Shown one piece after another: positions 1 to 64,000 of a DNA stretch of 64,000 nt; position 1 is the first letter of the stretch; each line of letters begins with the position of its first letter. The position numbers were made by a program, and so were the translations under genes. The stretch is from Pyxidicoccus sp. MSG2 (GTDB lineage Bacteria > Myxococcota > Myxococcia > Myxococcales > Myxococcaceae): NCBI RefSeq assembly GCF_026626705.1, contig NZ_JAPNKC010000001.1, positions 124,001 to 188,000 of the forward strand. The letters are read 5' to 3'. The notes beneath the pieces are model-generated. The model had not been told where the DNA came from and did no database searches. It saw only the letters and a list, made by a program, of their open reading frames with translations.

Positions 1-759
1 GCCGTCCTTGAAGTACTGGACCTCCAGCATCTGGTCGCCCCAGAGCATGGCCACCTGGAGCACCTTCGCCTCGGGGACCGGCATGGCCTCGGGAGGCAGG
101 GGCTCCTGGAGGTGCGGCGGCAGCGGCGGCTTCACCTTCGCCGTGGCCGCCGGAGTCACCGTCCGGGCCTGCTGGGCCGACGGGCCCACCTTGTTCGCCA
201 CCGGAGGCGCCACGGGGGGCACCACCGGAGTCACCGGCCGCTCCGTGCGCACGGAGACGCCAGACGCCGACGCCCCCATGCGGTTGCCGGAGACCGGCAT
301 CGGCACCGGCATGCGCGGCGGGTGCTGCACCGCAGGTGGTGTCACCACCTCCGGCACCGCCACCGGGGCGCGCTGAGTGAACGAGCCCTGGAAGGCCGCT
401 CCCGTCACCTTCGCGCCCGCGGGTGCACTGCGTACGGGCTCGGCTGCTCCGAAGAGCACCTCCACCCGGGTGCCACCCATCTTCAGGACATCCCCGGGTG
501 TGAGCGCCGTGGGGAGGACCAGTCGCTGGCCCCTCACCTCCGTGCCGCTCTCGCTGCCGAGGTCGATGGCCGTGACAGAGCCATCCTTGTCCACCTTGAG
601 CATCACGTGGAGATTGGAAACCCGCGGATCCTGAATCTTCACCGCCGCTTGGGCGCCCGACCCCACAATGACGCTCTCCGCTTCCGACACGGCCTCAACC
701 GTGGAGCCATCAGGCCCGGTGATTCGAAGCGTCAAGCCGTTGTTCTTCGCCGCCGCCAT
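1..759 (-). CDS. nfsG: FHA-domain protein of Nfs/Glt-type trafficking complex (NfsG-like), partial
   Basis: The first 253 codons are present; the 3' part lies beyond the window start. Residues about 8-105 look like an FHA fold, with conserved spacing around RVSNLHVML and DLGSESGTEVRG, so it probably binds phosphothreonine. A long Pro/Val/Ala linker follows (about 115-235), then a segment resembling the start of a second conserved domain (VAMLWGDQMLEVQYF). There is no signal peptide at the N-terminus, so the FHA part should be cytoplasmic. It is the last visible gene of the A-to-G run. FHA proteins occupy this place in both the nfs (NfsG) and glt (GltG/GltJ) systems. The symbol rests on gene order, not on a database match. 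Confidence 0.6.
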   Translation of the reverse strand, partial: MAAAKNNGLTLRITGPDGSTVEAVSEAESVIVGSGAQAAVKIQDPRVSNLHVMLKVDKDGSVTAIDLGSESGTEVRGQRLVLPTALTPGDVLKMGGTRVEVLFGAAEPVRSAPAGAKVTGAAFQGSFTQRAPVAVPEVVTPPAVQHPPRMPVPMPVSGNRMGASASGVSVRTERPVTPVVPPVAPPVANKVGPSAQQARTVTPAATAKVKPPLPPHLQEPLPPEAMPVPEAKVLQVAMLWGDQMLEVQYFKDG

Positions 760-812
760 GAGGATTCTTCCTTCTTCCCTTCCGCTCCCGAAAACGAACA
801 ACCGCCGCCGCC

Positions 813-1100
813 CTAGAGGTTATCGACTGACTTCTGCAACTCCGGATCGAAGTTCTCCCGGACCTTGATGAGGCTCTGGAAGTCCGACTTCTTGCGGTGG
901 AGCACGTACGAGCCTTCCGGCTTCGTCAGCTCGCCCTCCACCGCGACATCGGTGAAGTCGATCACCGTCTTCTTGCGGAAGACAGTGCGGTCCTCCTCCT
1001 GGATGACCTTCACCGAGTCCTTCGAGTTGTCCTGCGCCACCGCCACAGCCGGCGCCACCCACAGCCCCATCACCACCGCCACCGATGCCAGTCGCCTCAT
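813..1100 (-). CDS. nfsF: Small exported protein of the Nfs/Glt cluster (NfsF-like)
   Basis: This 95-residue protein has a clear signal peptide (basic start, hydrophobic stretch, cleavage near AVAVAQ) and a short charged mature part, so it is probably periplasmic. Two ATGs compete. The one at 1106 directly abuts a GGAGG Shine-Dalgarno sequence with no spacing, whereas the one at 1100 sits six bases from it, so 1100 is chosen. It lies between the TPR lipoprotein gene and the FHA gene, where nfs and glt loci carry a small F protein. I see no catalytic motif; the role is inferred from context only. Confidence 0.6.
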   Translation of the reverse strand: MRRLASVAVVMGLWVAPAVAVAQDNSKDSVKVIQEEDRTVFRKKTVIDFTDVAVEGELTKPEGSYVLHRKKSDFQSLIKVRENFDPELQKSVDNL

Positions 1101-1239
1101 ACCCATCCTCCAATCACTCCATCGGGTGAGACAGCGGGTCTTCCAACAGGTTCCCGCGGGTCCATTGCACAGCGCGATCCAAACCCAAGCCCCTGAATCC
1201 TAAGGAACTTGCCTGCCGCCTGCCATGTGCCGGCCCGGC

Positions 1240-1260
1240 AGGTGGAAAAAACTTCCACCT
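1240..1260. promoter_or_regulatory. Intercistronic hairpin
   Basis: A perfect 8-bp inverted repeat (AGGTGGAA with TTCCACCT) surrounds a five-base loop between the TPR lipoprotein gene and the small exported protein gene. On the minus (coding) strand it is followed by another GC palindrome rather than a T-tract. It is better read as an mRNA-processing or partial-termination element than as a full terminator. Confidence 0.45.
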
Positions 1261-1283
1261 CCTGACCGCCACAACTGCCGTCG

Positions 1284-2786
1284 CTACGGCGCCTGCGTGG
1301 GCGCTGGGGCCGCGCTCGGCGCGCCCGGGGCGTTCTGCGAGGGAGCGCCAGGCGCGGCGCTCGCGGGCACCTGGGCCCCCTCCTGAGCGGGCGCCGCCGT
1401 GTCACCGGAAGGTGACGCACCGTCTCCCGTGGGAGCCGCGCCCTCGGCGGACGGCTCGCCCTGAGCAGGAGCGGCGCCTTCAGCAGGCGCCTCGCCCTGC
1501 TCCTGCGGCAGCTGGTTGAGCAGGGAGCCACCGCCGCCGGTGGCCTCGTTCTTCTTCTCGCCCTCGGCGCCGGCCGCGGCGGGCGCCTCGGGAGGCGGAG
1601 CCTTGAGCATGTTCTGCAGGCCCTGCATCTTGGCGGTGATCATCTGGCGGTCCTGGTCCGTGGTGGACTGCAGGCCCTTGCAGCGGTCGAGGAAGGCGAT
1701 GGCCTTCTCCCAGCCCGCGCGGTCCGCGGCATACGCCCAGCCCGCGCCGCACACCGCCTCCGGCAGGTCCGAGCGCGAGGAGAGCACCTTCTCGAAAGTC
1801 TCTCCGGCGGCCAGGCCCTTCTTCGGGTCCGTCCCCTTCTGTCCGTCCAACGCCCACGCGAGGTAGAGGCGCGCCTCCGCGGAGTCGGGCTCGAGCTCCG
1901 TCACCTTGGTGAAGGAGCGCTCGGCGCCCGCGTAGTCGCGGTAGCTCAGCGCCATGGCGCCGAGGTTGAGGTAGCCCGGAGCGAACTTCTCGTCGAGCGA
2001 CACCGCCTTCTGGAACTGGGCGAGCGCGCGTGCGCGGTCCTCCAGCTTCAGGGAGATCATCCCGAGCAGGTTGTAGATGGCCGGGTCCTTCTCCGCGTGC
2101 TTCACGGCGGTGCCGGCCAGCAGCTCCGCGAGCCGGAACTGGCCGCGCGCATACGCCACCTGCGCCAGGTTCTTGTACGCCTCCGGGTTGTCCTTGCTGC
2201 GCACCAGCACGCGGCGGGCGGCGGCCTCGGACTCGTTCAGCTTCCCCGCCACGCGGTACGTAATCGACAGGCTGTTGAGCAGCGAGGCGTCGAACTCGCG
2301 GCCCGGCTGCTTCAGCGCCTTGTCGAGCACCGCAATCGCGTCATCGGCGCGCCCCTGGTTGCGGTGCATCACCGCCAGGTTGACGGCGGACGGCACGTGG
2401 CCCGGGTCCAGGAGGAGCACCTTCTCGTAGGCCACCCGCGCGTCGCCGGTGCGGCCCTGACGCTCGGCGATGACGCCCAGGTTGAACTGCGCGTTGAGGC
2501 TGCGCGGGTCCTTGGCGAGCGCCTTCTCGAAGCCCTGGCGTGCGCTGTCGAGGTCACCCGCCTCATAGGCCTGGAGCGCCGCGGCGAACAGCTCCGAGGA
2601 GGTGCCGTCCTTCGGCGCGGGCGCCTGCACCGGCTGCGGCGCGGGCGGAGCCTGCTCGGGCTTCTGGGCGGACGCGGCCGAGGGGGCCGGTGTCTCCGGA
2701 AGCACGGAGGGCTTCGTCTGGGGCCCCGACGCGCACGCGGCGGTGAAGGCCAGCGAGCCAGCGAGGAACGAGCGGAACCATTTCAT
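1284..2786 (-). CDS. nfsE: TPR-repeat outer-membrane lipoprotein (NfsE-like, paralogue of GltE/AglT)
   Basis: The protein has 500 residues. The ATG at 2786 (MKWFRSFLAGS) gives a compact lipoprotein signal with lipobox FTAAC; an upstream in-frame start would put extra residues before it. After a Pro/Ala-rich linker, residues about 75-390 form consecutive TPR units (patterns such as NAQFNLGVIAERQG and AYKNLAQVAYARGQF). The last 110 residues are low-complexity Ala/Pro/Glu. In the glt gliding system the homologous lipoprotein (AglT/GltE) works with the beta-barrel and giant TPR proteins; here it sits 47 bp after the giant TPR gene, so co-expression is likely. It probably acts at the inner face of the outer membrane. 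Confidence 0.7.
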   Translation of the reverse strand: MKWFRSFLAGSLAFTAACASGPQTKPSVLPETPAPSAASAQKPEQAPPAPQPVQAPAPKDGTSSELFAAALQAYEAGDLDSARQGFEKALAKDPRSLNAQFNLGVIAERQGRTGDARVAYEKVLLLDPGHVPSAVNLAVMHRNQGRADDAIAVLDKALKQPGREFDASLLNSLSITYRVAGKLNESEAAARRVLVRSKDNPEAYKNLAQVAYARGQFRLAELLAGTAVKHAEKDPAIYNLLGMISLKLEDRARALAQFQKAVSLDEKFAPGYLNLGAMALSYRDYAGAERSFTKVTELEPDSAEARLYLAWALDGQKGTDPKKGLAAGETFEKVLSSRSDLPEAVCGAGWAYAADRAGWEKAIAFLDRCKGLQSTTDQDRQMITAKMQGLQNMLKAPPPEAPAAAGAEGEKKNEATGGGGSLLNQLPQEQGEAPAEGAAPAQGEPSAEGAAPTGDGASPSGDTAAPAQEGAQVPASAAPGAPSQNAPGAPSAAPAPTQAP

Positions 2787-2833
2787 CTGCGTCTTCCCTG
2801 TCCCTGCATGAAAGAAGTTGAAGCGGTTGCGCG

Positions 2834-5800
2834 TCACGGCAGCACCTCCCCGAGCGAGGCGGTGGGCGCGGGCGCCTGCTCCTGCGTGGAGGGCGCCTGC
2901 TGGGCCGGGTCCGCGGGCGCGGCCTTTCCGGCCGGCTGCGCGGGCGTCCCGGGCTCCGTGGCCGCCGGAGCGGGCGTCACCGAGGCCTCGGCCGTGCCGT
3001 CCGGCGCACGCGCCAGGTCGGCGCGGGCCATGGAGTCACTGGTGCGGTACTCCACCGGCCGCACCTGCGCGTAGGAGCCGGGGCGGTAGCGGTTCACCTG
3101 GTCCTGCGCGGCCAGCGTCCACGGGCTGTAGACGCCCAGCTCGTAGGCCTTGTCGAGCGCCTTCTCCAGCGCCTCGGTGGCCTTGTCCTCCAGCGGCAGC
3201 GCCAGGTTCTCCAGCTCCCCGCGGTACATGGCGAGCTGGTCCTCGTCGAGCCCCTGCGGGTCCGGCGAGTCCATGATGTTCTTCGCGAAGTCCGCGTACG
3301 CGAGGCCGATGCGCGTGAGCGCCGCGATGCCCCACTCACCCGAGCCCGTGGCGAGCACCGCGAGGTACTCCTTCTCCACGCGCTGGATTTCCTTCTGCTT
3401 CGCGGTGAGGTCCCTGCGGATGGTCGTCACCCGCGAGAACTTGATGTCCGTGTAGCGCTTCCACGCCGGCTCCAGCGCCAGGAAGCGCACGTGGCCGTAG
3501 GCGTTGAGCACCGCCACGTCCTTGCGCGCGGCCTCGGGCAGCTTGTTCCAGGAGCGCACCAGCTCCGCCTGCACGCGCTCCTGCTCCCGCGCGTTCTTCA
3601 GTTGCTGGTACGCGAGCAGCTCGTGGTAGCGCGCCAGGTACAGCTGCGGCGCGGCGGCGCGCGAGTCGCGGCCGTACGTCTCCGCGAAGGAGCCGAAGGC
3701 CTTCGCCGCCTCGCTCCACTTCTTCTCCTTCTCCCAGACGTTGGCGATGGCGAAGGCCACCTGCGGCACGTCCTTGCGGTCCTTGAAGCGCGTGACGTAG
3801 GCGTTGTACGCGGACACGGCCTTCTGCGGCTCGCCCGCGCCCTCCCACCAGACGCCGGCGTTGAACTGCGCGTCCGCCACCCACGTCCCGGCCTCGTCCA
3901 CCAGCGCCTTGCGCTCGGCGGTGCGCTGAGCGCGCTTGGAGTCCGCGTCCTCCACGGCGCCCGGCACGTCGTCCCTCTTCGCCGTGGCCTTGCGCTCCTT
4001 CGCCTTCTTCGACTCGGCGTCGCGCGCCTTCATGGAGGCGTCGTACTCGGTGATGAAGGACTCGGCCATGGTGGCGGCCTTGCGGTACTCGGCCACCTTC
4101 TCGTAGAGGCCGGCCAGCGAGTAGCGCGCCTTCAGCTCGAAGTTGCTGCGCGGGTACTCCTTGAGGAAGCGCTCACCCGCTTCGATGCCCTTGTCGATTT
4201 CACCCGCCTCCTGCGCAATCACCATCACGTAGGTGAGCGCGCGGTCGGCGTTGTCCGACCTGGGGAACTCGGAGACGAACTTGAGGAACTCCTCGGCGGC
4301 CTTCTTCGGGTTCTTCTCCTTCTTGTAGACGACCTCGTCCACCCACTTGTAGTGGCTGCCCTCCACCACGCGGGAGACGCGGGTGGCGAAGTCCGTGCCG
4401 GGCTTGGACAGCCGCTTGTTGGCGAGGAACTTCCGCGACAGCGTGCTCAGCTCGAACCACTCCTCGCGGCTCTCGAGCACGTACATGGTGAGGTCGGCCG
4501 CGTCACGCGAGCGCCGCTCCTCGGGGTACTTCTCGATGATTTCGCCGAAGCGCCGGGCCGCGTCCACGAAGTGGCTGCGGTCGTAGAGGATGACGGCCGC
4601 CTGGTAGCGCAGGTCGATTTCGTCCTGCGTGTCCGGGTACAGCTTCACGTAGATGTCGCACGCAGAGACGAGGCGCTCCTCGAACTTCGTGAGCTTCTCC
4701 TCCTCACGCTCCTTCGCGTCGCGCTTGACGATCTTCTGCTTCGCGACGTCGCCCTTGTCCTTCTTCTCGTCGACCTTCTGGCCGTCCTTGAGGTCGCTCC
4801 TGGCAAGCTGACCCCGTTCAATCTTCACCAGCTTGTCGTAGGCGAGGATGGCGTTGTACGCGGCGCTCTTGCGGTAGGTCTCGTTGGAGACCTCGCGTGC
4901 CGTGTCGCGGTCCGGAATCTTGAACGCCACCACCGCGTCGTACTCGGCGGCGGCGGCCTGCCACTCCTCGAGGGCCCAGAGGATTTCCGCGTAGAAGAAG
5001 CGGATGTTGAAGGCGGAGTCCGCGACGAACTCCGGGTTGGAGCTGGAGGCGAACGCGTCCACGTACTGCTTGTAGATGTCGCGCGCGAGCCGGTAGGTCT
5101 CCACCTGGCGCGTCTTCTGCGCCTCCTGGTGGTACTCCGTCACCATGACGCGCATGGCCTCTTCGGTGACGTTGAAGGCGTTGCGCAGGACGGTGGCCTG
5201 CTTCTCGTTGGCCGTCCACCACTCGCCACCGGGGCTGTAGAGGTCCACCATCCGCTTCATTTCCTTGCGGACCTGCTGGCGCTGGCGGAGTCCCTCGTAG
5301 GCGCGGACGATGGCCTGCTGGTACTCGGGCGCGTTGGCGCCCATGGGCTCGTCGTCCACGAGCGTGCGGTAGGTGAGGATGGCGCTGTCGAAGTGGCCCG
5401 CGTCCACCAGGCCCGCGGCCGTCTTGGCGATGAGGCGGCCCTGCCGCTTCGTGGGAGCCTTCTGCTTGAAGTAGGTGATGGCCTCCTTCGGCTGGTCCAT
5501 CTGCACGTAGAAGACGGTGAGGTCGTTGAGCGCCTCGGTGCGCAGGTCGCCCAGCTCCTCCTTCTTCGAGGAGTAGTCCACCACCTCGTGGAGCTTCTTC
5601 AGGCCCTCCGCGTAGTCACCGGTGTTGTAGTCACACCAGGACAGCTTGTAGATGGCGTACGCGTAGATCTTCGGAACGCCGGAGTCGCGCGCCTTCTCGT
5701 AGTTCTGCTTGGCGGGGATGAGCTTGTTGTTCTCGAAGTAGTGGTTGCCGAGCTGGATGTACGCATCCGGCACGAACTCCGACTTCGGGAAGTCCTTGAT

Positions 5801-6502
5801 GAGCTCCTCGTAGCGGGCCACGGCGGCGTCGCGGCGGCCGAGCTCGTAGAGGTTGTAGCCCATGGAGAAGAGGATCTCGTCGCGCTGGGGGTACTTCGGG
5901 TACGCGCGGAGGATGTCCTCGTAGATGGCCATCGTCTCCGCGCGGTAGCGCTCGCTCTCCTTGTGGTCCTGCTGCGGCTCCGCGGCCTTCTCACCGCGCG
6001 CCACGGCGGCGTCGTACTTCTTCTCCGCCGCGAGGAAGCGGTCCATCTCCAGGCGGTAGAGGTACTGGGACTTCTCCCAGTACAACTCCGACAGGCGGCT
6101 GAGCATCTCCGCCTTCTGCATGTTGTCGTCGTGCAGCTTGGAGACGAGGCGCTTGAGGGCCTCAATCGCCTCGTCGCGCTTCTTGTCCGCGAGCGCGTCC
6201 TTCTTCGAGTCCGCGATGCGGGGGATGTCCGCGAACTTCGCCGTGGCGGGCTTCACCCGCGCGGGGCCCTTGCGCACGTCCTCGGGCGCCACGCCGGGCG
6301 GAGGGGCCTTGGCCTCCTCCTGCTTCGCGGCCTTCTTGTCGGACGCCTTGCCCTTCTCCCGAGCACCCGGGGTCTTCGACGCCGACGCCGAGGCGGGCTT
6401 CTTCACCGCCCTGCGGGCCGGCGATTCCGCCGCCTCTCCCACCCCACCGGCGGCGAGCGCGACACCTACCGCCAGCGCACCGAAACGAAGAACCACCTTC
6501 AT
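2834..6502 (-). CDS. nfsD: Giant TPR periplasmic protein (NfsD-like, paralogue of GltD/AgmU)
   Basis: This 1222-residue protein starts with a signal peptide (VLRFGALAVGVALAAGG) and a Lys/Ala-rich linker, and then consists almost wholly of TPR/Sel1-like helical repeats. Examples are AVARYEELIKDFPKSEFVP and ARRFGEIIEKYPEERRSRD. A charged Lys/Glu segment lies near residues 590-620 and a Pro/Ala tail at the end. AgmU/GltD of M. xanthus gliding, and its spore-coat paralogue NfsD, are TPR proteins of about this size. A good GGAG ribosome-binding site precedes the ATG. It is separated from the upstream C gene by 250 bp, unlike the tight A-B-C spacing, so it may have an extra promoter. Confidence 0.75.
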   Translation of the reverse strand: MKVVLRFGALAVGVALAAGGVGEAAESPARRAVKKPASASASKTPGAREKGKASDKKAAKQEEAKAPPPGVAPEDVRKGPARVKPATAKFADIPRIADSKKDALADKKRDEAIEALKRLVSKLHDDNMQKAEMLSRLSELYWEKSQYLYRLEMDRFLAAEKKYDAAVARGEKAAEPQQDHKESERYRAETMAIYEDILRAYPKYPQRDEILFSMGYNLYELGRRDAAVARYEELIKDFPKSEFVPDAYIQLGNHYFENNKLIPAKQNYEKARDSGVPKIYAYAIYKLSWCDYNTGDYAEGLKKLHEVVDYSSKKEELGDLRTEALNDLTVFYVQMDQPKEAITYFKQKAPTKRQGRLIAKTAAGLVDAGHFDSAILTYRTLVDDEPMGANAPEYQQAIVRAYEGLRQRQQVRKEMKRMVDLYSPGGEWWTANEKQATVLRNAFNVTEEAMRVMVTEYHQEAQKTRQVETYRLARDIYKQYVDAFASSSNPEFVADSAFNIRFFYAEILWALEEWQAAAAEYDAVVAFKIPDRDTAREVSNETYRKSAAYNAILAYDKLVKIERGQLARSDLKDGQKVDEKKDKGDVAKQKIVKRDAKEREEEKLTKFEERLVSACDIYVKLYPDTQDEIDLRYQAAVILYDRSHFVDAARRFGEIIEKYPEERRSRDAADLTMYVLESREEWFELSTLSRKFLANKRLSKPGTDFATRVSRVVEGSHYKWVDEVVYKKEKNPKKAAEEFLKFVSEFPRSDNADRALTYVMVIAQEAGEIDKGIEAGERFLKEYPRSNFELKARYSLAGLYEKVAEYRKAATMAESFITEYDASMKARDAESKKAKERKATAKRDDVPGAVEDADSKRAQRTAERKALVDEAGTWVADAQFNAGVWWEGAGEPQKAVSAYNAYVTRFKDRKDVPQVAFAIANVWEKEKKWSEAAKAFGSFAETYGRDSRAAAPQLYLARYHELLAYQQLKNAREQERVQAELVRSWNKLPEAARKDVAVLNAYGHVRFLALEPAWKRYTDIKFSRVTTIRRDLTAKQKEIQRVEKEYLAVLATGSGEWGIAALTRIGLAYADFAKNIMDSPDPQGLDEDQLAMYRGELENLALPLEDKATEALEKALDKAYELGVYSPWTLAAQDQVNRYRPGSYAQVRPVEYRTSDSMARADLARAPDGTAEASVTPAPAATEPGTPAQPAGKAAPADPAQQAPSTQEQAPAPTASLGEVLP

Positions 6503-6672
6503 GCGAGCTCCTGCCGTGAAGCCGACCCGGCAACCGGGCGATCAGACACCCATTGACGAGGGACGACGGAAAGTAGACGCGCCCTCCCAGAATGAGAAGT
6601 GGCGTGGAACGACTCTTGCGGCCCGTAACTCATTGTCTGGCAATAGCTTCTTCCAGTGCCCGACAACGACGA

Positions 6673-6715
6673 AGGGGGCGGCCCCGGCGCCAACTGCGCG
6701 CGGAGGCGGCCCCCT
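6673..6715. promoter_or_regulatory. GC-rich hairpin in the nfsC-nfsD gap
   Basis: Eleven paired positions with one mismatch (AGGGGG with CCCCCT as the outer part) surround a loop in the 250-bp gap between the C and D genes. No T-run follows on the coding strand. It could attenuate transcription or mark an mRNA-processing point that changes the ratio of A-B-C to D-E-F-G products. Confidence 0.35.
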
Positions 6716-6753
6716 CGTGGGTACGACCGTGGGCGACAGCGGCCCATGTGTGT

Positions 6754-8301
6754 CTATTGTTGCTGCTGCGTGGATTCTGCCGTCTTCGCCGGGCAGCCGC
6801 GCTTCAGCGTGTATTGATAGTAACCAATCTCGTCGATCCAGAACTCGCCCTGGAACTTCCAGTAGTTGTAGTTCGCGCCCGGCATCTTCGGCCGGTAGAG
6901 CGACTGGCGCGTCAGCAGCGCCTTCTGGTCCACGCCGGCCTGGAGCAGGTCCTTCTCGTCCAGCGCCGTCTGCACGCGGATGATTTCGGCCTGGTCGGAG
7001 AAGGTGCGCAGGTTGTCCGCCGCCTCGCGGATGCGGCTCTTGGCCAGGGTGCCGCCGACCTGGAGCAGCGTGCCGCGAATCTCCTCGAGCGAGCCCATCG
7101 TCTGGGCCGCCATGGGCGAGCCGCGCCAGCCGCCGCCGCTGAGCGTGCGCTTCTCCTGGTCCACCTGGTCCAGCATCCGCATCACCTCGCGGATGCGCTC
7201 GTTGTTGCGCAGCCACAGGTACACCGGGCGCGGCAGCCGGCGGTTCTCCGCGGCCACCAGGTTGTAGGCCTGCACCAGCTGCACGTCGTCGCCGGTGAAC
7301 GGGTCGAGCTGCTTCGCCATGGGGCCGTAGAGCTCGTCGAAGGCCGCCAGCGTGGTCTTCACCTCGTCGTAGAGACAGGAGTAGTAGTAGACGGTCGCCT
7401 TCAGAATCCACGACTCGGGCTGGAAGGCGCCCTCGAACTGGGGCGCGTGGAGCGCCTGGAGGCTGCCCAGCGCGCCGCCGAAGTCCTCGTTCTGGAAGCG
7501 CGCGAAGCCGTTCTCGAAGAGGGCCTGGTCCCAGTAGCGAGCGTAGCGGGGCACGCGCTCGTAGGCGGCGGTGGCCTCCGCCTGCTCGCCGCGGCGGTAG
7601 TGCAGCCGGCCCAGGCTGAGCAGCGCCAGGTGCTGGGTGGGCTTGAGCTCCACCTGCGGCTCCTTCGCGGACAGCACCGCGTTGAAGGCGGACAGGGCCT
7701 CCTTGTCCAGCGCGTCGCCCTCACCGGGACGGCCGGGGAAACGCGGGTCCGACAGGACGACGCCGAGCAGGTAGCGCGCCTTGGCGTAGACGCGGCTGTC
7801 CTTCGGGACGGCCTCGAGCAACTGGCGCGCCTCCTCGAAGCGGCCCTTGCGCTGGCTCACCGTGCCCACCAGGTAGTTGATGCGGGCGAGCACCTCCTTG
7901 GGCAGCGTCACCCACCTGTCGCGCACCTCGTCGGTGTACGCCTGGTTGAGGATGCTGGGGATGAGGTTCTGCTCGTCCAATTGCTGCTGCATGTCGACGA
8001 GCCCCTCCACCGCCTTGAGGTACGAGGGGTGCGAGGGCCCGGCGTTGACGATGGCCGCGTAGGAGATGAAGGCGGAGACGGGCAGGCCCTTCTTCGCGAG
8101 CGACTGCGCGAGGAAGTACTCCGACTTGCCCTTCACGTCGGCGTCGGCGGCGCCCTCGGAGAGCTGGAAGAAGAGGGGCGCGGCGGTGTCGAAGTCGCCG
8201 GCGTTGAAGGCGGCCAGCGCGCGGTTGTAACCGCCCACGTCCTGCTGGGCGAACACCGCGAGCGGCGCCAGGACGACGAAGAAGCTGAGCAGTCGTTTCA
8301 T
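6754..8301 (-). CDS. nfsC: Exported TPR-containing protein (NfsC-like)
   Basis: The protein has 515 residues and a typical signal peptide (MKRLLSFFVVLAPLAVFAQ), followed by helical repeats with TPR character (YNRALAAFNAGDFDTAAPLF, SLGRLHYRRGEQAEATAAYE). An in-frame ATG at 8319 would add six residues. The 8301 start has a GAAGG sequence about eleven bases upstream, while the 8319 start has no purine-rich site, so 8301 is preferred, though not firmly. The gene is tightly spaced after the B barrel gene. NfsC/GltC act in the periplasm or outer membrane with the A and B barrels. The protein ends with a short Gln-rich tail. Confidence 0.65.
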   Translation of the reverse strand: MKRLLSFFVVLAPLAVFAQQDVGGYNRALAAFNAGDFDTAAPLFFQLSEGAADADVKGKSEYFLAQSLAKKGLPVSAFISYAAIVNAGPSHPSYLKAVEGLVDMQQQLDEQNLIPSILNQAYTDEVRDRWVTLPKEVLARINYLVGTVSQRKGRFEEARQLLEAVPKDSRVYAKARYLLGVVLSDPRFPGRPGEGDALDKEALSAFNAVLSAKEPQVELKPTQHLALLSLGRLHYRRGEQAEATAAYERVPRYARYWDQALFENGFARFQNEDFGGALGSLQALHAPQFEGAFQPESWILKATVYYYSCLYDEVKTTLAAFDELYGPMAKQLDPFTGDDVQLVQAYNLVAAENRRLPRPVYLWLRNNERIREVMRMLDQVDQEKRTLSGGGWRGSPMAAQTMGSLEEIRGTLLQVGGTLAKSRIREAADNLRTFSDQAEIIRVQTALDEKDLLQAGVDQKALLTRQSLYRPKMPGANYNYWKFQGEFWIDEIGYYQYTLKRGCPAKTAESTQQQQ

Positions 8302-8324
8302 GGCGAGGAGTGCCTTCATGTGCG

Positions 8325-9527
8325 TCAGAAGAGGATGGAGAAGCCGGCGTAGAAGCTGATGTTGTTGAGGACGTCCGAGGACGGCTCGGCCACCAGGTCC
8401 CGGCCCAGGATGATGTCCTCGCGGTAGTTCTTCTTCGTCTTCGGGTCCACGCCGTCGAACTTCTCGTACTTGCAGCTGCCGCTGAGCTGCAGCGTGGCGA
8501 AGTCCTGGTTGCCCGCGCGCGCGGCCTCCAGCGCCTCGAAGTCCGCCAGGTTGCAGCCGTCCACCTTGTCCACGCGGGCGGTGTAGATGAGGTCTCTCAC
8601 CTCCATGCGCAGCGCGTAGTTCTCGCCGAACTGGAGGCGGAAGCCGCCGCCCACCGAGCCGAGGAACTTGGTGCCGGTGTCACCGAAGCGGGCCGGCACG
8701 GTGAAGCGCTCGCCGTCCACCTCGTTCGCCACTTCCGGGCGGATGAGGTGGCGCGTGGAGCCCACGCCCGCACCGCCGCTGAGCACCACGCTGAACTGGG
8801 CCAGCGAGTCGTTGAGGAAGGCGAACTTGCCGTAGAGCGGCGTCACCTCCACGCCCGCCTGCGCGCCCCACACCAGCAAGAGCGAAGAGGCCGCCTGCGC
8901 CTGCTCGCGGACCTTGTCGATGAGCTCGAGGTTGAAGTCGCTCTCGTTCGAGTACCAGTTGTACTGGCCCATCAGCTGGAACGCGAAGTTCTCCTGCAGG
9001 TGGTAGATGTACTGGAGCGCCGAGCCGGCGTGGTTGGTGTACTTGCCGTTCACCTGCACCGTGGCCGGGAAGAACGCGAACTCGTGGTGGCCCTCGTCCG
9101 CGAAGCGCTTCTTCTGGACGATGTGCACCGACACGTTCGGGTCGTAGAGCGGCGCGCCGTGCACCAGGCGCTGCTGCTGGGCCTCGGTGGTGCGCGGGGC
9201 CTCGGCGGCCAGCACGGGCGCGTCCTCCGGCGTGGCGGGCGCGTCCGGCTGCGTGGGCTGGGGCTCGGCCACCACGGGCGCCTCTTCCGGGGAGGCGGGC
9301 GCCGGGGCCTCGGCCGCGGTGTCGGACTCCGGAGCCTCTTCCGGGGCCTCCTGGGGCACGACGGGCTCGGGCCGGGACGTGGGCGCGGAGGGAGCCTCCG
9401 GCTTCGGCTGGGCCTGGGCGGGCGGCGGCGGCACGGACGTCTCGGCGCCGGGCGCGGGCACGTTCGCCTGCGCGAGCGCGAGGGCCGGGGCGGCGACGAG
9501 GAGCGCGAGGGAGAAGATGGGTCGCAT
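8325..9527 (-). CDS. nfsB: Outer-membrane beta-barrel protein (NfsB-like)
   Basis: This 400-residue protein has a signal peptide cleaved near ALALAQA, then about 90 residues of Pro/Glu/Ala low-complexity linker. Beyond residue 120 come alternating amphipathic strands (FAFQLMGQYNWYSN, SFYAGFSILF). It ends in an aromatic residue, the usual signal for insertion by the BAM complex. Charged loops and glycines between strands fit a porin-like barrel. It sits 12 bp after the A gene. In glt/nfs systems, A and B are paralogous integral outer-membrane proteins that hold C and D at the envelope. Confidence 0.65.
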   Translation of the reverse strand: MRPIFSLALLVAAPALALAQANVPAPGAETSVPPPPAQAQPKPEAPSAPTSRPEPVVPQEAPEEAPESDTAAEAPAPASPEEAPVVAEPQPTQPDAPATPEDAPVLAAEAPRTTEAQQQRLVHGAPLYDPNVSVHIVQKKRFADEGHHEFAFFPATVQVNGKYTNHAGSALQYIYHLQENFAFQLMGQYNWYSNESDFNLELIDKVREQAQAASSLLLVWGAQAGVEVTPLYGKFAFLNDSLAQFSVVLSGGAGVGSTRHLIRPEVANEVDGERFTVPARFGDTGTKFLGSVGGGFRLQFGENYALRMEVRDLIYTARVDKVDGCNLADFEALEAARAGNQDFATLQLSGSCKYEKFDGVDPKTKKNYREDIILGRDLVAEPSSDVLNNISFYAGFSILF

Positions 9528-9539
9528 AGTCAGGAGGAC

Positions 9540-10364
9540 CTAGAAGGAGAAGGTGTAGCCAATGTCGAACTGCACCAGGTGCGTGAAGCCCGGGTTGGAC
9601 GCGGGCTCACCCGTCTCGCGCCCCGCCTCCCAGTCGTCGCGCAGCAGGTTGACGCGGTAGGCGTCGCGGAACACCCAGTCGCGCAGCTCCAGCCGCACGC
9701 CGTGCTTGTTGAGGACGAAGAAGCGGAAGCCCACCGCGGCGGACACCACCGGGGCCACGCGCGTCTCCTTCACCCAGTAGTCGCTCGAGGCCGAGCCCCG
9801 GTCCTCCGGCACCGCGCGGTCGTCACAGATGCCCAGCTCCCGGTCCACCACCTGGGTGCACTGGATGACGGAGTTGCGCTGGAACGAGCCGAGGCCGCCA
9901 CCGGCCCAGACGTACGCCTGGAAGTGGGCGGGCAAGTCGGACAGCAGGCTGAGCTTCCCGTAGATGGGCGCCCACCTCACGCCGGCCACGCCGTGGAGGT
10001 TCATCTCCCAGAGGTCCTCGAGCTCGTCCGTCACCTTCTTGTCCTGGCGGTCCAGGAAGCTCTCGGAGATGGAGCGCGCGAGCCCGGTGTGGCGGCTGGC
10101 CGCGTAGCCGGCGCGCGCCTCGAGCGCGAAGGTGTTGAAGAGGTTGTAGGCGACGCCAACGTTGAAGAAGTAGTGCGCCGTCAGGTGCGTCTGCACCGGA
10201 AGGCCCACGCCGAGCGACAGCTCGAGGTGCCCACCCGGCTCGAACAGCCGGTTGCGGACGACGACATTGTCGAGGACCTTCTCATCATCGTCCTGTGCCG
10301 CGGCGACAGGCGCCGCCAGCGACATGGCCAACGAAGCAAAGACGCGGAGCGTGCGTGCGTTCAT
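9540..10364 (-). CDS. nfsA: Outer-membrane beta-barrel protein (NfsA-like), first gene of the cluster
   Basis: The protein has 274 residues with a signal peptide (cleavage near PVAAAQ) and alternating strands throughout, including LELSLGVGLPVQTHL and FDIGYTFSF, ending in Phe as barrel proteins do. Unlike B it lacks the long Pro-rich linker. Two pairs of Cys occur near the middle. It is the promoter-proximal gene, with about 400 bp of upstream non-coding DNA, and starts a tightly packed A-B-C block. The A-B-C-D-E-F-G order in one locus matches nfs, required for spore coat assembly. The split glt arrangement is the main alternative reading. Confidence 0.65.
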   Translation of the reverse strand: MNARTLRVFASLAMSLAAPVAAAQDDDEKVLDNVVVRNRLFEPGGHLELSLGVGLPVQTHLTAHYFFNVGVAYNLFNTFALEARAGYAASRHTGLARSISESFLDRQDKKVTDELEDLWEMNLHGVAGVRWAPIYGKLSLLSDLPAHFQAYVWAGGGLGSFQRNSVIQCTQVVDRELGICDDRAVPEDRGSASSDYWVKETRVAPVVSAAVGFRFFVLNKHGVRLELRDWVFRDAYRVNLLRDDWEAGRETGEPASNPGFTHLVQFDIGYTFSF

Positions 10365-10682
10365 GGTTCCTGCCCGGCCCGTGGGGTGGGCCGCCGTGTG
10401 CGGGAGGTCGAAGCCTCCCCCATCCCGGGCGCCTGCGTCACCCGACGATCAGGCCCCTTCGTGGCGCATCCATGTGCACACGGCTTCCACGAGCGACAAG
10501 CCACGATGGCCCGGAGTCTGAATTCTTTTCACCCACGCCGACGCAAGGCGCCCACCGGTCAACGTTTCCGGGGGCGCGCGTGACACGGCCGTGGCGAAGT
10601 GGGCAGGCAGGGCCCCTCTGGGGACACACCTGTACCTACCCGTGACGTCTTTTCGGGCGAGCGCCCCCGCCCCGCAAAGCGA
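10365..10682. other. Non-coding region upstream of nfsA
   Basis: About 320 bp between nfsA and the rplC terminator, with no supported gene. It must hold the promoter for the A-to-G cluster. On the minus strand I see a TTGCGT box 16 bp from AATTCA, and, overlapping it, a weak sigma-54-like GG/TTGC pair with correct 12-bp phasing but a poor -24 element (10541-10555). Neither is convincing. Confidence 0.4.
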
Positions 10683-10728
10683 ACGCCCCGCCCGGATGCC
10701 CGACGAAGCGGGCCCGGAGGCGGGGCGT
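10683..10728 (-). terminator. Hairpin downstream of rplC
   Basis: A 10-bp perfect stem (ACGCCCCGCC with GGCGGGGCGT) encloses a second nested stem (GCCCG with CGGGC). It starts about 35 bp after the rplC stop. Only short T-rich patches follow on the coding strand, so termination may be partial, but the position fits the end of the rplC transcript. Confidence 0.55.
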
Positions 10729-10762
10729 CAGGAGCGCCTGGACTTCAGGGCGCCCGGTGCGG

Positions 10763-11434
10763 CTAGCCGCGCGCGGCCTTGTGCTGCGCGCGCATGGCCA
10801 CCTTGATGCTCGGCCGGACGTAGACGACGGCGTTGTTGTGGCCCGGGACGGCACCCTTCACGAGGAGGAGGCCCTTCTCCACGTCCACCTCGACGACGGT
10901 CAGGTTCTGCGTGGTGACCTGCTCCACGCCGAAGTGGCCCGGCATCTTCTTGTTCGGGTAGGTACGGCCAGGCGTCTTACGCTGACCGATGGCGCCCGGG
11001 TGACGCTGGTACTCGTGCGTACCGTGCGTCTTCGTCTGCGAGCCCTTGAAGCTCCAGCGGCGCATGACGCCGGAGAAGCCGCGGCCCTTGGTGACGCCCG
11101 TGACGTCCACCAGCTCGCCCTTGGCGAACATGTCCGCCTTGACGGCGTCGCCCACGTTGAAGGAGGCAGCCTCCTCCGGCGTCACGCGGAACTCCTTCAG
11201 GTGACGGCGGTAGGGAGCGTTGGCCTTCTTGAAGAAGCCGCGCTCAGCCAGGTTGAGAATCTTCTCGCGGATCTCACCAAAGCCGATCGTCACCGCGGAG
11301 TACTGGTCCTTCTCCGGGGTGCGCTTGCCCACGACCTGGCAGGTGCCCACATCGATCACGGTGACCGGGACGAGGTTGCCCTCATCGTTGAACACCTGGG
11401 TCATTCCGACCTTCTTGCCAATCAGACCCTTCAC
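10763..11434 (-). CDS. rplC: 50S ribosomal protein L3, isolated from the S10 operon
   Basis: This full-length L3 (223 residues) opens with KGLIGKKVGMTQVF and contains the family core GVTKGRGFSGVMRRW and LLLVKGAVPGHNNAVVYV. L3 binds 23S rRNA near its ends and starts large-subunit assembly. The start is GTG with an AGGA site four bases upstream. The residue equivalent to the methylated Gln of E. coli L3 is Lys here (GQRKTPG). Normally rplC sits second in the S10 operon next to rpsJ and rplD. Here its neighbours are a coiled-coil protein gene and nfsA, and it has its own promoter and terminator. Whether a second copy lies in the S10 operon cannot be seen. Confidence 0.95.
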   Translation of the reverse strand: MKGLIGKKVGMTQVFNDEGNLVPVTVIDVGTCQVVGKRTPEKDQYSAVTIGFGEIREKILNLAERGFFKKANAPYRRHLKEFRVTPEEAASFNVGDAVKADMFAKGELVDVTGVTKGRGFSGVMRRWSFKGSQTKTHGTHEYQRHPGAIGQRKTPGRTYPNKKMPGHFGVEQVTTQNLTVVEVDVEKGLLLVKGAVPGHNNAVVYVRPSIKVAMRAQHKAARG

Positions 11435-11527
11435 GTCGTCCTCACTGCCAGCGCGCGTGGCGCGGAAAATCCCAATAAAATCAATGACCTGGACTGCACG
11501 CGTCCCGCGGCCGCCAGGAAGCGGCGC

Positions 11528-11555
11528 AATGTAGCAGACGCGCCCCCCACGTCAA
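11528..11555 (-). promoter_or_regulatory. Sigma-70-type promoter of rplC
   Basis: On the minus strand a TTGACG -35 box lies 16 bp from a TACATT -10 box, about 95 bp before the GTG start of rplC. This gives a leader long enough for autoregulation. It is among the best vegetative promoter matches in the window. Confidence 0.65.
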
Positions 11556-11576
11556 GCACTACGGGCGGGGGTTCCC

Positions 11577-12347
11577 TCACTGCGCGCGATCAAGCCGCGG
11601 GTAGAACGGTGCGAGCTGCGCATCGGGGATGCGTCGAGCGTACACGTCTTCGCCGAGCAGGAACAGCGATTGATCCAGGTAATCCTCCGCGGCCTTCACC
11701 TGTTCCTCCTTCGTGGCGATTGCCTGGTCGAGCTCCGCCATCTGCTGGTCGTGCTCCAGCTTGCGCGTCTCCTCCTCGTCCTCCATCTCCAGCATGCGCT
11801 TGTGCGCCAGGATGCCGGCGGAGCCGGGCTGGCCGGGCTCGGGGGTGAGGGCGTTGGACACACGGACCTCCAGGTCCTCCACCTCGCGGCCCAGGCGCAT
11901 CTGCGCGAGCCGGTTCTTCTTGAGGTTGGTGCGGGCGACGTCGATCTTGCTCGCGTCCGTGCCCGTCAGCTCCATGTCCTTGATCTTCTTCTCGAGCTTC
12001 TGGAGGCCGTCGATGGCGTAGCGCAGGTCGGCGCGGCGGGTGGACAGCGTCTTGCGCAGGTCCTTGACCTTGCCCTCGATGGCATCCACCGCCTTCTTCC
12101 ACTTCTTCACGACGACCTCGTGCCCGCCCCGCTCCTCGGCCTGCTGGGCCAGGAAGTCCTGCCAGACGGCGTCCTGGTCGTTCATCTCCTGCTCGAGCGC
12201 GGCCAGCTCGTCCCGGCGCGCCACCACGGCCTCTTCGGCGCGGTAGACGCGGTCCATGGAGCGCGGGCAGGTGGGCTTGCCGGGCAGGCGATCACGCGCC
12301 AGGTCGCCCAGCTGGAAGATGAGGTCGTTGTAGCTCTCCTTCGCCAT
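11577..12347 (-). CDS. Coiled-coil protein of unknown function
   Basis: The protein has 256 residues with no signal peptide or membrane segment. Residues about 35-150 and 190-240 are strongly charged heptad-like helices (EEAVVARRDELAALEQE, KKWKKAVDAIEGKVKDLRK), predicting a long antiparallel coiled coil interrupted by a Pro/Gly turn near residue 170. Two Cys-poor ends flank it. It precedes rplC on the same strand, but the rplC promoter lies between them. I do not recognise the family; a structural or scaffold role in the cytoplasm is an inference from composition alone. Confidence 0.65.
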   Translation of the reverse strand: MAKESYNDLIFQLGDLARDRLPGKPTCPRSMDRVYRAEEAVVARRDELAALEQEMNDQDAVWQDFLAQQAEERGGHEVVVKKWKKAVDAIEGKVKDLRKTLSTRRADLRYAIDGLQKLEKKIKDMELTGTDASKIDVARTNLKKNRLAQMRLGREVEDLEVRVSNALTPEPGQPGSAGILAHKRMLEMEDEEETRKLEHDQQMAELDQAIATKEEQVKAAEDYLDQSLFLLGEDVYARRIPDAQLAPFYPRLDRAQ

Positions 12348-12418
12348 GGGCGGGTTTCTACGCCCAACGCGCGGGGACTGTCACCGGGAGAGCGAGCCGG
12401 CGTGGACTTCAGTGCCCG

Positions 12419-12484
12419 TTTTCAGGAGCCCGGCGACGCGTCTTCAGGAGCCGGGCGACGCGTCTTCAGGAGCCGGGCGACGCA
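12419..12484. repeat. Three tandem 22-bp units over a stop codon
   Basis: Three consecutive 22-bp units, the last two nearly identical, share the minus-strand core CGTCGCCCGGCTCCTGA. The innermost unit supplies the end and TGA stop of the adjacent 157-residue protein gene; the other two extend downstream. A closely similar core is triplicated at 20591-20670 over another gene's stop codon. Confidence 0.85.
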
Positions 12485-12939
12485 TCCAAGGTGGAGGACG
12501 GCCCGTGCATGACGGCGGCCAGGGCCCCTTCCGCCAGGGCGAGCAGCTCCCGGGCGCGGTCCTGCTCCTCGGTGCGGTTGAGCTCGCAGACCCAGGCGGA
12601 GGACAGGTCCGCTTGCTGGCGCGCCAGCTCGGCCGTCGTCTCATAGCGGGCGGCGGACGCGCGGGCGAAGCAGCCCTCGCGGCGCAGCTCGAGGATGGTG
12701 TCCGCGTCCAGCTCGATGTCCTCGGGCGGGACGGGCAGCGGCCCCCGGCCCAGCGCGGCCAGCCGGGCCAGCAGGCGCGAGGCGTGTGCGCGGCAGAAGG
12801 CGGCCAGCACCATCAGCCTTGCCCGGACCCGCGCATCTCCAATGCGCTCCGCCAGCGCTGTCATCCGCCGGGCGGAAACGACTTCCGCCTCCCATGCGGC
12901 GGCCAGCGCAGCGGCCAGCCGGGTATGCCTCGCACCCAT
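12466..12939 (-). CDS. Hypothetical all-helical protein
   Basis: The protein has 157 residues and is Ala/Arg/Leu/Glu-rich, with predicted long helices (AARYETTAELARQQADLSSA, ARLMVLAAFCRAHASRLLAR). The pattern could fit a ferritin-like four-helix bundle, but I cannot place a complete metal-binding set, so this stays a guess. There is no signal peptide. Its last codons (SPGS) and stop are built from a tandem 22-bp repeat that continues beyond the gene, so the C-terminus may be a recent acquisition. Neighbouring genes on the same strand do not suggest a pathway. Confidence 0.55.
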   Translation of the reverse strand: MGARHTRLAAALAAAWEAEVVSARRMTALAERIGDARVRARLMVLAAFCRAHASRLLARLAALGRGPLPVPPEDIELDADTILELRREGCFARASAARYETTAELARQQADLSSAWVCELNRTEEQDRARELLALAEGALAAVMHGPSSTLDASPGS

Positions 12940-12997
12940 TGACGTCCCCCGTTCCCTACCCTCTATGCCGGCAACGTAGGGACGCCCTCCGCCGGAT

Positions 12998-14137
12998 TCA
13001 ACCGAGTGCCCGCTCGATCATCCAGTACCCACCAGCAGCGAGGATGCACACCGACACCGCGCGCACCGTCTTGAGGTGCAGCGCCGGCCTGCGCTGCACC
13101 ATGCGCAGCAAGGGAAGCAGCACGGCCACGACTGTCGCCTGCCCCAGCTCCACGCCGACGTTGAAGCCCAGCAGCGCCGGCGCGACCGAGTCGCCCAGCC
13201 CATAGTTCTTCAGCACACTCGCGAAGCCGAAGCCGTGCACCAGCCCGAAGAGGAAGGTGACGAGGGCGCGGTGGCGGTGCTCGCGCAGGACGAGATTCTC
13301 CACCGCCACATAGATGATGGAGGCGGCGATGGCGGCCTCCACCCAGCGCGCCCGGTCCCCGTCCAGCCCCACCCAGCCCAGCACGACGGCCCCCAGGGTG
13401 AGGGAGTGCGCGACGGTGAACGATGACACGAGCAGCAGCACCCGCTTCCACCCGCCGCCCACCAGCAGCACCGCGAGCAGGAAGGCGAGGTGGTCCCAAC
13501 CGTCGAAGATGTGGCGCACGCCCTCTTCCACCCAGCCGAGGACGCCGCGGACGGAGGCGCTCCCCTTCCCTCCCTCCGCGAGGCCAGGGATGTCCACGCT
13601 CGGCTGCGCGGCGTCCGCGAACACCGAGCCCGGGACTTCACCATCCAGCGAGCTGCCGAGGATCACGCGGTAGCCCACCGGCAGCACCGACAGCACGGTG
13701 TACGTCTGCCGCAGGGGCCCCGGAGGGCAGGTGAAGGTGGCGGTCAGCTCCACGTACGTCTGGCGCAGCAACGCGGAGTGGGAGGTACGCGTGCAGGGCC
13801 GCCCGCCCGCGGTGAGCGGTAGTGCGTCCCACACGCCCACCTCAAGCGCGGCGCGGCGGGCGTCCAGGTCCGCCTGGGACACCGTGCCGTCCCCGTCCGC
13901 GTCGGCGGGCAGCAGCAGGCCGAGCGTGCCCGCCGTCAGCGTGAGCACCTGGCGCACCTCCGAGCCCATGGGGTCGTCCCCCGGCTCGCCGCCGGGAGCG
14001 AGCCGCGGCTCTCCCGCGGGGGAGCCCGTCGGGGTGCGGCGCACCTGTGAATAGAGGATGTCCGCGTCGTGCGCGGAGGCCGCGCCCGCGGCCAACAGGA
14101 GGGCCGCGAGCACCCCCCGGGGGGAAGCCCTCGTCAT
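12998..14137 (-). CDS. HupE/UreJ-family membrane protein with exported N-terminal domain
   Basis: The protein has 379 residues. A signal peptide (VLAALLLAAGAASA) precedes a roughly 190-residue exported domain containing an EF-hand-like DADGDGTVSQAD segment. The C-terminal half carries six or so membrane helices with the family signature HIFDGWDHLAFLL and LVHGFGFASVL. HupE/UreJ proteins are linked to nickel or cobalt handling, but this long form occurs widely without hydrogenase or urease genes and none lie nearby. The ATG at 14137 is preferred over one seven codons upstream because it starts the signal peptide directly. Confidence 0.7.
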   Translation of the reverse strand: MTRASPRGVLAALLLAAGAASAHDADILYSQVRRTPTGSPAGEPRLAPGGEPGDDPMGSEVRQVLTLTAGTLGLLLPADADGDGTVSQADLDARRAALEVGVWDALPLTAGGRPCTRTSHSALLRQTYVELTATFTCPPGPLRQTYTVLSVLPVGYRVILGSSLDGEVPGSVFADAAQPSVDIPGLAEGGKGSASVRGVLGWVEEGVRHIFDGWDHLAFLLAVLLVGGGWKRVLLLVSSFTVAHSLTLGAVVLGWVGLDGDRARWVEAAIAASIIYVAVENLVLREHRHRALVTFLFGLVHGFGFASVLKNYGLGDSVAPALLGFNVGVELGQATVVAVLLPLLRMVQRRPALHLKTVRAVSVCILAAGGYWMIERALG

Positions 14138-14189
14138 GGCGCCGCAGCCTGCCTTCACGGCCGGCCCGCGTCCATCGCCGGCTGCCCGC

Positions 14190-14756
14190 CTACTCCTGGA
14201 TGAAGCGCAGCTGCACCTGCTGGCGGCCGCTCAGGCCCCCGTGCCGGGTGCCGCAGTAGGGGCAGTAGAGGGGCTGGTCCCAGTCCCACAGCAGCTTGAC
14301 GTCCTCCCCGCAGCACAGCATGGGCAGCGTCCGCAGCAGCTCGTCCGCCTCCGGGTCCATGGGCCCGGGCAGCGCCTCGGGCGTCACCGCGACGAAGGTG
14401 GGCCGGGGGTTGAGCGACAGCGTGCGATTGACGTGGGCCAGTTGCTCGTAGCGCACGTGGTTGGCCCACGCGCGCGCCACACCCTCCAGGTGCGTCTGCT
14501 GCGCGGGCGTGAGGAAGGCATCCGCCTCCGCGCGCGTGCCGCAGTACGGGCAGCGCCACAGCGGCAGCCCGTCCTCCCCTTCGTGTGCGTTCTCGAAGGT
14601 GAAGAAGGCCTGCAGCTTGTGCAGCACCGCGCGCGAGTCGAACGGGCCCGGCCGCATCTTGAAGGGCCGCTGACAGCCCGGGCACTCGCGCCGCGTGAAG
14701 CCCGCGGTGTCCCGGGGCAGCTCCAGGCCCGTGACTTCCGGCCCGGCGCCGCTCAT
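14190..14756 (-). CDS. Zinc-ribbon protein of unknown function
   Basis: The protein has 188 residues. Four CxxC-type knuckles are visible: CPGC near residue 25, CPYC near 66, a CC pair near 150 and CPYC near 168. These make up two probable zinc ribbons separated by a helical stretch. It has no signal or membrane segment. The ATG overlaps the stop of the upstream small membrane protein gene (ATGA), so the pair is translationally coupled. The function is unknown; paired zinc ribbons often bind nucleic acid or protein. Confidence 0.65.
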   Translation of the reverse strand: MSGAGPEVTGLELPRDTAGFTRRECPGCQRPFKMRPGPFDSRAVLHKLQAFFTFENAHEGEDGLPLWRCPYCGTRAEADAFLTPAQQTHLEGVARAWANHVRYEQLAHVNRTLSLNPRPTFVAVTPEALPGPMDPEADELLRTLPMLCCGEDVKLLWDWDQPLYCPYCGTRHGGLSGRQQVQLRFIQE

Positions 14757-14929
14757 GGGTTCGCCGTCCATCTCGCACGCGCCGTCCGCCGGCCGGTGGA
14801 CACCACCGCCAGCAGGAAGGCCACGAAGGAGAACAACAACAGCAGGTGGACCCAGTAGCCCTCGGTGGAGCCCGCCGTCATCCCGAGCCCCCACAGCACC
14901 AGCAGGATCATTCCCATCGTCCAGTACAC
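14753..14929 (-). CDS. Small two-helix membrane protein (lmo0937-like)
   Basis: The protein has 58 residues starting at GTG, with GGAGG six bases upstream. It consists of two hydrophobic helices separated by a Gly-rich turn (MILLVLWGLGM and HLLLLFSFVAFLLAVV) and a short basic tail. The pattern resembles the lmo0937 family of small membrane proteins found in many bacteria, often stress-linked. A longer in-frame ATG exists at 14965, but it lacks a ribosome-binding site. It is coupled to the downstream zinc-ribbon gene by a four-base overlap. Confidence 0.6.
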   Translation of the reverse strand: MYWTMGMILLVLWGLGMTAGSTEGYWVHLLLLFSFVAFLLAVVSTGRRTARARWTANP

Positions 14930-15030
14930 GCCACACCTCCCAAGCCCACACCCTGGCGCGGGCAAAGCTAGGAACGGGTACCGGACCGGGCAACCCAGTC
15001 CTTTTCACAGCCTCACGTTGGGTAAAGCAC

Positions 15031-15051
15031 TGCCCCACCCGGGCATTTTTT
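15031..15051 (+). terminator. Orphan Rho-independent terminator (plus strand)
   Basis: A five-base stem (TGCCC with GGGCA) with a five-base loop is followed immediately by six T residues. No plus-strand gene lies upstream, because the neighbouring genes diverge from here, so it would end a short non-coding transcript or act as a leader attenuator. Confidence 0.45.
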
Positions 15052-15122
15052 CCGACGTGCGGGGCGATCCTCCGGCCCTTGCGTGGAGATCTCATAAGGA
15101 GGGACGCAGTGTGAAAGGCGCA

Positions 15123-15138
15123 TGGCACGCCGCCTGCT
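15123..15138 (+). promoter_or_regulatory. Candidate sigma-54 promoter of the lytic transglycosylase gene
   Basis: TGGCAC, a five-base spacer and CTGCT give correct GG-to-GC phasing of 12 bp. Only the first base of the -12 element departs from consensus. The predicted start of transcription is near 15149, about 70 bases before the ATG. Confidence 0.4.
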
Positions 15139-15216
15139 TTGCCGCCGTCACATCAGAAGTCGGTTGCAGTTGCAGGTTCAGCGGGCGCGCGCGGCACTGG
15201 CGCCGGGGAGGGCGGG

Positions 15217-15954
15217 ATGCGGGGCTGGACGGTGGCGATGGCGGCAGCGGCGGTGTTGGTGGGGTCCGAGGCGTTTGCGTTTCCGGTACAGGTGCCGGAA
15301 GGCCCCCAGGGCGAGGCACCGGAAGTGGTGGAGCTGCGCGCGCAGCTGTCTGCGCGTGACGCCGAGCTGAGGACCGCCCTGGCGAAGCTCCAGGCGTACG
15401 AGGACGAGGCGGACTTCGCCGAGGCCGACCGGCTGGGCGTGGCGGAGCTGGTGAAGGCCTCCGGCCTGCCCGAGCGGCAGCAGCGGCGGCTGGCGGTGGC
15501 CATCGTCCGCGAGGCCCGGGCCAACAACGTGGACCCGCTGCTGGTGGTGGCGGTCATCCGCTGCGAGAGCAGCTTCAACAACTACGCCGTCTCGGGTGTG
15601 GGGGCCATGGGCCTGATGCAGGTGATGCCGGACACCGGCAAGTACCTGGCGGAGAAGGGCGGCTACAAGCTGGGCCGCTCCAGCAACCTCTTCGACGCCG
15701 AGACGAACGTTCAGCTGGGCACCGCCTACCTGGCGGACCTCATCGCCCGCTTCGGCACCGTGGAGAAGGCGCTGGTCGCCTACAACGCGGGCCCCGGGCT
15801 GGCCAAGCGCATCCTCGCAAAGCCAGAAGTCCGCAAGAAGTTCATGGCGGGCTATCCGACCAAGGTCGTGAAGGAGTTCCGGAAGCTGAAGGCCCAGCAG
15901 GAGCGCCAGCTCACCCTCCGCGATCAGCAGACGACGATTGACCGCAAGGGTTGA
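15217..15954 (+). CDS. Soluble lytic murein transglycosylase, SLT family
   Basis: The protein has 245 residues and cleaves the MurNAc-GlcNAc bond of peptidoglycan in the periplasm. The ATG is chosen for its GGGAGG site five bases upstream and the signal peptide that follows (VAMAAAAVLVGSEAFA). A short coiled segment (residues about 40-75) precedes the SLT domain, which shows catalytic Glu in IRCESSFNNYAVS, then GAMGLMQVMP and VAYNAGPGLAKR. A different strong AAGGAGG site lies upstream near GTG 15111, but that frame is not continuous with this protein. It starts a plus-strand run and may have a sigma-54 promoter. Confidence 0.85.
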   Translation: MRGWTVAMAAAAVLVGSEAFAFPVQVPEGPQGEAPEVVELRAQLSARDAELRTALAKLQAYEDEADFAEADRLGVAELVKASGLPERQQRRLAVAIVREARANNVDPLLVVAVIRCESSFNNYAVSGVGAMGLMQVMPDTGKYLAEKGGYKLGRSSNLFDAETNVQLGTAYLADLIARFGTVEKALVAYNAGPGLAKRILAKPEVRKKFMAGYPTKVVKEFRKLKAQQERQLTLRDQQTTIDRKG

Positions 15955-16188
15955 CCGACAGGCAACACGCTGGAAGCCCGTTGCATGACAATCTGGTGAA
16001 TCTGCCCTGGGGGGGGCTGACCTTCCCAGTCGCCAAGGTGCAGTGTGTGCGCCCGGTTGAGAGCACTCCACGGGTTGTGTCGCCCGTGGAACTTCAGGGT
16101 TTCCGGGAGGTCCGGAAGAGGCTCTTGGCCGTCGTGCCCATGTCAACGGCACATCGTGCACACAGCATCCACTTGGGAGCGCACAGCG

Positions 16189-16512
16189 ATGGCGGGGCTA
16201 CAGATTCACAGTGAGGAGATTGCAGGTCGGGTCACCCTTCGGCTGGAGGGCATCCTGGACGGCAGGACGGCGCACGAGGTGCGCACCTCCCTGAGCTCGC
16301 TCAGCGGCCGCGAGGTCGTCCTGGACTTCACGCACCTGCGCGAGTTCAAGGACAGCGCGGTGGGCGTGCTGACCCGCGAATTGGTGGAGCGGCCGGTGCA
16401 GCTGCGCGGCCTGGCCACCCACCACGAGCGGATGTTCCGCTACTTCGGCGTCGGCACGGGTGAGTCCCAGCGCCGCGCGTACTACACGCCGGAGGACATC
16501 CTCTCGGCGTGA
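16189..16512 (+). CDS. STAS-domain protein (anti-sigma-factor-antagonist-like)
   Basis: This 107-residue single-domain protein has the STAS pattern: a beta-strand start (VTLRLEGILDGRTAHEV), a central VVLDFTHLREFKDSAVGVL and a final helix. The Ser in FKDSAVG is at the place phosphorylated in SpoIIAA-type antagonists, although the usual G after DS is replaced by A. GGGAG lies upstream of the ATG. No switch kinase or anti-sigma gene is adjacent; a sigma factor gene does follow about 4.5 kb downstream. It is probably cytoplasmic and its partner is unknown. Confidence 0.75.
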   Translation: MAGLQIHSEEIAGRVTLRLEGILDGRTAHEVRTSLSSLSGREVVLDFTHLREFKDSAVGVLTRELVERPVQLRGLATHHERMFRYFGVGTGESQRRAYYTPEDILSA

Positions 16513-16540
16513 GCAGCGCTCCCACCCGGTGAGCAGGCAG

Positions 16541-16558
16541 GCGTCCCGCGAGGGACGC
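16541..16558. terminator. Hairpin after the STAS gene
   Basis: A perfect seven-base stem (GCGTCCC with GGGACGC) around GCGA lies between the STAS stop and the MoxR start. No T-run follows, so it is a weak terminator or insulator. Confidence 0.4.
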
Positions 16559-16610
16559 GCCGCGAACGGGGTGTGCCGGCCCGCGAGGGAGTCGGCTAGA
16601 GTGGCGGGAG

Positions 16611-17591
16611 ATGACCCAGCCTGCCCGAGTCCTCTCCCCCGTCCCCTCCCCTGCCTCCGCGCACTCGGCGATGGAACGGATCGCCACCCAGTTGGGGCGC
16701 GCGGTCCAGGGCAAGGAGGCCCAGGCCCAGCTCGTCGTGACGTGCCTGGTGGCCGGGGGGCACCTCCTCCTGGAGGACGTGCCGGGTGTGGGCAAGACGA
16801 CACTCGCGGAGGCCCTGGCCCGGGCGTGTGGCCTGAGCTTCGCCCGCGTCCAGTTCACCGCGGACCTGATGCCGGCCGACATCCTCGGCGCCCAGGTCTT
16901 CCACGCGCAGTCGGCCACCTTCCAGTTCCGTCCCGGTCCCCTCTTCCGGCAGCTGGTGCTGGCGGATGAGCTGAACCGTGCCCCGCCGCGCACGCAGTCC
17001 GCGCTGCTGGAGGCCATGGCCCAGGGCCAGGTGTCCCTGGACGGCTCCACGTACCCGCTCCCCGCACCCTTCACCGTGGTGGCCACGCAGAACCCGGTGG
17101 ACTTCTCCGGCACGTACCCGCTGCCGGACTCGCAGCTGGACCGCTTCATGGTGCGCATGTCGCTGGGCCACCCCGCCCCCGAGGTGGAGTCCCGGCTGCT
17201 GGCCACCCGCGGCGGCGCGCCGGCCCTGGACGCGGTGGAGTTGGTGTCCGGCCCCGAGGAGGTGGCGTCCCTGCGCGCGCTGGCCGCGGAGCTGAAGCTG
17301 GACGGCGCGGTGGCGGACTACGTGGTGCGGCTGGCGACGGCCACGCGCCAGCACGGGGACATCGAGCGTGGCGCGTCCACGCGCGCGGTGCTGGCGCTGG
17401 GCGCGGCGGCGCGGGCGCAGGCCCTGTGGGAGTCCCGGGACTTCGTGACGCCGGGAGACGTGCGGGCGCTGCTGGTGCCCTGCTGGGCGCACCGCGTGCT
17501 GCTGCGCAGCGCCGTGCAGGGCGTGACGGCGCGAGACGAGGCGGCGCACCTCCTGGAGGAGATCTCCCGGAAGGTTCCGGCGCCCCGGTGA
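16611..17591 (+). CDS. MoxR-family AAA+ ATPase
   Basis: The protein has 326 residues. MoxR ATPases act as chaperone-like remodellers, usually with DUF58 and VWA proteins. It has Walker A GVGKTT, Walker B VLADELNRAPP, sensor-1 region VVATQNPVDFSGTYPLP and the downstream LDRFMV motif, in normal order and length. It is the first gene of a coupled trio: its TGA overlaps the GTG of the DUF58 gene, whose stop in turn overlaps the transglutaminase ATG. The substrate is unknown; context suggests the envelope partner encoded downstream. Confidence 0.9.
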   Translation: MTQPARVLSPVPSPASAHSAMERIATQLGRAVQGKEAQAQLVVTCLVAGGHLLLEDVPGVGKTTLAEALARACGLSFARVQFTADLMPADILGAQVFHAQSATFQFRPGPLFRQLVLADELNRAPPRTQSALLEAMAQGQVSLDGSTYPLPAPFTVVATQNPVDFSGTYPLPDSQLDRFMVRMSLGHPAPEVESRLLATRGGAPALDAVELVSGPEEVASLRALAAELKLDGAVADYVVRLATATRQHGDIERGASTRAVLALGAAARAQALWESRDFVTPGDVRALLVPCWAHRVLLRSAVQGVTARDEAAHLLEEISRKVPAPR

Positions 17592-18559
17592 CGCCGCGCC
17601 GGCGCAAGCAGTGGTGGGCCCGGGTTCGCGCCTGGCTCCGGCCGCCGCGCACCCTGAAGGTGACGCGCATCGGCCGCACGTACCTGGTGGTGACGTTCGG
17701 CGTGGGCCTGGGCGCGCTCAACACCGGCAACAACCTCCTCTACCTGCTGCTGGGCCTGCTGCTGAGCATGGTGGTGGTGTCCGGAGTGCTGTCCGAGCGC
17801 TGCCTCCAGGACGTGTCCGTGCGGCGCGTGGGCGCGGACGCGGCCTTCGCGGCGGAGCCCTTCGCCTTCCGCTGGGCGATTGCGAAGAAGCGCGGCCACG
17901 GCTTCGCCCTCACGCTGGGCGAGGCGGACTCGCCGCTGACGGGCGAGGGCGGCGTGGGCTACCTCCCCGCCGGAGTGGACCACGTGGTGCGGGCCAACCT
18001 CACCGCGCCCCGACGCGGCCCGGTGCTGATGACGGGCGTGCGCGTCACCACGACGTGGCCGCTGGGCCTGTTCGCCAAGTCGCGCGTCTTCTCCCTGGAG
18101 GGCACACTGCTCGTCTACCCGCGGCGCGGCTACGCCTGCCAGGACCCGGGCGAGGCGGAGCGCGGGCCGGTGGGTGACGCGGGCAACCCGCGCCGCAACG
18201 ACGGCACCGGCGACGTGTCGGGCCTGCGCGAGCTGATGCAGGGTGAGGACGCGCGCCGCATCCACTGGCTCAAGAGCGCGTCGGCGGGAAAGCTGCTGCG
18301 CGTGGAGCGCGAGCGCGAGGAGCGCCGCACCTGGGTGCTGGCGGTGGACGCCGGGCTCGAGGGCGACGCGCTGGAGCGCCGCTGCGAGGAGGTGGCCGCG
18401 CTGGCCCACCGGCTCATCGAGGAGGGCCACGAGGTGGGGCTGGACACGGCGGACGGCCGCGTGCGCCCCGCCGCGGGCAGCGCGCAGGAGCGGCGCGTCC
18501 TCCGGGCCCTGGCGTGGCTGGGCCACGAGGGCCCGCGCGAGGACGAGGAGGCGGCATGA
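17588..18559 (+). CDS. DUF58-domain membrane protein
   Basis: The protein has 323 residues. Two membrane helices lie near residues 30-65 (YLVVTFGVGLGALNTGNNLL, LLGLLLSMVVVSGVL), and the DUF58 core is at about 190-290, with LMQGEDARRIHWLKSAS, the family hallmark. It starts with GTG overlapping the MoxR stop (GTGA) and ends overlapping the next start (ATGA), so all three products are made in step. DUF58 proteins partner with MoxR ATPases; the von Willebrand-like fold suggests protein binding at the membrane. Confidence 0.88.
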   Translation: MTPRRRKQWWARVRAWLRPPRTLKVTRIGRTYLVVTFGVGLGALNTGNNLLYLLLGLLLSMVVVSGVLSERCLQDVSVRRVGADAAFAAEPFAFRWAIAKKRGHGFALTLGEADSPLTGEGGVGYLPAGVDHVVRANLTAPRRGPVLMTGVRVTTTWPLGLFAKSRVFSLEGTLLVYPRRGYACQDPGEAERGPVGDAGNPRRNDGTGDVSGLRELMQGEDARRIHWLKSASAGKLLRVEREREERRTWVLAVDAGLEGDALERRCEEVAALAHRLIEEGHEVGLDTADGRVRPAAGSAQERRVLRALAWLGHEGPREDEEAA

Positions 18560-20604
18560 GGCAGGGCTTGCGACTGGGGCTGAGAGACCTGGGCGCCGGG
18601 GCCGCCTTCGCCTCCATGGGCGTGTCCGGGCAGTTGCCCGTGTGGACGCTCGCGCTCTATGGGCTGGCGCTGGTGTGCGCGCTCATGGGGTGGCGGCTGT
18701 TCGGCCGGCGGGCGAAGCTCACCGCGCTGCTCCTGCTCGTGGTGGCGGTGGTGCTGGGCATGAATGTCCTGGCCGGCTCGCTCAACCTGGTGGTGGCGGC
18801 GTGCGCCTTCGCGGGCCTCATCTCCGCGCACCGCCTGCTGTCCACGCCCGAGCCCGCCACCGACGGGCAGGTCCACCTGTCCGGGCTGCTGATGGTGGCG
18901 GGTGGCGCGGCGCTGACCGGCGAGCTCGTGTACGGCCTGTGCCTGGTGGCCTTCGGCGTGCTGTCCAGCATGTCGCTGGCGCTGGGCGTGGTGGAGGCCG
19001 CGGTGCCGGAGGGCGAGCCGGTGCCGGTGCGCCAGGTGATGCGTCCGCTGGCCACGGGGCTGACCTTCGCGGTGGCCGGCGCGGTGGCCTTCTTCATCCT
19101 CTTCCCGCGCCTCAACTGGAACATGATGGGCCCGCGCGCTTCGCCGGGCCTGGGCGCCGCCACCGCGGGCTTCTCCAACACCGTTCGACTGGGCGGCGCC
19201 GGCGGCACCCTCAAGGGCAACCCCCGCATCGTCCTGCGCGCCACCCTGGACCCGGATCCGGACCAGGAGAACCTGGACGCGTACTGGGTGGGCCGCACCT
19301 ACGACGTCTTCGACGGGCAGGAATGGACGAGCCTGGGCAGCGCCCGGGGCGACGGCGACTGGATGGTGACGCTGCGGCCGGGCAGCGAGCGCCTCATCCA
19401 CCAGCGCGTGGAATTGCTCCCCGCGTACGGAGCCCGCACGCTGGTGGCCCTGGAGACGCCCTCGAAGCTGGGCAACGCGGCCGCCCACACGCAGGCGGGC
19501 AGCCGGCGCGCCCGCATCCAGGAACTGGGCGGCGGCGAGGTGCGCTTCCTCGACCCCGGCATCTCCTTCAGCTACGAGGCCTACAGCCTTCCTCCCGGCG
19601 GCAGCGGTGACAGCTTCAAGAAGCTCCCCGCCGACGAGCAGGACGCGCTGCTGACCCTGCCGGAGAACATCGACCCGCGCGTCGCGCAGACGGCCGCGCG
19701 GGTGCTCAACGGAGAGCGCGAGCCGCTGGCCGCCGCGCAGAAGCTGGCCGCGTGGCTGCAGCGGGAGAACTCGTACACGCTGGAGCTGAGCGGGAACGTG
19801 GAGGATCCGCTCGCGGACTTCCTCTTCGAGCGCAAGGCGGGGCACTGCGAGCACTTCGCCACCGCCCTCACGCTGATGCTGCGCACGCAGGGCATCCAAG
19901 CGCGGCTGGCCACGGGCTTCTTCGGCGGCGAGCGGGTGAACGACGGCTACGTCGTCCGTGCTGGCGACGCGCACGCGTGGACGCATGTGCTGGTACCGGG
20001 GCGCGGCTTCGTCACCGTGGATGCGACGCCGCCAGCCCACCGCGCCAGCCAGGCCTCCGAATTCCTCCAGGACCTGCTCGGCTTCTACGAGTCGCTGGAG
20101 GAGCGCTGGCGCAGCGCCGTGGTCGACTACTCCTTCAGGGACCAGTTGGACGTGGCGCGCTCGCTCGTCCGCCCGCCCCGAGGCTCGGATGAGAACGAGT
20201 CGCCGAGCCGGTTGCCACCGCTTCGGGCCTGGGCCACCGCGCTCGTCGCGGGCGCCGTCGCGTATGGCGTCTGGCGCAGGCTGGCGCGATTCCTCGAGCG
20301 TGAGCGCCCGCACGACGCCACGCGCTTCGTGGACGCGGTGGAAGCCCTGCTCGCCTCCGCCCGGTTGGAGCGCCACGAGGGCGAGACGCTGGAAGAGCTG
20401 GACGCGCGGCTCGCCCGCGAGCACCACCCGCTCTCCGCTGCCCTGAGCCCTGTCACCCGACGCTACCTGGAGGCCCGCTTCGGGGGCCGTCCGCTGCGCC
20501 AGGGTGAGTCGGTGGAGCTCCTCGGCACGCTCAAGCGCGCCATCGCCGCCGACGCCCGCCGCGCCGCCGCGGAAGCGCGCACTCCCCGCGCCCGCGCCTC
20601 CTGA
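18556..20604 (+). CDS. Membrane-bound transglutaminase-like protein (DUF3488/TGase/DUF4129)
   Basis: The protein has 682 residues. Five to six membrane helices fill the first 190 residues, a large periplasmic domain follows, and the papain-like transglutaminase core shows its Cys in GHCEHFA (near 430), His in GDAHAWTHV (near 472) and Asp in VDATPP (near 488). One more membrane helix lies near 565, and then a cytoplasmic helical tail. The MoxR-DUF58-transglutaminase operon is widespread; the transglutaminase could cross-link or cleave envelope proteins. The last codons and stop form the first copy of a 27-bp tandem repeat. Confidence 0.88.
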   Translation: MRQGLRLGLRDLGAGAAFASMGVSGQLPVWTLALYGLALVCALMGWRLFGRRAKLTALLLLVVAVVLGMNVLAGSLNLVVAACAFAGLISAHRLLSTPEPATDGQVHLSGLLMVAGGAALTGELVYGLCLVAFGVLSSMSLALGVVEAAVPEGEPVPVRQVMRPLATGLTFAVAGAVAFFILFPRLNWNMMGPRASPGLGAATAGFSNTVRLGGAGGTLKGNPRIVLRATLDPDPDQENLDAYWVGRTYDVFDGQEWTSLGSARGDGDWMVTLRPGSERLIHQRVELLPAYGARTLVALETPSKLGNAAAHTQAGSRRARIQELGGGEVRFLDPGISFSYEAYSLPPGGSGDSFKKLPADEQDALLTLPENIDPRVAQTAARVLNGEREPLAAAQKLAAWLQRENSYTLELSGNVEDPLADFLFERKAGHCEHFATALTLMLRTQGIQARLATGFFGGERVNDGYVVRAGDAHAWTHVLVPGRGFVTVDATPPAHRASQASEFLQDLLGFYESLEERWRSAVVDYSFRDQLDVARSLVRPPRGSDENESPSRLPPLRAWATALVAGAVAYGVWRRLARFLERERPHDATRFVDAVEALLASARLERHEGETLEELDARLAREHHPLSAALSPVTRRYLEARFGGRPLRQGESVELLGTLKRAIAADARRAAAEARTPRARAS

Positions 20605-20670
20605 GCCGGCGCGTCGCCCGCGCCTCCTGAGCCCGGCGCGTCGCCCGCGCCTCCTGAGCCCGGCCTGCCG
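20591..20670. repeat. Three tandem 26-27-bp units over a stop codon
   Basis: Three consecutive units with the core CGTCGCCCGCGCCTCCTGA. The first encodes the final codons and TGA of the transglutaminase gene; the others lie downstream. The core is closely related to that of the repeat at 12419-12484, in the same orientation relative to its gene. Confidence 0.85.
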
Positions 20671-20869
20671 AGCGTGGAGGCCCCTGGCTTCCCGCTCGCT
20701 CTCCGGTCGTTCCGGCGCGCTCGTGGAAACGCACCTGTCATTGCCGGGGTGAGTCGTTACGCCTTTTTCGTCGCCCGGGCAGACAGGCCCGGACTTCACG
20801 TGGGAGGCCGCTTGCTCATCGCTCTGAACTTCCTACCGCTCCGTTTCCGAGGTCGCCCTCCAGGCGCGA

Positions 20870-20882
20870 TGTAACCGTTACA
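20870..20882. promoter_or_regulatory. Inverted repeat TGTAAC-N-GTTACA, candidate activator site
   Basis: A perfect 6-1-6 palindrome lies about 90 bp upstream of a sigma-54 promoter, a normal distance for an enhancer-binding protein site. It is unusually AT-rich for this genome, which makes a chance origin less likely. Confidence 0.5.
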
Positions 20883-20956
20883 GGTTTCCCGCCTTGTACA
20901 CGCGGCCAACCTTCGCCAACCCCCCGCAGACACTGGGGAAGACGCACAGCAGCAAG

Positions 20957-20973
20957 TTGGCACCGCCGTTGCT
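20957..20973 (+). promoter_or_regulatory. Sigma-54 promoter of the RpoH-like sigma factor gene
   Basis: TTGGCAC, five bases, then TTGCT: both the -24 and -12 elements match consensus with exact 12-bp GG-to-GC phasing. Transcription is predicted to start near 20984. Confidence 0.7.
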
Positions 20974-21059
20974 CAAGGCAGCCTTCGTCAAGTTGTCAGG
21001 CGGTCCGAACACATTTTCTGGCCTCCCAAGCGAGAGGCCCCCGTCGGGAGACACCACTC

Positions 21060-21947
<888 letters not shown>

Positions 21948-21990
21948 CCCGCGCCTGACGCGGCAGGTCGGCCGGGCACGGCCGGCATCC

Positions 21991-22029
21991 AGCGCCTCCG
22001 CCCCACCCGGGCGGGGGCGCTTGTCGTTT
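21991..22029 (+). terminator. Terminator of the sigma factor gene
   Basis: A 13-pair stem with one G-U pair (AGCGCC with GGCGCT as the outer part) and a short loop is followed by TGTCGTTT. It lies about 45 bp after the stop codon. Confidence 0.6.
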
Positions 22030-22103
22030 GAGCGCCCCGTGTGACGGAGGCTCGGCTCCCTGCTAGAAGGGACGGCGATTCCCCTCGTGAAGGAGCCTCA
22101 CGC

Positions 22104-24577
22104 TTGGCCCACGGTAGCCCGCCGGTCGCCGAAGATCGCGTCCCTGTCGCAGAGGTGCACGCGCCCCACGCACATACGCCCTACGTCTCCCCTGACAAGT
22201 CGCCCCTGGAGATGACCATCCGAGGCCTGGTGCTCGGCTCGGTGCTGGGCGTCGTGTTCGCCGCCTCGTCCGTGTACCTGGCCATCAAGGTCGGCCTCAC
22301 GGTGTCCGCCTCCATCCCGGTGGCCGTGCTCTCCATCGCCATCTTCCGGGCCCTGGGCAACTCCAGCATCCTGGAGAACACCATCGTCCAGACGGCGGGC
22401 TCGGCCGGCGAGTCGCTCGCCTTCGGCGTGGCGGCGGCGCTCCCCGCACTGCTCCTCCTGGGCTACGACATCAGCCTCACCCACGCCTTCCTCACCGCGG
22501 CGCTGGCGGCGTGCTCGGCGTGCTGATGATGATTCCGCTGCGCCAGGGCCTCATCGTCCAGGAGCACGGCAAGCTGCCCTACCCTGAAGGGACGGCCAGC
22601 GCGGACGTGCTGATAGTCGGCGAGCAGGGCGGCACCAACGCCCGCACGGTCATCATCGGCTTCATCGTGGGTGGCATCTACAAGTTCGCGTACTCGGGCA
22701 TGAAGCTGTTCCGCGAGACGCTGGCCACGCCCATCAAGGGCCTGAAGAGCGCGACGCTGGCCACCGAGGTGAGCCCGGAGCTGCTGGGCGTGGGCTACAT
22801 CATCGGCCCGCGCGTGGCGGCCATCACCTTCGCCGGCGGCGTGCTGAGCTACCTCATCCTCATCCCCGCCATCTCCTTCTTCGGCAGCGGGCTGGAGCAG
22901 CCGCTGCTGGTGCACAACGGGCAGCTCATCCGGGACATGTCTCCGGACCAGATTCGCAACGCGTACGTGCTCTACATCGGCGCGGGCGCGGTGGCCACGG
23001 GCGGCCTCATCAGCCTCATCCGCTCCATGCCCACCATCATCGGCGCCTTCCAGCGCAGCGTGGCCACGCTGCGCGCCTCGCGCAACCAGGGCTCCGGGCC
23101 GGTGTTGCTGCGCACCGAGCAGGACCTTCCCATCACCGTGGTGCTCGTGGGCAGCCTGCTGCTCGTCCTCGCCATCTGGCTGGCGCCGCCGCTGCAGGTG
23201 AACTTCATCTCCGCCATCCTCATCGTCATCTTCGGCTTCTTCTTCGTGACGGTGAGCGCGCGAATCACGGGTGAGATTGGCAGCTCGTCCAACCCCATCT
23301 CCGGCATGGTGGTGGCCACGCTGCTCGTCACCTGTCTCGTGTACCTGCTCCTGGGGTGGACGTCCTCCGAGGACCGCTTCATGGCGCTCACCACGGCGGC
23401 CATCGTCGGAATCGCCGCGTCCAACGGCGGCACCACCGCGCAGGATTTGAAGACGGCCTTCCTGGTGGGCGGCACGCCCCGCAAGCAGCAGGTGGCGCTC
23501 TTCGTCGGCGTGCTGACCAGCGCGATGTTCATCGGCCTGGTGCTGGTGACGCTCAACCGCGGCGCCACCGTCACCATCCCCGAGCCGCACCCCGGCGTGC
23601 AGGTGACGGACTTCACGGAGGAGACGCGCGTCCAGCACACCTTCCCCTGGGCGGTCTCCCCCGAGACGCTGGCCTCGCGCGGCCTGGACGAGGCGGCGCT
23701 GCGCAAGGCCCTCTGGGCGCAGGGCTATGAGCTGAACACGCAGGGCGGCACCCCGGAGCTGCGCAGCTGGCGCGAGGTGTCCGCGCAGGACGCGGGCGCG
23801 GTGTCGCTCAGCCTCGCCAATGACACGCAGGTGAAGGTGTCCGAGCTGGGCACCCTCACCGAGGGCCCGAAGCGCACGTACAAGGAAGGCCACGTGCGCG
23901 GCGCGGACACACCGGTGCCCGCGGGCAAGTACCTCGTCGACGAGTCGGGCACCATCCAGTACGTGGTGGACCCGGGCATCGGCGGTCGCATCGCCGTGTA
24001 CGAGGGCCAGCAGCTCACCCGCTACTCCGCGCCCAAGGCGCAGCTGTTCGCGCTCATCATCGACGGCATCCTCACGCAGCGGCTGCCGTGGGACCTGGTG
24101 CTCCTGGGCGTGTTCATCGCGCTGATGCTGGAGCTGTGCGGCGTGTCCGCCCTGCCCTTCGCGGTGGGCGTGTACCTGCCCATCAGCAGCAGCACGCCGC
24201 TCTTCGTGGGCGGCATGGTGCGCTACGTGGTGGACCGCGTGCGCGGCGGCAGCGCCGCCGAGTCCGAGTTCTCCCCCGGCACCCTGCTGTCCTCCGGCTA
24301 CATCGCCGGTGGCTCCATCGCCGGCGTGCTCATCGCCATCCTGGAGATTGCCAGCGACGGCGCCCTGACGCGCGCCATCAACCTGCCGGCCGTGCTGGGC
24401 CACCAGGGCGGACTGGGCGGCTTCTTCAACGCGGTGGGCGAGAGCGAGCTGGCGCACCCCGTCTGGTCCAACGTCTGGGGCCTGCTCTTCTTCGCCGGCC
24501 TCACCCTCTTCCTGCTGCGCTCCGCCCTCAAGGGCGAGAGCGCCGCGGTGGCCCCGCCGCCGCCCAAGAAGGCCTGA
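22104..24577 (+). pseudogene. OPT-family oligopeptide transporter, single-base frameshift
   Basis: Together the two frames encode about 824 residues of an OPT-family proton-coupled oligopeptide or metal-chelate transporter. The first part covers the first helices (LEMTIRGLVLGSVLGVVFAA, NTIVQTAGSAGESLAFGVAA); the second resumes at VLGVLMMIPLRQGLIVQEHG and includes KLPYPEGTA and SSNPISGMVVATLLVT. Frame one hits TGA at about 22524; frame two is open from before 22511. One extra G in the GGCGG tract at 22503-22510 would restore the reading frame. The TTG at 22104, eight bases after AAGGAG, is the likely start. The body is otherwise intact, so this is either a very recent mutation or a sequence error. 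Confidence 0.8.
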
Positions 24578-24634
24578 CGCGAAGTCCCGGCGGCGGTGCC
24601 TCGCGTGAGGCCCCGCGCGTCCGGAGAGGTTGCA

Positions 24635-24686
24635 TGAAATGACTCGAGGCGGCGTGGGAGTCATCCCCGCCGCCTCGTTCATTTCA
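24635..24686. terminator. Bidirectional hairpin between convergent genes
   Basis: An almost perfect inverted repeat: TGAAATGA plus CGAGGCGGCG on the left pairs with CGCCGCCTCG plus TTCATTTCA on the right, with one bulged base and a short loop. It lies between the transporter gene and the convergent lipoprotein gene and can serve both strands. Confidence 0.7.
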
Positions 24687-24694
24687 GGCGCCGC

Positions 24695-25072
24695 TCACAG
24701 CGGCGGGTGGGACGGAGGCACGCTCGGGGGAGGCGGCGTCTCCTCGACCCCGGACGGTGCGTCTTCCCACTGCGACTCAGAGTCCGGCAGCGCGGCGCCG
24801 CCCTCCGCGCACACGTATTCAGCACGCAGCGGCGCGACGATGCCGAAGGTAAAGAAATAGACGATGGGTCCCCAGACGGGCCAGTACACATCCACCCGCG
24901 ACAGGCCCCGCGGGCACTCCGCCGCCACGTTGGACATCGTCAGGCCGTACGCCAGACTGACTCCCGTCTGCTCCTCCACGTCTCCCGAGCGCGGCGCGCC
25001 GGAGCGCACGCTCATCCGGAAGCACCCCGTCAGCGACAGCAGCAGCATCCCGCTCGCCAGCATCCGCTTCAT
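24695..25072 (-). CDS. Small lipoprotein resembling the Bor family
   Basis: The protein has 125 residues starting with a lipoprotein signal (LASGMLLLSLTGC). The mature part contains a hydrophobic VYWPVWGPIVYFFTFGIVAP stretch and a later Cys, similar in layout to Bor/Iss outer-membrane lipoproteins, and ends with an acidic Pro-rich tail. A GGGAG site nine bases upstream selects the ATG at 25072; the frame stays open much further upstream without support. The Bor link is only a resemblance in pattern. Confidence 0.6.
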   Translation of the reverse strand: MKRMLASGMLLLSLTGCFRMSVRSGAPRSGDVEEQTGVSLAYGLTMSNVAAECPRGLSRVDVYWPVWGPIVYFFTFGIVAPLRAEYVCAEGGAALPDSESQWEDAPSGVEETPPPPSVPPSHPPL

Positions 25073-25253
25073 GCGCTTGAGACTCCCTCGGTGGCTGGCG
25101 CGGCTCGTACCACACCAGGAAATCCCGGTCATCCCAGGCGCTGTTTCACATGTGTCACCCCAAGCCCTTGAACTTCCACCGGGTCGTCTCCTGGGTAACA
25201 GGCGGAAATCAGGGTAGGCTTGGGATACCGCCCGAGCGGAGAGTTGCAGACGC

Positions 25254-27020
25254 ATGGCCATGGCCCAGCCCCAGAAAGCCGCACCCGACGCGACCGCCGA
25301 GCTGACTCCCGAGGCGAAGGAGAAGGTGGAGCTGGCGAAGACGTTCGCCTTCCACCTGCTCAAGGGCATCAAGCAGATCGGCATGTACCGCCACAACGAG
25401 TCGCGCTTCCCGGAATTCCTCGCGAAGGCGCTCGAGTCGGTCCAAACGTACAGCGAGAAGTTCGGCCCGCTGTCGCTGAAGGTGGAGCAGCAGAACCTGC
25501 TGTTGCACGGGGAGGCGCTGTTCACCGAGGACACGCCGCTGCCCTACAAGTTCTTCCGGGACGGCATCCGGCAGCTCATCTTCCGCCCGGGCATGCAGGT
25601 GGAGGAGCTGGTCACCTTCACGCTCATCGCGCTGTCCGAGCCGGAGCGCGGCGCGGAGGACGTGCTGGCGCAGTTGTGGCGCGCGAGCATGGAGCACGTG
25701 GAGTACGTGGTGGTGGAGGGCTTCTCCATGGAGTCCGCCTCCGAGGAGGAGGTCCAGGTCGAGGTGGACAAGGTGGTGGGCTACCTCTACTCGCGGCTGC
25801 AGACGAACTCGGATGACTACCTGCGCTTCGCGCGCGTGTCCGCGGAGGACCTGGACTCCAAGCTGGACGGCGTGGAGCAGATTCGCGGCCTCGTGGTGGG
25901 CGGCCGCCACGCGACGGACGACCTGAAGGCGAAGCTGCAGCGCGAGGTGAGTGAGGAGGAGAACGCGCGGCTGTTCCCCAAGCTGGTCAGCGCCGTGTTC
26001 CAGGTCGTGGAGGGCGGCGTCGATGACGCCACGCTGCTCGAGGAAATCTTCGTGCAGCTGCTGGACATGCTCCTCATCCAGGACGACTTCAGCACCATCA
26101 ACCAGATCGTCCTCAAGCTGCGCGCGCTGTCCCAGCGCGACGGCGGCGAGGGCCTGGGACGGCTGCTGGACAACTTCATCCACAAGATGGGCGAGGAGCA
26201 GCGCCTGATGCGCCTGGGCGAGTCGCTGAAGTCGGCGCGCCCGAAGAACCCGTCGGACGTGACGCGCTACCTGCAGGCGCTGGGCAGGGACGCCATCGTC
26301 CCGCTGCTCACGGTGCTGGAGACCATCGAGGTGCCGGAGAACCGCGCGCTGTTGTGCGACGTGATGGCGGGCTATGCGCGCGAGCTGCCGGACCCCTTCG
26401 TGATGCGCCTGGTGTCGGACCGTCCGCAGACGGTGCGCGACATGGTCTACATCCTGGAGAAGAGCAACCACCCGGAGCGCCTGAAGATGTTCGCCCAGGT
26501 GCTCAAGAGCCCCAACCTGGTGGTGAAGCTGGAGGTCCTCAACATCATCGGCAGGGGCCGCACCGGCGAGGCGCGGCGGATGATGGTCGACTCACTGACG
26601 GACCCCATCTCCCAGGTGCGCATGGTGGCCGCGAAGATGCTCCCGGAGTTCGACCGGGACAAGGCCTACGCGGACCTGATGCGGGTGGTGCGGGATGCCG
26701 CGTTCGAGAAGAAGACCCCGGACGAGCGCGTGGCCTTCTACACGGCCATCGGCTCCACGGGCACGCCCGGGGCGCTGTCGATGATGCAGCAGATGCTGTC
26801 GGTGAAGCCCTCGCTGCTCAACAGGAAGCGCGTGCTGGACGACAAGATGCTGGCCATCCACGGCCTGGGCGGCGCGTGCTCCATCCAGGGCTACAAGATG
26901 TTGCAGTCGGTGGTGGAGGACAAGAGCCAGCCACTGGAAGTGCTCACCGCCGCGCGCAAGGCGATGTACCAGACGCGCAAGACGTTGTTCGGGGACTCGG
27001 CGCTCCCCGAGGAGGCTTAG
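25254..27020 (+). CDS. HEAT-repeat protein with an N-terminal domain shared with the next gene
   Basis: This 588-residue protein has no signal or membrane segment. Residues about 20-135 form a helical/beta domain (LLKGIKQIGMYRHNESRF, LKVEQQNLLLHGEALF) that recurs in the product of the following gene. From about 330 on there are HEAT-like repeats (VKLEVLNIIGRGRTGEARRM, ISQVRMVAAKMLPEFDRDKA), as in scaffold proteins. It ends four bases before the degenerate HD-GYP gene, whose ribosome-binding site lies inside its last codons, so the two are co-translated. I infer a cytoplasmic signalling scaffold; no enzyme motif is visible. Confidence 0.75.
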   Translation: MAMAQPQKAAPDATAELTPEAKEKVELAKTFAFHLLKGIKQIGMYRHNESRFPEFLAKALESVQTYSEKFGPLSLKVEQQNLLLHGEALFTEDTPLPYKFFRDGIRQLIFRPGMQVEELVTFTLIALSEPERGAEDVLAQLWRASMEHVEYVVVEGFSMESASEEEVQVEVDKVVGYLYSRLQTNSDDYLRFARVSAEDLDSKLDGVEQIRGLVVGGRHATDDLKAKLQREVSEEENARLFPKLVSAVFQVVEGGVDDATLLEEIFVQLLDMLLIQDDFSTINQIVLKLRALSQRDGGEGLGRLLDNFIHKMGEEQRLMRLGESLKSARPKNPSDVTRYLQALGRDAIVPLLTVLETIEVPENRALLCDVMAGYARELPDPFVMRLVSDRPQTVRDMVYILEKSNHPERLKMFAQVLKSPNLVVKLEVLNIIGRGRTGEARRMMVDSLTDPISQVRMVAAKMLPEFDRDKAYADLMRVVRDAAFEKKTPDERVAFYTAIGSTGTPGALSMMQQMLSVKPSLLNRKRVLDDKMLAIHGLGGACSIQGYKMLQSVVEDKSQPLEVLTAARKAMYQTRKTLFGDSALPEEA

Positions 27021-27024
27021 CCCC

Positions 27025-28335
27025 ATGGCCGAGAATCTGAAGGTCAATCAGAGCCAGGAAGAGAACGTCAACGAGTACGGCCGCGAGCACAACGAGAAGC
27101 TCCAGTCGCTCGCGCGGTCCATGGTCGCCGGCCTCTACATGCTGGTGCGCTCGGTGAAGATGTATGACCCGGAGAACGCCGTCTTCCAGAAGCCGCTCCA
27201 CCAGCTCCAGGACATCGTCAACCAGATCATCGGCAAGGAAGGCCGGCTGGAGCTGACGGGCGTCAAGGAGTCCTTCTACCTCAACGGCATGCTGGTGAAG
27301 GTGGACCTCAACTCCATCGAGAACCAGCGCTACCTGCTGGCGGAGATGCGCGCCAAGGACGTGGGCGGCTTCACGCTCACCAAGCCGGTGACGGTGCCGG
27401 AGCTGAAGAACTTCGTCTGGATCTTCGCCAAGGAGCAGTCCGGCACGACGGAGGAGGACGGGCTGTCGGGCCGCAAGCTGCTCAACATGCGGGTGGCCAA
27501 GTTCTCCAAGCTCAAGGAGAAGCTGGACAAGGACATGGACAACCCGGGCGACATGAAGGTCGATCGCAAGAAGTACGCGATGACCATCTACGCCCGCGCG
27601 GTGTTCTTCCTCACGAAGTACCTGGAGTCCGTGCGCGCCGGGAAGCCCATCAACGCGTCCAAGGCGCTGCGGCTCGTGCAGGACTTCGTGGACATCTCCT
27701 ACGAGCAGAAGACGCACTTCCTGGGCATGACGACGATGCGGCGCGAGGACGACTACCTCGTGTACCACCAGGTCAACGTCTGCCTGATGTGCATCGTCTT
27801 CGGCGCGGAGCTGGGGCTGACGAAGCCGCAACTCAGAGACCTGGGCTACATCGCCCTCTTCCACGACGCGGGCATGGCGACGCTGCCGGAGGAGCTGTCC
27901 ACCAAGCGCGGCGCGCTGTCTCCGGACGAGCGGGTGGCGGTGCAGAAGGCGCCGCTCATCTCCGTGCGCAACATCCTCATGGAGAAGGGCTTCAGCCGCT
28001 CCACGCTGCTGCGCGTGGTGACGACGTTCGAGCACAAGACGGACTTCGGCACCGCGGTGCGCGACTCGCGCGGCAACATCCAGATGATCATCCCGAAGAC
28101 GAACCTCGGGGCGTACGCGAAGATCATCGCCATCTGCGACGCGTACGACGCGCTCACGTCCAAGCGCCCGTACCGGGATGCCTACGGCCCGGAGGTGGCG
28201 CTGATGCTGATGTGGACGGAGATGCGCAACAAGTTCGACCCGGAGCTGCTCGCCGTGTTCATGCGCGTCATGGCCATCCAGCCGGTGAAGGTGCTGTCCA
28301 AGCGGCAGCAGACGCTCAGCGTGTCCGGCCTGTAG
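27025..28335 (+). CDS. Degenerate HD-GYP domain protein
   Basis: The protein has 436 residues. The N-terminal 25-135 resembles the HEAT partner (MVAGLYMLVRSVKMYDPENA, LELTGVKESFYLNGML). Residues about 240-410 are an HD-GYP fold with H248, H280-D281 and H337 present, and the typical CDAYDALTSKRPYRDAYGPE segment. Two hallmark features are missing: the His usually found around residue 309 is Ala (VQKAP), and the GYP-containing HHE..GxGYP loop is replaced by a different sequence after FEHK. It may bind c-di-GMP or a partner without hydrolysing it. It is coupled to the upstream HEAT gene and its 3' end overlaps the convergent pseudouridine synthase gene. Confidence 0.82.
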   Translation: MAENLKVNQSQEENVNEYGREHNEKLQSLARSMVAGLYMLVRSVKMYDPENAVFQKPLHQLQDIVNQIIGKEGRLELTGVKESFYLNGMLVKVDLNSIENQRYLLAEMRAKDVGGFTLTKPVTVPELKNFVWIFAKEQSGTTEEDGLSGRKLLNMRVAKFSKLKEKLDKDMDNPGDMKVDRKKYAMTIYARAVFFLTKYLESVRAGKPINASKALRLVQDFVDISYEQKTHFLGMTTMRREDDYLVYHQVNVCLMCIVFGAELGLTKPQLRDLGYIALFHDAGMATLPEELSTKRGALSPDERVAVQKAPLISVRNILMEKGFSRSTLLRVVTTFEHKTDFGTAVRDSRGNIQMIIPKTNLGAYAKIIAICDAYDALTSKRPYRDAYGPEVALMLMWTEMRNKFDPELLAVFMRVMAIQPVKVLSKRQQTLSVSGL

Positions 28336-29335
28336 CCCGCTTCGCCGCCTTCTTCCGGGCGGCGGGCTTCCGCTTCGCTTCCGGCACCACCGGGGTGCCG
28401 CGCAGCAACTCCAGCGCGGCGGTGAAGTCCTCGGGGATGGGCGCTTCCAGGTTCAGCGCCTTGCCCGTGCGCGGGTGGGCGAAGGCCAGCCGCCACGCGT
28501 GCAGCGCCTGACGCCCCAGCCGCTCCTGCGCCTCCCCCGCCCCGCCCTTCGCCTTGCGGCCGGCGCCATAGAGGGCGTCACCGAGCAGCGGGTGGCCGGA
28601 CTCGGCCAGGTGCACGCGAATCTGGTGCGTGCGGCCGGTGAGCAGGTCCACCTCCACCAGCGCGGCGCCGTCGAAGGACTCGAGCACGCGGTAGAGGGTG
28701 ATGGCCTGCTTGCCGTCCTTCACCTTGCCGGTGAACTTCTGGCGATTGACGGGGTGGCGGCCGTAGAGCGTCTCGATGCGCCCCTCCGCGGGCGGCACAC
28801 CGTGGACGAGCGCCAGGTACGTCTTCTCCACCGCGCGCGTCTTGAAGGCCTTCTGCAGGCCCACGAGCGTCTGCTCGTTCTTCGCCACCACGAGGCAGCC
28901 GGTGGTGTCCTTGTCCAGCCGGTGGACGATGCCCGGGCGCAATTCGCCGCCCACGCCGGCCAGGTCCTTCACGCGGTGGAGCAGCGCATTGACGAGCGTC
29001 CCGGACGCATGCCCCGCGCCGGGGTGCACCACCATGCCCGCGGCCTTGTCCACCACCACGAGGTCCTTGTCCTCGTGCAGCACGGCGAGCGGCAGTTCCT
29101 CCGCCAACGGGACGGCGGCCACGGGCGCGGGGATGTGGAGGCTGAGCAGCTCACCCCCTCGCAGGCGCTTCGCCGGCTTGGCGGGCTGGCCGTCGGTGAG
29201 CACATGCCCGGCCTCGATGAGGCCATGGATGCGGGAGCGGGTGAGGTCCGGGAACGCCCGGGCGAGGTACTGGTCCACGCGCTCTCCGCGAGCTTCGGGC
29301 GGGGCGCGGTGCTCTCGCGTGTCGGGCGCTGCCAC
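28316..29335 (-). CDS. RluA/RluD-family 23S rRNA pseudouridine synthase
   Basis: The protein has 339 residues. An S4-like RNA-binding domain (GERVDQYLARAFPDLTRSRI) is followed by the catalytic domain with the RluA-family signature GIVHRLDKDTTGCLVVAK, whose Asp is the catalytic residue, and LLTGRTHQIRVHL. RluD isomerises uridines in helix 69 of 23S rRNA; a close RluA-family relative with another target is possible. The tail is Lys/Arg/Ala-rich. GTG start; no clear ribosome-binding site. It ends by overlapping the convergent HD-GYP gene by 20 bp. Confidence 0.88.
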   Translation of the reverse strand: MAAPDTREHRAPPEARGERVDQYLARAFPDLTRSRIHGLIEAGHVLTDGQPAKPAKRLRGGELLSLHIPAPVAAVPLAEELPLAVLHEDKDLVVVDKAAGMVVHPGAGHASGTLVNALLHRVKDLAGVGGELRPGIVHRLDKDTTGCLVVAKNEQTLVGLQKAFKTRAVEKTYLALVHGVPPAEGRIETLYGRHPVNRQKFTGKVKDGKQAITLYRVLESFDGAALVEVDLLTGRTHQIRVHLAESGHPLLGDALYGAGRKAKGGAGEAQERLGRQALHAWRLAFAHPRTGKALNLEAPIPEDFTAALELLRGTPVVPEAKRKPAARKKAAKRATGRTR

Positions 29336-29346
29336 GTGCGGAGGGG

Positions 29347-29610
29347 CTACCAGATCTTCGACTTCACGTGCGCCTTGGAGCGCAGGACGATGTCGTTGAT
29401 GGCGCGCTCGAAGAAGTTCATCTTCGTGAAGATCTCCTGGCTGACGCGGCTCTTGTAGAGCTCGCGGCCCTCTTCCAGTTCCTCCTTGAGGACCTCGAAG
29501 AGGTTGTCCTGCTCGATGCCCTTGATGATCTTCTGCTCGTTGTAGAGCGAGATATCCGAGGCAATCGCACGGGCGAGCCGCATCGCCTTGACCTTTTCCT
29601 CGTCCGTCAT
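29347..29610 (-). CDS. Small conserved-looking helical protein
   Basis: This 87-residue protein is highly charged and almost fully helical (MTDEEKVKAMRLARAIASDI start, Trp at the very end), with no signal or metal motif. Unusually for this genome it is rich in Ile, Lys and Glu and has no Pro or Gly run except one Gly, suggesting strong constraint. A very good promoter lies so close to the ATG that the mRNA would be almost leaderless. It is followed 11 bp later by the pseudouridine synthase gene. I do not recognise it. Confidence 0.7.
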   Translation of the reverse strand: MTDEEKVKAMRLARAIASDISLYNEQKIIKGIEQDNLFEVLKEELEEGRELYKSRVSQEIFTKMNFFERAINDIVLRSKAHVKSKIW

Positions 29611-29619
29611 CGTCCTACT

Positions 29620-29648
29620 TACTTAGGCACCGGTCCGGGGGGAGTCAA
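29620..29648 (-). promoter_or_regulatory. Sigma-70-type promoter giving a nearly leaderless mRNA
   Basis: On the minus strand TTGACT and TAAGTA are 17 bp apart. The -10 box ends only nine bases before the ATG of the 87-residue protein gene, so transcription would start within a few bases of the start codon. Confidence 0.6.
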
Positions 29649-29693
29649 CTTTCATCGCACCCCTGTACCAACGCTTCCCCCTCCCGGACGGAG

Positions 29694-31061
29694 TCACTTC
29701 TTCCCTGACTTCTCAGAAGCCAGGGCCAGATAGCTCCTGGACACCCTGAGCGGATCCAGCCCGAGCTCGCGGGCGAGGTTCATGAGGATTCCGCGCAGGT
29801 ACACGGGGGGCGGGAGGGCGGTGTAGCGGTCGGCCTCCACGTTCTCCAGGTGGGCCTTGGAGATGCGGGTGCGGTCGGCGACCTGCTGGAGGGAGAAGGA
29901 CCGGGCCTCGCGCACGCGGCGCAGCAGTTCGCCGTTGAACTCGGCGTCCGCCGGGATGTCCGGGGTGCGGGGACGCTGCTCGCGCACGCGGGCCGCCACC
30001 TGCGCCAGGGCCGCCTCCGCCGTGGCAATGGCCGAGTCCTGGGAGAGCACCTGGGCGTCGCCGAGCTGCCGCCCGGGGCCCGGACGCGGTGCCGGCCGGC
30101 CCGGGTCGGAGGCCGGAACCACCGTGGGGGTCCGGGTGGATGGCGTGCGAGCACCCGGCCGGAATACGGGAGCGGGGGTGCCCTCCTTGCGGCCAGGCAC
30201 GGTGGCGAGCGCGGTGCTCTCGGGCGCGGGGGCGGTGGGGGCGGACTGCCAGGTCGCGACCTCGGGGGCAGGTTCCGGGGCGACGGCGACGGCGGTGGGC
30301 TCCACGGGAGGCGTGGGCGCAGTCACGGGCTCCGTCGTGGACGCGACAGAAACGGACGGAGCCGAGGCCGCGGGGACCGCTTCCGCGACAGCAACAGCCG
30401 CCGCGGAGACCATGGGCACGGGTGCCTGCGCCGGTTCCGTCGCAGCCGCGACCGGGATGGCCGTCGAGGCCGTGGGCACGTGCACGGAGCTGCCGAGGAA
30501 CTGCGAGTCCTGCAGCGAGCTGGACACGTACGCGAAGGAGAATCCACGGAAGAACGTGGCGCGGAAGTCCGGCGGTGCCACCGGGCTCGTGGCCGCCTCC
30601 GAGGGTGGCGGCGTGGCCGTCGAGGTCTGCTCCACCACCTCCGGCTCACGTGCCACGGGCGCCGCCGTGGCGGTCCCCTCCCCCGGCCCCCCTGCGTCGA
30701 CCTCCGCCGAAGCCGAGCTCGCGAGCGCCTCGGCGGCGCGCTCCACCGTGCCCGCGGCGGGTGTGGCCTCGGGCGACGGCTTGCCTCCCGCCGTGACGGC
30801 CTCCGCCATCCGCCGGGTGGGAAGGCCCAGGTCCTTGTCGTACTCGGCGCGCAGGTCCGCGTCGGTGAGGATCTCCATCGCCTCGGTCATCCGGGCGCGG
30901 AGGCCGTCCACCTGCTCAGGGTCGACCAGCGCGTACACGGCGATGGAGTCCGGAGCATACAGCTCCATCAGCCGCGAGTACGCCGCGCGGATGTCATCCA
31001 CCGGAGCGGAGACGGGGACCTCCAGGAGCTCGTAATAGGTCTGCTGCTCGAAGGGCTTCAT
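29694..31061 (-). CDS. J-like/RodZ-type HTH protein paired with a MinD-like ATPase
   Basis: The protein has 455 residues. Residues 1-75 look like a J-domain fold (YYELLEVPVSAPVDDIRAAY, EILTDADLRAEYDKDLG) but lack the HPD tripeptide needed to stimulate Hsp70. A long Pro/Ala/Val/Thr linker contains one conserved-looking island (FFRGFSFAYVSSSLQ). The C-terminal 80 residues are a HTH_25-type helix-turn-helix, as in the cytoplasmic part of RodZ (LLRRVREARSFSLQQVADRT). No membrane helix is present, unlike RodZ. The start overlaps the stop of the ATPase gene (ATGA). RodZ's HTH binds MreB, so a cytoskeletal or positioning role is possible. Confidence 0.72.
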   Translation of the reverse strand: MKPFEQQTYYELLEVPVSAPVDDIRAAYSRLMELYAPDSIAVYALVDPEQVDGLRARMTEAMEILTDADLRAEYDKDLGLPTRRMAEAVTAGGKPSPEATPAAGTVERAAEALASSASAEVDAGGPGEGTATAAPVAREPEVVEQTSTATPPPSEAATSPVAPPDFRATFFRGFSFAYVSSSLQDSQFLGSSVHVPTASTAIPVAAATEPAQAPVPMVSAAAVAVAEAVPAASAPSVSVASTTEPVTAPTPPVEPTAVAVAPEPAPEVATWQSAPTAPAPESTALATVPGRKEGTPAPVFRPGARTPSTRTPTVVPASDPGRPAPRPGPGRQLGDAQVLSQDSAIATAEAALAQVAARVREQRPRTPDIPADAEFNGELLRRVREARSFSLQQVADRTRISKAHLENVEADRYTALPPPVYLRGILMNLARELGLDPLRVSRSYLALASEKSGKK

Positions 31062-32119
31062 GGGGAAGACGGGTCGAGGTTGCTGTCGAGTGCGAGAAGG
31101 CGATCGGCGATGCGCTGGATGGCCGTGGACGCCGGGGAATCGGGCCGTTCGATGAGGACCGGGCGGCGCTTGCGCACCGAGCGCCACGCCTCGTCGTCGT
31201 AGCGGATGGCGCCGAGGTCATCCATCTCGATGCCGAAAAACTTCTTCCACGCGGAGGCCACGGCGGTCCCCACGGTGAGGTCCGCGTCCGTGCGCGCCTG
31301 ATTCACGATCAGCCGGATGCGGAAGGCGGCCAGCTCGCGCTCCAGCCGCTCCGCGGCCGAGGGGTCCTTGCGCCGCGCCTGCGCGAGCACGTCGTGCAGC
31401 GTGCGCAGCGAGCCCTCGCGCGTGGTGAGCGCGCTCTCCACCATGTCCTGGATGCCGTACTTCGCCTCCACCTGCTGGAGCCTCCGGAAGAACGCCGCCT
31501 TGGCGAAGCGGTACGCATTCTCCACCGACGTCGGCTCCGGCAGCACCACCAGCAGCCCGTGGTCCGCCATGATGAAGAAGTCGATGGTGTTGAAGCTGGT
31601 GCCCGCGCCCAGGTCCAGGATGAGGTAGTCTGCGGACGCGCCCATCAGCGTCTTGAGCAGCTTCTGCTTCTGCGCGTACTTGAGGTTGGCCGCGTCCAGC
31701 GCGTCCTGCGCGCCGGCGATGAGCGACAGCCGGGGCACGCCCGTGGGGACGATGACCTCTTCGAGCGTCGCCTTGTTCTTGCGCAGGAAGTCCGACAGCG
31801 TGGCCGTGGGCTGTCCCACGCCCAGGCACGTGTGCAGGTTGGCTCCGCCCAGGTCGGCGTCCACCAGCAGCACGTTGAGCCCGGACTGCGCGAGCGCCAC
31901 GCCGAGGTTCGCGGACACCATGGACTTGCCAATGCCGCCCTTGCCTCCACCCACGGCGATGATGCGCCGCGGACGGGGGCGACGGGACAGCCCCGGCGGG
32001 CCGGAGGCCACCGGACCCGGTGTCTTGGAGACGGGGCCCAGGACATGGGCTTCGCTCCGGGGCGCTCGCGAGGGTTCGGTCATGGAGGACAGTGGGACGG
32101 GCTTCAATGGAGCTCCCAT
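31058..32119 (-). CDS. MinD/FlhG-like deviant Walker ATPase
   Basis: The protein has 353 residues. After a Pro/Arg-rich N-terminus it has the deviant Walker A GGGKGGIGKSMVSANLG with its signature Lys, switch I-like DADLGGANLHTCLGV and Walker B YLILDLGAG. This is the layout of FlhG/MinD ATPases that position flagella, septa or other structures. It lacks an obvious C-terminal membrane-targeting helix. ATG 32119 has AGGA nine bases upstream. It is translationally coupled to the J-like/HTH gene, its probable partner. No flagellar genes are near, as expected for a gliding myxobacterium. Confidence 0.85.
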   Translation of the reverse strand: MGAPLKPVPLSSMTEPSRAPRSEAHVLGPVSKTPGPVASGPPGLSRRPRPRRIIAVGGGKGGIGKSMVSANLGVALAQSGLNVLLVDADLGGANLHTCLGVGQPTATLSDFLRKNKATLEEVIVPTGVPRLSLIAGAQDALDAANLKYAQKQKLLKTLMGASADYLILDLGAGTSFNTIDFFIMADHGLLVVLPEPTSVENAYRFAKAAFFRRLQQVEAKYGIQDMVESALTTREGSLRTLHDVLAQARRKDPSAAERLERELAAFRIRLIVNQARTDADLTVGTAVASAWKKFFGIEMDDLGAIRYDDEAWRSVRKRRPVLIERPDSPASTAIQRIADRLLALDSNLDPSSP

Positions 32120-32178
32120 CAAAGCCCGTCCTACTGCCCGAGTCGACTCCCCGCCAGAAAGCGTCCGTCAGGTGATGA

Positions 32179-33861
32179 TCACCGGATGATCACGGTGCAC
32201 GAGCACGCCTGGCTGCCGTCGCACGTGGCCCCCGTGGCCGTCTCGCACTGCAGGCCGAAGCAGCACGGGTTGTTCGGTGAACACGCCTGCCCGCCCGCCG
32301 AGCAGGTAGCCCCGCCCTCGCAGGTACCGGTGGTGCTCCCACCGGGGATGCGGCAGCCCAGCCCGGAGCAGCAGTCCGAGGGGGAGGTGCAGACGCTCCC
32401 CTGCGGCTGGCACGCCTGCGGCGCCTGGCACTTCTGGTTGTTGCAGATGCCCGAACAGCACGCCGCCCCGTTGGAGCACGCCTGGTCATTGGGCGTGCAA
32501 GCAGGGCCCGCGTCCGTACCGCCGGTGCCTGCATCCGTACCGCCCGTGCCACCGTCAGGCGCGGTGCCCGTCGGACGGCAGACGAACGTCAATTCGTCGA
32601 TGGCGCGGCACGCGGTGCCGGCGCAGCAGCCCGAATTGCCCGGATCGCACACCGTGCCCACCGGATCACACGTGGGGGCGGGCTGGCACGTGAAGGAACC
32701 ACCGTCTGCGCCCGGCAGGCAGCGGTTGCCGTTGCAGCACTGGTCGCTGAACTGGCACGTGCTGCCCTGGGAGATGCAACAACCCGCCTCGCCGGTGTAG
32801 CCCGTGGGGCACGAGGCGGGGCACTGGCCGCTGGGGCAGCCGCCGAAGCAGCGCGGCACGCCGCTGGAGTCCACCTTGCACACGGCCTTCTGGCCGTCGC
32901 AGCAGGCCTCGCGCGCATTCACGTCGATGATGCCGCCGTCGGGCAGCATGCCGGAGCCACAGATGTTGCCCACCGGGTTGCAGCCGTTGGGCTTGTCGCA
33001 GCGGTTCTCCCGGCAGTCCACCGCGTTGGAGACCTTCTCGCCGCCGCAGCACACGCCGTCGTTGGTGCAGTAGTTGCCCGTCGGGCGGCAGCCCCCCACC
33101 GGCTGGCACACCGTGGCGCCGTAGCCCAGGTCCACGCAGGTGCGCGAGCAGCAGGTGCTGCCGCCGCTGCACGGGTTGCCGTCCTGCACGCAGTTGCCAC
33201 CGCCGGCGCCGCCCACCGCCACGCAGCGGCCCGGAGTGCCGGTGCCGTTCTGCGAGCACACGCCGCCGCAGCAGTCCTCGTTCTTCAGGCAGAGGTCGTC
33301 ATTGGCCTGGCACGAGTACGCCGGCTTGCACACGCCGGCCTGGCAGTTGGTGGAGCAGCAGTCGCCGTCCGCGCCGCACGCCTGGCCCGGCACCTTGCAG
33401 GACGTGCTGCCCGCGGGCAGCGCCGCGCACTTGCCGTCGCCGCCGCAAATCTTGGTGCAGCACTCCTCCGCGTTGGCGCAGGTGCCGCCCACGTCGAGGC
33501 ACTGCTGCGTGGAGCACCTACCGCCGAGGCAACTCTGCGTGCAGCACTCGATGCCGTTGGAGCAGGTCTCACCGGCCGGGGTGCACTGCTCGCTCGGCTC
33601 GGGACACGTGCCCGCCTCCGTGCAGGTGCCCGTACAGCACGCGGCGCCGGTGTCCCGGCTGCAGGTCGCGCCCACGTCGATGCACGTGGAGCCCGGGCCG
33701 CCATCCGGCAGGTCCGTTCCGGAGTCCGTGCCCGAGTCCACCTCCGAGCCAGCGTCCGTCGTGCCCGGGGGCCCCGAGGGCGGCTTGTCGTCGTCACACC
33801 CCGACACGGCCCCGAGGGCCAACACCATTCCCACCAGCAACAGCCAGCGGTTCGCTTTCAT
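32179..33861 (-). CDS. Cysteine-rich repeat lipoprotein
   Basis: The 560-residue protein is a lipoprotein (signal LLVGMVLALGAVSGC) with an Asp/Gly/Ser/Thr linker, and then about 13 repeats of a disulfide pattern with a CC pair in the middle (such as CSNGIECCTQSCLGGRC, CTSPSDCCSGLGC). A second Gly/Thr/Asp linker interrupts the array near residue 465. The spacing recalls knottin or dickkopf-type cysteine-rich modules used for adhesion or protection. It is probably displayed on the outer membrane. A further in-frame ATG lies upstream, but the signal peptide starts at 33861. Neighbours do not explain it. Confidence 0.8.
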   Translation of the reverse strand: MKANRWLLLVGMVLALGAVSGCDDDKPPSGPPGTTDAGSEVDSGTDSGTDLPDGGPGSTCIDVGATCSRDTGAACCTGTCTEAGTCPEPSEQCTPAGETCSNGIECCTQSCLGGRCSTQQCLDVGGTCANAEECCTKICGGDGKCAALPAGSTSCKVPGQACGADGDCCSTNCQAGVCKPAYSCQANDDLCLKNEDCCGGVCSQNGTGTPGRCVAVGGAGGGNCVQDGNPCSGGSTCCSRTCVDLGYGATVCQPVGGCRPTGNYCTNDGVCCGGEKVSNAVDCRENRCDKPNGCNPVGNICGSGMLPDGGIIDVNAREACCDGQKAVCKVDSSGVPRCFGGCPSGQCPASCPTGYTGEAGCCISQGSTCQFSDQCCNGNRCLPGADGGSFTCQPAPTCDPVGTVCDPGNSGCCAGTACRAIDELTFVCRPTGTAPDGGTGGTDAGTGGTDAGPACTPNDQACSNGAACCSGICNNQKCQAPQACQPQGSVCTSPSDCCSGLGCRIPGGSTTGTCEGGATCSAGGQACSPNNPCCFGLQCETATGATCDGSQACSCTVIIR

Positions 33862-34018
33862 GTGGAGACTCCCTGCCGTGCCGGTGCGGCGGGGGCGCGG
33901 TCCGGGCCGGGCATGCATGCACGCGGAAGCCGCGCGCGTGCCGGGAGGGACCCGGGTTCCCCCGGGAGCGGCCACGAGAAATCGTCAGGGAGCCGTCACT
34001 TGGGGGACGTCGGTTCCG

Positions 34019-34612
34019 CTACTCGTCCAGAAGTTCGACGTTCCAGTACGAGGCATCCGCCAGGTGCAGGAAGGGCAGCCACTCCCGGTACGTCACCTTG
34101 CGCGTGGCGCCGCGGAACAGGGGCGTCCAGCGCGGGCGCACCGGCTTCTTCAGCAGCTTCATGTCCGCCTGCTCGGGGGTGCGTCCGCCCTTCTTCAGGT
34201 TGCAGGGGACACACGAGCAGACGACGTTCTCCCACGTCGTCTTCCCGCCCTGCGAGCGCGGCATGACGTGGTCCAGGTTCAAGTCACAGCGGGGGAGGTT
34301 CTTTCCGCAGTACTGACAGGTGTCGTTGTCGCGCGCGTAGATGTTCAGGCGTGAGAAGCGCACCCGACCGCGGGGCAGGTGGTCATACGCGCTGAGCACC
34401 AGGACGCGGGGCACGCGGATGGTGCGGTTGATGGTGGTGATGCAGTCCTGCGTGGCGCTCAGCGCGGCCCAGTCGTCGAACTCGTAGAGGCGGTACTGCG
34501 CGTCGATGGCCTTCGCCACGCCCTGGTACAGCAGCGAGAACGCCCGCTTCACCGAGGTGACATGCACCGGTTGGTAGTACCGGTTGAGGACGAGGACGGC
34601 GCTGTTGATCAT
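34019..34612 (-). CDS. HNH endonuclease-family protein
   Basis: The protein has 197 residues. The C-terminal half has the HNH core: CQYCGKNL, LDHVMPRSQGG and NVVCSCVPCN, giving the zinc knuckles and the catalytic His. The N-terminal part (AVLVLNRYYQPVHVTSVKRA) is typical of a common stand-alone HNH family in free-living bacteria whose role is unclear; DNA repair or restriction are possible. Its ATG overlaps the stop of selA (ATGA), so it is translated with selA, for which I know no functional reason. Confidence 0.82.
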   Translation of the reverse strand: MINSAVLVLNRYYQPVHVTSVKRAFSLLYQGVAKAIDAQYRLYEFDDWAALSATQDCITTINRTIRVPRVLVLSAYDHLPRGRVRFSRLNIYARDNDTCQYCGKNLPRCDLNLDHVMPRSQGGKTTWENVVCSCVPCNLKKGGRTPEQADMKLLKKPVRPRWTPLFRGATRKVTYREWLPFLHLADASYWNVELLDE

Positions 34613-36006
34613 GGCGGGTTCCCTGGACGGGCGGACGCGACGGAGTCGGCGACCACCTGGAGCTCCTCCTCCGCGAGACAACGGACGTCGAGGACCCCCT
34701 CGCCATCCGTGATCCTGCCAATAACCGGCACATCCCCGCTGCGCAGGCAGTCCAGGAATGTTTCCGGCCCCTGTAGGGTGAGGATGCAGGCAAAGGAAGG
34801 CAACCGGGCCAGCGGCATGGCGCCCCCGCCCACCTGTCCCTCCACGCCCTCCACCCGGGCACTCACGCCCCGCTCGGCCAGCAGGGCCTGGAGCCGCAGC
34901 GCGCGGGCGCGCAGCTCCTCCGGCCGCTGGGCAAGCAGCCTGTACGTGGGGACGGCCTGCGGCCGGCCATCCCGGTACAGCTCCAGGGTGGCCTCCAGCG
35001 CGGCCACCGTCATCTTGTCCACGCGCAGCGCCCGGGTGAGCGGGTGGGCCTTGATGCGCGCGAGCAGCGCCGCGCGCCCCACCACGATTCCCGCCTGAGG
35101 CCCGCCCAGCAGCTTGTCACCAGAGAAGGCGATGACGTCCGCCCCCGCCGCCACCGCCTGGGGCACCGTGGGCTCCCGCGTGAGCCCCTCCCCTTCCAGC
35201 GGCACCAGCGCGCCCGAGCCCAGGTCCTGGAACACAGGCACCCCGCGCTCGCGGCCGAGCGCCGCCAGTTCCGCCACGTCGACTTCCTCGGTGAAGCCCA
35301 CCATCGCGAAGTTGGAGCGGTGCACCTTCACCAACAGTCCCGTGTCCGGCCCCACCGCGCCGGCGTAGTCCGAGCGGCGGGTGCGGTTGGTGGTGCCCAC
35401 CTCCACCAGCTTCGCGCCGGACTGGCGCATCACGTCCGGTACGCGGAAGCCGCCGCCAATCTCCACCAACTCGCCGCGCGACACGATGCACTCGCGGCCG
35501 GAGGCCAGCGCCGCCAGCACCAGGAGCGCCGCGCCCGCGCAGTTGTTGACGACGAGCGCGTCCTCCGCGCCGGTGAGCGCGCGCAGCAGGCCGATGAGGG
35601 GCGCATAGCGGCTGCCGCGCTCGCCCTCGTCCAGGTCGTACTCGAGGTTGGAGTAGCCGCGTGCCACGGAGGCCACGCGGGCCACTGCCTCCGGGGCCAG
35701 CGGCGCGCGGCCCAGGTTCGTGTGCAGCACCACGCCGGTGGCGTTGAGCACGGGCCGCAGGTTGGGCGTGGCCAGCGTGCCCAGTGCGTCGCGGACGTCG
35801 GCGTCGTCGAAGGGGCGCGCCTCGCCCTGGAGCAGCCGGGCCCGCACGCGGTCCACCGCCAGGCGAAGCGCGGCGACGGCACGGGCCCGGGGGACTGTGG
35901 CCAGCAGCGGCTCCAGCGACGGGCGGCGCAGGAGCTGCTCGATGGAGGGGAGCCCGCGCAGGAGCACGTTCTTCCCACCATCCCCGCTGTTCGACGGTGC
36001 GCCCAC
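34609..36006 (-). CDS. selA: L-seryl-tRNA(Sec) selenium transferase
   Basis: The protein has 465 residues, the usual SelA length. This pyridoxal-phosphate enzyme turns Ser-tRNA(Sec) into selenocysteinyl-tRNA using selenophosphate. Visible family motifs are LNATGVVLHTNLGRAPL, YSNLEYDLDEGERGSR, VVNNCAGAA and the PLP Lys in AFSGDKLLGGPQAGI. The start is GTG. Its presence implies the organism makes selenoproteins, but selB, selC and selD are not in this window. The downstream HNH gene overlaps by four bases. Confidence 0.93.
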   Translation of the reverse strand: MGAPSNSGDGGKNVLLRGLPSIEQLLRRPSLEPLLATVPRARAVAALRLAVDRVRARLLQGEARPFDDADVRDALGTLATPNLRPVLNATGVVLHTNLGRAPLAPEAVARVASVARGYSNLEYDLDEGERGSRYAPLIGLLRALTGAEDALVVNNCAGAALLVLAALASGRECIVSRGELVEIGGGFRVPDVMRQSGAKLVEVGTTNRTRRSDYAGAVGPDTGLLVKVHRSNFAMVGFTEEVDVAELAALGRERGVPVFQDLGSGALVPLEGEGLTREPTVPQAVAAGADVIAFSGDKLLGGPQAGIVVGRAALLARIKAHPLTRALRVDKMTVAALEATLELYRDGRPQAVPTYRLLAQRPEELRARALRLQALLAERGVSARVEGVEGQVGGGAMPLARLPSFACILTLQGPETFLDCLRSGDVPVIGRITDGEGVLDVRCLAEEELQVVADSVASARPGNPP

Positions 36007-36061
36007 ACGCGGAGTCTAGGGGAGCCGGCGGGCGGGCGCCAATCGGGCGGGCAGAAGGCCG

Positions 36062-36105
36062 GAAAAGGAAAAGGCCCAGTCTCCTCGTGGGAGACTGAGC
36101 CTTTG
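36062..36105 (-). terminator. Rho-independent terminator of the cold-shock gene
   Basis: A strong hairpin (AAAGGC and AGTCTCC pairing with GGGAGACT and GCCTTT, four-base loop) is followed on the coding strand by a T-rich tract (CCTTTTCCTTTT). It lies about 35 bp after the cold-shock stop codon. Confidence 0.8.
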
Positions 36106-36138
36106 TACCGAACGCGTCAGTGCGCGTTCAGCGGGACA

Positions 36139-36342
36139 TCAGAGCGGGCGAACGTTCTGAGCCTGGAGCCCCTTGGGGCCGCGGGCCACATCGAACTCCA
36201 CCTTCTGCCCTTCCTGCAGGGAGCGGAAGCCCTGGGTCTGGATCGCAGTGTGGTGGCAGAAGAGGTCCTCGCCCCCGCCGTCCTGCGTGATGAACCCAAA
36301 GCCCTTCGCGTCGTTGAACCACTTCACGGTACCAGTCGCCAT
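36139..36342 (-). CDS. Cold-shock protein, CspA family
   Basis: This 67-residue single cold-shock domain binds single-stranded RNA or DNA. RNP1 is canonical (KGFGFIT). RNP2 reads DLFCHHTAI, where most family members have VFVHFSAI, so one aromatic side chain is exchanged for Cys/His. A very purine-rich leader (repeated GAAGAG) gives several possible ribosome-binding sites. The 5' region up to 36585 is non-coding and could hold the long leader typical of cold-shock genes. A strong terminator follows the gene. Confidence 0.93.
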
Positions 36343-36585
36343 TACTCTTCTCTTCTTCTTTCTCTTCCAGCCTCATGAATTGAGCTGGACGCCACGCCTG
36401 GTTCAGGTGCGGCCCCCGCCGTGTGCCACGTTTCTACGCGGTTGCATAGGGGGTTACACCGTCCCAGGTGCCCTTTTCTGTCAGGACCCGGACATAACAC
36501 GCTGTTTTGGAGCCTGATTCCGGACGATTTTCCTCTTCCTGCAACGCGTCATGGCCACCCGCACCGGGAGTGCCAGGAAGGGAGG
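36343..36585. other. Non-coding leader/promoter region of the cold-shock gene
   Basis: About 240 bp between the Slt70-type gene's stop and the cold-shock ATG. The minus-strand segment next to the gene is a long GA-rich stretch. I see no gene and no convincing promoter boxes. Confidence 0.5.
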
Positions 36586-38991
36586 CTACTTCGAGGCGCT
36601 CTTGAGGACGGGCAGCTTGGGGGCCCGGCCGTAGAGCAGCTGGTAGGTGTTGAAGGAGCGGAGCACACGCTTGATGTAGCCGCGCGTCTCGGAGATGGGG
36701 ATCTCCTCCACCCACGCGTCCAGCGGCAGGTCTGGCTTCTCCGAGCGCCACCGATTCACCGCGCCCGGGCCGGCGTTGTAGCTGCCCACCGCGTACGGCG
36801 TGTGCCCGTTGAACTTCTTCAGCAACCCGCCGAGGTAGTGCGCGCCCAGGCGGATGTTGAGGTCCGGCTGGAGCAGGCTGTCCACGGTGAAGCGCTTGAG
36901 CTTCAGCTCGCGCGCCACGTTCTTCGCCGTGGACGGCATGAGCTGCGTGAGGCCGAGCGCGCCCGCCCAGGACAGCGCCTTGGGGTCCAACGCGCTCTCC
37001 TCGCGCATCAGCGCCTGGAGCAGGTCCGGCTCCACGCCCGCGTCGGCGGTGTGCTTCTCGATGAGCTCACGGAAAGCGTTGGGATAGGCCACCTCCCACA
37101 CGACGCGCGTCTGCGGCGTAATCCGCCCGCTCAGGTCCTTGCGCAGCGCCAGCCGCGCCACCGCGTGCGCGGAGCGCTCGTCACCGGCCTCGTGCAGCAC
37201 CAGCACCAGCAGGCGGATGGCCTCCGCGGGCTGGTTGGCGCGGTTGACGGCAAGCAGCTCGGTGGCCACCGAGTCGACGAAGCCCAGGCGGTACAGCTCC
37301 ACGCCCGCCTTGAAGTGCGGGTCCTCGCCCATGGGGCCGGCGAACAGCGGCCAGGGGCTCGCGGCCTCGGGCACCTTGAAGATGTCGGGAGACACCTTCT
37401 CCAGCCGCGCCGGGTCCACCGTGGCCAGCTGCGAGCGCGCCATCAGCCCGTAGTAGGTGGCCGGGTGCTCCACGGAGAGCTTCTCGAAGAGCTCCGCCGC
37501 GCCCTGGATGTTGCCCTTCTCCTGCATCGTCCGGGCGCGCCAGTACCGCGCGCGCTCCACGTCGTAGCTCTCGTCCGCCTGGGCGAACTGCGCCTCGATG
37601 CGGTCCAGGAAGGACAGGCCGGAGTCCTCCACCCCGCTGGTGCGCGCAATCCAGTACGCCTTGAAGAGCGCCTCGCCGAGGAAGTCCCCCGCGGGGTACA
37701 GGCGCGCCAGCTCGTCCAGGCGGGCCATGGCCTCCTTGGGACGGCCCGTCTTCACGTACAGGTCCGCCGCGTAGAAGAGCCCGTCGTCCGCGAAGGTGTG
37801 GTCCGGGAAGTCCCGCGCCAGCCGCTCGTACGTCTCCGTGCCGCGCGCCTGGTCCACAATCGAGCGCGACGAGCCGAGCACGTACAGCGCGCGCGCCAGC
37901 AAGTCCTTGTCCTGGCACTTCTCCACCACCGGCGTCAGCACCTGGATGGCGCGCGTGTGCTGGCGCTCCTTGCGCTGGCCCTTGCCGTAGATGAAGTGCG
38001 CGCGGCAGGCGAGCGCGTCGGGGAGCTGGAGCTGCGCGAGCAGCGGCTCCAGCACGTCCAGACCCTGCTTGTTGCGGTGCAGTTCCACCAGCGCCTCGCC
38101 CCGCGACACCTTCGCGTCCACCGGGGCCTTCTGCCCCTTGAGGCGCTTCTCGGCCTGCTTCGCCAGGGGGGACAGCGGGTACGCGCCCCACAGGCGCCAC
38201 AGCGCGTCGCGCTCGGCGGCCTTGTCCTTCTTCTCCGCGGCGATGTCGGCGATGGCCATCAGCGCCTCGGCGCCCACGTTGCGCCCCCAGCTGGGCGCGG
38301 CGCGCGTGGTGAGCGGCTCCAGCGCGGCCATGGCACCCGCGGCGTCCTTCTTCTTGCGCAGCACGCGGGACAGCGCCAGCCGCGCGTCCACGTAGAGCTT
38401 CGACTCGGCGGGCACCTGCGTCAGCAGCGCCGCCGCCTCGTCGAAGCGGCGCAGCCCCTCGAGCGCCACGCCGCCATGGGTGAGGCAGCGGTCCTTCAGC
38501 GCGGGGTAGTCCGGCGCCAGCGCGGCGAACTCGGCCGCGGCGGCCTCGTCGTCTCCGGCGCGCACGGCGGACAGGGCGCGCAGGTAGCGCACCGGGGCGC
38601 TGTCACCCTCGCCCTTCAGCAGCTCACGGGCGCGCGTGTACTGGCCGCGGTCGAACGCGTCGCGGGCCTCCTTCTTCTTCCCGTCCGCGAAGTACGGGGA
38701 CAAGTCTTCCAGGCCGTAGCGGCGGCCGCGGTGCACCACGGGCGCGGGCGGCGCGGCGTTGGGGAAGGCCGGGTTGAGCACCTCCACGTAGCCCGGGGGC
38801 GCGGGGGCCTTCTCCGAGTCCGGCGGCGGAGAAAGCTCGGCCTCCGAGGGAGCACTGTCCGGACGCTGGGCGGGGGCCTCGGAGGCCTCGGCACCGGGGG
38901 CCTCGGACTCGGGCACCTGGGGAGCGGGAGCCTGCGCGGACATGAGCAGCGCGGAGGCGATGACGGCGACTTTGGAGAGATAGGGCTTCAT
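36586..38991 (-). CDS. Slt70-type lytic transglycosylase with TPR-like superhelix
   Basis: The protein has 801 residues. A signal peptide (cleavage after LLMSAQA) and a Pro/Glu linker lead into a roughly 500-residue alpha-helical solenoid with TPR-like repeats, as in E. coli Slt70 but longer. The C-terminal SLT domain (about 640-780) has catalytic Glu in ALMREESALDPKAL, GALGLTQLMPSTA and YAVGSYNAGPGAVNRW. It cleaves glycan strands in the periplasm. It is divergently placed from the histidine kinase gene. Confidence 0.9.
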   Translation of the reverse strand: MKPYLSKVAVIASALLMSAQAPAPQVPESEAPGAEASEAPAQRPDSAPSEAELSPPPDSEKAPAPPGYVEVLNPAFPNAAPPAPVVHRGRRYGLEDLSPYFADGKKKEARDAFDRGQYTRARELLKGEGDSAPVRYLRALSAVRAGDDEAAAAEFAALAPDYPALKDRCLTHGGVALEGLRRFDEAAALLTQVPAESKLYVDARLALSRVLRKKKDAAGAMAALEPLTTRAAPSWGRNVGAEALMAIADIAAEKKDKAAERDALWRLWGAYPLSPLAKQAEKRLKGQKAPVDAKVSRGEALVELHRNKQGLDVLEPLLAQLQLPDALACRAHFIYGKGQRKERQHTRAIQVLTPVVEKCQDKDLLARALYVLGSSRSIVDQARGTETYERLARDFPDHTFADDGLFYAADLYVKTGRPKEAMARLDELARLYPAGDFLGEALFKAYWIARTSGVEDSGLSFLDRIEAQFAQADESYDVERARYWRARTMQEKGNIQGAAELFEKLSVEHPATYYGLMARSQLATVDPARLEKVSPDIFKVPEAASPWPLFAGPMGEDPHFKAGVELYRLGFVDSVATELLAVNRANQPAEAIRLLVLVLHEAGDERSAHAVARLALRKDLSGRITPQTRVVWEVAYPNAFRELIEKHTADAGVEPDLLQALMREESALDPKALSWAGALGLTQLMPSTAKNVARELKLKRFTVDSLLQPDLNIRLGAHYLGGLLKKFNGHTPYAVGSYNAGPGAVNRWRSEKPDLPLDAWVEEIPISETRGYIKRVLRSFNTYQLLYGRAPKLPVLKSASK

Positions 38992-39098
38992 ACGCGGGGG
39001 CTAAGACCCTGGTTGATGCGCGCGGGCACGCCCCAGGACAACCGGGAGTGCATGGAAAATTTCCGGACGTGGACACAGGTTAGACTGTCCGCCTGCAC

Positions 39099-41339
39099 AT
39101 GGACATCCGGACTCAGAGCGCTCTGCTGGCATCCATCATCGGGCTCGCGCTCGGCGTGTCCATGTTGTTGCGGCCCGGACGACCGCGGGCCCTGACGCTG
39201 TATTCCGTCTTCGCCCTGACAGTCGCCGGGTACTACCTCTCCCTCTTCTTTCACAGCATCTTCCCCTCGGCCGACTACCCCTGGGCGTCGCGCATCGCCC
39301 TGGGCGCCACCGTCCTCGTGGCCTCCCTGGTGCCGGGCGCCGCGGTGGCCTTCTTCCTGGAGTTCCTGGGCGTCAGCAAGGGAACACACCAGGTCGGTCG
39401 GCGGCTCGCCGTGCTGTCCGCCTTCCTGGGACTCGCCGTGGCCGTCACCCCCCTCGCCGACAAGGAGTGGGCCCGGGTGGCCATCGGCATCTGGGTGGGC
39501 GGCGCGCTGCTGACCTCCGGTTCGTTGCTGGTCCACCGAGTTCGGACGACGGAATCGCGCATCGAGCAGCTGCGGCTGGCGTACCTGGCCATCGGCGCGG
39601 GGGCGGCCATCCTCTTCTCGGCGCTCGACTTCCTGGGGCGCTACGGGATTCCGTTCCCGACACTGGGGCCGGTCTTCTCCACGCTCTACCTGTTCTTCCT
39701 CGCGCAGACGCTGCTGCGGCTGCGGCTGATGGATTTGCATGAGCTGCTGGGGAAGATTGCGTCGCAGACGGTGCTGGCCGTCATCCTCGCGGCCGTCTTC
39801 ACGGTGCTGACGGCGTGGGTGGACGAGGACACGGGACTGTTCGTCTTCAACACGGTGGTGGCGGCCTTCGTGGTCCTCATCCTGTTGGACCCTCTGCGCG
39901 CCAAGGTGGAGGAGATGGTGGTGCGCATCTTCTTCCGCGAGCGCTTCGCGCTGCTCGACTCGCTGGGCACGCTGCGGGCGCGGATGACGAACGTGATTGA
40001 AATCTCGGAACTGGCGCGGCTGGTGCTGGACACGCTCCACGAGACGGGCCGCGTGACGCACGCGTCGGTGTACCTGCTGGCGGAGGACCGGCCCGGGTAC
40101 CGGCTGCTGGACTCGCGGGGCCCGCCGCCGGTCGCCTTCCTGGACACGGCGGTGGCGCGCGGCCTGCTGTTCGCCGCGGCGAGCGGGCAGAAGGCGGTGC
40201 TCCGCGAGAATGTGGAGCGGCGCGTCACCACCATGCGGATCCAGGCCGTGGAGGGCAAGCGCTACCGCGACGAGCTGAAGCGCCTCAACGACACGCGCGC
40301 GGCGCTGGTGCAGGTGAAGGCCGGTATCACCGTGCCTCTGATGGGCAATGACCGCGTCATCGGCTTCCTGAACCTGTGGGACGAGCGGGTGCCGGAGGCG
40401 TACGCGTCCGACGAGATTGCGCTGATTCTGGAAGTGGCCGAGCGGCTGGCGACGGTGCTGGAGAACTCGAAGCTGTACGAGAAGATTCGAGAGCGAGACC
40501 GTCTGGCGGCGCTGGGTGAGATGGCGGCCGGCCTGGCGCACGAGATTCGCAACCCGCTGGGGGCCATCAAGGGCGCGGCGCAGTGCCTGGACCCGAAGCG
40601 GCTGGGAGGCGAGGACGGCGAGTTCCTGGACGTCATCGTGGAGGAAGTGAACCGGCTCAACGGCGTGGTGACGGCGTTCCTCGACTACGCGCGGCCGATG
40701 AAGCAGAGCTTCGGGCCCACGGACCTGAACGAGGTGGTGACGCGGACGATGCGGCTCGTGCAGAACGACGTGCCGTCGAACATCTCCCTGGCGGTGGAGC
40801 TCGACTTGCAGTTGCACCGGGTGGACGGGGACGCGGAGCAGCTCAAGCAGGTGCTCATCAACCTGGTGCAGAACGCGGTGCAGGCACTGGGCACTCGCGA
40901 GGGGCGAATCACGGTGCGCACGGACAAGCCGGAGCGCTTCGGAGAGATTCGCAACGCGGGCGGCGAGTTCGTGGAGGTGCTGGTGTCCGATACGGGGCCT
41001 GGCATTCCGTCGGACCAGCATCAGCACATCTTCGTGCCGTTCTTCACGACGAAGCAGAAGGGCACGGGCCTGGGTCTGGCCATCTGCCAGCGCATCGTGA
41101 AGAACCACGGAGGGAGCATCTCCGTGCAGAGCAAGGTGAACGAGGGCACCACGTTCGTCATTCGCCTCCCTGCCCTGCCCCCGGAGCCGACCGGTGACGG
41201 TGTGCCCGCGGATGGAACGCCGGTGCCCGCCACGCGTCCGTCGCTGTCACTGCCCATCCCGGATGAGCTGCGGGACACGCCCAGGCCGCCGCCACCGGAG
41301 CCGGGCCGCAAGCGTGAGCGGCGGCGGCGCGCGGGGTAG
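39099..41339 (+). CDS. Membrane histidine kinase with GAF domain
   Basis: The protein has 746 residues. About eight membrane helices fill residues 1-270, followed by a GAF-like domain (about 300-450) and then a complete transmitter: H-box AAGLAHEIRNPLGAIKG, N-box QVLINLVQNAVQAL, G1 SDTGPGIP, F-box FVPFFTTK and G2 GTGLGLAIC. The basic Pro-rich tail is atypical. No response regulator lies next to it, so it is an orphan kinase, common in myxobacteria. The signal it senses is unknown. It ends 12 bp from the convergent TIG gene. Confidence 0.9.
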   Translation: MDIRTQSALLASIIGLALGVSMLLRPGRPRALTLYSVFALTVAGYYLSLFFHSIFPSADYPWASRIALGATVLVASLVPGAAVAFFLEFLGVSKGTHQVGRRLAVLSAFLGLAVAVTPLADKEWARVAIGIWVGGALLTSGSLLVHRVRTTESRIEQLRLAYLAIGAGAAILFSALDFLGRYGIPFPTLGPVFSTLYLFFLAQTLLRLRLMDLHELLGKIASQTVLAVILAAVFTVLTAWVDEDTGLFVFNTVVAAFVVLILLDPLRAKVEEMVVRIFFRERFALLDSLGTLRARMTNVIEISELARLVLDTLHETGRVTHASVYLLAEDRPGYRLLDSRGPPPVAFLDTAVARGLLFAAASGQKAVLRENVERRVTTMRIQAVEGKRYRDELKRLNDTRAALVQVKAGITVPLMGNDRVIGFLNLWDERVPEAYASDEIALILEVAERLATVLENSKLYEKIRERDRLAALGEMAAGLAHEIRNPLGAIKGAAQCLDPKRLGGEDGEFLDVIVEEVNRLNGVVTAFLDYARPMKQSFGPTDLNEVVTRTMRLVQNDVPSNISLAVELDLQLHRVDGDAEQLKQVLINLVQNAVQALGTREGRITVRTDKPERFGEIRNAGGEFVEVLVSDTGPGIPSDQHQHIFVPFFTTKQKGTGLGLAICQRIVKNHGGSISVQSKVNEGTTFVIRLPALPPEPTGDGVPADGTPVPATRPSLSLPIPDELRDTPRPPPPEPGRKRERRRRAG

Positions 41340-41351
41340 TGCCTCGCCTCG

Positions 41352-42284
41352 TCAGAAGAAGCGGATGATGTCGAAGTAGCGCGAAGCCGAGCCCGCCGCG
41401 TTGGAGGCCGTGAGCGTGTACCGCCCCGACGGCACCGAGGTCAGGTTGGACAGGACCAGGATGGCGCTGGAGGGATTGGGCACCGCGAGCGACAGGCCAA
41501 TCTGCGGCGACGACACGGAGTAGCCCGAGACGCTCGTGGGCAGGTTGTCTCCGCCGACGATGAGCTGCCGCGTCGGCCCGCTGTTGTCCGGGTAGATGAG
41601 GCTCGGGTCCAGGTAGCTGATGCTGGGCGCCCTGAGGGCCGTCGCGATGTAGACGGGCACCGAGGTGCTCCCGGCCTGGCTGGAGACCCGCAGCAGGTAT
41701 TGCCCCGGCGGCACGTTGGATGCGACGTAGAGCGGCAGACTCACGGAGGTGGAGCTGCCCGAGGGGAAGCCCGTCCCCGTGCCCAGCAGCGGCTGTCCGT
41801 ACTGGTTCGTGAGGGTGTAGCCGAAGGACAGCGGCAGGTTCATCCCGTAGATGGTGACGACCGTCGTCCCCGCGGAGAGCGTGCTGGGGTTGACGGAGCT
41901 GACGCTCGGCGCGCCGGCTGGCCAGACGACCTGCGCCTGGGACAGGTGCCGCGACGCCGTGGACTCGTCTCCATCCGGCAGCTCCATCCACGGGCCGAGC
42001 CCCTGCGCCACCCCGCTGTTGTCCGCCTGCACGCCCACGACCTGGACGCGCGCCTTCCCCGAAGCCGCCGCCGCGGACATCCACTCGTGCACGCCCGCCG
42101 GCAGGCCCTGCGCCAGTTGCAGTACCCGGCCATTCTCGAGGAGCAGGTTGACGTCGTAGGCGGAGAGCCCGTCGCCCGCTCCGTCGCTGTCCCAGCGTAC
42201 CCACATCGCCTTTCCGGGTGCCCCTGCCAGCTCCATCTCCTTCACCGAGACCTGGAGCTCCTTCTTCTGCTGATTCGCTTCCAT
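41352..42284 (-). CDS. TIG/IPT-domain protein
   Basis: The protein has 310 residues. There is no signal peptide at the ATG at 42284. The N-terminal 100 residues are a mixed domain (VSVKEMELAGAPGKAMWVRW); two immunoglobulin-like TIG domains follow (VSSVNPSTLSAGTTVVTIYG, ISYLDPSLIYPDNSG), ending in Phe-Phe. TIG domains bind protein or carbohydrate. The lack of a signal is odd for such domains, but a longer frame upstream adds no signal either. A palindrome sits 18 bp upstream of the start. Confidence 0.65.
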   Translation of the reverse strand: MEANQQKKELQVSVKEMELAGAPGKAMWVRWDSDGAGDGLSAYDVNLLLENGRVLQLAQGLPAGVHEWMSAAAASGKARVQVVGVQADNSGVAQGLGPWMELPDGDESTASRHLSQAQVVWPAGAPSVSSVNPSTLSAGTTVVTIYGMNLPLSFGYTLTNQYGQPLLGTGTGFPSGSSTSVSLPLYVASNVPPGQYLLRVSSQAGSTSVPVYIATALRAPSISYLDPSLIYPDNSGPTRQLIVGGDNLPTSVSGYSVSSPQIGLSLAVPNPSSAILVLSNLTSVPSGRYTLTASNAAGSASRYFDIIRFF

Positions 42285-42301
42285 GTGTGCCTCGCTTCCG
42301 C

Positions 42302-42322
42302 GGACCTGGGACATCCAGGTCC
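42302..42322. promoter_or_regulatory. Perfect 8-5-8 inverted repeat between divergent genes
   Basis: GGACCTGG, five bases, CCAGGTCC, located 18 bp before the TIG-protein start and about 60 bp before the divergent zinc-ribbon start. It may be an operator controlling both genes or a leader hairpin. Confidence 0.5.
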
Positions 42323-42380
42323 TCACATGGCTGCTACGAGGCGGTATTGGAGGTGGATGCGGGTCCTGTAGGCTCGCGCC

Positions 42381-43049
42381 ATGAGCGCCTGCCCCTTCTG
42401 CCAGACGACCATGCGGTCCACCTTTCTCGGCGGCCTGCCTCGCGAGGAGTGCGGCGACTGCGGGGCCGTCTGGTTCGAAGGCGAGGCGCTCTCCAAGGTG
42501 ATGGGAGGCTCCGTCTCGGACGCGCTGGTGCGGCGCGCGAAGGGCCACCCCGGCATCTGCAAGGGCTGCAAGGCGAAGCTCCAGTACGTGCCGAGCTGTC
42601 CCGACTGCGGCGCGCAGGCCCCCACGTGTCCGAGCTGCGGCCACGCTCCGCTGCCGGTGGTGGAAGCGTTGGGCGTTGCTGTCGAGGTGTGCTCCGACTG
42701 TGCCGGCGTGGCGCTGGACCCGGGTGAGCTTCAGCAGCTCCAGCGGGCCGCCGAGACGTATCGCAACGAGCCGCTCGACGTGCGTCCCAAGGTGCGGCTC
42801 GGCGTGGTGCAGGCGTGTACCGAGTGCAAGCGCGGGCTCAAGCCGAAGTACGGCTTCGTGTGGGAGGAGCGGCTCTACTGCGGAAGCTGCGCGCCCGACG
42901 GCTCCGTGCCCTTCTCCGAGGAGCTGGCGAAGGCCACACCCAGCGAGGCGTCCTCCGTGCCACAGACCCCCGGGTACAAAGCCGGCATACGCGAGGATGC
43001 CACCGGCTCCGCCTTGACGTGGTTGTTCTCGCGCGTGTTCGGACGTTGA
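42381..43049 (+). CDS. Multi-zinc-ribbon protein
   Basis: The protein has 222 residues. At least four zinc-knuckle pairs are visible: CPFC and CGDC (a TFIIB-like ribbon), CKGC, CPDC/CPSC, CSDC, then CTEC and CGSC. TFIIB-type zinc ribbons of this kind occur in small bacterial proteins of unknown role. There is no signal or membrane helix, although the C-terminus (LTWLFSRVFGR) is amphipathic. It is divergent from the TIG gene across a palindromic region. Confidence 0.72.
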   Translation: MSACPFCQTTMRSTFLGGLPREECGDCGAVWFEGEALSKVMGGSVSDALVRRAKGHPGICKGCKAKLQYVPSCPDCGAQAPTCPSCGHAPLPVVEALGVAVEVCSDCAGVALDPGELQQLQRAAETYRNEPLDVRPKVRLGVVQACTECKRGLKPKYGFVWEERLYCGSCAPDGSVPFSEELAKATPSEASSVPQTPGYKAGIREDATGSALTWLFSRVFGR

Positions 43050-43057
43050 AGCACGCG

Positions 43058-43070
43058 TGACAACCTGTCA
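43058..43070. promoter_or_regulatory. Inverted repeat TGACA-N3-TGTCA, candidate activator site
   Basis: A perfect 5-3-5 palindrome about 90 bp upstream of the sigma-54 promoter of the gspC pair. A second TGACA...TGTC pair with wider spacing lies at 43090-43109. Their position suits an enhancer-binding protein. Confidence 0.5.
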
Positions 43071-43147
43071 TCCGCTCGCGCGGACTCCGTGACAGCGGGT
43101 CGTGTTGTCTGCTCCCGCTGACGACGTCGCTCCTCTGGGTGCGATGG

Positions 43148-43163
43148 TGGCATCGTGCTTGCT
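43148..43163 (+). promoter_or_regulatory. Sigma-54 promoter of the tandem gspC-like genes
   Basis: TGGCAT, five bases, TTGCT with exact 12-bp GG-to-GC phasing. The predicted start of transcription (about 43174) leaves a 29-base leader carrying a GAGAGGAG ribosome-binding site before the ATG. Confidence 0.7.
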
Positions 43164-43202
43164 CATGTCCGTCGTGTCTCTGAACCGAGAGGAGCCACGA
43201 CG

Positions 43203-43775
43203 ATGGAACGCTTCATCCGCAAGCACTTCTGGCTGTTGGGCGGCGCCTTCATCCTCATCGCCGTTCCAGGGGTGGCGGGCACGATGCATCTGCTCAACCG
43301 GCACATTCCCGCACTCGCCCCCGAGCCCAACGCCCCCGCCATCGTCATCGAGCGGGAGCGCATCACCCTCCCCGCGCAGGCACAGCAGGCTCCCGCCCGG
43401 CCCCCCGTGGCAGTCGACACCTCTACGTCATGGGGAGACATCCGCACCGTCGGAGAGCACGCCTACGAGATTGCCTCCGCGGATCTCCAGAATGCGCTCA
43501 TGCGACTGGACGAGCTGTCCACGCAGGCGCGCGTGGTGCCCGCGTTCAAGGACGGAAAGGCACAGGGATTCAAGATGTTCGCCATCCGTCCGCACTCGCT
43601 GTACGCGAAGCTCGGGCTCCAGAACGGTGACGTGCTCAAGCAGATCAACGGGCAGTCGCTCACGACTCCCGAAACCGCGATGACTGCTTTTGGAAGCATC
43701 CGCGACGCCCGGCACATCGAGTTGGACCTGGAGCGCGGCGGAGTCCCCGTGCGGAAGACGTACGACGTGCGCTGA
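43203..43775 (+). CDS. Short GspC-like protein (membrane helix plus PDZ, no HR domain)
   Basis: The protein has 190 residues. One N-terminal membrane helix (FWLLGGAFILIAVPGVAGTM) and a Pro/Ala linker lead straight to a PDZ-like domain (YEIASADLQNALMRLDELST, LYAKLGLQNGDVLKQINGQ). The C-terminal half is about two-thirds identical by eye to that of the next gene. It lacks the roughly 110-residue HR domain that GspC uses to contact the type II secretin. A dedicated sigma-54 promoter lies directly upstream. It may be a decoy or regulatory form of GspC. Confidence 0.75.
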   Translation: MERFIRKHFWLLGGAFILIAVPGVAGTMHLLNRHIPALAPEPNAPAIVIERERITLPAQAQQAPARPPVAVDTSTSWGDIRTVGEHAYEIASADLQNALMRLDELSTQARVVPAFKDGKAQGFKMFAIRPHSLYAKLGLQNGDVLKQINGQSLTTPETAMTAFGSIRDARHIELDLERGGVPVRKTYDVR

Positions 43776-43802
43776 AGCACCGCGCGCAGAGGGGGAACGA
43801 CA

Positions 43803-44696
43803 ATGTCACTCATCTTCCGCAGGTATTTCTGGCTGGTGAACGGGGCCTTCATCCTGTGCGTCGCGCTGCTGGCGGCACGCATGGCCAATCTCTTCGTGGA
43901 GCTCGCGCTCGCGCCACCCGTCTCCAGCACCCCACCCTCGCACGCACCAGCAGCCACGGCCTCGGAAGAGGCACGCATCCCAGTGGATGGCCCGCGCCTC
44001 GCGAAGCTCATCGGGTTGAGCTTCGGCAAGGACGAGCCCCCCGTGGTCGCGCCCAGAGGCGACGAGGTCGCCACGGGCCCCGTCAGGAGTGCGCTGCGCG
44101 TGAAGCTCCTGGGCACGCTGGTGGCGAGTGACACGCAGTGGTCGCTCGCCTCCATCCAGGACCTGGAGACCCAGCGCGCCAGGAGCCTCATGGTCGGCGA
44201 TGACCTGATGGGCGCGAGAATCCTCTCCATCGAGCGCGAGCGAATCATCATCGCCGCCAACAACCGCGAGGAGTTCATCGACGGAGAAGCCTCGCCCACG
44301 ACTGCCGCCCCCGCCCTGACCCGCACCACAGCCACCGCGAACCCCGGCCCCGAGAGCGGCATCCGCGCCGTCGGCGAGCACTCCTACGAGATTCCCAGCG
44401 AGGAGCTCCAGAACGCGCTCTCGCGACTGGACCAACTGTCCACGCAGGCCCGCGCCCTGCCCGCCTTCGAGAACGGCCAGTCCGTGGGCTTCAAGCTCGC
44501 GGCCATCCGGCCGAACTCGCTCTACTCGAAGATTGGCCTCCAGAATGGTGACGTGCTCAAGCGCATCAACGGCCTGACGCTCGACTCACCCGAGCGCGTA
44601 CTGGAGGCCTTCACGAAGCTGCGCGAGGCGCGGCACATCGAGCTGGACATCGACCGGGGCGGCGGCCCGGTCCGCAAGGTCTACGACGTGCGCTGA
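43803..44696 (+). CDS. GspC-like type II secretion inner-membrane protein
   Basis: The protein has 297 residues. A membrane helix (YFWLVNGAFILCVALLAARM) is followed by an HR-like domain (LRVKLLGTLVASDTQWSLAS, RARSLMVGDDLMGARILSI) and a PDZ domain (YEIPSEELQNALSRLDQLST, GLQNGDVLKRINGLTLDSPE). GspC links the inner-membrane platform of type II secretion to the GspD secretin and helps select cargo. No other gsp gene is nearby. It is 27 bp downstream of the short paralogue and probably shares its transcript. Confidence 0.8.
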   Translation: MSLIFRRYFWLVNGAFILCVALLAARMANLFVELALAPPVSSTPPSHAPAATASEEARIPVDGPRLAKLIGLSFGKDEPPVVAPRGDEVATGPVRSALRVKLLGTLVASDTQWSLASIQDLETQRARSLMVGDDLMGARILSIERERIIIAANNREEFIDGEASPTTAAPALTRTTATANPGPESGIRAVGEHSYEIPSEELQNALSRLDQLSTQARALPAFENGQSVGFKLAAIRPNSLYSKIGLQNGDVLKRINGLTLDSPERVLEAFTKLREARHIELDIDRGGGPVRKVYDVR

Positions 44697-44702
44697 CGCA
44701 AC

Positions 44703-46670
44703 TCACCCGAGCGACGCGGCCGCCTGCGCCAGCTTCTCCTGCGCCGCTTCCCACCGGGCATAGAGGCTCTCCAGCTCCTCCTTGCCGGCGCGATGCGTGT
44801 CCATCAGCGGCTTGGCGCGCGCGAAGTCGTTGTAGAGGGCGGGGTCCGCGAGCTGCGCCTCGCGCTCCTTCTGCTCGGACTCCAGCGCGGCGATGCGCTC
44901 CTCCAGCTTCGCAATCTCCTTCTTGATGGGGCCCTCCACCACGCTGCGGCGCTGGCGCGCCTCGGCCTCCATGCGCTTGCGGTCCTTCTCCGTCACCGGG
45001 CCCGTGGACGCCTTGCTGTCCCGGCCCGCCGCCGCGGCGGCCGCGGCCTCCTGGGCCTGACGGGACTGCTCCTGGTGGTACAGGTAGTCGTCCAGATTGC
45101 CCGGGTGCGGCGTCAGCTTCCCGTCAGCGACCTCCCACACGTGCGTGCACAGGTTGTTGATGAAGCTGCGGTTGTGGCTGACGAAGAGCAGCGTGCCCGT
45201 GTAGCTCTTCAGCGCCTCGATCAACATCTCGGACGAGTCCAGGTCCAGGTGGTTGGTGGGCTCGTCCATCAGCAGGAAGTTGGAGGGCACCAGCAGCAGC
45301 TTGGCCAGCGCCACGCGCGCTCGCTCGCCGCCGCTGAGCACGCCGATGGGCTTGTCCACGTCGTCGCCACTGAAGAGGAACGCGCCCAGCACGCCGCGCA
45401 CGTAGCTCTCCGGCTTGTCCGCCGCGAGCGGCCGCACCTCTTCGATGATGGTGTTCTGCCGGTCCAGCTTGTCCGCGTGGTGCTGCGCGTAATAGCCCAC
45501 CACCACGTTGTGCCCCAGCGTCACCTTTCCCGTGTCCGGAGCCAGCTCGCCCGCCACCATCCGCAGCAGCGTCGTCTTGCCCGCGCCGTTGGCGCCCACC
45601 ACGGCGATGCGCTGCCCGCGCTCCAGGCGCGCGGACAGGCCGTTGTACACGGTCTGCGCGCCGTACTTCTTGGTGATGTCCTCCAGCGTCACCACGTCGC
45701 GGCCGCTCCGCTCCACCTCCGGGAAGCGGAAGCGCATCGTGGTCCGCTCCTCGAGGACCTGCACCTTCTCCATCTTCTCCAGCATCTTCGCGCGGCTCTG
45801 CGCCTGCCGCGCCTTGGTGGCCTTGGCGCCGAACCGGTCGATGAAGCCCTGCAGCTCCGCGCGACGGGCCTCCACCTTCTCGGCCCGGGCCCTGAGCAAC
45901 TCCTTCTCCTCCGCGCGCAGCCGCTTGTAGTCGTCGTAGTTGCCGGCGTACTCGCGCACGCCCTCCAGCTCCAGCGACACCACCCGGTTGATCTGCCGGT
46001 TGAGGAAGTCCTTGTCGTGCGAGATGAGGACCAGCGCCTTGTTGGAGCGGCGCAGGAAGTCGTCGAACCACGTGAGGGTGGGCACGTCCAGGTGGTTGGT
46101 GGGCTCGTCGAGCAGGAGCAGGTCCGGGTCCTGGAGGAGCAGCCCCGCCAGCGCCGCGCGCATGCGCCAGCCGCCGGAAAGCGCGGAGGTGGGCTTGAGC
46201 AGGTCCGCGTCCCGGAAGCCCAGGCCCTTGAGGATTCGCTCGGCGTGGTGCTTGCCGTAGCGGTTCTCGAAGTCGTCCAGCTCGGCGTGCAGGTCGGACA
46301 GGGACTGGGACAGCTCCAGCTGGTCGTCCTCGTCGGTGGCCTCGGCGAGCGCGGCCTCGGTCTCCCGGAGCCGGGCCTCCATGGTGTCGCGGCCGGGCAC
46401 CGTGCTCATGACGGCTTCCACCACCGTGCCCTCGGGCAGGCCGGCGATTTCCTGGGGCAGGTACCCCGCGCGGGCCTTCCGGGCGTACTGCACCGTGCCG
46501 GAGTCGGGCTGGTTCACCCCGGCCAGTATCTTCATCAACGAGCTCTTGCCCGTCCCATTGGCGCCGACGAGACCTACACGGTCCCTGGGTCCGAGAGTGA
46601 AGTTGTCGTTGTCGAAGAGGACCTTCTTTCCATAGGAGAGACAGAGGTCCTGGGCGATGACGAGGCTCAT
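44703..46670 (-). CDS. ABC-F family ATPase
   Basis: The protein has 655 residues. It contains two ABC cassettes without membrane domains: Walker A GANGTGKSS and GANGAGKTT, signatures LSGGWRMRAAL and LSGGERARVALAK, Walker B DEPTNHLD twice. A charged linker lies between them, with a coiled C-terminal arm (AALESEQKEREAQL). ABC-F proteins bind the ribosomal E site and relieve stalling or antibiotic arrest; the Uup/EttA-type subgroup cannot be assigned here. The ATG at 46670 begins the first cassette. It diverges from the Ser/Thr kinase gene. Confidence 0.9.
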   Translation of the reverse strand: MSLVIAQDLCLSYGKKVLFDNDNFTLGPRDRVGLVGANGTGKSSLMKILAGVNQPDSGTVQYARKARAGYLPQEIAGLPEGTVVEAVMSTVPGRDTMEARLRETEAALAEATDEDDQLELSQSLSDLHAELDDFENRYGKHHAERILKGLGFRDADLLKPTSALSGGWRMRAALAGLLLQDPDLLLLDEPTNHLDVPTLTWFDDFLRRSNKALVLISHDKDFLNRQINRVVSLELEGVREYAGNYDDYKRLRAEEKELLRARAEKVEARRAELQGFIDRFGAKATKARQAQSRAKMLEKMEKVQVLEERTTMRFRFPEVERSGRDVVTLEDITKKYGAQTVYNGLSARLERGQRIAVVGANGAGKTTLLRMVAGELAPDTGKVTLGHNVVVGYYAQHHADKLDRQNTIIEEVRPLAADKPESYVRGVLGAFLFSGDDVDKPIGVLSGGERARVALAKLLLVPSNFLLMDEPTNHLDLDSSEMLIEALKSYTGTLLFVSHNRSFINNLCTHVWEVADGKLTPHPGNLDDYLYHQEQSRQAQEAAAAAAAGRDSKASTGPVTEKDRKRMEAEARQRRSVVEGPIKKEIAKLEERIAALESEQKEREAQLADPALYNDFARAKPLMDTHRAGKEELESLYARWEAAQEKLAQAAASLG

Positions 46671-46777
46671 GGCGGGCGGGGATGTAACAGCCCTCGGGCC
46701 CCTCGGGAACGTCAGATATGCCTGCTCGGCCGCCCCGGGGCCTTCCAGCCCCTTTTCGCAGCCGGCCAGGGCCTGCC

Positions 46778-46783
46778 TATACT
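46778..46783 (+). promoter_or_regulatory. Candidate -10 box of the Ser/Thr kinase gene
   Basis: TATACT lies ten bases upstream of the kinase ATG. The -35 region (TTCGCA at 17 bp) is poor. If used, the mRNA would be almost leaderless. Confidence 0.3.
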
Positions 46784-46793
46784 CCCGCCCCAC

Positions 46794-48497
46794 ATGGCTG
46801 CCCCCTGCCCCCACTGCGGAAGCACCGACGGCGTCGACCACCTCTGCTCCGGCCAGAGTCTCCAGCTCCTCGGCCAGGTGCTCGACGGCCGCTACAAGAT
46901 CGAGAGCGTCCTGGGCCAGGGCGGCATGGGCATGGTGTTCCGCGCCACGCAGACCTCCGTGCAGCGCCCGGTGGCGGTGAAGACGCTGAACCCGTCGCTG
47001 GCCGCCGCGCCCCAGTTCTTCGAGCGCTTCCGTCGCGAGGCCGAAATCGCCAGCCGGCTGCGCCACCCGAACGTCATCACCATCTTCGACTTCGGCCGCG
47101 CGCCGGACGGCACCTGCTACTTCGTGATGGAGCTCCTGCAGGGCGAGAGCCTCAAGGAGATGGTGAAGCGCGAGGGCCCCATGTCCCTGCGCCGCGCGGT
47201 GAGCCTCATCGAGCAGGCGTGCCAGGGCCTGGCGCACGCGCACGCCGAGGGCTGCGTGCACCGCGACCTCAAGCCGCACAACATCATGGTGCAGCAGCTC
47301 AGCGGCAAGGACTTCGTCAAGGTGCTGGACTTCGGCCTGGTGAAGGCGATGGAGGCCGAGGAGGAGGAGCAGCTCACCTCCACCGGGCAGGTGCTGGGCA
47401 CGCCGCAGTACATGCCGCCCGAACAGGCCGGTGGCGAGGCCGTGGACCAGCGCTCGGACCTGTACTCCATGGCGGGCGTGCTCTACTTCTGCCTCACGGG
47501 CAGCTCGCCGTACGGTGCCAACACCGTGCGCAAGGCGCTCACCGCGTCACTCACGCAGCCGGTGCCCGCCGTGAACAGCAAGCGCCAGGGCGCGCCGGTG
47601 CCGGCCGCGCTGGATGCGTTCTTCAAGAAGGCGCTCTCGCCCGAGAAGGAAGACCGCTACCAGAACGCGCAGGAGTTCATCGACGCGATGCAGGACTCCA
47701 TCGCGGACCTGTCACCCGAGGAGCTGGAGGCGATGCCCAGCGGCGGCGTCAGCTCGGGCGCCCACGAGCGCGGCAGTGGAAGCCGGGCCTCCGCGAGCCG
47801 CGCGGGGGGCCGTCCGGGCAGTGGAAGTGGCAGCGGTGTGCGCGCCGCTCGTGCAGCTCCCGCGGCGGGCCGGGGCTCCACGCCGTCGAACGTCGTCGTC
47901 GCGCGCAGCCAGGCGGCCGCTCCGGGCAGTGGCTCGTCCCCGAGCCGCGCGCGCCCGGCCGCGCCCGCGCCTCGCGCCGCGCCGGCTCCTCCGCCCCCGC
48001 CTCCCGCGCCCGAGGGTATGTCCACCGGCAAGAAGGTGGCGCTGGTGGCGGTCCCGCTGGTGCTGCTCGGCATCGGTGCGGCGGTGGTGCTCGGAACCTC
48101 TGGCGGTGGCACACCGCAGACGCCAGTGGCACCCATCGATGCACCGGCCACGAAGCCTGGCCCGGTGGCGGCCGGTAACACGGGCACGGCAGCCACGGCG
48201 TCGAAGAACATCATCGTGACGCTCAACTCGACGCCGTCCGGTGCGACCATCTACGAGGGCGAGGAGATGCTGGGCACCACGCCCATCAAGCTCGAGCTGC
48301 CCCGCGACAAGGTGTACGCGCTCCGCTTCCGGCTCGACGGCCACAAGGACGTGGAGCGGACGCTCAACTTCAGCCGCATCGCCGGGGACAGCCAGTCCGT
48401 CGACGTGACGCTGGAGCCGGTGCGCACCGCCACCCCGTCGCGTCCGGCGAAGCCCGCGAAGCAGGGCGGCGGGCAGGACATCTCCGTCTTCGAGTAG
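46794..48497 (+). CDS. Ser/Thr protein kinase with zinc knuckle, membrane helix and PEGA domain
   Basis: The protein has 567 residues. It starts with a CPHCG...HLC zinc-knuckle-like sequence, followed by a complete Hanks-type kinase: GQGGMGMVFRA loop, VAVKTL Lys, HRDLKPHNIM catalytic loop, DFGLVK and the PPEQ variant of APE. A Ser/Arg/Ala/Pro linker (about 325-405), a single membrane helix (VALVAVPLVLLGIGAAVVLG) and an exported PEGA domain (TPSGATIYEGEEMLGTTPIK) follow. Such kinases are abundant in Myxococcus. The frame is open far upstream, antisense to the ABC-F gene, but the ATG at 46794 begins the recognisable protein. Confidence 0.92.
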   Translation: MAAPCPHCGSTDGVDHLCSGQSLQLLGQVLDGRYKIESVLGQGGMGMVFRATQTSVQRPVAVKTLNPSLAAAPQFFERFRREAEIASRLRHPNVITIFDFGRAPDGTCYFVMELLQGESLKEMVKREGPMSLRRAVSLIEQACQGLAHAHAEGCVHRDLKPHNIMVQQLSGKDFVKVLDFGLVKAMEAEEEEQLTSTGQVLGTPQYMPPEQAGGEAVDQRSDLYSMAGVLYFCLTGSSPYGANTVRKALTASLTQPVPAVNSKRQGAPVPAALDAFFKKALSPEKEDRYQNAQEFIDAMQDSIADLSPEELEAMPSGGVSSGAHERGSGSRASASRAGGRPGSGSGSGVRAARAAPAAGRGSTPSNVVVARSQAAAPGSGSSPSRARPAAPAPRAAPAPPPPPPAPEGMSTGKKVALVAVPLVLLGIGAAVVLGTSGGGTPQTPVAPIDAPATKPGPVAAGNTGTAATASKNIIVTLNSTPSGATIYEGEEMLGTTPIKLELPRDKVYALRFRLDGHKDVERTLNFSRIAGDSQSVDVTLEPVRTATPSRPAKPAKQGGGQDISVFE

Positions 48498-48720
48498 CGC
48501 GACGCATCGCAGGAGGACCGACGCGGGCACGGCCGCCGCGTCACGTCCTGACGCAGCCGCGTCCCATGGTGACGCGAGCCCAGGCGGACCCTCGGGGTCG
48601 TGCGCACCCGCACGCGCCAGACGGCTCGCGGTCCACCCGGGCGACCTGTCAGGTCCGGCCCTTGCACTCGGAGTCCGGGCTGTCGCCCTGGGCCACACCC
48701 CTTCCTCCGAGGTCACCCCG

Positions 48721-50133
48721 ATGAACGTCCTTTCGCCACGAGTGCGCCGCCTGCTGCTGGCCGGTGCGCTGGCCAGCGCCGCCATCCTCGCCTGTACCAC
48801 CGCCTCGTCCACCGGGCCGAAGCCCACCGGGGAGACCCAGACGGGCTCGCAGGGCCTCCCCAAGGCCTGCAACCCGGACCCGACGTGCCCGGGCTCCACG
48901 TGCGCCACGTCCATCACCTCCGCGCTCTCCAGCCCGCCCGTGGACGCGTGCCCGCGGTTCGGTGAGAGCCAGAGTGACGTGGACGTCTACTCGTGGAACA
49001 CCTTCGTCGCGATGAACTGGCCGGCGGACACGAAGACCTGTCTGCCCAACACGCAGAGCAGCATCCTCGGCGGCCAGGGGCCGGTGGTCTGGGAGACGTA
49101 CCCCCAGGACACGGACATCTTCGTGGCGCCGGACGCGGGAGCACCTGGCAAGTGGTGCACGTTCAACACGCCGGCCGCCGTCGAGAAGCAGTTGCTGCGG
49201 CTCCGGCGCGCGACGCCCGCCGAGCGACTCCAGGTGGCCGCTGGCCACGTGGACAAGGTGCTGGTGGCCGACTCCAAGGCCTCGGAGCTCCTCGCGGAGC
49301 GGTTCAGCGGCATCGGCCAGGCCGTCGGTGGCCCGCTCACGGACCAGAACGGCCGCTTCGTCCGCTACGAGAAGCGCCTCAACCTGGATGAGTACAACTA
49401 CCTCATCGCCAACAACCTCTGGAACGCGGCCGGGCAGGACGACGTGACGGTGAACTTCCCCACCGGCCCGGACCAGAACCCCGGCCCGTGTGACGGTGGG
49501 CCCTGCGGCCCCGTGGGCGCGATGGAAATCAAGGCGTCGTGGAAGGTGCTGAGCGCGCAGGAGATCGCCGGCAAGCGCTTCTACATGCGCCAGGCGTGGG
49601 TCTTCAACGACGAGGCCGGAGACCCGAGCCCCGGCAAGAATCCCGTCACGGTGGGCCTCGTCGGCCTGCACATCATCCACAAGACGAGCACGCAGACCTC
49701 GTGGTTCTGGTCCACCTTCGAGCAGGTGGACAACACCACGTCCTCCTTCTTCAACCCGCACTGCAACAACTGCCAGGACAACACGCAGACGGCGAAGAAG
49801 CCGTACACGGAACTGGCGCCGGACGGCGGTCCGCTCAACGCGCCCGTGCAGGTGGTGCGCACCACGCCCATCCAGGCGGAGGGAACCTCTCCCGGACTCA
49901 ACGCGTACTACCGCGGCCTGCTCAAGGGCTCCGTCTGGGCGAACTACCAGCTCATCAGCACCCAGTGGGCCACGGGCGGCGCGCCGCAGGGCACGCCGAC
50001 GCCGCTGGCCAACGTGACGATGGAGACCTTCATCCAGCCGAACTCGAGCTGCATCGGCTGTCACAAGAGCGCGACGACGGCGGACGGGGGCGCGTCCGCC
50101 GACTTCAGCTTCCTGCTGGGCGAGGCGCAGTAG
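48721..50133 (+). CDS. Exported lipoprotein with a C-terminal c-type heme motif
   Basis: The protein has 470 residues. A lipoprotein-like signal (LLLAGALASAAILAC) is followed by a large Cys-containing domain (CPRFGESQSD, NPHCNNCQDN) of unrecognised family. Near the end the CIGCHKSA motif gives a CxxCH heme attachment site, with no clear Met ligand downstream. It may be a monoheme electron carrier or an oxidase-like lipoprotein. It is preceded by 223 bp of non-coding DNA and stands alone. Confidence 0.65.
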   Translation: MNVLSPRVRRLLLAGALASAAILACTTASSTGPKPTGETQTGSQGLPKACNPDPTCPGSTCATSITSALSSPPVDACPRFGESQSDVDVYSWNTFVAMNWPADTKTCLPNTQSSILGGQGPVVWETYPQDTDIFVAPDAGAPGKWCTFNTPAAVEKQLLRLRRATPAERLQVAAGHVDKVLVADSKASELLAERFSGIGQAVGGPLTDQNGRFVRYEKRLNLDEYNYLIANNLWNAAGQDDVTVNFPTGPDQNPGPCDGGPCGPVGAMEIKASWKVLSAQEIAGKRFYMRQAWVFNDEAGDPSPGKNPVTVGLVGLHIIHKTSTQTSWFWSTFEQVDNTTSSFFNPHCNNCQDNTQTAKKPYTELAPDGGPLNAPVQVVRTTPIQAEGTSPGLNAYYRGLLKGSVWANYQLISTQWATGGAPQGTPTPLANVTMETFIQPNSSCIGCHKSATTADGGASADFSFLLGEAQ

Positions 50134-50216
50134 CCCCGCCCACACCCGCGTCGCCTGCTTCGGGCGCACCTCGCCATGTGTCGGCGCGGTGAGCCCGAAG
50201 CCGGACGGGCCCGCGC

Positions 50217-50954
50217 TCACACCAGCTTCGCCAGCTTCGGGAGCACCTCGCCGCTCTTGCCGGTGACGATGTTGTCGAAGCGGCTGGTGTTCTGCGCCGG
50301 GTCCAGGTTGACGAGCCACGTCTCCCCGCCGGCCTCGGCCACGTGGTCCACGATGCCGGCCGCCGGGTAGACGAGGCCGGACGTGCCCGCCGCGAGGAAG
50401 ACGAACCGCCCGCCCGACGTGGAGCCGCGCAGCGAGAAGTCCTCGATGCGCTGCATGTCCGCCGGGTCCAGGTACTCGCCGAACCAGACGATGTGCGGAC
50501 GCAGCCTGCCGCCGCACGCGTCGCACGTGGGCACCTTGCCCACCGGGTACACGGTGGTGTCGTCGAACGGCGCGCGCTTGCACATGCTGCATCGCGTCTT
50601 GAAGAGGTTGCCGTGCATCTCCACCACGCGGTTGCTGCCCGCCCGGCGGTGCAGCCCGTCCACGTTCTGCGTGGCCAGGAGGAAGCGGTCGCCCAGGTGG
50701 CGCTCCCAGGCCACCAGCGCGTCATGGCCGGGGTTGGGGTGCACGGTGGCGGCGCCCGCCCGGCGCTGCGAGTAGAAGCGCCACACCAGCGTCGGGTCCT
50801 TCACGAAGCCCCGGGGCGAGGCCACGTCTTCGATGGGATGGTTCTCCCAGAGTCCGTCCATTCCACGGAAGGTCGGGACTCCGCTCTCGGCGGAGACGCC
50901 CGCTCCGGTGAGGACGAGCAGCCAGGTCTTCGAATCCAGGATGAGCTGTTCCAT
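50217..50954 (-). CDS. cobB: Sirtuin-type NAD-dependent protein deacylase
   Basis: The protein has 245 residues and removes acyl groups from lysines using NAD. It has NAD-binding GAGVSAESGVPTFRG, TQNVDGLH and catalytic His114 in EMHGNLF; the structural zinc is held by Cys122, Cys125, Cys144 and Cys147. Tyr61 and Arg64 (FYSQRR) match the pair that lets CobB/SIRT5-type enzymes accept succinyl or malonyl lysine. A GAGAGG site precedes the ATG. It is divergent from msrC. Confidence 0.93.
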   Translation of the reverse strand: MEQLILDSKTWLLVLTGAGVSAESGVPTFRGMDGLWENHPIEDVASPRGFVKDPTLVWRFYSQRRAGAATVHPNPGHDALVAWERHLGDRFLLATQNVDGLHRRAGSNRVVEMHGNLFKTRCSMCKRAPFDDTTVYPVGKVPTCDACGGRLRPHIVWFGEYLDPADMQRIEDFSLRGSTSGGRFVFLAAGTSGLVYPAAGIVDHVAEAGGETWLVNLDPAQNTSRFDNIVTGKSGEVLPKLAKLV

Positions 50955-51054
50955 GACGCCTCTCGTGCGGAGGGAAATGATTCAGGGTATTGAGGGACGA
51001 CGACTTCGCCGGGGCCTGACGCTCCGGTGACGTTCCCCTTCCGAGGTCCCCATC

Positions 51055-51540
51055 ATGGCGGAAGTCACCCTGGATCTGCGCGGCGTGCCCAAGGCGGAGG
51101 CCTACGCGGAACTGAAGCAACACGTCCTCGCGGTGCTCGAGGGCATTGACGACGACATCACGGGCATGGCGTCCATGAGCTGCCTGCTGCACCACGCCTT
51201 CGGGCACCTGTGGACGGGCTTCTACCGGGTGGTGACGCCGGGCAGGCTGCTGCGCGTGGGGCCCTACCAGGGCACGCTCGGGTGCCTGGAAATCCAGTTC
51301 GGAAAGGGCGTCTGCGGCACGTCCGCGGCGAAGGCAGAGTCGCTGGTGGTGGCCGACGTGCATGCCTTCCCCGGCCACATCACCTGCGACGGGCGCTCGG
51401 CGTCGGAAATCGTCGTCCCGGTGTTCGGCAGGAATCGCGAGCTCATCGCCGTGCTCGACATCGACTCCGAGCACAAGGGCACGTTCGACGACGTGGACCG
51501 CCGCGAGCTGGAAGACCTGATGCGCTGGTTCCAGAAGTAA
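51055..51540 (+). CDS. msrC: Free methionine-(R)-sulfoxide reductase (GAF type)
   Basis: The 161-residue GAF-domain enzyme reduces free methionine-R-sulfoxide. All three family Cys are present: Cys77, Cys87 (GKGVCGTSAA) and Cys111 (AFPGHITCDGRS), the last one catalytic in the E. coli enzyme. The usual GPYQG and ASEIVVPVF segments frame them. GAGGT lies ahead of the ATG. It is convergent with psuG and shares a terminator hairpin. Confidence 0.9.
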   Translation: MAEVTLDLRGVPKAEAYAELKQHVLAVLEGIDDDITGMASMSCLLHHAFGHLWTGFYRVVTPGRLLRVGPYQGTLGCLEIQFGKGVCGTSAAKAESLVVADVHAFPGHITCDGRSASEIVVPVFGRNRELIAVLDIDSEHKGTFDDVDRRELEDLMRWFQK

Positions 51541-51550
51541 CACGGTGACA

Positions 51551-51574
51551 CGAGGGCGGAGCGTGCCGCCCTCG
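51551..51574. terminator. Shared hairpin between convergent msrC and psuG
   Basis: A perfect nine-base stem (CGAGGGCGG with CCGCCCTCG) with a six-base loop lies in the 42-bp gap between the two stop codons. There is no T-run, so it may be Rho-assisted. Confidence 0.6.
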
Positions 51575-51582
51575 CGTCCCGC

Positions 51583-52494
51583 TCAGCCCTTGCGGGCGTA
51601 GGCCACGGCGAGCTGGCCTGCGAAGCGGGCGTTGTTGATGAGCAGCGCCAGGTTGGCCTTGAGCGTCTTGCCGCCGGTGCGCTTCGCCATCTCCGACAGG
51701 AGGAACGGCGTCACGGCCTTGCCGCGCACGCCCTGCCGGTCCGCGTCCGCGAGAGTGGAGGCGATGTGCAGCTCCACCTCGTTGCGGGGCAGCGAGGTCT
51801 CCTCGGGCGGGGGCACGGTGTAGAGCACACCGCCCTGCCCCAGCGTCTCGAAGCGGGCGCGGGCGATGCGCGCGGCCGTGTCCACGTCGTCCACGCGGTG
51901 CTCCAGCTTCAGGCCGGAGCCACGGCTGTAGAAGGACGGCAGCTCGTCGGTGCCCACGCCGATGACGGGCACACCGGCGGTCTCCAGCAGCTCCATCGTC
52001 TTGGGCAGGTCCAGCACGGACTTGGCGCCCGCGCACACCACGGCGACGGGGAAGCGGGCCAGCGCGGCGATGTCCTGGGAGATGTCCCAGTGCTCGGTGG
52101 CGCCGCGGTGCACCCCGCCGATGCCTCCAGTGGCGAAGACGTGGATGCCGGCGGCGGCGGCGAGCTCGCAGGTGGCGCTGACGGTGGTGCCACCGGAGGC
52201 GCGCGTGGCCACGGCGATGGCCAGGTCGCGAGAGCCCAGCTTGAGCAGACGCTCCTTGCCCTCGGCGAGCCGGCGCATGGCCGTCTCCTCCAGGCCGATG
52301 CACACCTCTCCGTCCACCACGGCGATGGCGGCGGGGATGGCGCCGGCGCGGCGGACGGCCTCCTCACAGGCGCGAGCGGCGGCCAGGTTGTCCGGGTACG
52401 GCAGCCCCTGGGCCACGACGCTCGTCTCCAGTGCCACCAGGGGTTGGCCGGCGTCGCGAGCGCGCCGCACCTCGTCCGAAAAGCGTAGGTCCAT
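51583..52494 (-). CDS. psuG: Pseudouridine-5'-phosphate glycosidase
   Basis: The protein has 303 residues, the normal PsuG length. It splits pseudouridine 5'-phosphate into ribose 5-phosphate and uracil. Family motifs are VAQGLPYPDNL, ASGGTTVSAT, FATGGIGGVHRG and GAKSVLDLPKTMELLET with the catalytic Lys region. The ATG at 52494 starts the conserved protein. The partner kinase psuK is not adjacent, so the pathway genes are split or a general sugar kinase serves it. Confidence 0.92.
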   Translation of the reverse strand: MDLRFSDEVRRARDAGQPLVALETSVVAQGLPYPDNLAAARACEEAVRRAGAIPAAIAVVDGEVCIGLEETAMRRLAEGKERLLKLGSRDLAIAVATRASGGTTVSATCELAAAAGIHVFATGGIGGVHRGATEHWDISQDIAALARFPVAVVCAGAKSVLDLPKTMELLETAGVPVIGVGTDELPSFYSRGSGLKLEHRVDDVDTAARIARARFETLGQGGVLYTVPPPEETSLPRNEVELHIASTLADADRQGVRGKAVTPFLLSEMAKRTGGKTLKANLALLINNARFAGQLAVAYARKG

Positions 52495-52593
52495 GGGCGC
52501 GCGTTTATCCCCCGGCGGGCGTGCGGACAAGCGGTGCCGTGGGGAAACGTCGGCTTGCGCGCGAGAGCGGCTCGCCCTATTCCCTCGGCCGCC

Positions 52594-53508
52594 GTGTCCA
52601 CCTCCGCCGCCGCCACCGCGACTCCCGCTCCCGCACGTACCTTCTCCGCGAACGACCTGGCCATCATCGGCGTGGTCATCGTCTGGGGCACCAACTACAC
52701 GGTGGTGAAGGAGGCGCTGGCCACGATTCCGGCGCTGGCCTTCATGTCGCTGCGCTTCACCATCGCCGCGCTGGCCATGGGCGCGCTGCTGCTGGCGGTG
52801 GAGGGCTGGAAGCCGCTGCCCCGGAAGACGTTCCTCAAGCTCACCGCGCTCGGGCTGGTGGGCAACACGGTGTACCAGGTCTGCTTCATCGTCGGGCTGG
52901 CGCACACCACTGCGGCGAACAGCGGGATGCTCACGGCGGTGACGCCGGTGCTGGTGGCCGCGCTCGGGACGATGCTGGGGGTGGAGCGGCTCACCCGGCC
53001 GCTGGTGACGGGCCTGTCACTCGCGGTGGCGGGCATGCTGCTGGTGGTGAGCGCGCGCGGCCCGGCCCTCGGCGGAGCGACGTGGTTGGGGGATGGGCTC
53101 ATCCTCGCGGGCTGCCTGTGCTGGGCGGTATACACGGTGGGCATCCGCTCGGTGGGCACGGAGGTGTCCGCGCTGCGCATCACCGCCATCACCATGCTGA
53201 CCGGTGCGCCCGGCGTGGTGCTCGCCGGCGTGCCGGCGGTGATGGTGCTGGACACCGCGGGCGTCGGCTTCAATGCATGGGCCGGCGTGGTGTACTCGGC
53301 GCTGGTGCCACTGGTGCTCTCGTACTTCATCTGGGGCCGCACCGTGCAGCGCGTGGGCAGCAGCCGCGCGGCGCTCTACAACACGGGCATCCCCGTGGTG
53401 GCCGCCCTCACCGCCTGGGCCGTGCGGGGCGAGCGCCCCACCCTCCTCCAGGTCTTCGGAGCGGGCCTCATCCTCGCGGGCGTGTTGCTCAGCCGGAGGA
53501 AGTCGTAG
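52594..53508 (+). CDS. EamA/DMT-superfamily transporter
   Basis: The protein has about 304 residues with ten hydrophobic helices arranged as two EamA repeats (IIGVVIVWGTNYTVVKEAL in the first, LILAGCLCWAVYTVGI in the second). Typical substrates are amino acids or metabolites exported or imported with protons; none can be assigned. GTG 52594 is chosen as start, since an upstream in-frame ATG would add 20 residues of atypical sequence. It is divergent from psuG. Confidence 0.8.
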   Translation: MSTSAAATATPAPARTFSANDLAIIGVVIVWGTNYTVVKEALATIPALAFMSLRFTIAALAMGALLLAVEGWKPLPRKTFLKLTALGLVGNTVYQVCFIVGLAHTTAANSGMLTAVTPVLVAALGTMLGVERLTRPLVTGLSLAVAGMLLVVSARGPALGGATWLGDGLILAGCLCWAVYTVGIRSVGTEVSALRITAITMLTGAPGVVLAGVPAVMVLDTAGVGFNAWAGVVYSALVPLVLSYFIWGRTVQRVGSSRAALYNTGIPVVAALTAWAVRGERPTLLQVFGAGLILAGVLLSRRKS

Positions 53509-53523
53509 CCCCCCACGCCCGTG

Positions 53524-53543
53524 CGGACCGGCGCCCCGGTCCG
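53524..53543. terminator. Hairpin between convergent genes
   Basis: A perfect eight-base stem (CGGACCGG with CCGGTCCG) and four-base loop lies in the 39-bp gap between the DMT transporter stop and the stop of the convergent regulator gene. Confidence 0.55.
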
Positions 53544-53547
53544 AGCC

Positions 53548-55251
53548 TCACCCGCGCCGGCCCCGCTCGACGGAGAGGCCGTACTCTTCAATCTTCTTGT
53601 CCAGCGTGGGCCGGCTGATGCCGAGCAGCGCCGCGGCGCGGACCTTCTTCCCGCTCGCTTCTCGCAGGGCCTCGGCGATGGCGTCGCGCTCCAGGCGGGC
53701 CACGCGCTCCTGCAACGTCTGGGGCCCGGTGGAGGCACCACCCTCCTGGATTTCCGGTGGCAGGTGGAGCGCGCCCACGCGGCTTCCGGCGTAGAGCAGG
53801 CCCAGCCGCTCGCCCACCAGTTCCAGCTCACGCACGTTCTGCGGCCACGCATAGTCCACCAGCAGCCGCCGCGCCTCGGGCCCCAGGGTGGGAGGCTCCT
53901 TGCGCGAGCGCCGTGCCGCGCGCGTGGTGAACCCCTCCAGCAGCACGAGCACATCCGCCCTGCGCTCGCGCAGCGGAGGCACCTCCAGCTCGAACCCGAG
54001 CAACCCCCGCGCGAGCGACGCCTCCACCTCGCCCCGTGTGGCCAACAGCGGCAGCGGCTCGAGCGCGGTGGCCAGCACCCGCACGTCCACCGGTTCCTCG
54101 CCGCCCTGCCGGGCCGGAGCGGACCGGCGGGCCAGCAGCCGCGCCAGCCGCTCCGCCGACGGACGCGGCAGCGCCTCCACGTGCTGCAGGAGCAGCGAGC
54201 CCCCATCCGCGCGCAGCAGCGCGGACGTCACCGGCGGCTGCCCCGGAGCGTTGGCACGGCCGAAGAGCGCCTCGTCCACCGCCGGCTGGGGCTGACGGCA
54301 GTCCACCATCACCAGCGGCCCCAGCGCCCGCGGGGAGCGCGAGTGGACCATGCGCGCCAGCAGCGTCTTCCCCGTCCCCGGCTCACCATGAATCACCACG
54401 GGCGCGGCACTCGCCGCCGCGCGCTTGCCCGCGTCCAGCAGGGCGCGCAGCGGCCGCGAGGAGCCCGCCAGCGCCAGGGCGGGAGCCTCCGCCTCCACTC
54501 GCGAGCGCACGGCCGTGTACGCCTCACCGCCCAGCCGCCCCAGCGCGGCGAGCAACTGCCCCTCGCCCTCGGTGAAGGCGGGCTCGGCCCGAGTCACGTA
54601 CAACACGCCGAAGGGCATGCCGCCCGAGGCCACCAGCGGCGCGCACATCACGTCGTCCGACTGGCTCAACTCCTTGCGCTCCAGGGCCGCCTGGGCCATG
54701 GCGCGCGGCACCGTCAGGGCCTCCGCGCCCACCACCGAGGCGGTGAGCAGCCCCCCGCTGCTGCCCAGCAGCGCCGCCGCCCGGTCCGCGTTGAGCGCGT
54801 GCGCCGCCTCGTCCGCCAGCCGCCGCAGCACCATGGCCTCGCTGGTGGCACCGAGCAGCGCCGTCCCCGCCGAGTACATCGCCGCCGCCGTGCCCACGTG
54901 CGGCAGCACCTCCTCGATGGGCACGTGCCCGTGCGGCGCGGGCCCGCCCTCCACGAGCGTCACCGCCGGAGGCTCGAAGAGGGCCGTCGTCGTCCCCACG
55001 CGGACGCGGTCCCCCGGCTGCAGCGCCACCTCGCCGGAGAGGCGCTCTCCGTTGACCAGCGTCCCGTTGCGCGAGCGCAAGTCGCGGATGCGCACCTGCC
55101 CCTCATGGAGGGTGAGCAGCGCGTGCTTGCGCGAGACCTGGTCGTCCTCCAGGGGGATTTCACACGACGGGCTGCGGCCGATCGTCGCTTCCGTGAGCAC
55201 CTCGTAGCGGCGCCCCGCGGATGGACCGGTGAGCAGCAGTAATGCGGGCAT
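53548..55251 (-). CDS. FHA-GAF-AAA+-Fis protein with degenerate NtrC-type ATPase
   Basis: The protein has 567 residues. The FHA domain (about 15-85; IGRSPSCEIPL, VSRKHALL, SRNGTLVNG), a GAF-like domain, an NtrC-like AAA+ domain and a Fis-type helix-turn-helix (KVRAAALLGISRPTLDKKI) follow in order. Walker A is intact (GEPGTGKT). The GAFTGA loop that contacts sigma-54 is missing, Walker B reads LLLQHVEAL where DE is expected, and the sensor Asn is gone. It should not open sigma-54 promoters and may act as a phospho-Thr-controlled DNA-binding repressor or co-regulator. Confidence 0.85.
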   Translation of the reverse strand: MPALLLLTGPSAGRRYEVLTEATIGRSPSCEIPLEDDQVSRKHALLTLHEGQVRIRDLRSRNGTLVNGERLSGEVALQPGDRVRVGTTTALFEPPAVTLVEGGPAPHGHVPIEEVLPHVGTAAAMYSAGTALLGATSEAMVLRRLADEAAHALNADRAAALLGSSGGLLTASVVGAEALTVPRAMAQAALERKELSQSDDVMCAPLVASGGMPFGVLYVTRAEPAFTEGEGQLLAALGRLGGEAYTAVRSRVEAEAPALALAGSSRPLRALLDAGKRAAASAAPVVIHGEPGTGKTLLARMVHSRSPRALGPLVMVDCRQPQPAVDEALFGRANAPGQPPVTSALLRADGGSLLLQHVEALPRPSAERLARLLARRSAPARQGGEEPVDVRVLATALEPLPLLATRGEVEASLARGLLGFELEVPPLRERRADVLVLLEGFTTRAARRSRKEPPTLGPEARRLLVDYAWPQNVRELELVGERLGLLYAGSRVGALHLPPEIQEGGASTGPQTLQERVARLERDAIAEALREASGKKVRAAALLGISRPTLDKKIEEYGLSVERGRRG

Positions 55252-55314
55252 GGGGCGCGGAGCGTAGCGTTCCGCCGGAGCCGGGCAAGCGCTCCCTGTG
55301 CCCCGCCGCACGGA

Positions 55315-56487
55315 CTACATGGGCCGCTCGGCGTTCAGGAGGGCGCGAATCTCCCGCTCGTCCAGCGTCCGCCCCTCGCGGGTGATGGCCAGCGCGTTCA
55401 CCTGGGTCTCATCCACCTCCACGTGGGCGCCCTTGCGCCACTCCGTGGTGTGCACCGCGCCATCAATCAGCTTCCCCACCACGCTCCCCTCGTCCCGGGC
55501 CATGACCTCCAGCCAGAGGTTCTCCACCACGGTGCCACCATCCGGGTGGGTGTCGAAGGGCGCGCGCACCAGGAAGGTGAGCGGCTCCATCAGCCCCTTG
55601 CGCTGGAAGCGCGCCAGGAACGAGGGCAGCAGCGCCTGGGCCTCGCGGCGCATGGCCTGCGTCTGCTCGTCGGGCTCCTTCTCGAAGCGCTCGCGGTACG
55701 GCGCCAGCAACTGCGACGTGTTGTGCCGGCCCAGGGGCGACACCACGGAGAGGAACAGCCCCTCGTGGCCCTCGAACGTGTCCAGCGGCACGCCCAGCAG
55801 GTTGGTGCGCGCCTCCTCCGAGGGCACGAGCATGAAGGTCTGCCCCTCGCTGGTGCCCACCTGCGAGCGCAGCGCCGGCCCCTGCCCGAAGGCCAGGTCC
55901 GTGCACAGCTCGTGGAGGAAGCTCTCCGCCGCCAGCAGGTCGCCCTCCGCGAGGTGGAAGATCTCCAAATCCCGGGCGCCGAACTTCTCCATGCCGTGCG
56001 AGTGGACCCACAAGGGCGTGTCGCCCTCGGTGGCCTCCACGGCGTGCAGGTGCACGTGGTCCCGGATGTCGAAGTCCAGCTCGGTGATTTCCACCACGTC
56101 GTCGGGCTCGTGGAGCTTGAAGGCGGTGACGTCCACCAGCACGCCCTGCACGTGCTCCAGCAGCGTGCGCACGGCCCACAGCGCCTCGAAGACGGGCAGC
56201 GTGGGCTGCGGCCCGCCCGGCTCCACCGACAGCCGGTAGAAGGCCTTGGAGCGCCCCAGCCGCTCGAAGGCCTCCGGGCTGCCGCTGAAGACGCTCTTGT
56301 TGAAGCGCGGCAGGTGCTCCGCCCCCACCGTCAGCCGGACCTTCACCTCCGAGCTGTCCGCCTTCAGCGTGAAGCCCTCGCCATCCTCGTCCGGGGTGAA
56401 CTCCACGTCGTCCGTCGCGAACGACGCACGCAGCGCGTCAAGCGGCGCCGGCCCATCCTGCTCGATGGCGAGGAGGTAGACCTCCAT
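55315..56487 (-). CDS. DUF2314-containing protein
   Basis: The protein has 390 residues and no signal. The C-terminal about 70 residues (LWLEVMARDEGSVVGKLIDG, VEVDETQVNALAITREG) look like DUF2314, often found in proteins with long N-terminal regions that may be linked to polymorphic toxin or immunity families. The rest is mixed alpha/beta with no motif I know. Its ATG shares one base with the stop of the upstream nucleoside kinase gene (TGATG), so they are coupled. Confidence 0.6.
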   Translation of the reverse strand: MEVYLLAIEQDGPAPLDALRASFATDDVEFTPDEDGEGFTLKADSSEVKVRLTVGAEHLPRFNKSVFSGSPEAFERLGRSKAFYRLSVEPGGPQPTLPVFEALWAVRTLLEHVQGVLVDVTAFKLHEPDDVVEITELDFDIRDHVHLHAVEATEGDTPLWVHSHGMEKFGARDLEIFHLAEGDLLAAESFLHELCTDLAFGQGPALRSQVGTSEGQTFMLVPSEEARTNLLGVPLDTFEGHEGLFLSVVSPLGRHNTSQLLAPYRERFEKEPDEQTQAMRREAQALLPSFLARFQRKGLMEPLTFLVRAPFDTHPDGGTVVENLWLEVMARDEGSVVGKLIDGAVHTTEWRKGAHVEVDETQVNALAITREGRTLDEREIRALLNAERPM

Positions 56488-57101
56488 CACAGGTGCTTCT
56501 CTATCTGTCGGAAGAGGTCCACGCGGTCCACCAGGTTGGTCAGGTAGTCGAGCTTGTCCGTGGCCAGCACGAGCACGGGCGACAGCCGGTAGTTCTCGAA
56601 CCACTCCTCGTACAGGGCATTGAGGCGCTGCAGGTAGCGGGTGGGGATGTCCTTCTCCATGGTGCGCCCGCGCAGGCGGATGCGCTCGCGCAGCGTCTGC
56701 ACGGGGCAGCGCAGGTAGATCATGAGGTCCGGGGGCCTCAGGGACTCGGAAATCGTCTCGTAAAGCTCGCAGTACGTCTTCCAGTCACGCTTGTCGATGA
56801 GCCGCTGGCGGTGGAGATTCTTGGCGAATATCTCCGCGTCCTCGTAGAGGGTCCGGTCCTGGAGCACGGTGCCGGGCGTGCGCTCGAGCTCCCGGTGCAG
56901 GCGGAACTTGTGCGTGAGGAAGAAGAGCTGCGAGCGGAACGCCCACGTCTTCATGTCCTTGTAGAAGTCGGCCAGATACGGGTTCTGGTCGTTGGGCTCG
57001 AAGGACGGAGTGAGGCCGTACTTCCGACAGAGGAATGACGTGAGCTCCGTCTTCCCGGCCCCGATGTTGCCCGCGATGGCGATGAACTTTTTCCTGGCCA
57101 C
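56487..57101 (-). CDS. Deoxynucleoside kinase
   Basis: The protein has 204 residues. P-loop GNIGAGKTEL, a DRTLYEDAEIFA region (the substrate-positioning DRS/ERS motif) and the lid Arg cluster LRERIRLRGRTME place it in the dNK/dGK/dCK family, which phosphorylates deoxynucleosides for salvage. GTG 57101 is the best start, giving the normal family N-terminus ARKKFIAIAG; AAGGGTGG just upstream may be the ribosome-binding site. It is coupled to the DUF2314 gene. Confidence 0.85.
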   Translation of the reverse strand: MARKKFIAIAGNIGAGKTELTSFLCRKYGLTPSFEPNDQNPYLADFYKDMKTWAFRSQLFFLTHKFRLHRELERTPGTVLQDRTLYEDAEIFAKNLHRQRLIDKRDWKTYCELYETISESLRPPDLMIYLRCPVQTLRERIRLRGRTMEKDIPTRYLQRLNALYEEWFENYRLSPVLVLATDKLDYLTNLVDRVDLFRQIEKHL

Positions 57102-57336
57102 GCCACCCTTGCTTGTAACCCCGGCGAGCGGCGCGCACCAGAAACAACGTGTAGGTAGGACGTGGTAGAAGAAGTGCATGCTCCGCCAGCCTCCAGCCCA
57201 CCGCGTCACCGGTGCCGCCACCCTCCAGGGTGGGCTCGGCCGCCCGGTCGCCGGGCAAGAGGCATGGGTGGAGCGTGTCCGCGGCCCCGGCGACCCGCCG
57301 ACCCGCCGCATCGGCCCCGCGGAGGGGGGCTGAGGG

Positions 57337-58131
57337 ATGCGCAAGCTCTTCTGCATTTTCGTTGCCGTGGTGTGGTCGGCGGTCTGCTTTACCCTGGCCA
57401 TCCTGGCCATGGTGTTGACGTTGAATCCCGCCAACTCGGTCTGGGTCGCTCGCGAGCTCTGGTCGCCGGTGCTGCTGTGGGCGGGCGGCGCCAAGCTGGA
57501 GGTGCTCGGCCAGGAGAACGTGGACCCGAAGCGCCCCACCATCTACGTGGCGAATCATCAGTCCACCATCGACATCCCCGCGCACTTCATGGCCGTGCCG
57601 GTGCCCTTCCGCTACGTGGCCAAGAGCCAGCTCAAGTGGGTGCCGTTCATCGGCTGGTACCTGGCGCTCGCCGGCCACGTCTTCGTGAACCGCTCCAACC
57701 GGGCCAAGGCCATCGCCTCGCTGGACTCGGCCGCGGCGAAGATTCGCGGCGGGGTGAGCATCTTCCTCTACCCGGAGGGCACCCGCTCGCCGGACAACCG
57801 CATCCTCCCCTTCAAGAAGGGCCCCTTCGCGCTGGCCCTGAAGTCCCGCGTCCCCATCTGCCCCGTCACCATCGAGGGCTCCGGGAAGCTGATGCCCAAG
57901 TCCACCTGGAACATCACCCCCGGGCCGGTCCGCGTGAAGATTGGCAAGCCCATCGACACCACCGGCTTCGCGGAGGATGACCGCGAGGGGCTTGCCCGCG
58001 CCGTGCGCGAGGTCATCATCGCCGACAGCCTGTCTCTCGGCGGACTGGGCGGTGACGTGGATGACGCCGTCGCCGCCGCGGGCGTCGAGGGCGTCAGCAC
58101 CGCGCGCCCGCGCGCCACCTCCTCGACCTGA
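57337..58131 (+). CDS. plsC: 1-acyl-sn-glycerol-3-phosphate acyltransferase
   Basis: The protein has 264 residues and makes phosphatidic acid in membrane lipid synthesis. The N-terminal membrane helix (VVWSAVCFTLAILAMVLTL) is followed by the HX4D motif NHQSTIDI, FVNRSN, YPEGTRS and VTIEGSG, the four conserved acyltransferase blocks. The tail after residue 225 is non-conserved Ala/Arg. It is followed 12 bp later by a TPR lipoprotein gene and is divergent from the nucleoside kinase gene. Confidence 0.9.
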   Translation: MRKLFCIFVAVVWSAVCFTLAILAMVLTLNPANSVWVARELWSPVLLWAGGAKLEVLGQENVDPKRPTIYVANHQSTIDIPAHFMAVPVPFRYVAKSQLKWVPFIGWYLALAGHVFVNRSNRAKAIASLDSAAAKIRGGVSIFLYPEGTRSPDNRILPFKKGPFALALKSRVPICPVTIEGSGKLMPKSTWNITPGPVRVKIGKPIDTTGFAEDDREGLARAVREVIIADSLSLGGLGGDVDDAVAAAGVEGVSTARPRATSST

Positions 58132-58143
58132 GACGTCCCCACC

Positions 58144-59526
58144 GTGAAGACGACCCGTCCGTTCCTGTCGCGTCCCTGGCTCCGCGTCGCCGTGCTCGGC
58201 CTGGGCCTGGCCACCGGCTGCACGCACACCGCGGCCTCCACCTCTGGCGGCCGTCCCTTGGACTCACGGGCGAGAGCCCGTGCGTACCTGGAGGAGAACC
58301 AGCCGGAGAAGGCGCTCGGGCTGCTGCGGGAGCTGCACCTCCAGGCGCCGAACGACCTGGACGTGGCGCGCACCCTCACGGAGGCCCAGGTGAAGGCGGG
58401 CCACACGGACGCGTGGATAACCGAGCTCCAGGGGCGCATCGCCGCCAGCGAGAGCGCGGTGGACCAGTACATGCTGGGCCTCGCCCTCTTCTCGCGGGCC
58501 CGGGACGCGGGGGCGCCAGCGGTGGCCGCCTTCGAGCGCGCCATCGCCCTGTCCCCGGACACCGCCGAGTACCACTACCGCCTCGGTCTCGCGCGGCTGG
58601 AGTCCGAGCAGTACGCCGCCGCGGTGGAGCCCCTGCGCCGGGCCACCACGCTGGCACCGGAGCGTGCCGGGTGGCGCCTGCCCCTGGCCAAGGCGCTGCA
58701 CCGCACCGGTGACGCCAGCGGCGCCGTGGTGGCCCTGGGCGCCGTGGTGCGCGGGCGGCCCACGCCCGCCGAAGTCACGACGGCGCGGGCGTTGATGGAG
58801 CAGATCGCCGACCCCTTCAGCGGCTTCCCCAAGGCGGCCGAGCCGAAGCTGGAGGAGGGCCTGCGCTACCTGAGGGATCTGGACGCGCCCCAGCACTCCA
58901 TCCTCGCCTTCGAGGAGATTCTGCAGGACTACCCGGACCTGGCGGTGGTGCACGCGCTGCTGGGCCTGGCCTACCAGCGCCTGGACGACGCCGGGCGCGC
59001 GGTGGACGAGTTCAAGCAGGCGATTGAACGCGCGCCCCGCGACGGGAAGAACCAGCTCTACCTGGGCGAGCTCTACCTGGCCCGCCAGCGCCCGGACGCG
59101 GCACGGGAGGCCTTCGAGAAGGCCGTGGCGCTGCACCCGCTGCTGGACGAGGCCTGGTTCCAGCTGGGCGACCTGCACCTCGAGCGGCGTGACTTGAACG
59201 CCGCGCGTGACGCCTTCACCGTGGCCGTGTCACTCCAGCCGGACGCAGTGCCACCACGAGGCAAGCTGGCGCTCGTGTACCAGCTCGAAGGGGACTTCGC
59301 CTCCGCCGAGCGGGAGCTGCGGCGCGTGGTCGAAAAAGACCCGGAGAACATGGAGTTCAGCCTGCGGCTGGGGCTGCTCTTCACCGATCAGGCGCTGAAG
59401 GCCTCGCGGCCGGAGGCGCGGAAGACGGCGGCCGGAGAGGCCGAGCGCTGGCTGAGCAAGGTGCTGGAGGCGCAGCCGGAGAACGCCGTGGCCTCCAGGG
59501 CGCTTCAACAGCTCAAGGCGCAGTAG
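58144..59526 (+). CDS. TPR-repeat lipoprotein
   Basis: The protein has 460 residues starting at GTG, with lipoprotein signal VLGLGLATGC. The whole mature part is TPR units (YHYRLGLARLESEQYAAAVE, AWFQLGDLHLERRDLNAARD). It should sit in the envelope as a protein-binding scaffold. It probably forms an operon with plsC upstream and the single-helix membrane protein gene 36 bp downstream. The partner is unknown. Confidence 0.8.
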   Translation: MKTTRPFLSRPWLRVAVLGLGLATGCTHTAASTSGGRPLDSRARARAYLEENQPEKALGLLRELHLQAPNDLDVARTLTEAQVKAGHTDAWITELQGRIAASESAVDQYMLGLALFSRARDAGAPAVAAFERAIALSPDTAEYHYRLGLARLESEQYAAAVEPLRRATTLAPERAGWRLPLAKALHRTGDASGAVVALGAVVRGRPTPAEVTTARALMEQIADPFSGFPKAAEPKLEEGLRYLRDLDAPQHSILAFEEILQDYPDLAVVHALLGLAYQRLDDAGRAVDEFKQAIERAPRDGKNQLYLGELYLARQRPDAAREAFEKAVALHPLLDEAWFQLGDLHLERRDLNAARDAFTVAVSLQPDAVPPRGKLALVYQLEGDFASAERELRRVVEKDPENMEFSLRLGLLFTDQALKASRPEARKTAAGEAERWLSKVLEAQPENAVASRALQQLKAQ

Positions 59527-59562
59527 CCACCAGCGGGCCCGGCCCTCTACACTCGGTGTCCG

Positions 59563-60216
59563 ATGAGCGACGTTCGCAAGCCTTCATCCCCTGGCACGCA
59601 GCCACCGCGGACGACGTCAAGTCCCGGCACGCAGCCGCGCACGCCAACGAACCCGGGCATGCGGGTCATGACGGCCCAGCGCGCGGCGCCGCTGCAGAAG
59701 GAGAAGGTGGAAGGCCCCTTGGGCAAGCGCCTCGCGGGCGAGGCGTCCAACCACCTCCTCAACGGCCTCTCCATCCTCAAGGAGATGCTGGCCGACTTCC
59801 GTCAGCAGGACCGCTTCTTCAAGTACAAGGCCTCCATCATCGTCGGCTGGCTGGTGATGTCGGTGGCCAGCTTCGCCATCGCCTGTCCCGGCAACTCCGT
59901 GCAGGCGGGTGACATGGACGCGCGCCTGGTGCTCAGCGACAAGCTGGACCGGCCCTCCATCACCATCTGGAACGAGAGCAAGAAGTCCTGGAAGGACATC
60001 GTCGTCACCGTGAACAACCAGTATCAGGCGGCGGTGCCGTCCGTGGCGCCGGGTGAGTTCCTGACGATTACGCCCAAGCAGTTGATGGGCAGCACCGGCT
60101 CCGCGCCCGCGGACCTGCGCTTCCAGACGCTGCAGATGCGCAGCCGCGACGACAGCGCCGACCTGACGGAGGACCTCACCAGGGAGTGGGAGCGCCTCAC
60201 CGCGCCGAAACCCTGA
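59563..60216 (+). CDS. Single-pass membrane protein of unknown function
   Basis: The protein has 217 residues. The first 45 are Pro/Thr/Ser-rich, then a charged helix and one membrane helix near residue 90 ([18 protein letters not shown]), followed by an exported beta-rich domain ([39 protein letters not shown]). The N-terminus is predicted cytoplasmic. It is the last gene before the bidirectional terminator. I do not recognise the family. Confidence 0.68.
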
Positions 60217-60261
60217 AACACGAAGGGCGCCCTTCCCGGGTGGGAAGAGCGCCCTCGTGTT
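60217..60261. terminator. Bidirectional terminator ending the alpha ribosomal operon
   Basis: A long stem (ACACGA, GGGCGC and TTCCC on the left pairing with GGGAA, GCGCCC and TCGTGT on the right, with a few unpaired bases) lies between the convergent membrane-protein gene and rplQ. Short T-runs flank the stem on both strands. Confidence 0.7.
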
Positions 60262-60305
60262 GCCCCCGGCCCCTCCTCACGGAAGGGCGCGGGAAGCGTC
60301 AGCGA

Positions 60306-60728
60306 CTACTCGGCCTTGGAACCCTCGGCGGCCTCGCCACCCTCGGTGTCGACGGGAGCGGCCTGCGTCGCGGGCCGGTCCACCAGCTCCAGCAGGGCCA
60401 TCTCCGCGGCGTCACCGCGGCGGAAGCCGAGCCGGATGAGGCGGGTGTAGCCACCGGGACGGCTGGCGTACCGGTCCTTGTACTCGCTGAAGACCTTCTG
60501 CAGCACGTCGCGGTCCTTCACCGTACGGGCCGCGAGACGCACGTTGGACAGGCCACCCTTCTTGCCCAGGGTGATGATGCGCTCCGCGATCTTCCGGGCT
60601 TCCTTCGCCTTGGGGACCGTGGTGCGGATCGCCTGGTGCTCGAGGAGCGAGGTGACCATGTTGTTGAGCATCGCGAGCCGGTGGCTCGTGGTGCGGTGCA
60701 GCTTCCTTTGTCCGACCTTGTGACGCAT
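60306..60728 (-). CDS. rplQ: 50S ribosomal protein L17
   Basis: The protein has 140 residues. Canonical L17 N-terminus ([20 protein letters not shown]) and [18 protein letters not shown]; an Ala/Glu-rich tail after residue 118 extends it slightly beyond E. coli L17. Last gene of the alpha operon, 185 bp after rpoA with a long hairpin between them. Confidence 0.97.
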
Positions 60729-60825
60729 CGTCGTGCTCCAGGCCCTTCAGGGCCCAACCACTCCGGCCGTATCAGGTACCGGGTGGGAAGGGCGGACCCG
60801 GCACGGGGCCCGCCACTGCGGTTCG

Positions 60826-60852
60826 GAGCCGGAACAAAAAGTCCCGGCTCCC
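60826..60852. promoter_or_regulatory. Strong hairpin between rpoA and rplQ
   Basis: An 11-pair stem (GGAGCCGG with CCGGCTCC as the outer eight pairs), with a TTTTT loop on the coding strand. There is no T-run after the stem. It may lower rplQ expression relative to rpoA or direct mRNA processing. Confidence 0.55.
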
Positions 60853-60913
60853 CTCCCCCCGCGCCGCTGACTGCCGTGCCCGGCGGCGCGCGAGGAGGTG
60901 CTGCGAGAAGACA

Positions 60914-61936
60914 CTACGCCTTCGGCTGCGCGGGCGCCGGCGCCTGCTTCGGCGGCCAGTTCTCCAGCTTCATGCCCAGCGACAGACCCATCTCCGCGAG
61001 GATCTCCTTGATCTCCTTCAAGGACTTGCGGCCGAAGTTCTTCGTCTTGAGCATCTCGGCCTCGGTGCGCTGCACCAGGTCGCCAATGGTCTTGATGTTC
61101 GCCTGCTGCAGGCAGTTGGCCGAGCGAACCGACAGCTCCAGCTCGTCCACCGAGCGGAAGAGGTTCTCGTTGAGCTTGGCCTCTTCCTTCGGCGCCTCGG
61201 CGATGACGGGCTCCTCCGTCTCGTCGAAGTTCACGAAGACGGTGAGCTGCTCCTTCATGATCTTCGCCGCGTACGCCACCGCGTCCTGGGGGGACACGGA
61301 GCCGTCGGTCCACACCTCGAGCGACAGCTTGTCGAAGTCGGTGACCTGACCGACGCGCGCGTTGGTGACCTGGTAGTTCACCTTGCGGATGGGCGAGAAG
61401 AGCGAGTCGATGGGGATGGTGCCGATGGGCGCCCCCGCCACCTTGTTGACGTTGGCCGGCGTGTAGCCACGGCCGCGGCGGCACGACAGCTCCATGCGCA
61501 GCTTGCCACCCTCGGAGATGGTGCAGATGTGGTGGCCCGGGTTGAGGATCTCCGTGTCCGGGTCGGTGATGATGTCACCGGCCTTGACCTCCTTGGGACC
61601 CTCCGCCTCGATGCGCAGCGTCTTCGTCTCGTTCGTGTGCATCCGAAGGAGGACTTCCTTCAGGTTCAGCACGACGTCCGTGACGTCCTCGGCCACCTCG
61701 GGGATGGTGGTGAACTCGTGGTCCACGCCCTCGATCTTCACCGAGGTGATGGCCGCGCCCTGCAGGGACGACAGGAGCACCCGCCGCAGCGAGTTGCCCA
61801 GCGTCGTGCCGAAGCCGCGCTCCAGCGGCTCCGCGACGAACTTCCCGTAGGTGGGCGTCAGGCTGTCCTGGTCCACCTCCATGCGGCGCGGCTTGATGAG
61901 GTCACGCCAGTTCTTCGCAACGAACGTATCTGCCAT
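60914..61936 (-). CDS. rpoA: RNA polymerase alpha subunit
   Basis: The protein has 340 residues. The N-terminal assembly domain ([36 protein letters not shown]) and C-terminal DNA-binding domain ([34 protein letters not shown]) are both intact, joined by an acidic linker and ending in a Pro/Ala tail. It dimerises to nucleate RNA polymerase assembly. Position between rpsD and rplQ is standard. Confidence 0.98.
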
Positions 61937-62095
61937 GGTGTACGGCCTCTCATGTCGTGCGCCACCACCGACTTACCCACCGGGCTGGCGGGAGGATGGG
62001 CACGCGGGGACTGCGTTGAAGCACCTGCGATAAAGCACGACGCCCCGGCCTCATGTATCGGCCAGGGCGCCCAGACTGCAACGTCCAGCAGCGGC

Positions 62096-62722
62096 TTACT
62101 TCGAGTAGAGCTCGACGATCAGCTGCTCCTGGATGGGCATGGTCAGGTCCTCGCGGTTCGGCGCGGTCGACACGGTGCCCTTGAACGCCTTCTTGTCCAG
62201 GGAGATCCACTGCGGAACGCCACGGCGGTCCACCGTCTCCAGCGCCTCGGAGATGCGGAGCACCTTGCGGCTCTTCTCCACCACCTCCACCGCGCTGCCC
62301 GGCTTGACCGAGAAGGAGGGGATGTTGACCTTGCGGCCATTCACCTGGAAGTGGCCGTGGCGCACCAGCTGGCGGGCCTCGGCGCGGGTGTCCGCGAAGC
62401 CCATGCGGAACACCACGTTGTCCAGGCGGAGCTCCAGCTGCTGCAGGAGATTCTCACCCGTCTTGCCCTTGGCGGCGGACGCGCGGTGGTAGTAGCCGCG
62501 GAACTGGTTCTCCAGCAGGCCGTACATGCGCTTGACCTTCTGCTTCTCGCGCAGCTGCACGCCGTAGCCAGAGAACTTCACGCGGCCCTGGCCGTGCTGG
62601 CCGGGGGGATAGGGGCGGCGCTCGATGGCGCACTTGTCCGTGTAGCAACGGTCGCCCTTGAGGTACATCTTGAGGTTTTCGCGCCGGCAGATGCGGCAGG
62701 CGCTGGCGGTGTAACGAGCCAT
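62096..62722 (-). CDS. rpsD: 30S ribosomal protein S4, zinc-binding form
   Basis: The protein has 208 residues. The N-terminus carries a four-Cys zinc site (CRIC near residue 9 and CYTDKC near 26), the zinc-containing version of S4, followed by the S4 RNA-binding domain ([31 protein letters not shown]). Nucleates 30S assembly on 16S rRNA; S4 often autoregulates the alpha operon. Confidence 0.97.
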
Positions 62723-62792
62723 TGAGAGGTCCTTGAAGGTGTTCTGGAGCCGCCCTCACGCCGCGAGGCGCGAAGGCGGCCCGACGAAGGGT

Positions 62793-63236
62793 TTAGACGC
62801 GGCGACGCTTGGGCTGACGGCACCCGTTGTGCGGGATGGGCGTCACGTCGCGGATGAGGTTGATCTTCAGGCCGGCGGCGGCCAGCGCGCGCAGCGCCGA
62901 CTCGCGGCCCGCGCCCGGGCCCTTCACGAACACGGACACGTTCTTCAGGCCGTGCTCCATCGCCTTCGCCGCGGCGTCGCCGGCGGCCACCTGGGCGGCG
63001 AACGGCGTGGACTTGCGGCTTCCCTTGAAGCCACGCGCCCCGGCCGAGGACCAGGAGATCACGTTCCCGGACACGTCCGTGATCGTGATGATGGTGTTGT
63101 TGAACGTGGACTGGATGTGGACCACGCCGTTGAGGATGTTCTTCTTGCCCTTGCGCTTGGCCTTCTTCGCGGCAGGGGCCTCGGCACCCTCGGCGCCCGC
63201 GGGCGCCGCAGCCGAAGTATTGGTCTCGTCAGCCAT
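62793..63236 (-). CDS. rpsK: 30S ribosomal protein S11
   Basis: The protein has 147 residues. Core motifs are [35 protein letters not shown] and [13 protein letters not shown]. An Ala/Glu-rich N-terminal extension of about 20 residues is longer than in E. coli. Binds the 16S rRNA platform. Standard place in the alpha operon between rpsM and rpsD. Confidence 0.97.
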
Positions 63237-63296
63237 GTGCGTTGCTGCTCCTGAAAGGTGATCGACGTGGGCCCCCTGGAGGGCCCACGCTGAGGG

Positions 63297-63680
63297 TTAG
63301 CGAGCCGGAGCGGCCGGCTTGGCCCGGACGATGCCGCGCTTCGGACCCTTGCGGGTACGCGCGTTGGTGTGGGTGCGCTGGCCGCGAACGGGCAGGCCCT
63401 TGCGGTGACGGAGACCCCGGTAGCAGCCCAGGTCCATCAGACGCTTGATGTTCATGGTGACCTCGCGACGCAGGTCACCCTCCACCTTGTAGCTGGCCTC
63501 GATGATCTCGCGGATCTTGCGGGCCTGCTCCTCGGTGAGGTCCTTGGTCCGGGTGGTGGGATCGATGCCCGCCGCCTCGATGATGTCTTGCGCGGACTTG
63601 TTGCCGATCCCGTAGATGTACTGGAGCGAGATCACTGCACGCTTGTTGGGCGGCAGATCGATGCCGGCGATACGAGCCAT
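63297..63680 (-). CDS. rpsM: 30S ribosomal protein S13
   Basis: The protein has 127 residues. Opens with [20 protein letters not shown] and has [20 protein letters not shown], the rRNA and tRNA-contacting segment at the head of the 30S subunit. The tail is slightly longer and Ala/Pro-rich. First 30S gene after rpmJ in the alpha operon. Confidence 0.97.
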
Positions 63681-63734
63681 CTTCGGTATTCCTTCGTGGG
63701 TGGAGTTGGTCTGAAGCCAACGGCCGTCTGGCCG

Positions 63735-63851
63735 TTAGCCCTGGCGCTGCTTGTGACGGGGGTTCGAAGCGCAGATGACACGCACGATACCCTTGCGACG
63801 AACGACCTTGCACTTGTCGCAGATCTTCTTGACGGACGCCCGTACCTTCAT
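63735..63851 (-). CDS. rpmJ: 50S ribosomal protein L36, zinc-binding form
   Basis: The protein has 38 residues ([14 protein letters not shown] start, RHKQRQG end). Cys11, Cys14, Cys27 and His33 give the zinc-binding (C+) type of L36, usually expressed when zinc is ample. Lies between infA and rpsM as in most bacteria. Confidence 0.95.
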
Positions 63852-63896
63852 GGGAGCGAACTTCCTTCCTCAGCTAAAGAAAAGCCCAGCGGGCCA

Positions 63897-63914
63897 CCCG
63901 CCATTCCCGGCGGG
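63897..63914. promoter_or_regulatory. Hairpin between infA and rpmJ
   Basis: A six-base stem (CCCGCC with GGCGGG) and six-base loop, followed at a distance on the coding strand by a T-rich patch (CTTTTCTTT). It may cause partial termination after infA. Confidence 0.35.
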
Positions 63915-63924
63915 CAAGGCCCTT

Positions 63925-64000
63925 CTACTTCGCCCGGTACGTGATCCGACCGCGCGTCAGGTCGTACGGAGACAGCTCGACCTTCACCTTGTCACCCGGG
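63925..64000 (-). CDS. infA: Translation initiation factor IF-1, C-terminal part
   Basis: Only the last 24 codons and stop are in the window (PGDKVKVELSPYDLTRGRIT, then YRAK). This is the conserved end of the OB-fold protein IF-1, which binds the 30S A site during initiation. Its position upstream of rpmJ is the usual one. Confidence 0.93.
   Translation of the reverse strand, partial: PGDKVKVELSPYDLTRGRITYRAK

Follow-up and report, generated by a model that had tools for sequence, protein, structure and literature searches.

A sigma-54 promoter with paired putative activator sites, common to accessory gspC genes and the core type II secretion locus of Pyxidicoccus, and its probable Nla4-type activator

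Background

Sigma-54 promoters require an activator, and finding one ahead of stray genes for a secretion component raises the question of which regulator drives it and whether the control is peculiar to those genes. Such a case is presented by two tandem gspC-like genes, gspC1 and gspC2, in the window analyzed here, namely the whole 64,000-nucleotide stretch G000:C1:124001-188000 of the 13.3-Mb genome of Pyxidicoccus sp. MSG2 (coordinates without a contig prefix are those of the window). An initial annotation of this DNA had proposed that they represent an extra component of the type II secretion system (T2SS) under conditional, activator-driven sigma-54 expression. Below we examine the promoter, its conservation and its distribution across genomes, and present the regulator that is likely to act on it.

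Results and discussion

Anatomy of the gspC1 promoter

The sigma-54 -24/-12 element, TGGCAT-N5-TTGCT, lies at 43148-43163 (+) with the invariant GG and GC at 10-bp spacing, just as first annotated. With the C of the GC pair set as -12, transcription is predicted to start at 43174, which yields the previously suggested 29-nt leader up to the ATG at 43203, with the ribosome-binding site of gspC1, AGAGGAG, read from the sequence within it at 43188-43194 (+). Further upstream are two putative activator sites. Site 1, at 43058-43070 (+) and centered about -110 from the predicted start, is the perfect palindrome TGACA-ACC-TGTCA, the single instance of TGACA-N3-TGTCA in the window as against 0.03 expected from shuffles. 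Site 2, TGACA-GCG-GGTCG at 43090-43102 (+) and centered at about -78, is an imperfect palindrome that reproduces site 1 imperfectly and with identical internal spacing, 32 bp or three helical turns away. The first palindrome had been noted at the outset; the second TGACA/TGTC pair drawn with it was misplaced, as the TGTC claimed for it lacks conservation even in the closest relative, G022, and the actual second site is the one given here. The possibility that site 1 is the terminator of the upstream Zn-ribbon gene was rejected, since there is no T run and the palindrome is retained next to other upstream genes.

Two sites three helical turns apart, placed 5' of the -24/-12 element, constitute the classical NtrC arrangement, and E. 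coli glnA is an example of an NtrC-type enhancer with such paired sites. In Myxococcus xanthus, NmpR also has a pair of sites, S1 and S2, ahead of a sigma-54 element (PMC11841059), and the gspC1 promoter resembles these enhancers in its two palindromic sites 5' of the -24/-12 element. The predicted operator differs in sequence from those described for other regulators of M. xanthus: the NmpR consensus is GCGCA-N5-TGCGC (PMC11841059) and the Nla28 half-site CT(C/G)CG(C/G)AG (PMC7910581), as opposed to TGACA-N3-TGTCA here.

A second perfect sigma-54 element, TGGCACCGCCGTTGCT, was observed elsewhere in the window at 20958-20973 (+), about 90 bp before a gene for an RpoH-like sigma-32 protein (21060-21947), which suggests that this heat-shock-type sigma factor gene might also be under sigma-54 control.

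Conservation of the elements across six species

Protein searches of 41 genomes recovered orthologous cassettes in G022, G002, G020, G011 and G019, and their promoters were aligned with that of the Pyxidicoccus genome under study. The resulting six-promoter alignment displays four conserved islands, GTGACA[AG]CCTGTCA, CGTGACAGNNGGTC, TGGCAY...TTGCTCA and, before the start codon, AGGAGCCACG, which correspond to site 1, site 2, the sigma-54 element and the ribosome-binding site, and are separated by spacers that have diverged among the species. The two putative activator sites are 32-33 bp apart in 6/6 species, and the distance from site 2 to the sigma-54 element is variable, at 58, 80 or 92 bp. 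The upstream gene varies between species with the promoter elements being kept; in G020 the cassette even occurs in another gene neighborhood with both sites intact. As a side observation, a gene for a GAF-domain histidine kinase is found upstream of the cassette in the window (39099-41339, +) and adjoins it in G011.

Given that both the spacers and the encoded proteins have diverged, yet the sites, the sigma-54 element and the ribosome-binding site are intact in all six species, their retention points to selection. Judged by these sequence features, the sigma-54 promoter ahead of gspC1-gspC2 is real.

The paired sites mark gspC promoters across genomes

We then turned to sequence-pattern searches of whole genomes. 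The genome scan for the motif that had been recommended at the outset returned 2 copies of the single perfect palindrome in the whole genome, close to our own estimate of about 2 from base composition; hence, the motif by itself is not significant. The other copy, at G000:C1:5845514 (L002/L034), has no sigma-54 element in range, and we accordingly abandoned the lone perfect palindrome as a marker of the regulon. The paired-site pattern, TGACANNNNGTC-N18-23-TGACANNNNGTC, behaves very differently: it has exactly 2 matches in the 13.3 Mb, one in the gspC1 promoter and the other in the promoter of the core gspC gene, and across 41 genomes 32 of its 35 matches fall within 1.3 kb of a gspC-like gene, while reversed-pattern controls gave zero matches in all genomes searched. 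Three further patterns, each joining one site to the sigma-54 element at a different distance, likewise matched only at the gspC1 and core gspC promoters of the Pyxidicoccus genome and, over 25 genomes, at gspC-like genes in 43 of 45 cases. Thus, the combination of elements and its conservation exceed chance, as attested by the specificity of the paired sites, the empty reversed controls and the six conserved promoters.

Our table of gspC-like genes shows that nearly every promoter-proximal gspC copy of the genus carries a sigma-54 element and at least one recognizable site, the exception being a weak match in G011 (L174), and that the second genes of gspC tandems have no sigma-54 element or site ahead of them. 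The pattern weakens outside the genus, and ahead of the core gspC of G026 and G028 nothing was detected at the thresholds used. As the core gspC and nearly all promoter-proximal accessory gspC genes carry the same elements, the control appears to be shared with the core machine. Activator-dependent sigma-54 control of the extra T2SS component, as originally proposed, thus has good support from phylogenetic footprinting and from the specificity seen genome-wide; this control is, however, not special to the extra genes. Within the Pyxidicoccus genome, the restriction of the pattern to the gspC1 and core gspC promoters implies that one regulator probably switches on both.

The core T2SS locus and an Nla4-type activator

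The gspC-D-E-F-G cluster holds the only full-length GspD match in the genome, and its gspC promoter resembles that of gspC1 in having both a site pair of this kind and a sigma-54 element. Directly upstream of this core gspC is a gene (G000:C1:1518207-1519616) for an NtrC-type response regulator, which combines a REC domain, a sigma-54 activation domain with the GAFTGA loop and an HTH_8 (Fis-type) helix-turn-helix domain. The activator thus adjoins a gspC gene whose promoter has the sites in question, and the order activator-gspC-gspD is kept in several families, Anaeromyxobacter included. It is 98% identical to its counterpart in Pyxidicoccus caerfyrddinensis and 94% to that of M. xanthus AM003, in which the activator gene is followed by the same site pair, the sigma-54 element, gspC and gspD. 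Its nearest paralogue in the Pyxidicoccus genome, which codes for many other sigma-54 activators, is 49% identical. Synteny provided no cognate kinase: upstream of the activator, other families have genes of the SRP54 and Rho types and one for an unidentified protein.

In M. xanthus, GspD is MXAN_2514 (PMC3222651) and Nla4 is MXAN_2516 (PMC2875238). With these being two locus numbers apart, just as the activator identified here adjoins gspC-gspD, we consider the core-linked activator to be the Nla4 orthologue by synteny. In the open-licence papers, Nla4 of M. xanthus is instead described for its part in the stringent response, growth and development. That nla4 mutants grow poorly in rich medium (PMC7910581) suggests that the activator may be active during normal growth, and expression need thus not be of the conditional kind that was first proposed. 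If one regulator acts on both promoters, as is probable, it is very likely the Nla4-type protein encoded beside the T2SS cluster.

We further examined 80 homologues of the activator with their loci. In Ca. Scalindua, the gene for a homologue with 50% identity is followed by two perfect TGACA-N3-TGTCA sites and a perfect sigma-54 element; in Neobacillus niacini, that for one with 45% identity is followed by one perfect and two near-perfect sites, again with a perfect sigma-54 element. About 0.008 perfect palindromes are expected per locus as against the 2 and 1 observed, respectively; as 80 loci were examined, the Neobacillus case is not strong by itself, whereas the Scalindua case is. An R-(T/N)-(I/L)-Y-R-K stretch of the recognition helix is common to the Scalindua, Neobacillus and myxobacterial activators. 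The motif is missing from the vicinity of some other homologues whose recognition helix is similar, and hence the link between activator and motif drawn from these distant relatives is suggestive. In both organisms the sites precede operons unrelated to T2SS: the loci (L105 of Ca. Scalindua arabica, 1320-7293; L132 of N. niacini, 924-7041) each comprise a kinase-activator pair, the sites, the sigma-54 element and an operon with iron-sulfur oxidoreductase-like proteins. Rokubacterial homologues (54-58% identity) were also considered and set aside, having neither gspC in the downstream flank nor a site with a sigma-54 element.

A model for the control of core and accessory gspC genes

Taken together, we are fairly confident that gspC1 is served by a sigma-54 promoter and a two-site enhancer as part of a T2SS regulon, in which an Nla4-type activator drives both the core and the accessory gspC genes. 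Under this proposal, two NtrC-type activator dimers would bind sites 1 and 2 on one face of the helix, the sites being three turns apart, and the activated dimers would oligomerize into an AAA+ ring that remodels sigma-54 polymerase and opens the promoter at 43148-43163 for transcription of gspC1-gspC2. Core gspCDEFG would be controlled by the same activator via its own site pair of this type, such that expression of the core machine would be accompanied by alternative GspC subunits from the accessory genes.

Of the competing explanations, a different activator at the same sigma-54 promoter deserves the most attention, though we regard it as improbable. The genome encodes many NtrC-type activators, any other of which might be considered, and one of the FHA-domain type is encoded within the window itself at 53548-55311 (-), about 10 kb downstream of the gspC pair. 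Moreover, a viable nla4 insertion mutant of M. xanthus has been obtained (PMC7910581), even though the T2SS genes of that organism resisted deletion (PMC6434023), which implies either a leaky insertion or the possible existence of a further activator besides Nla4. Nevertheless, the site pair is common to the core gspC promoter, which adjoins the gene for the Nla4-type activator; the sites are intact in G020, where the cassette is in a different neighborhood; and distant Nla4-type homologues adjoin the same palindrome. These observations also disfavor the FHA-domain protein as the activator of gspC1. A markedly poorer case can be made for an unrelated dimeric protein, for instance a repressor, occupying the palindromes, with the sigma-54 activator binding elsewhere: palindromes of the 5-3-5 bp form suit many dimeric DNA-binding proteins, but the six-promoter alignment leaves no other conserved stretch for an activator, and the spacing of the two sites before the -24/-12 element is that of the NtrC arrangement. 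Finally, we give hardly any credence to the elements being an inert relic of gspC duplication that has fallen out of use, for although the accessory genes are gspC paralogues with a promoter anatomy common with the core gene, the proteins have diverged to 55 and 45% pairwise identity along with the spacers, and the elements have not.

The accessory GspC proteins

The description of the genes as a gspC-like tandem is accurate as to there being two of them, and is to be amended in that the first lacks the HR domain and the second is full length. The product of gspC1 (43203-43775, +; 190 aa) has an N-terminal membrane anchor and a PDZ domain, and matches the GspC_delta profile NF041515 only over positions 179-311. 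Its alignment with the core protein shows that the HR region is missing, with a remnant, IERERI, being kept. In its structure model the N-terminal half is of low confidence, and the C-terminal half is modeled, at high confidence, as a PDZ domain that most closely resembles those of EpsC and PulC. The protein encoded by gspC2 (43803-44696, +; 297 aa; Pfam T2SSC) is a full-length GspC with both HR and PDZ domains that matches NF041515 over positions 1-311 with a score of 247.6 bits, the cut-off being 150. We recognized no separate promoter ahead of gspC2, which is probably co-transcribed with gspC1.

In protein searches, at least two gspC-like matches were obtained in 24 of 25 genomes of the genus. 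The core GspC proteins of Myxococcales stand apart in the tree from the accessory lineages of the genus, with the exception of one extra copy in G036 that groups with the core sequences. The gspC1 product retains the N-terminal anchor and C-terminal PDZ domain of the known GspC/EpsC/OutC proteins and departs from them in lacking the HR domain; further, gspC1 and gspC2 are not part of a gspD-G cluster and belong to separate accessory lineages. In G003, G005, G010 and G016 (L164, L168, L169 and L172), we encountered accessory GspC proteins of only 162-169 aa, likewise devoid of the HR domain; these have signal-peptide-like N-termini and the same sigma-54/site promoters, and are possibly periplasmic PDZ proteins.

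The HR domain of GspC is described as interacting with the secretin GspD (PMC3169554), and in Vibrio only some of the substrates require the PDZ domain of EpsC (PMC12369372). From these precedents we infer that the accessory GspC proteins might tune cargo selection, with the HR-less gspC1 product keeping only the membrane anchor and PDZ domain; a role as competitor or decoy is just as conceivable.

Relationship to earlier surveys

In a 2025 survey, the predicted sigma-54 targets of Myxococcia are reported to show a predominant enrichment in T2SS COGs, COG3031 among them (PMC12316311). It agrees with our findings in identifying T2SS genes as predicted sigma-54 targets, and therefore sigma-54 control of T2SS genes in Myxococcia is not wholly new. 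It differs in reporting enrichment at the level of the class, with a main text that mentions neither upstream activator sites nor an Nla regulator. For the operator, the action of Nla4 on gspC and the accessory gspC regulon, we found no report in the open-licence literature, and their novelty is to be taken as provisional.

Conclusions

RpoN is indispensable to M. xanthus, and the reasons are described as not elucidated (PMC2725144). If the one T2SS operon detected depends on sigma-54, this essentiality would be linked to the failure to delete the T2SS and the poor growth of nla4 mutants. It becomes possible to test whether the need of Myxococcus for sigma-54 stems from its T2SS, with the predicted operator providing a specific, mutable target. 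The finding also brings the extra GspC genes, which occur genus-wide and several of which lack the secretin-binding domain, under a control common with the core machine, and the HR-less forms bear on how the PDZ domain of GspC selects cargo. As a tentative proposal, Nla4-type proteins might constitute a dedicated sigma-54 master switch for the T2SS in Myxococcota, which might in part account for the essentiality of sigma-54 in M. xanthus, with the accessory and partly HR-less GspC proteins serving as interchangeable PDZ adaptors that are made together with the core machine and widen or tune its selection of cargo.
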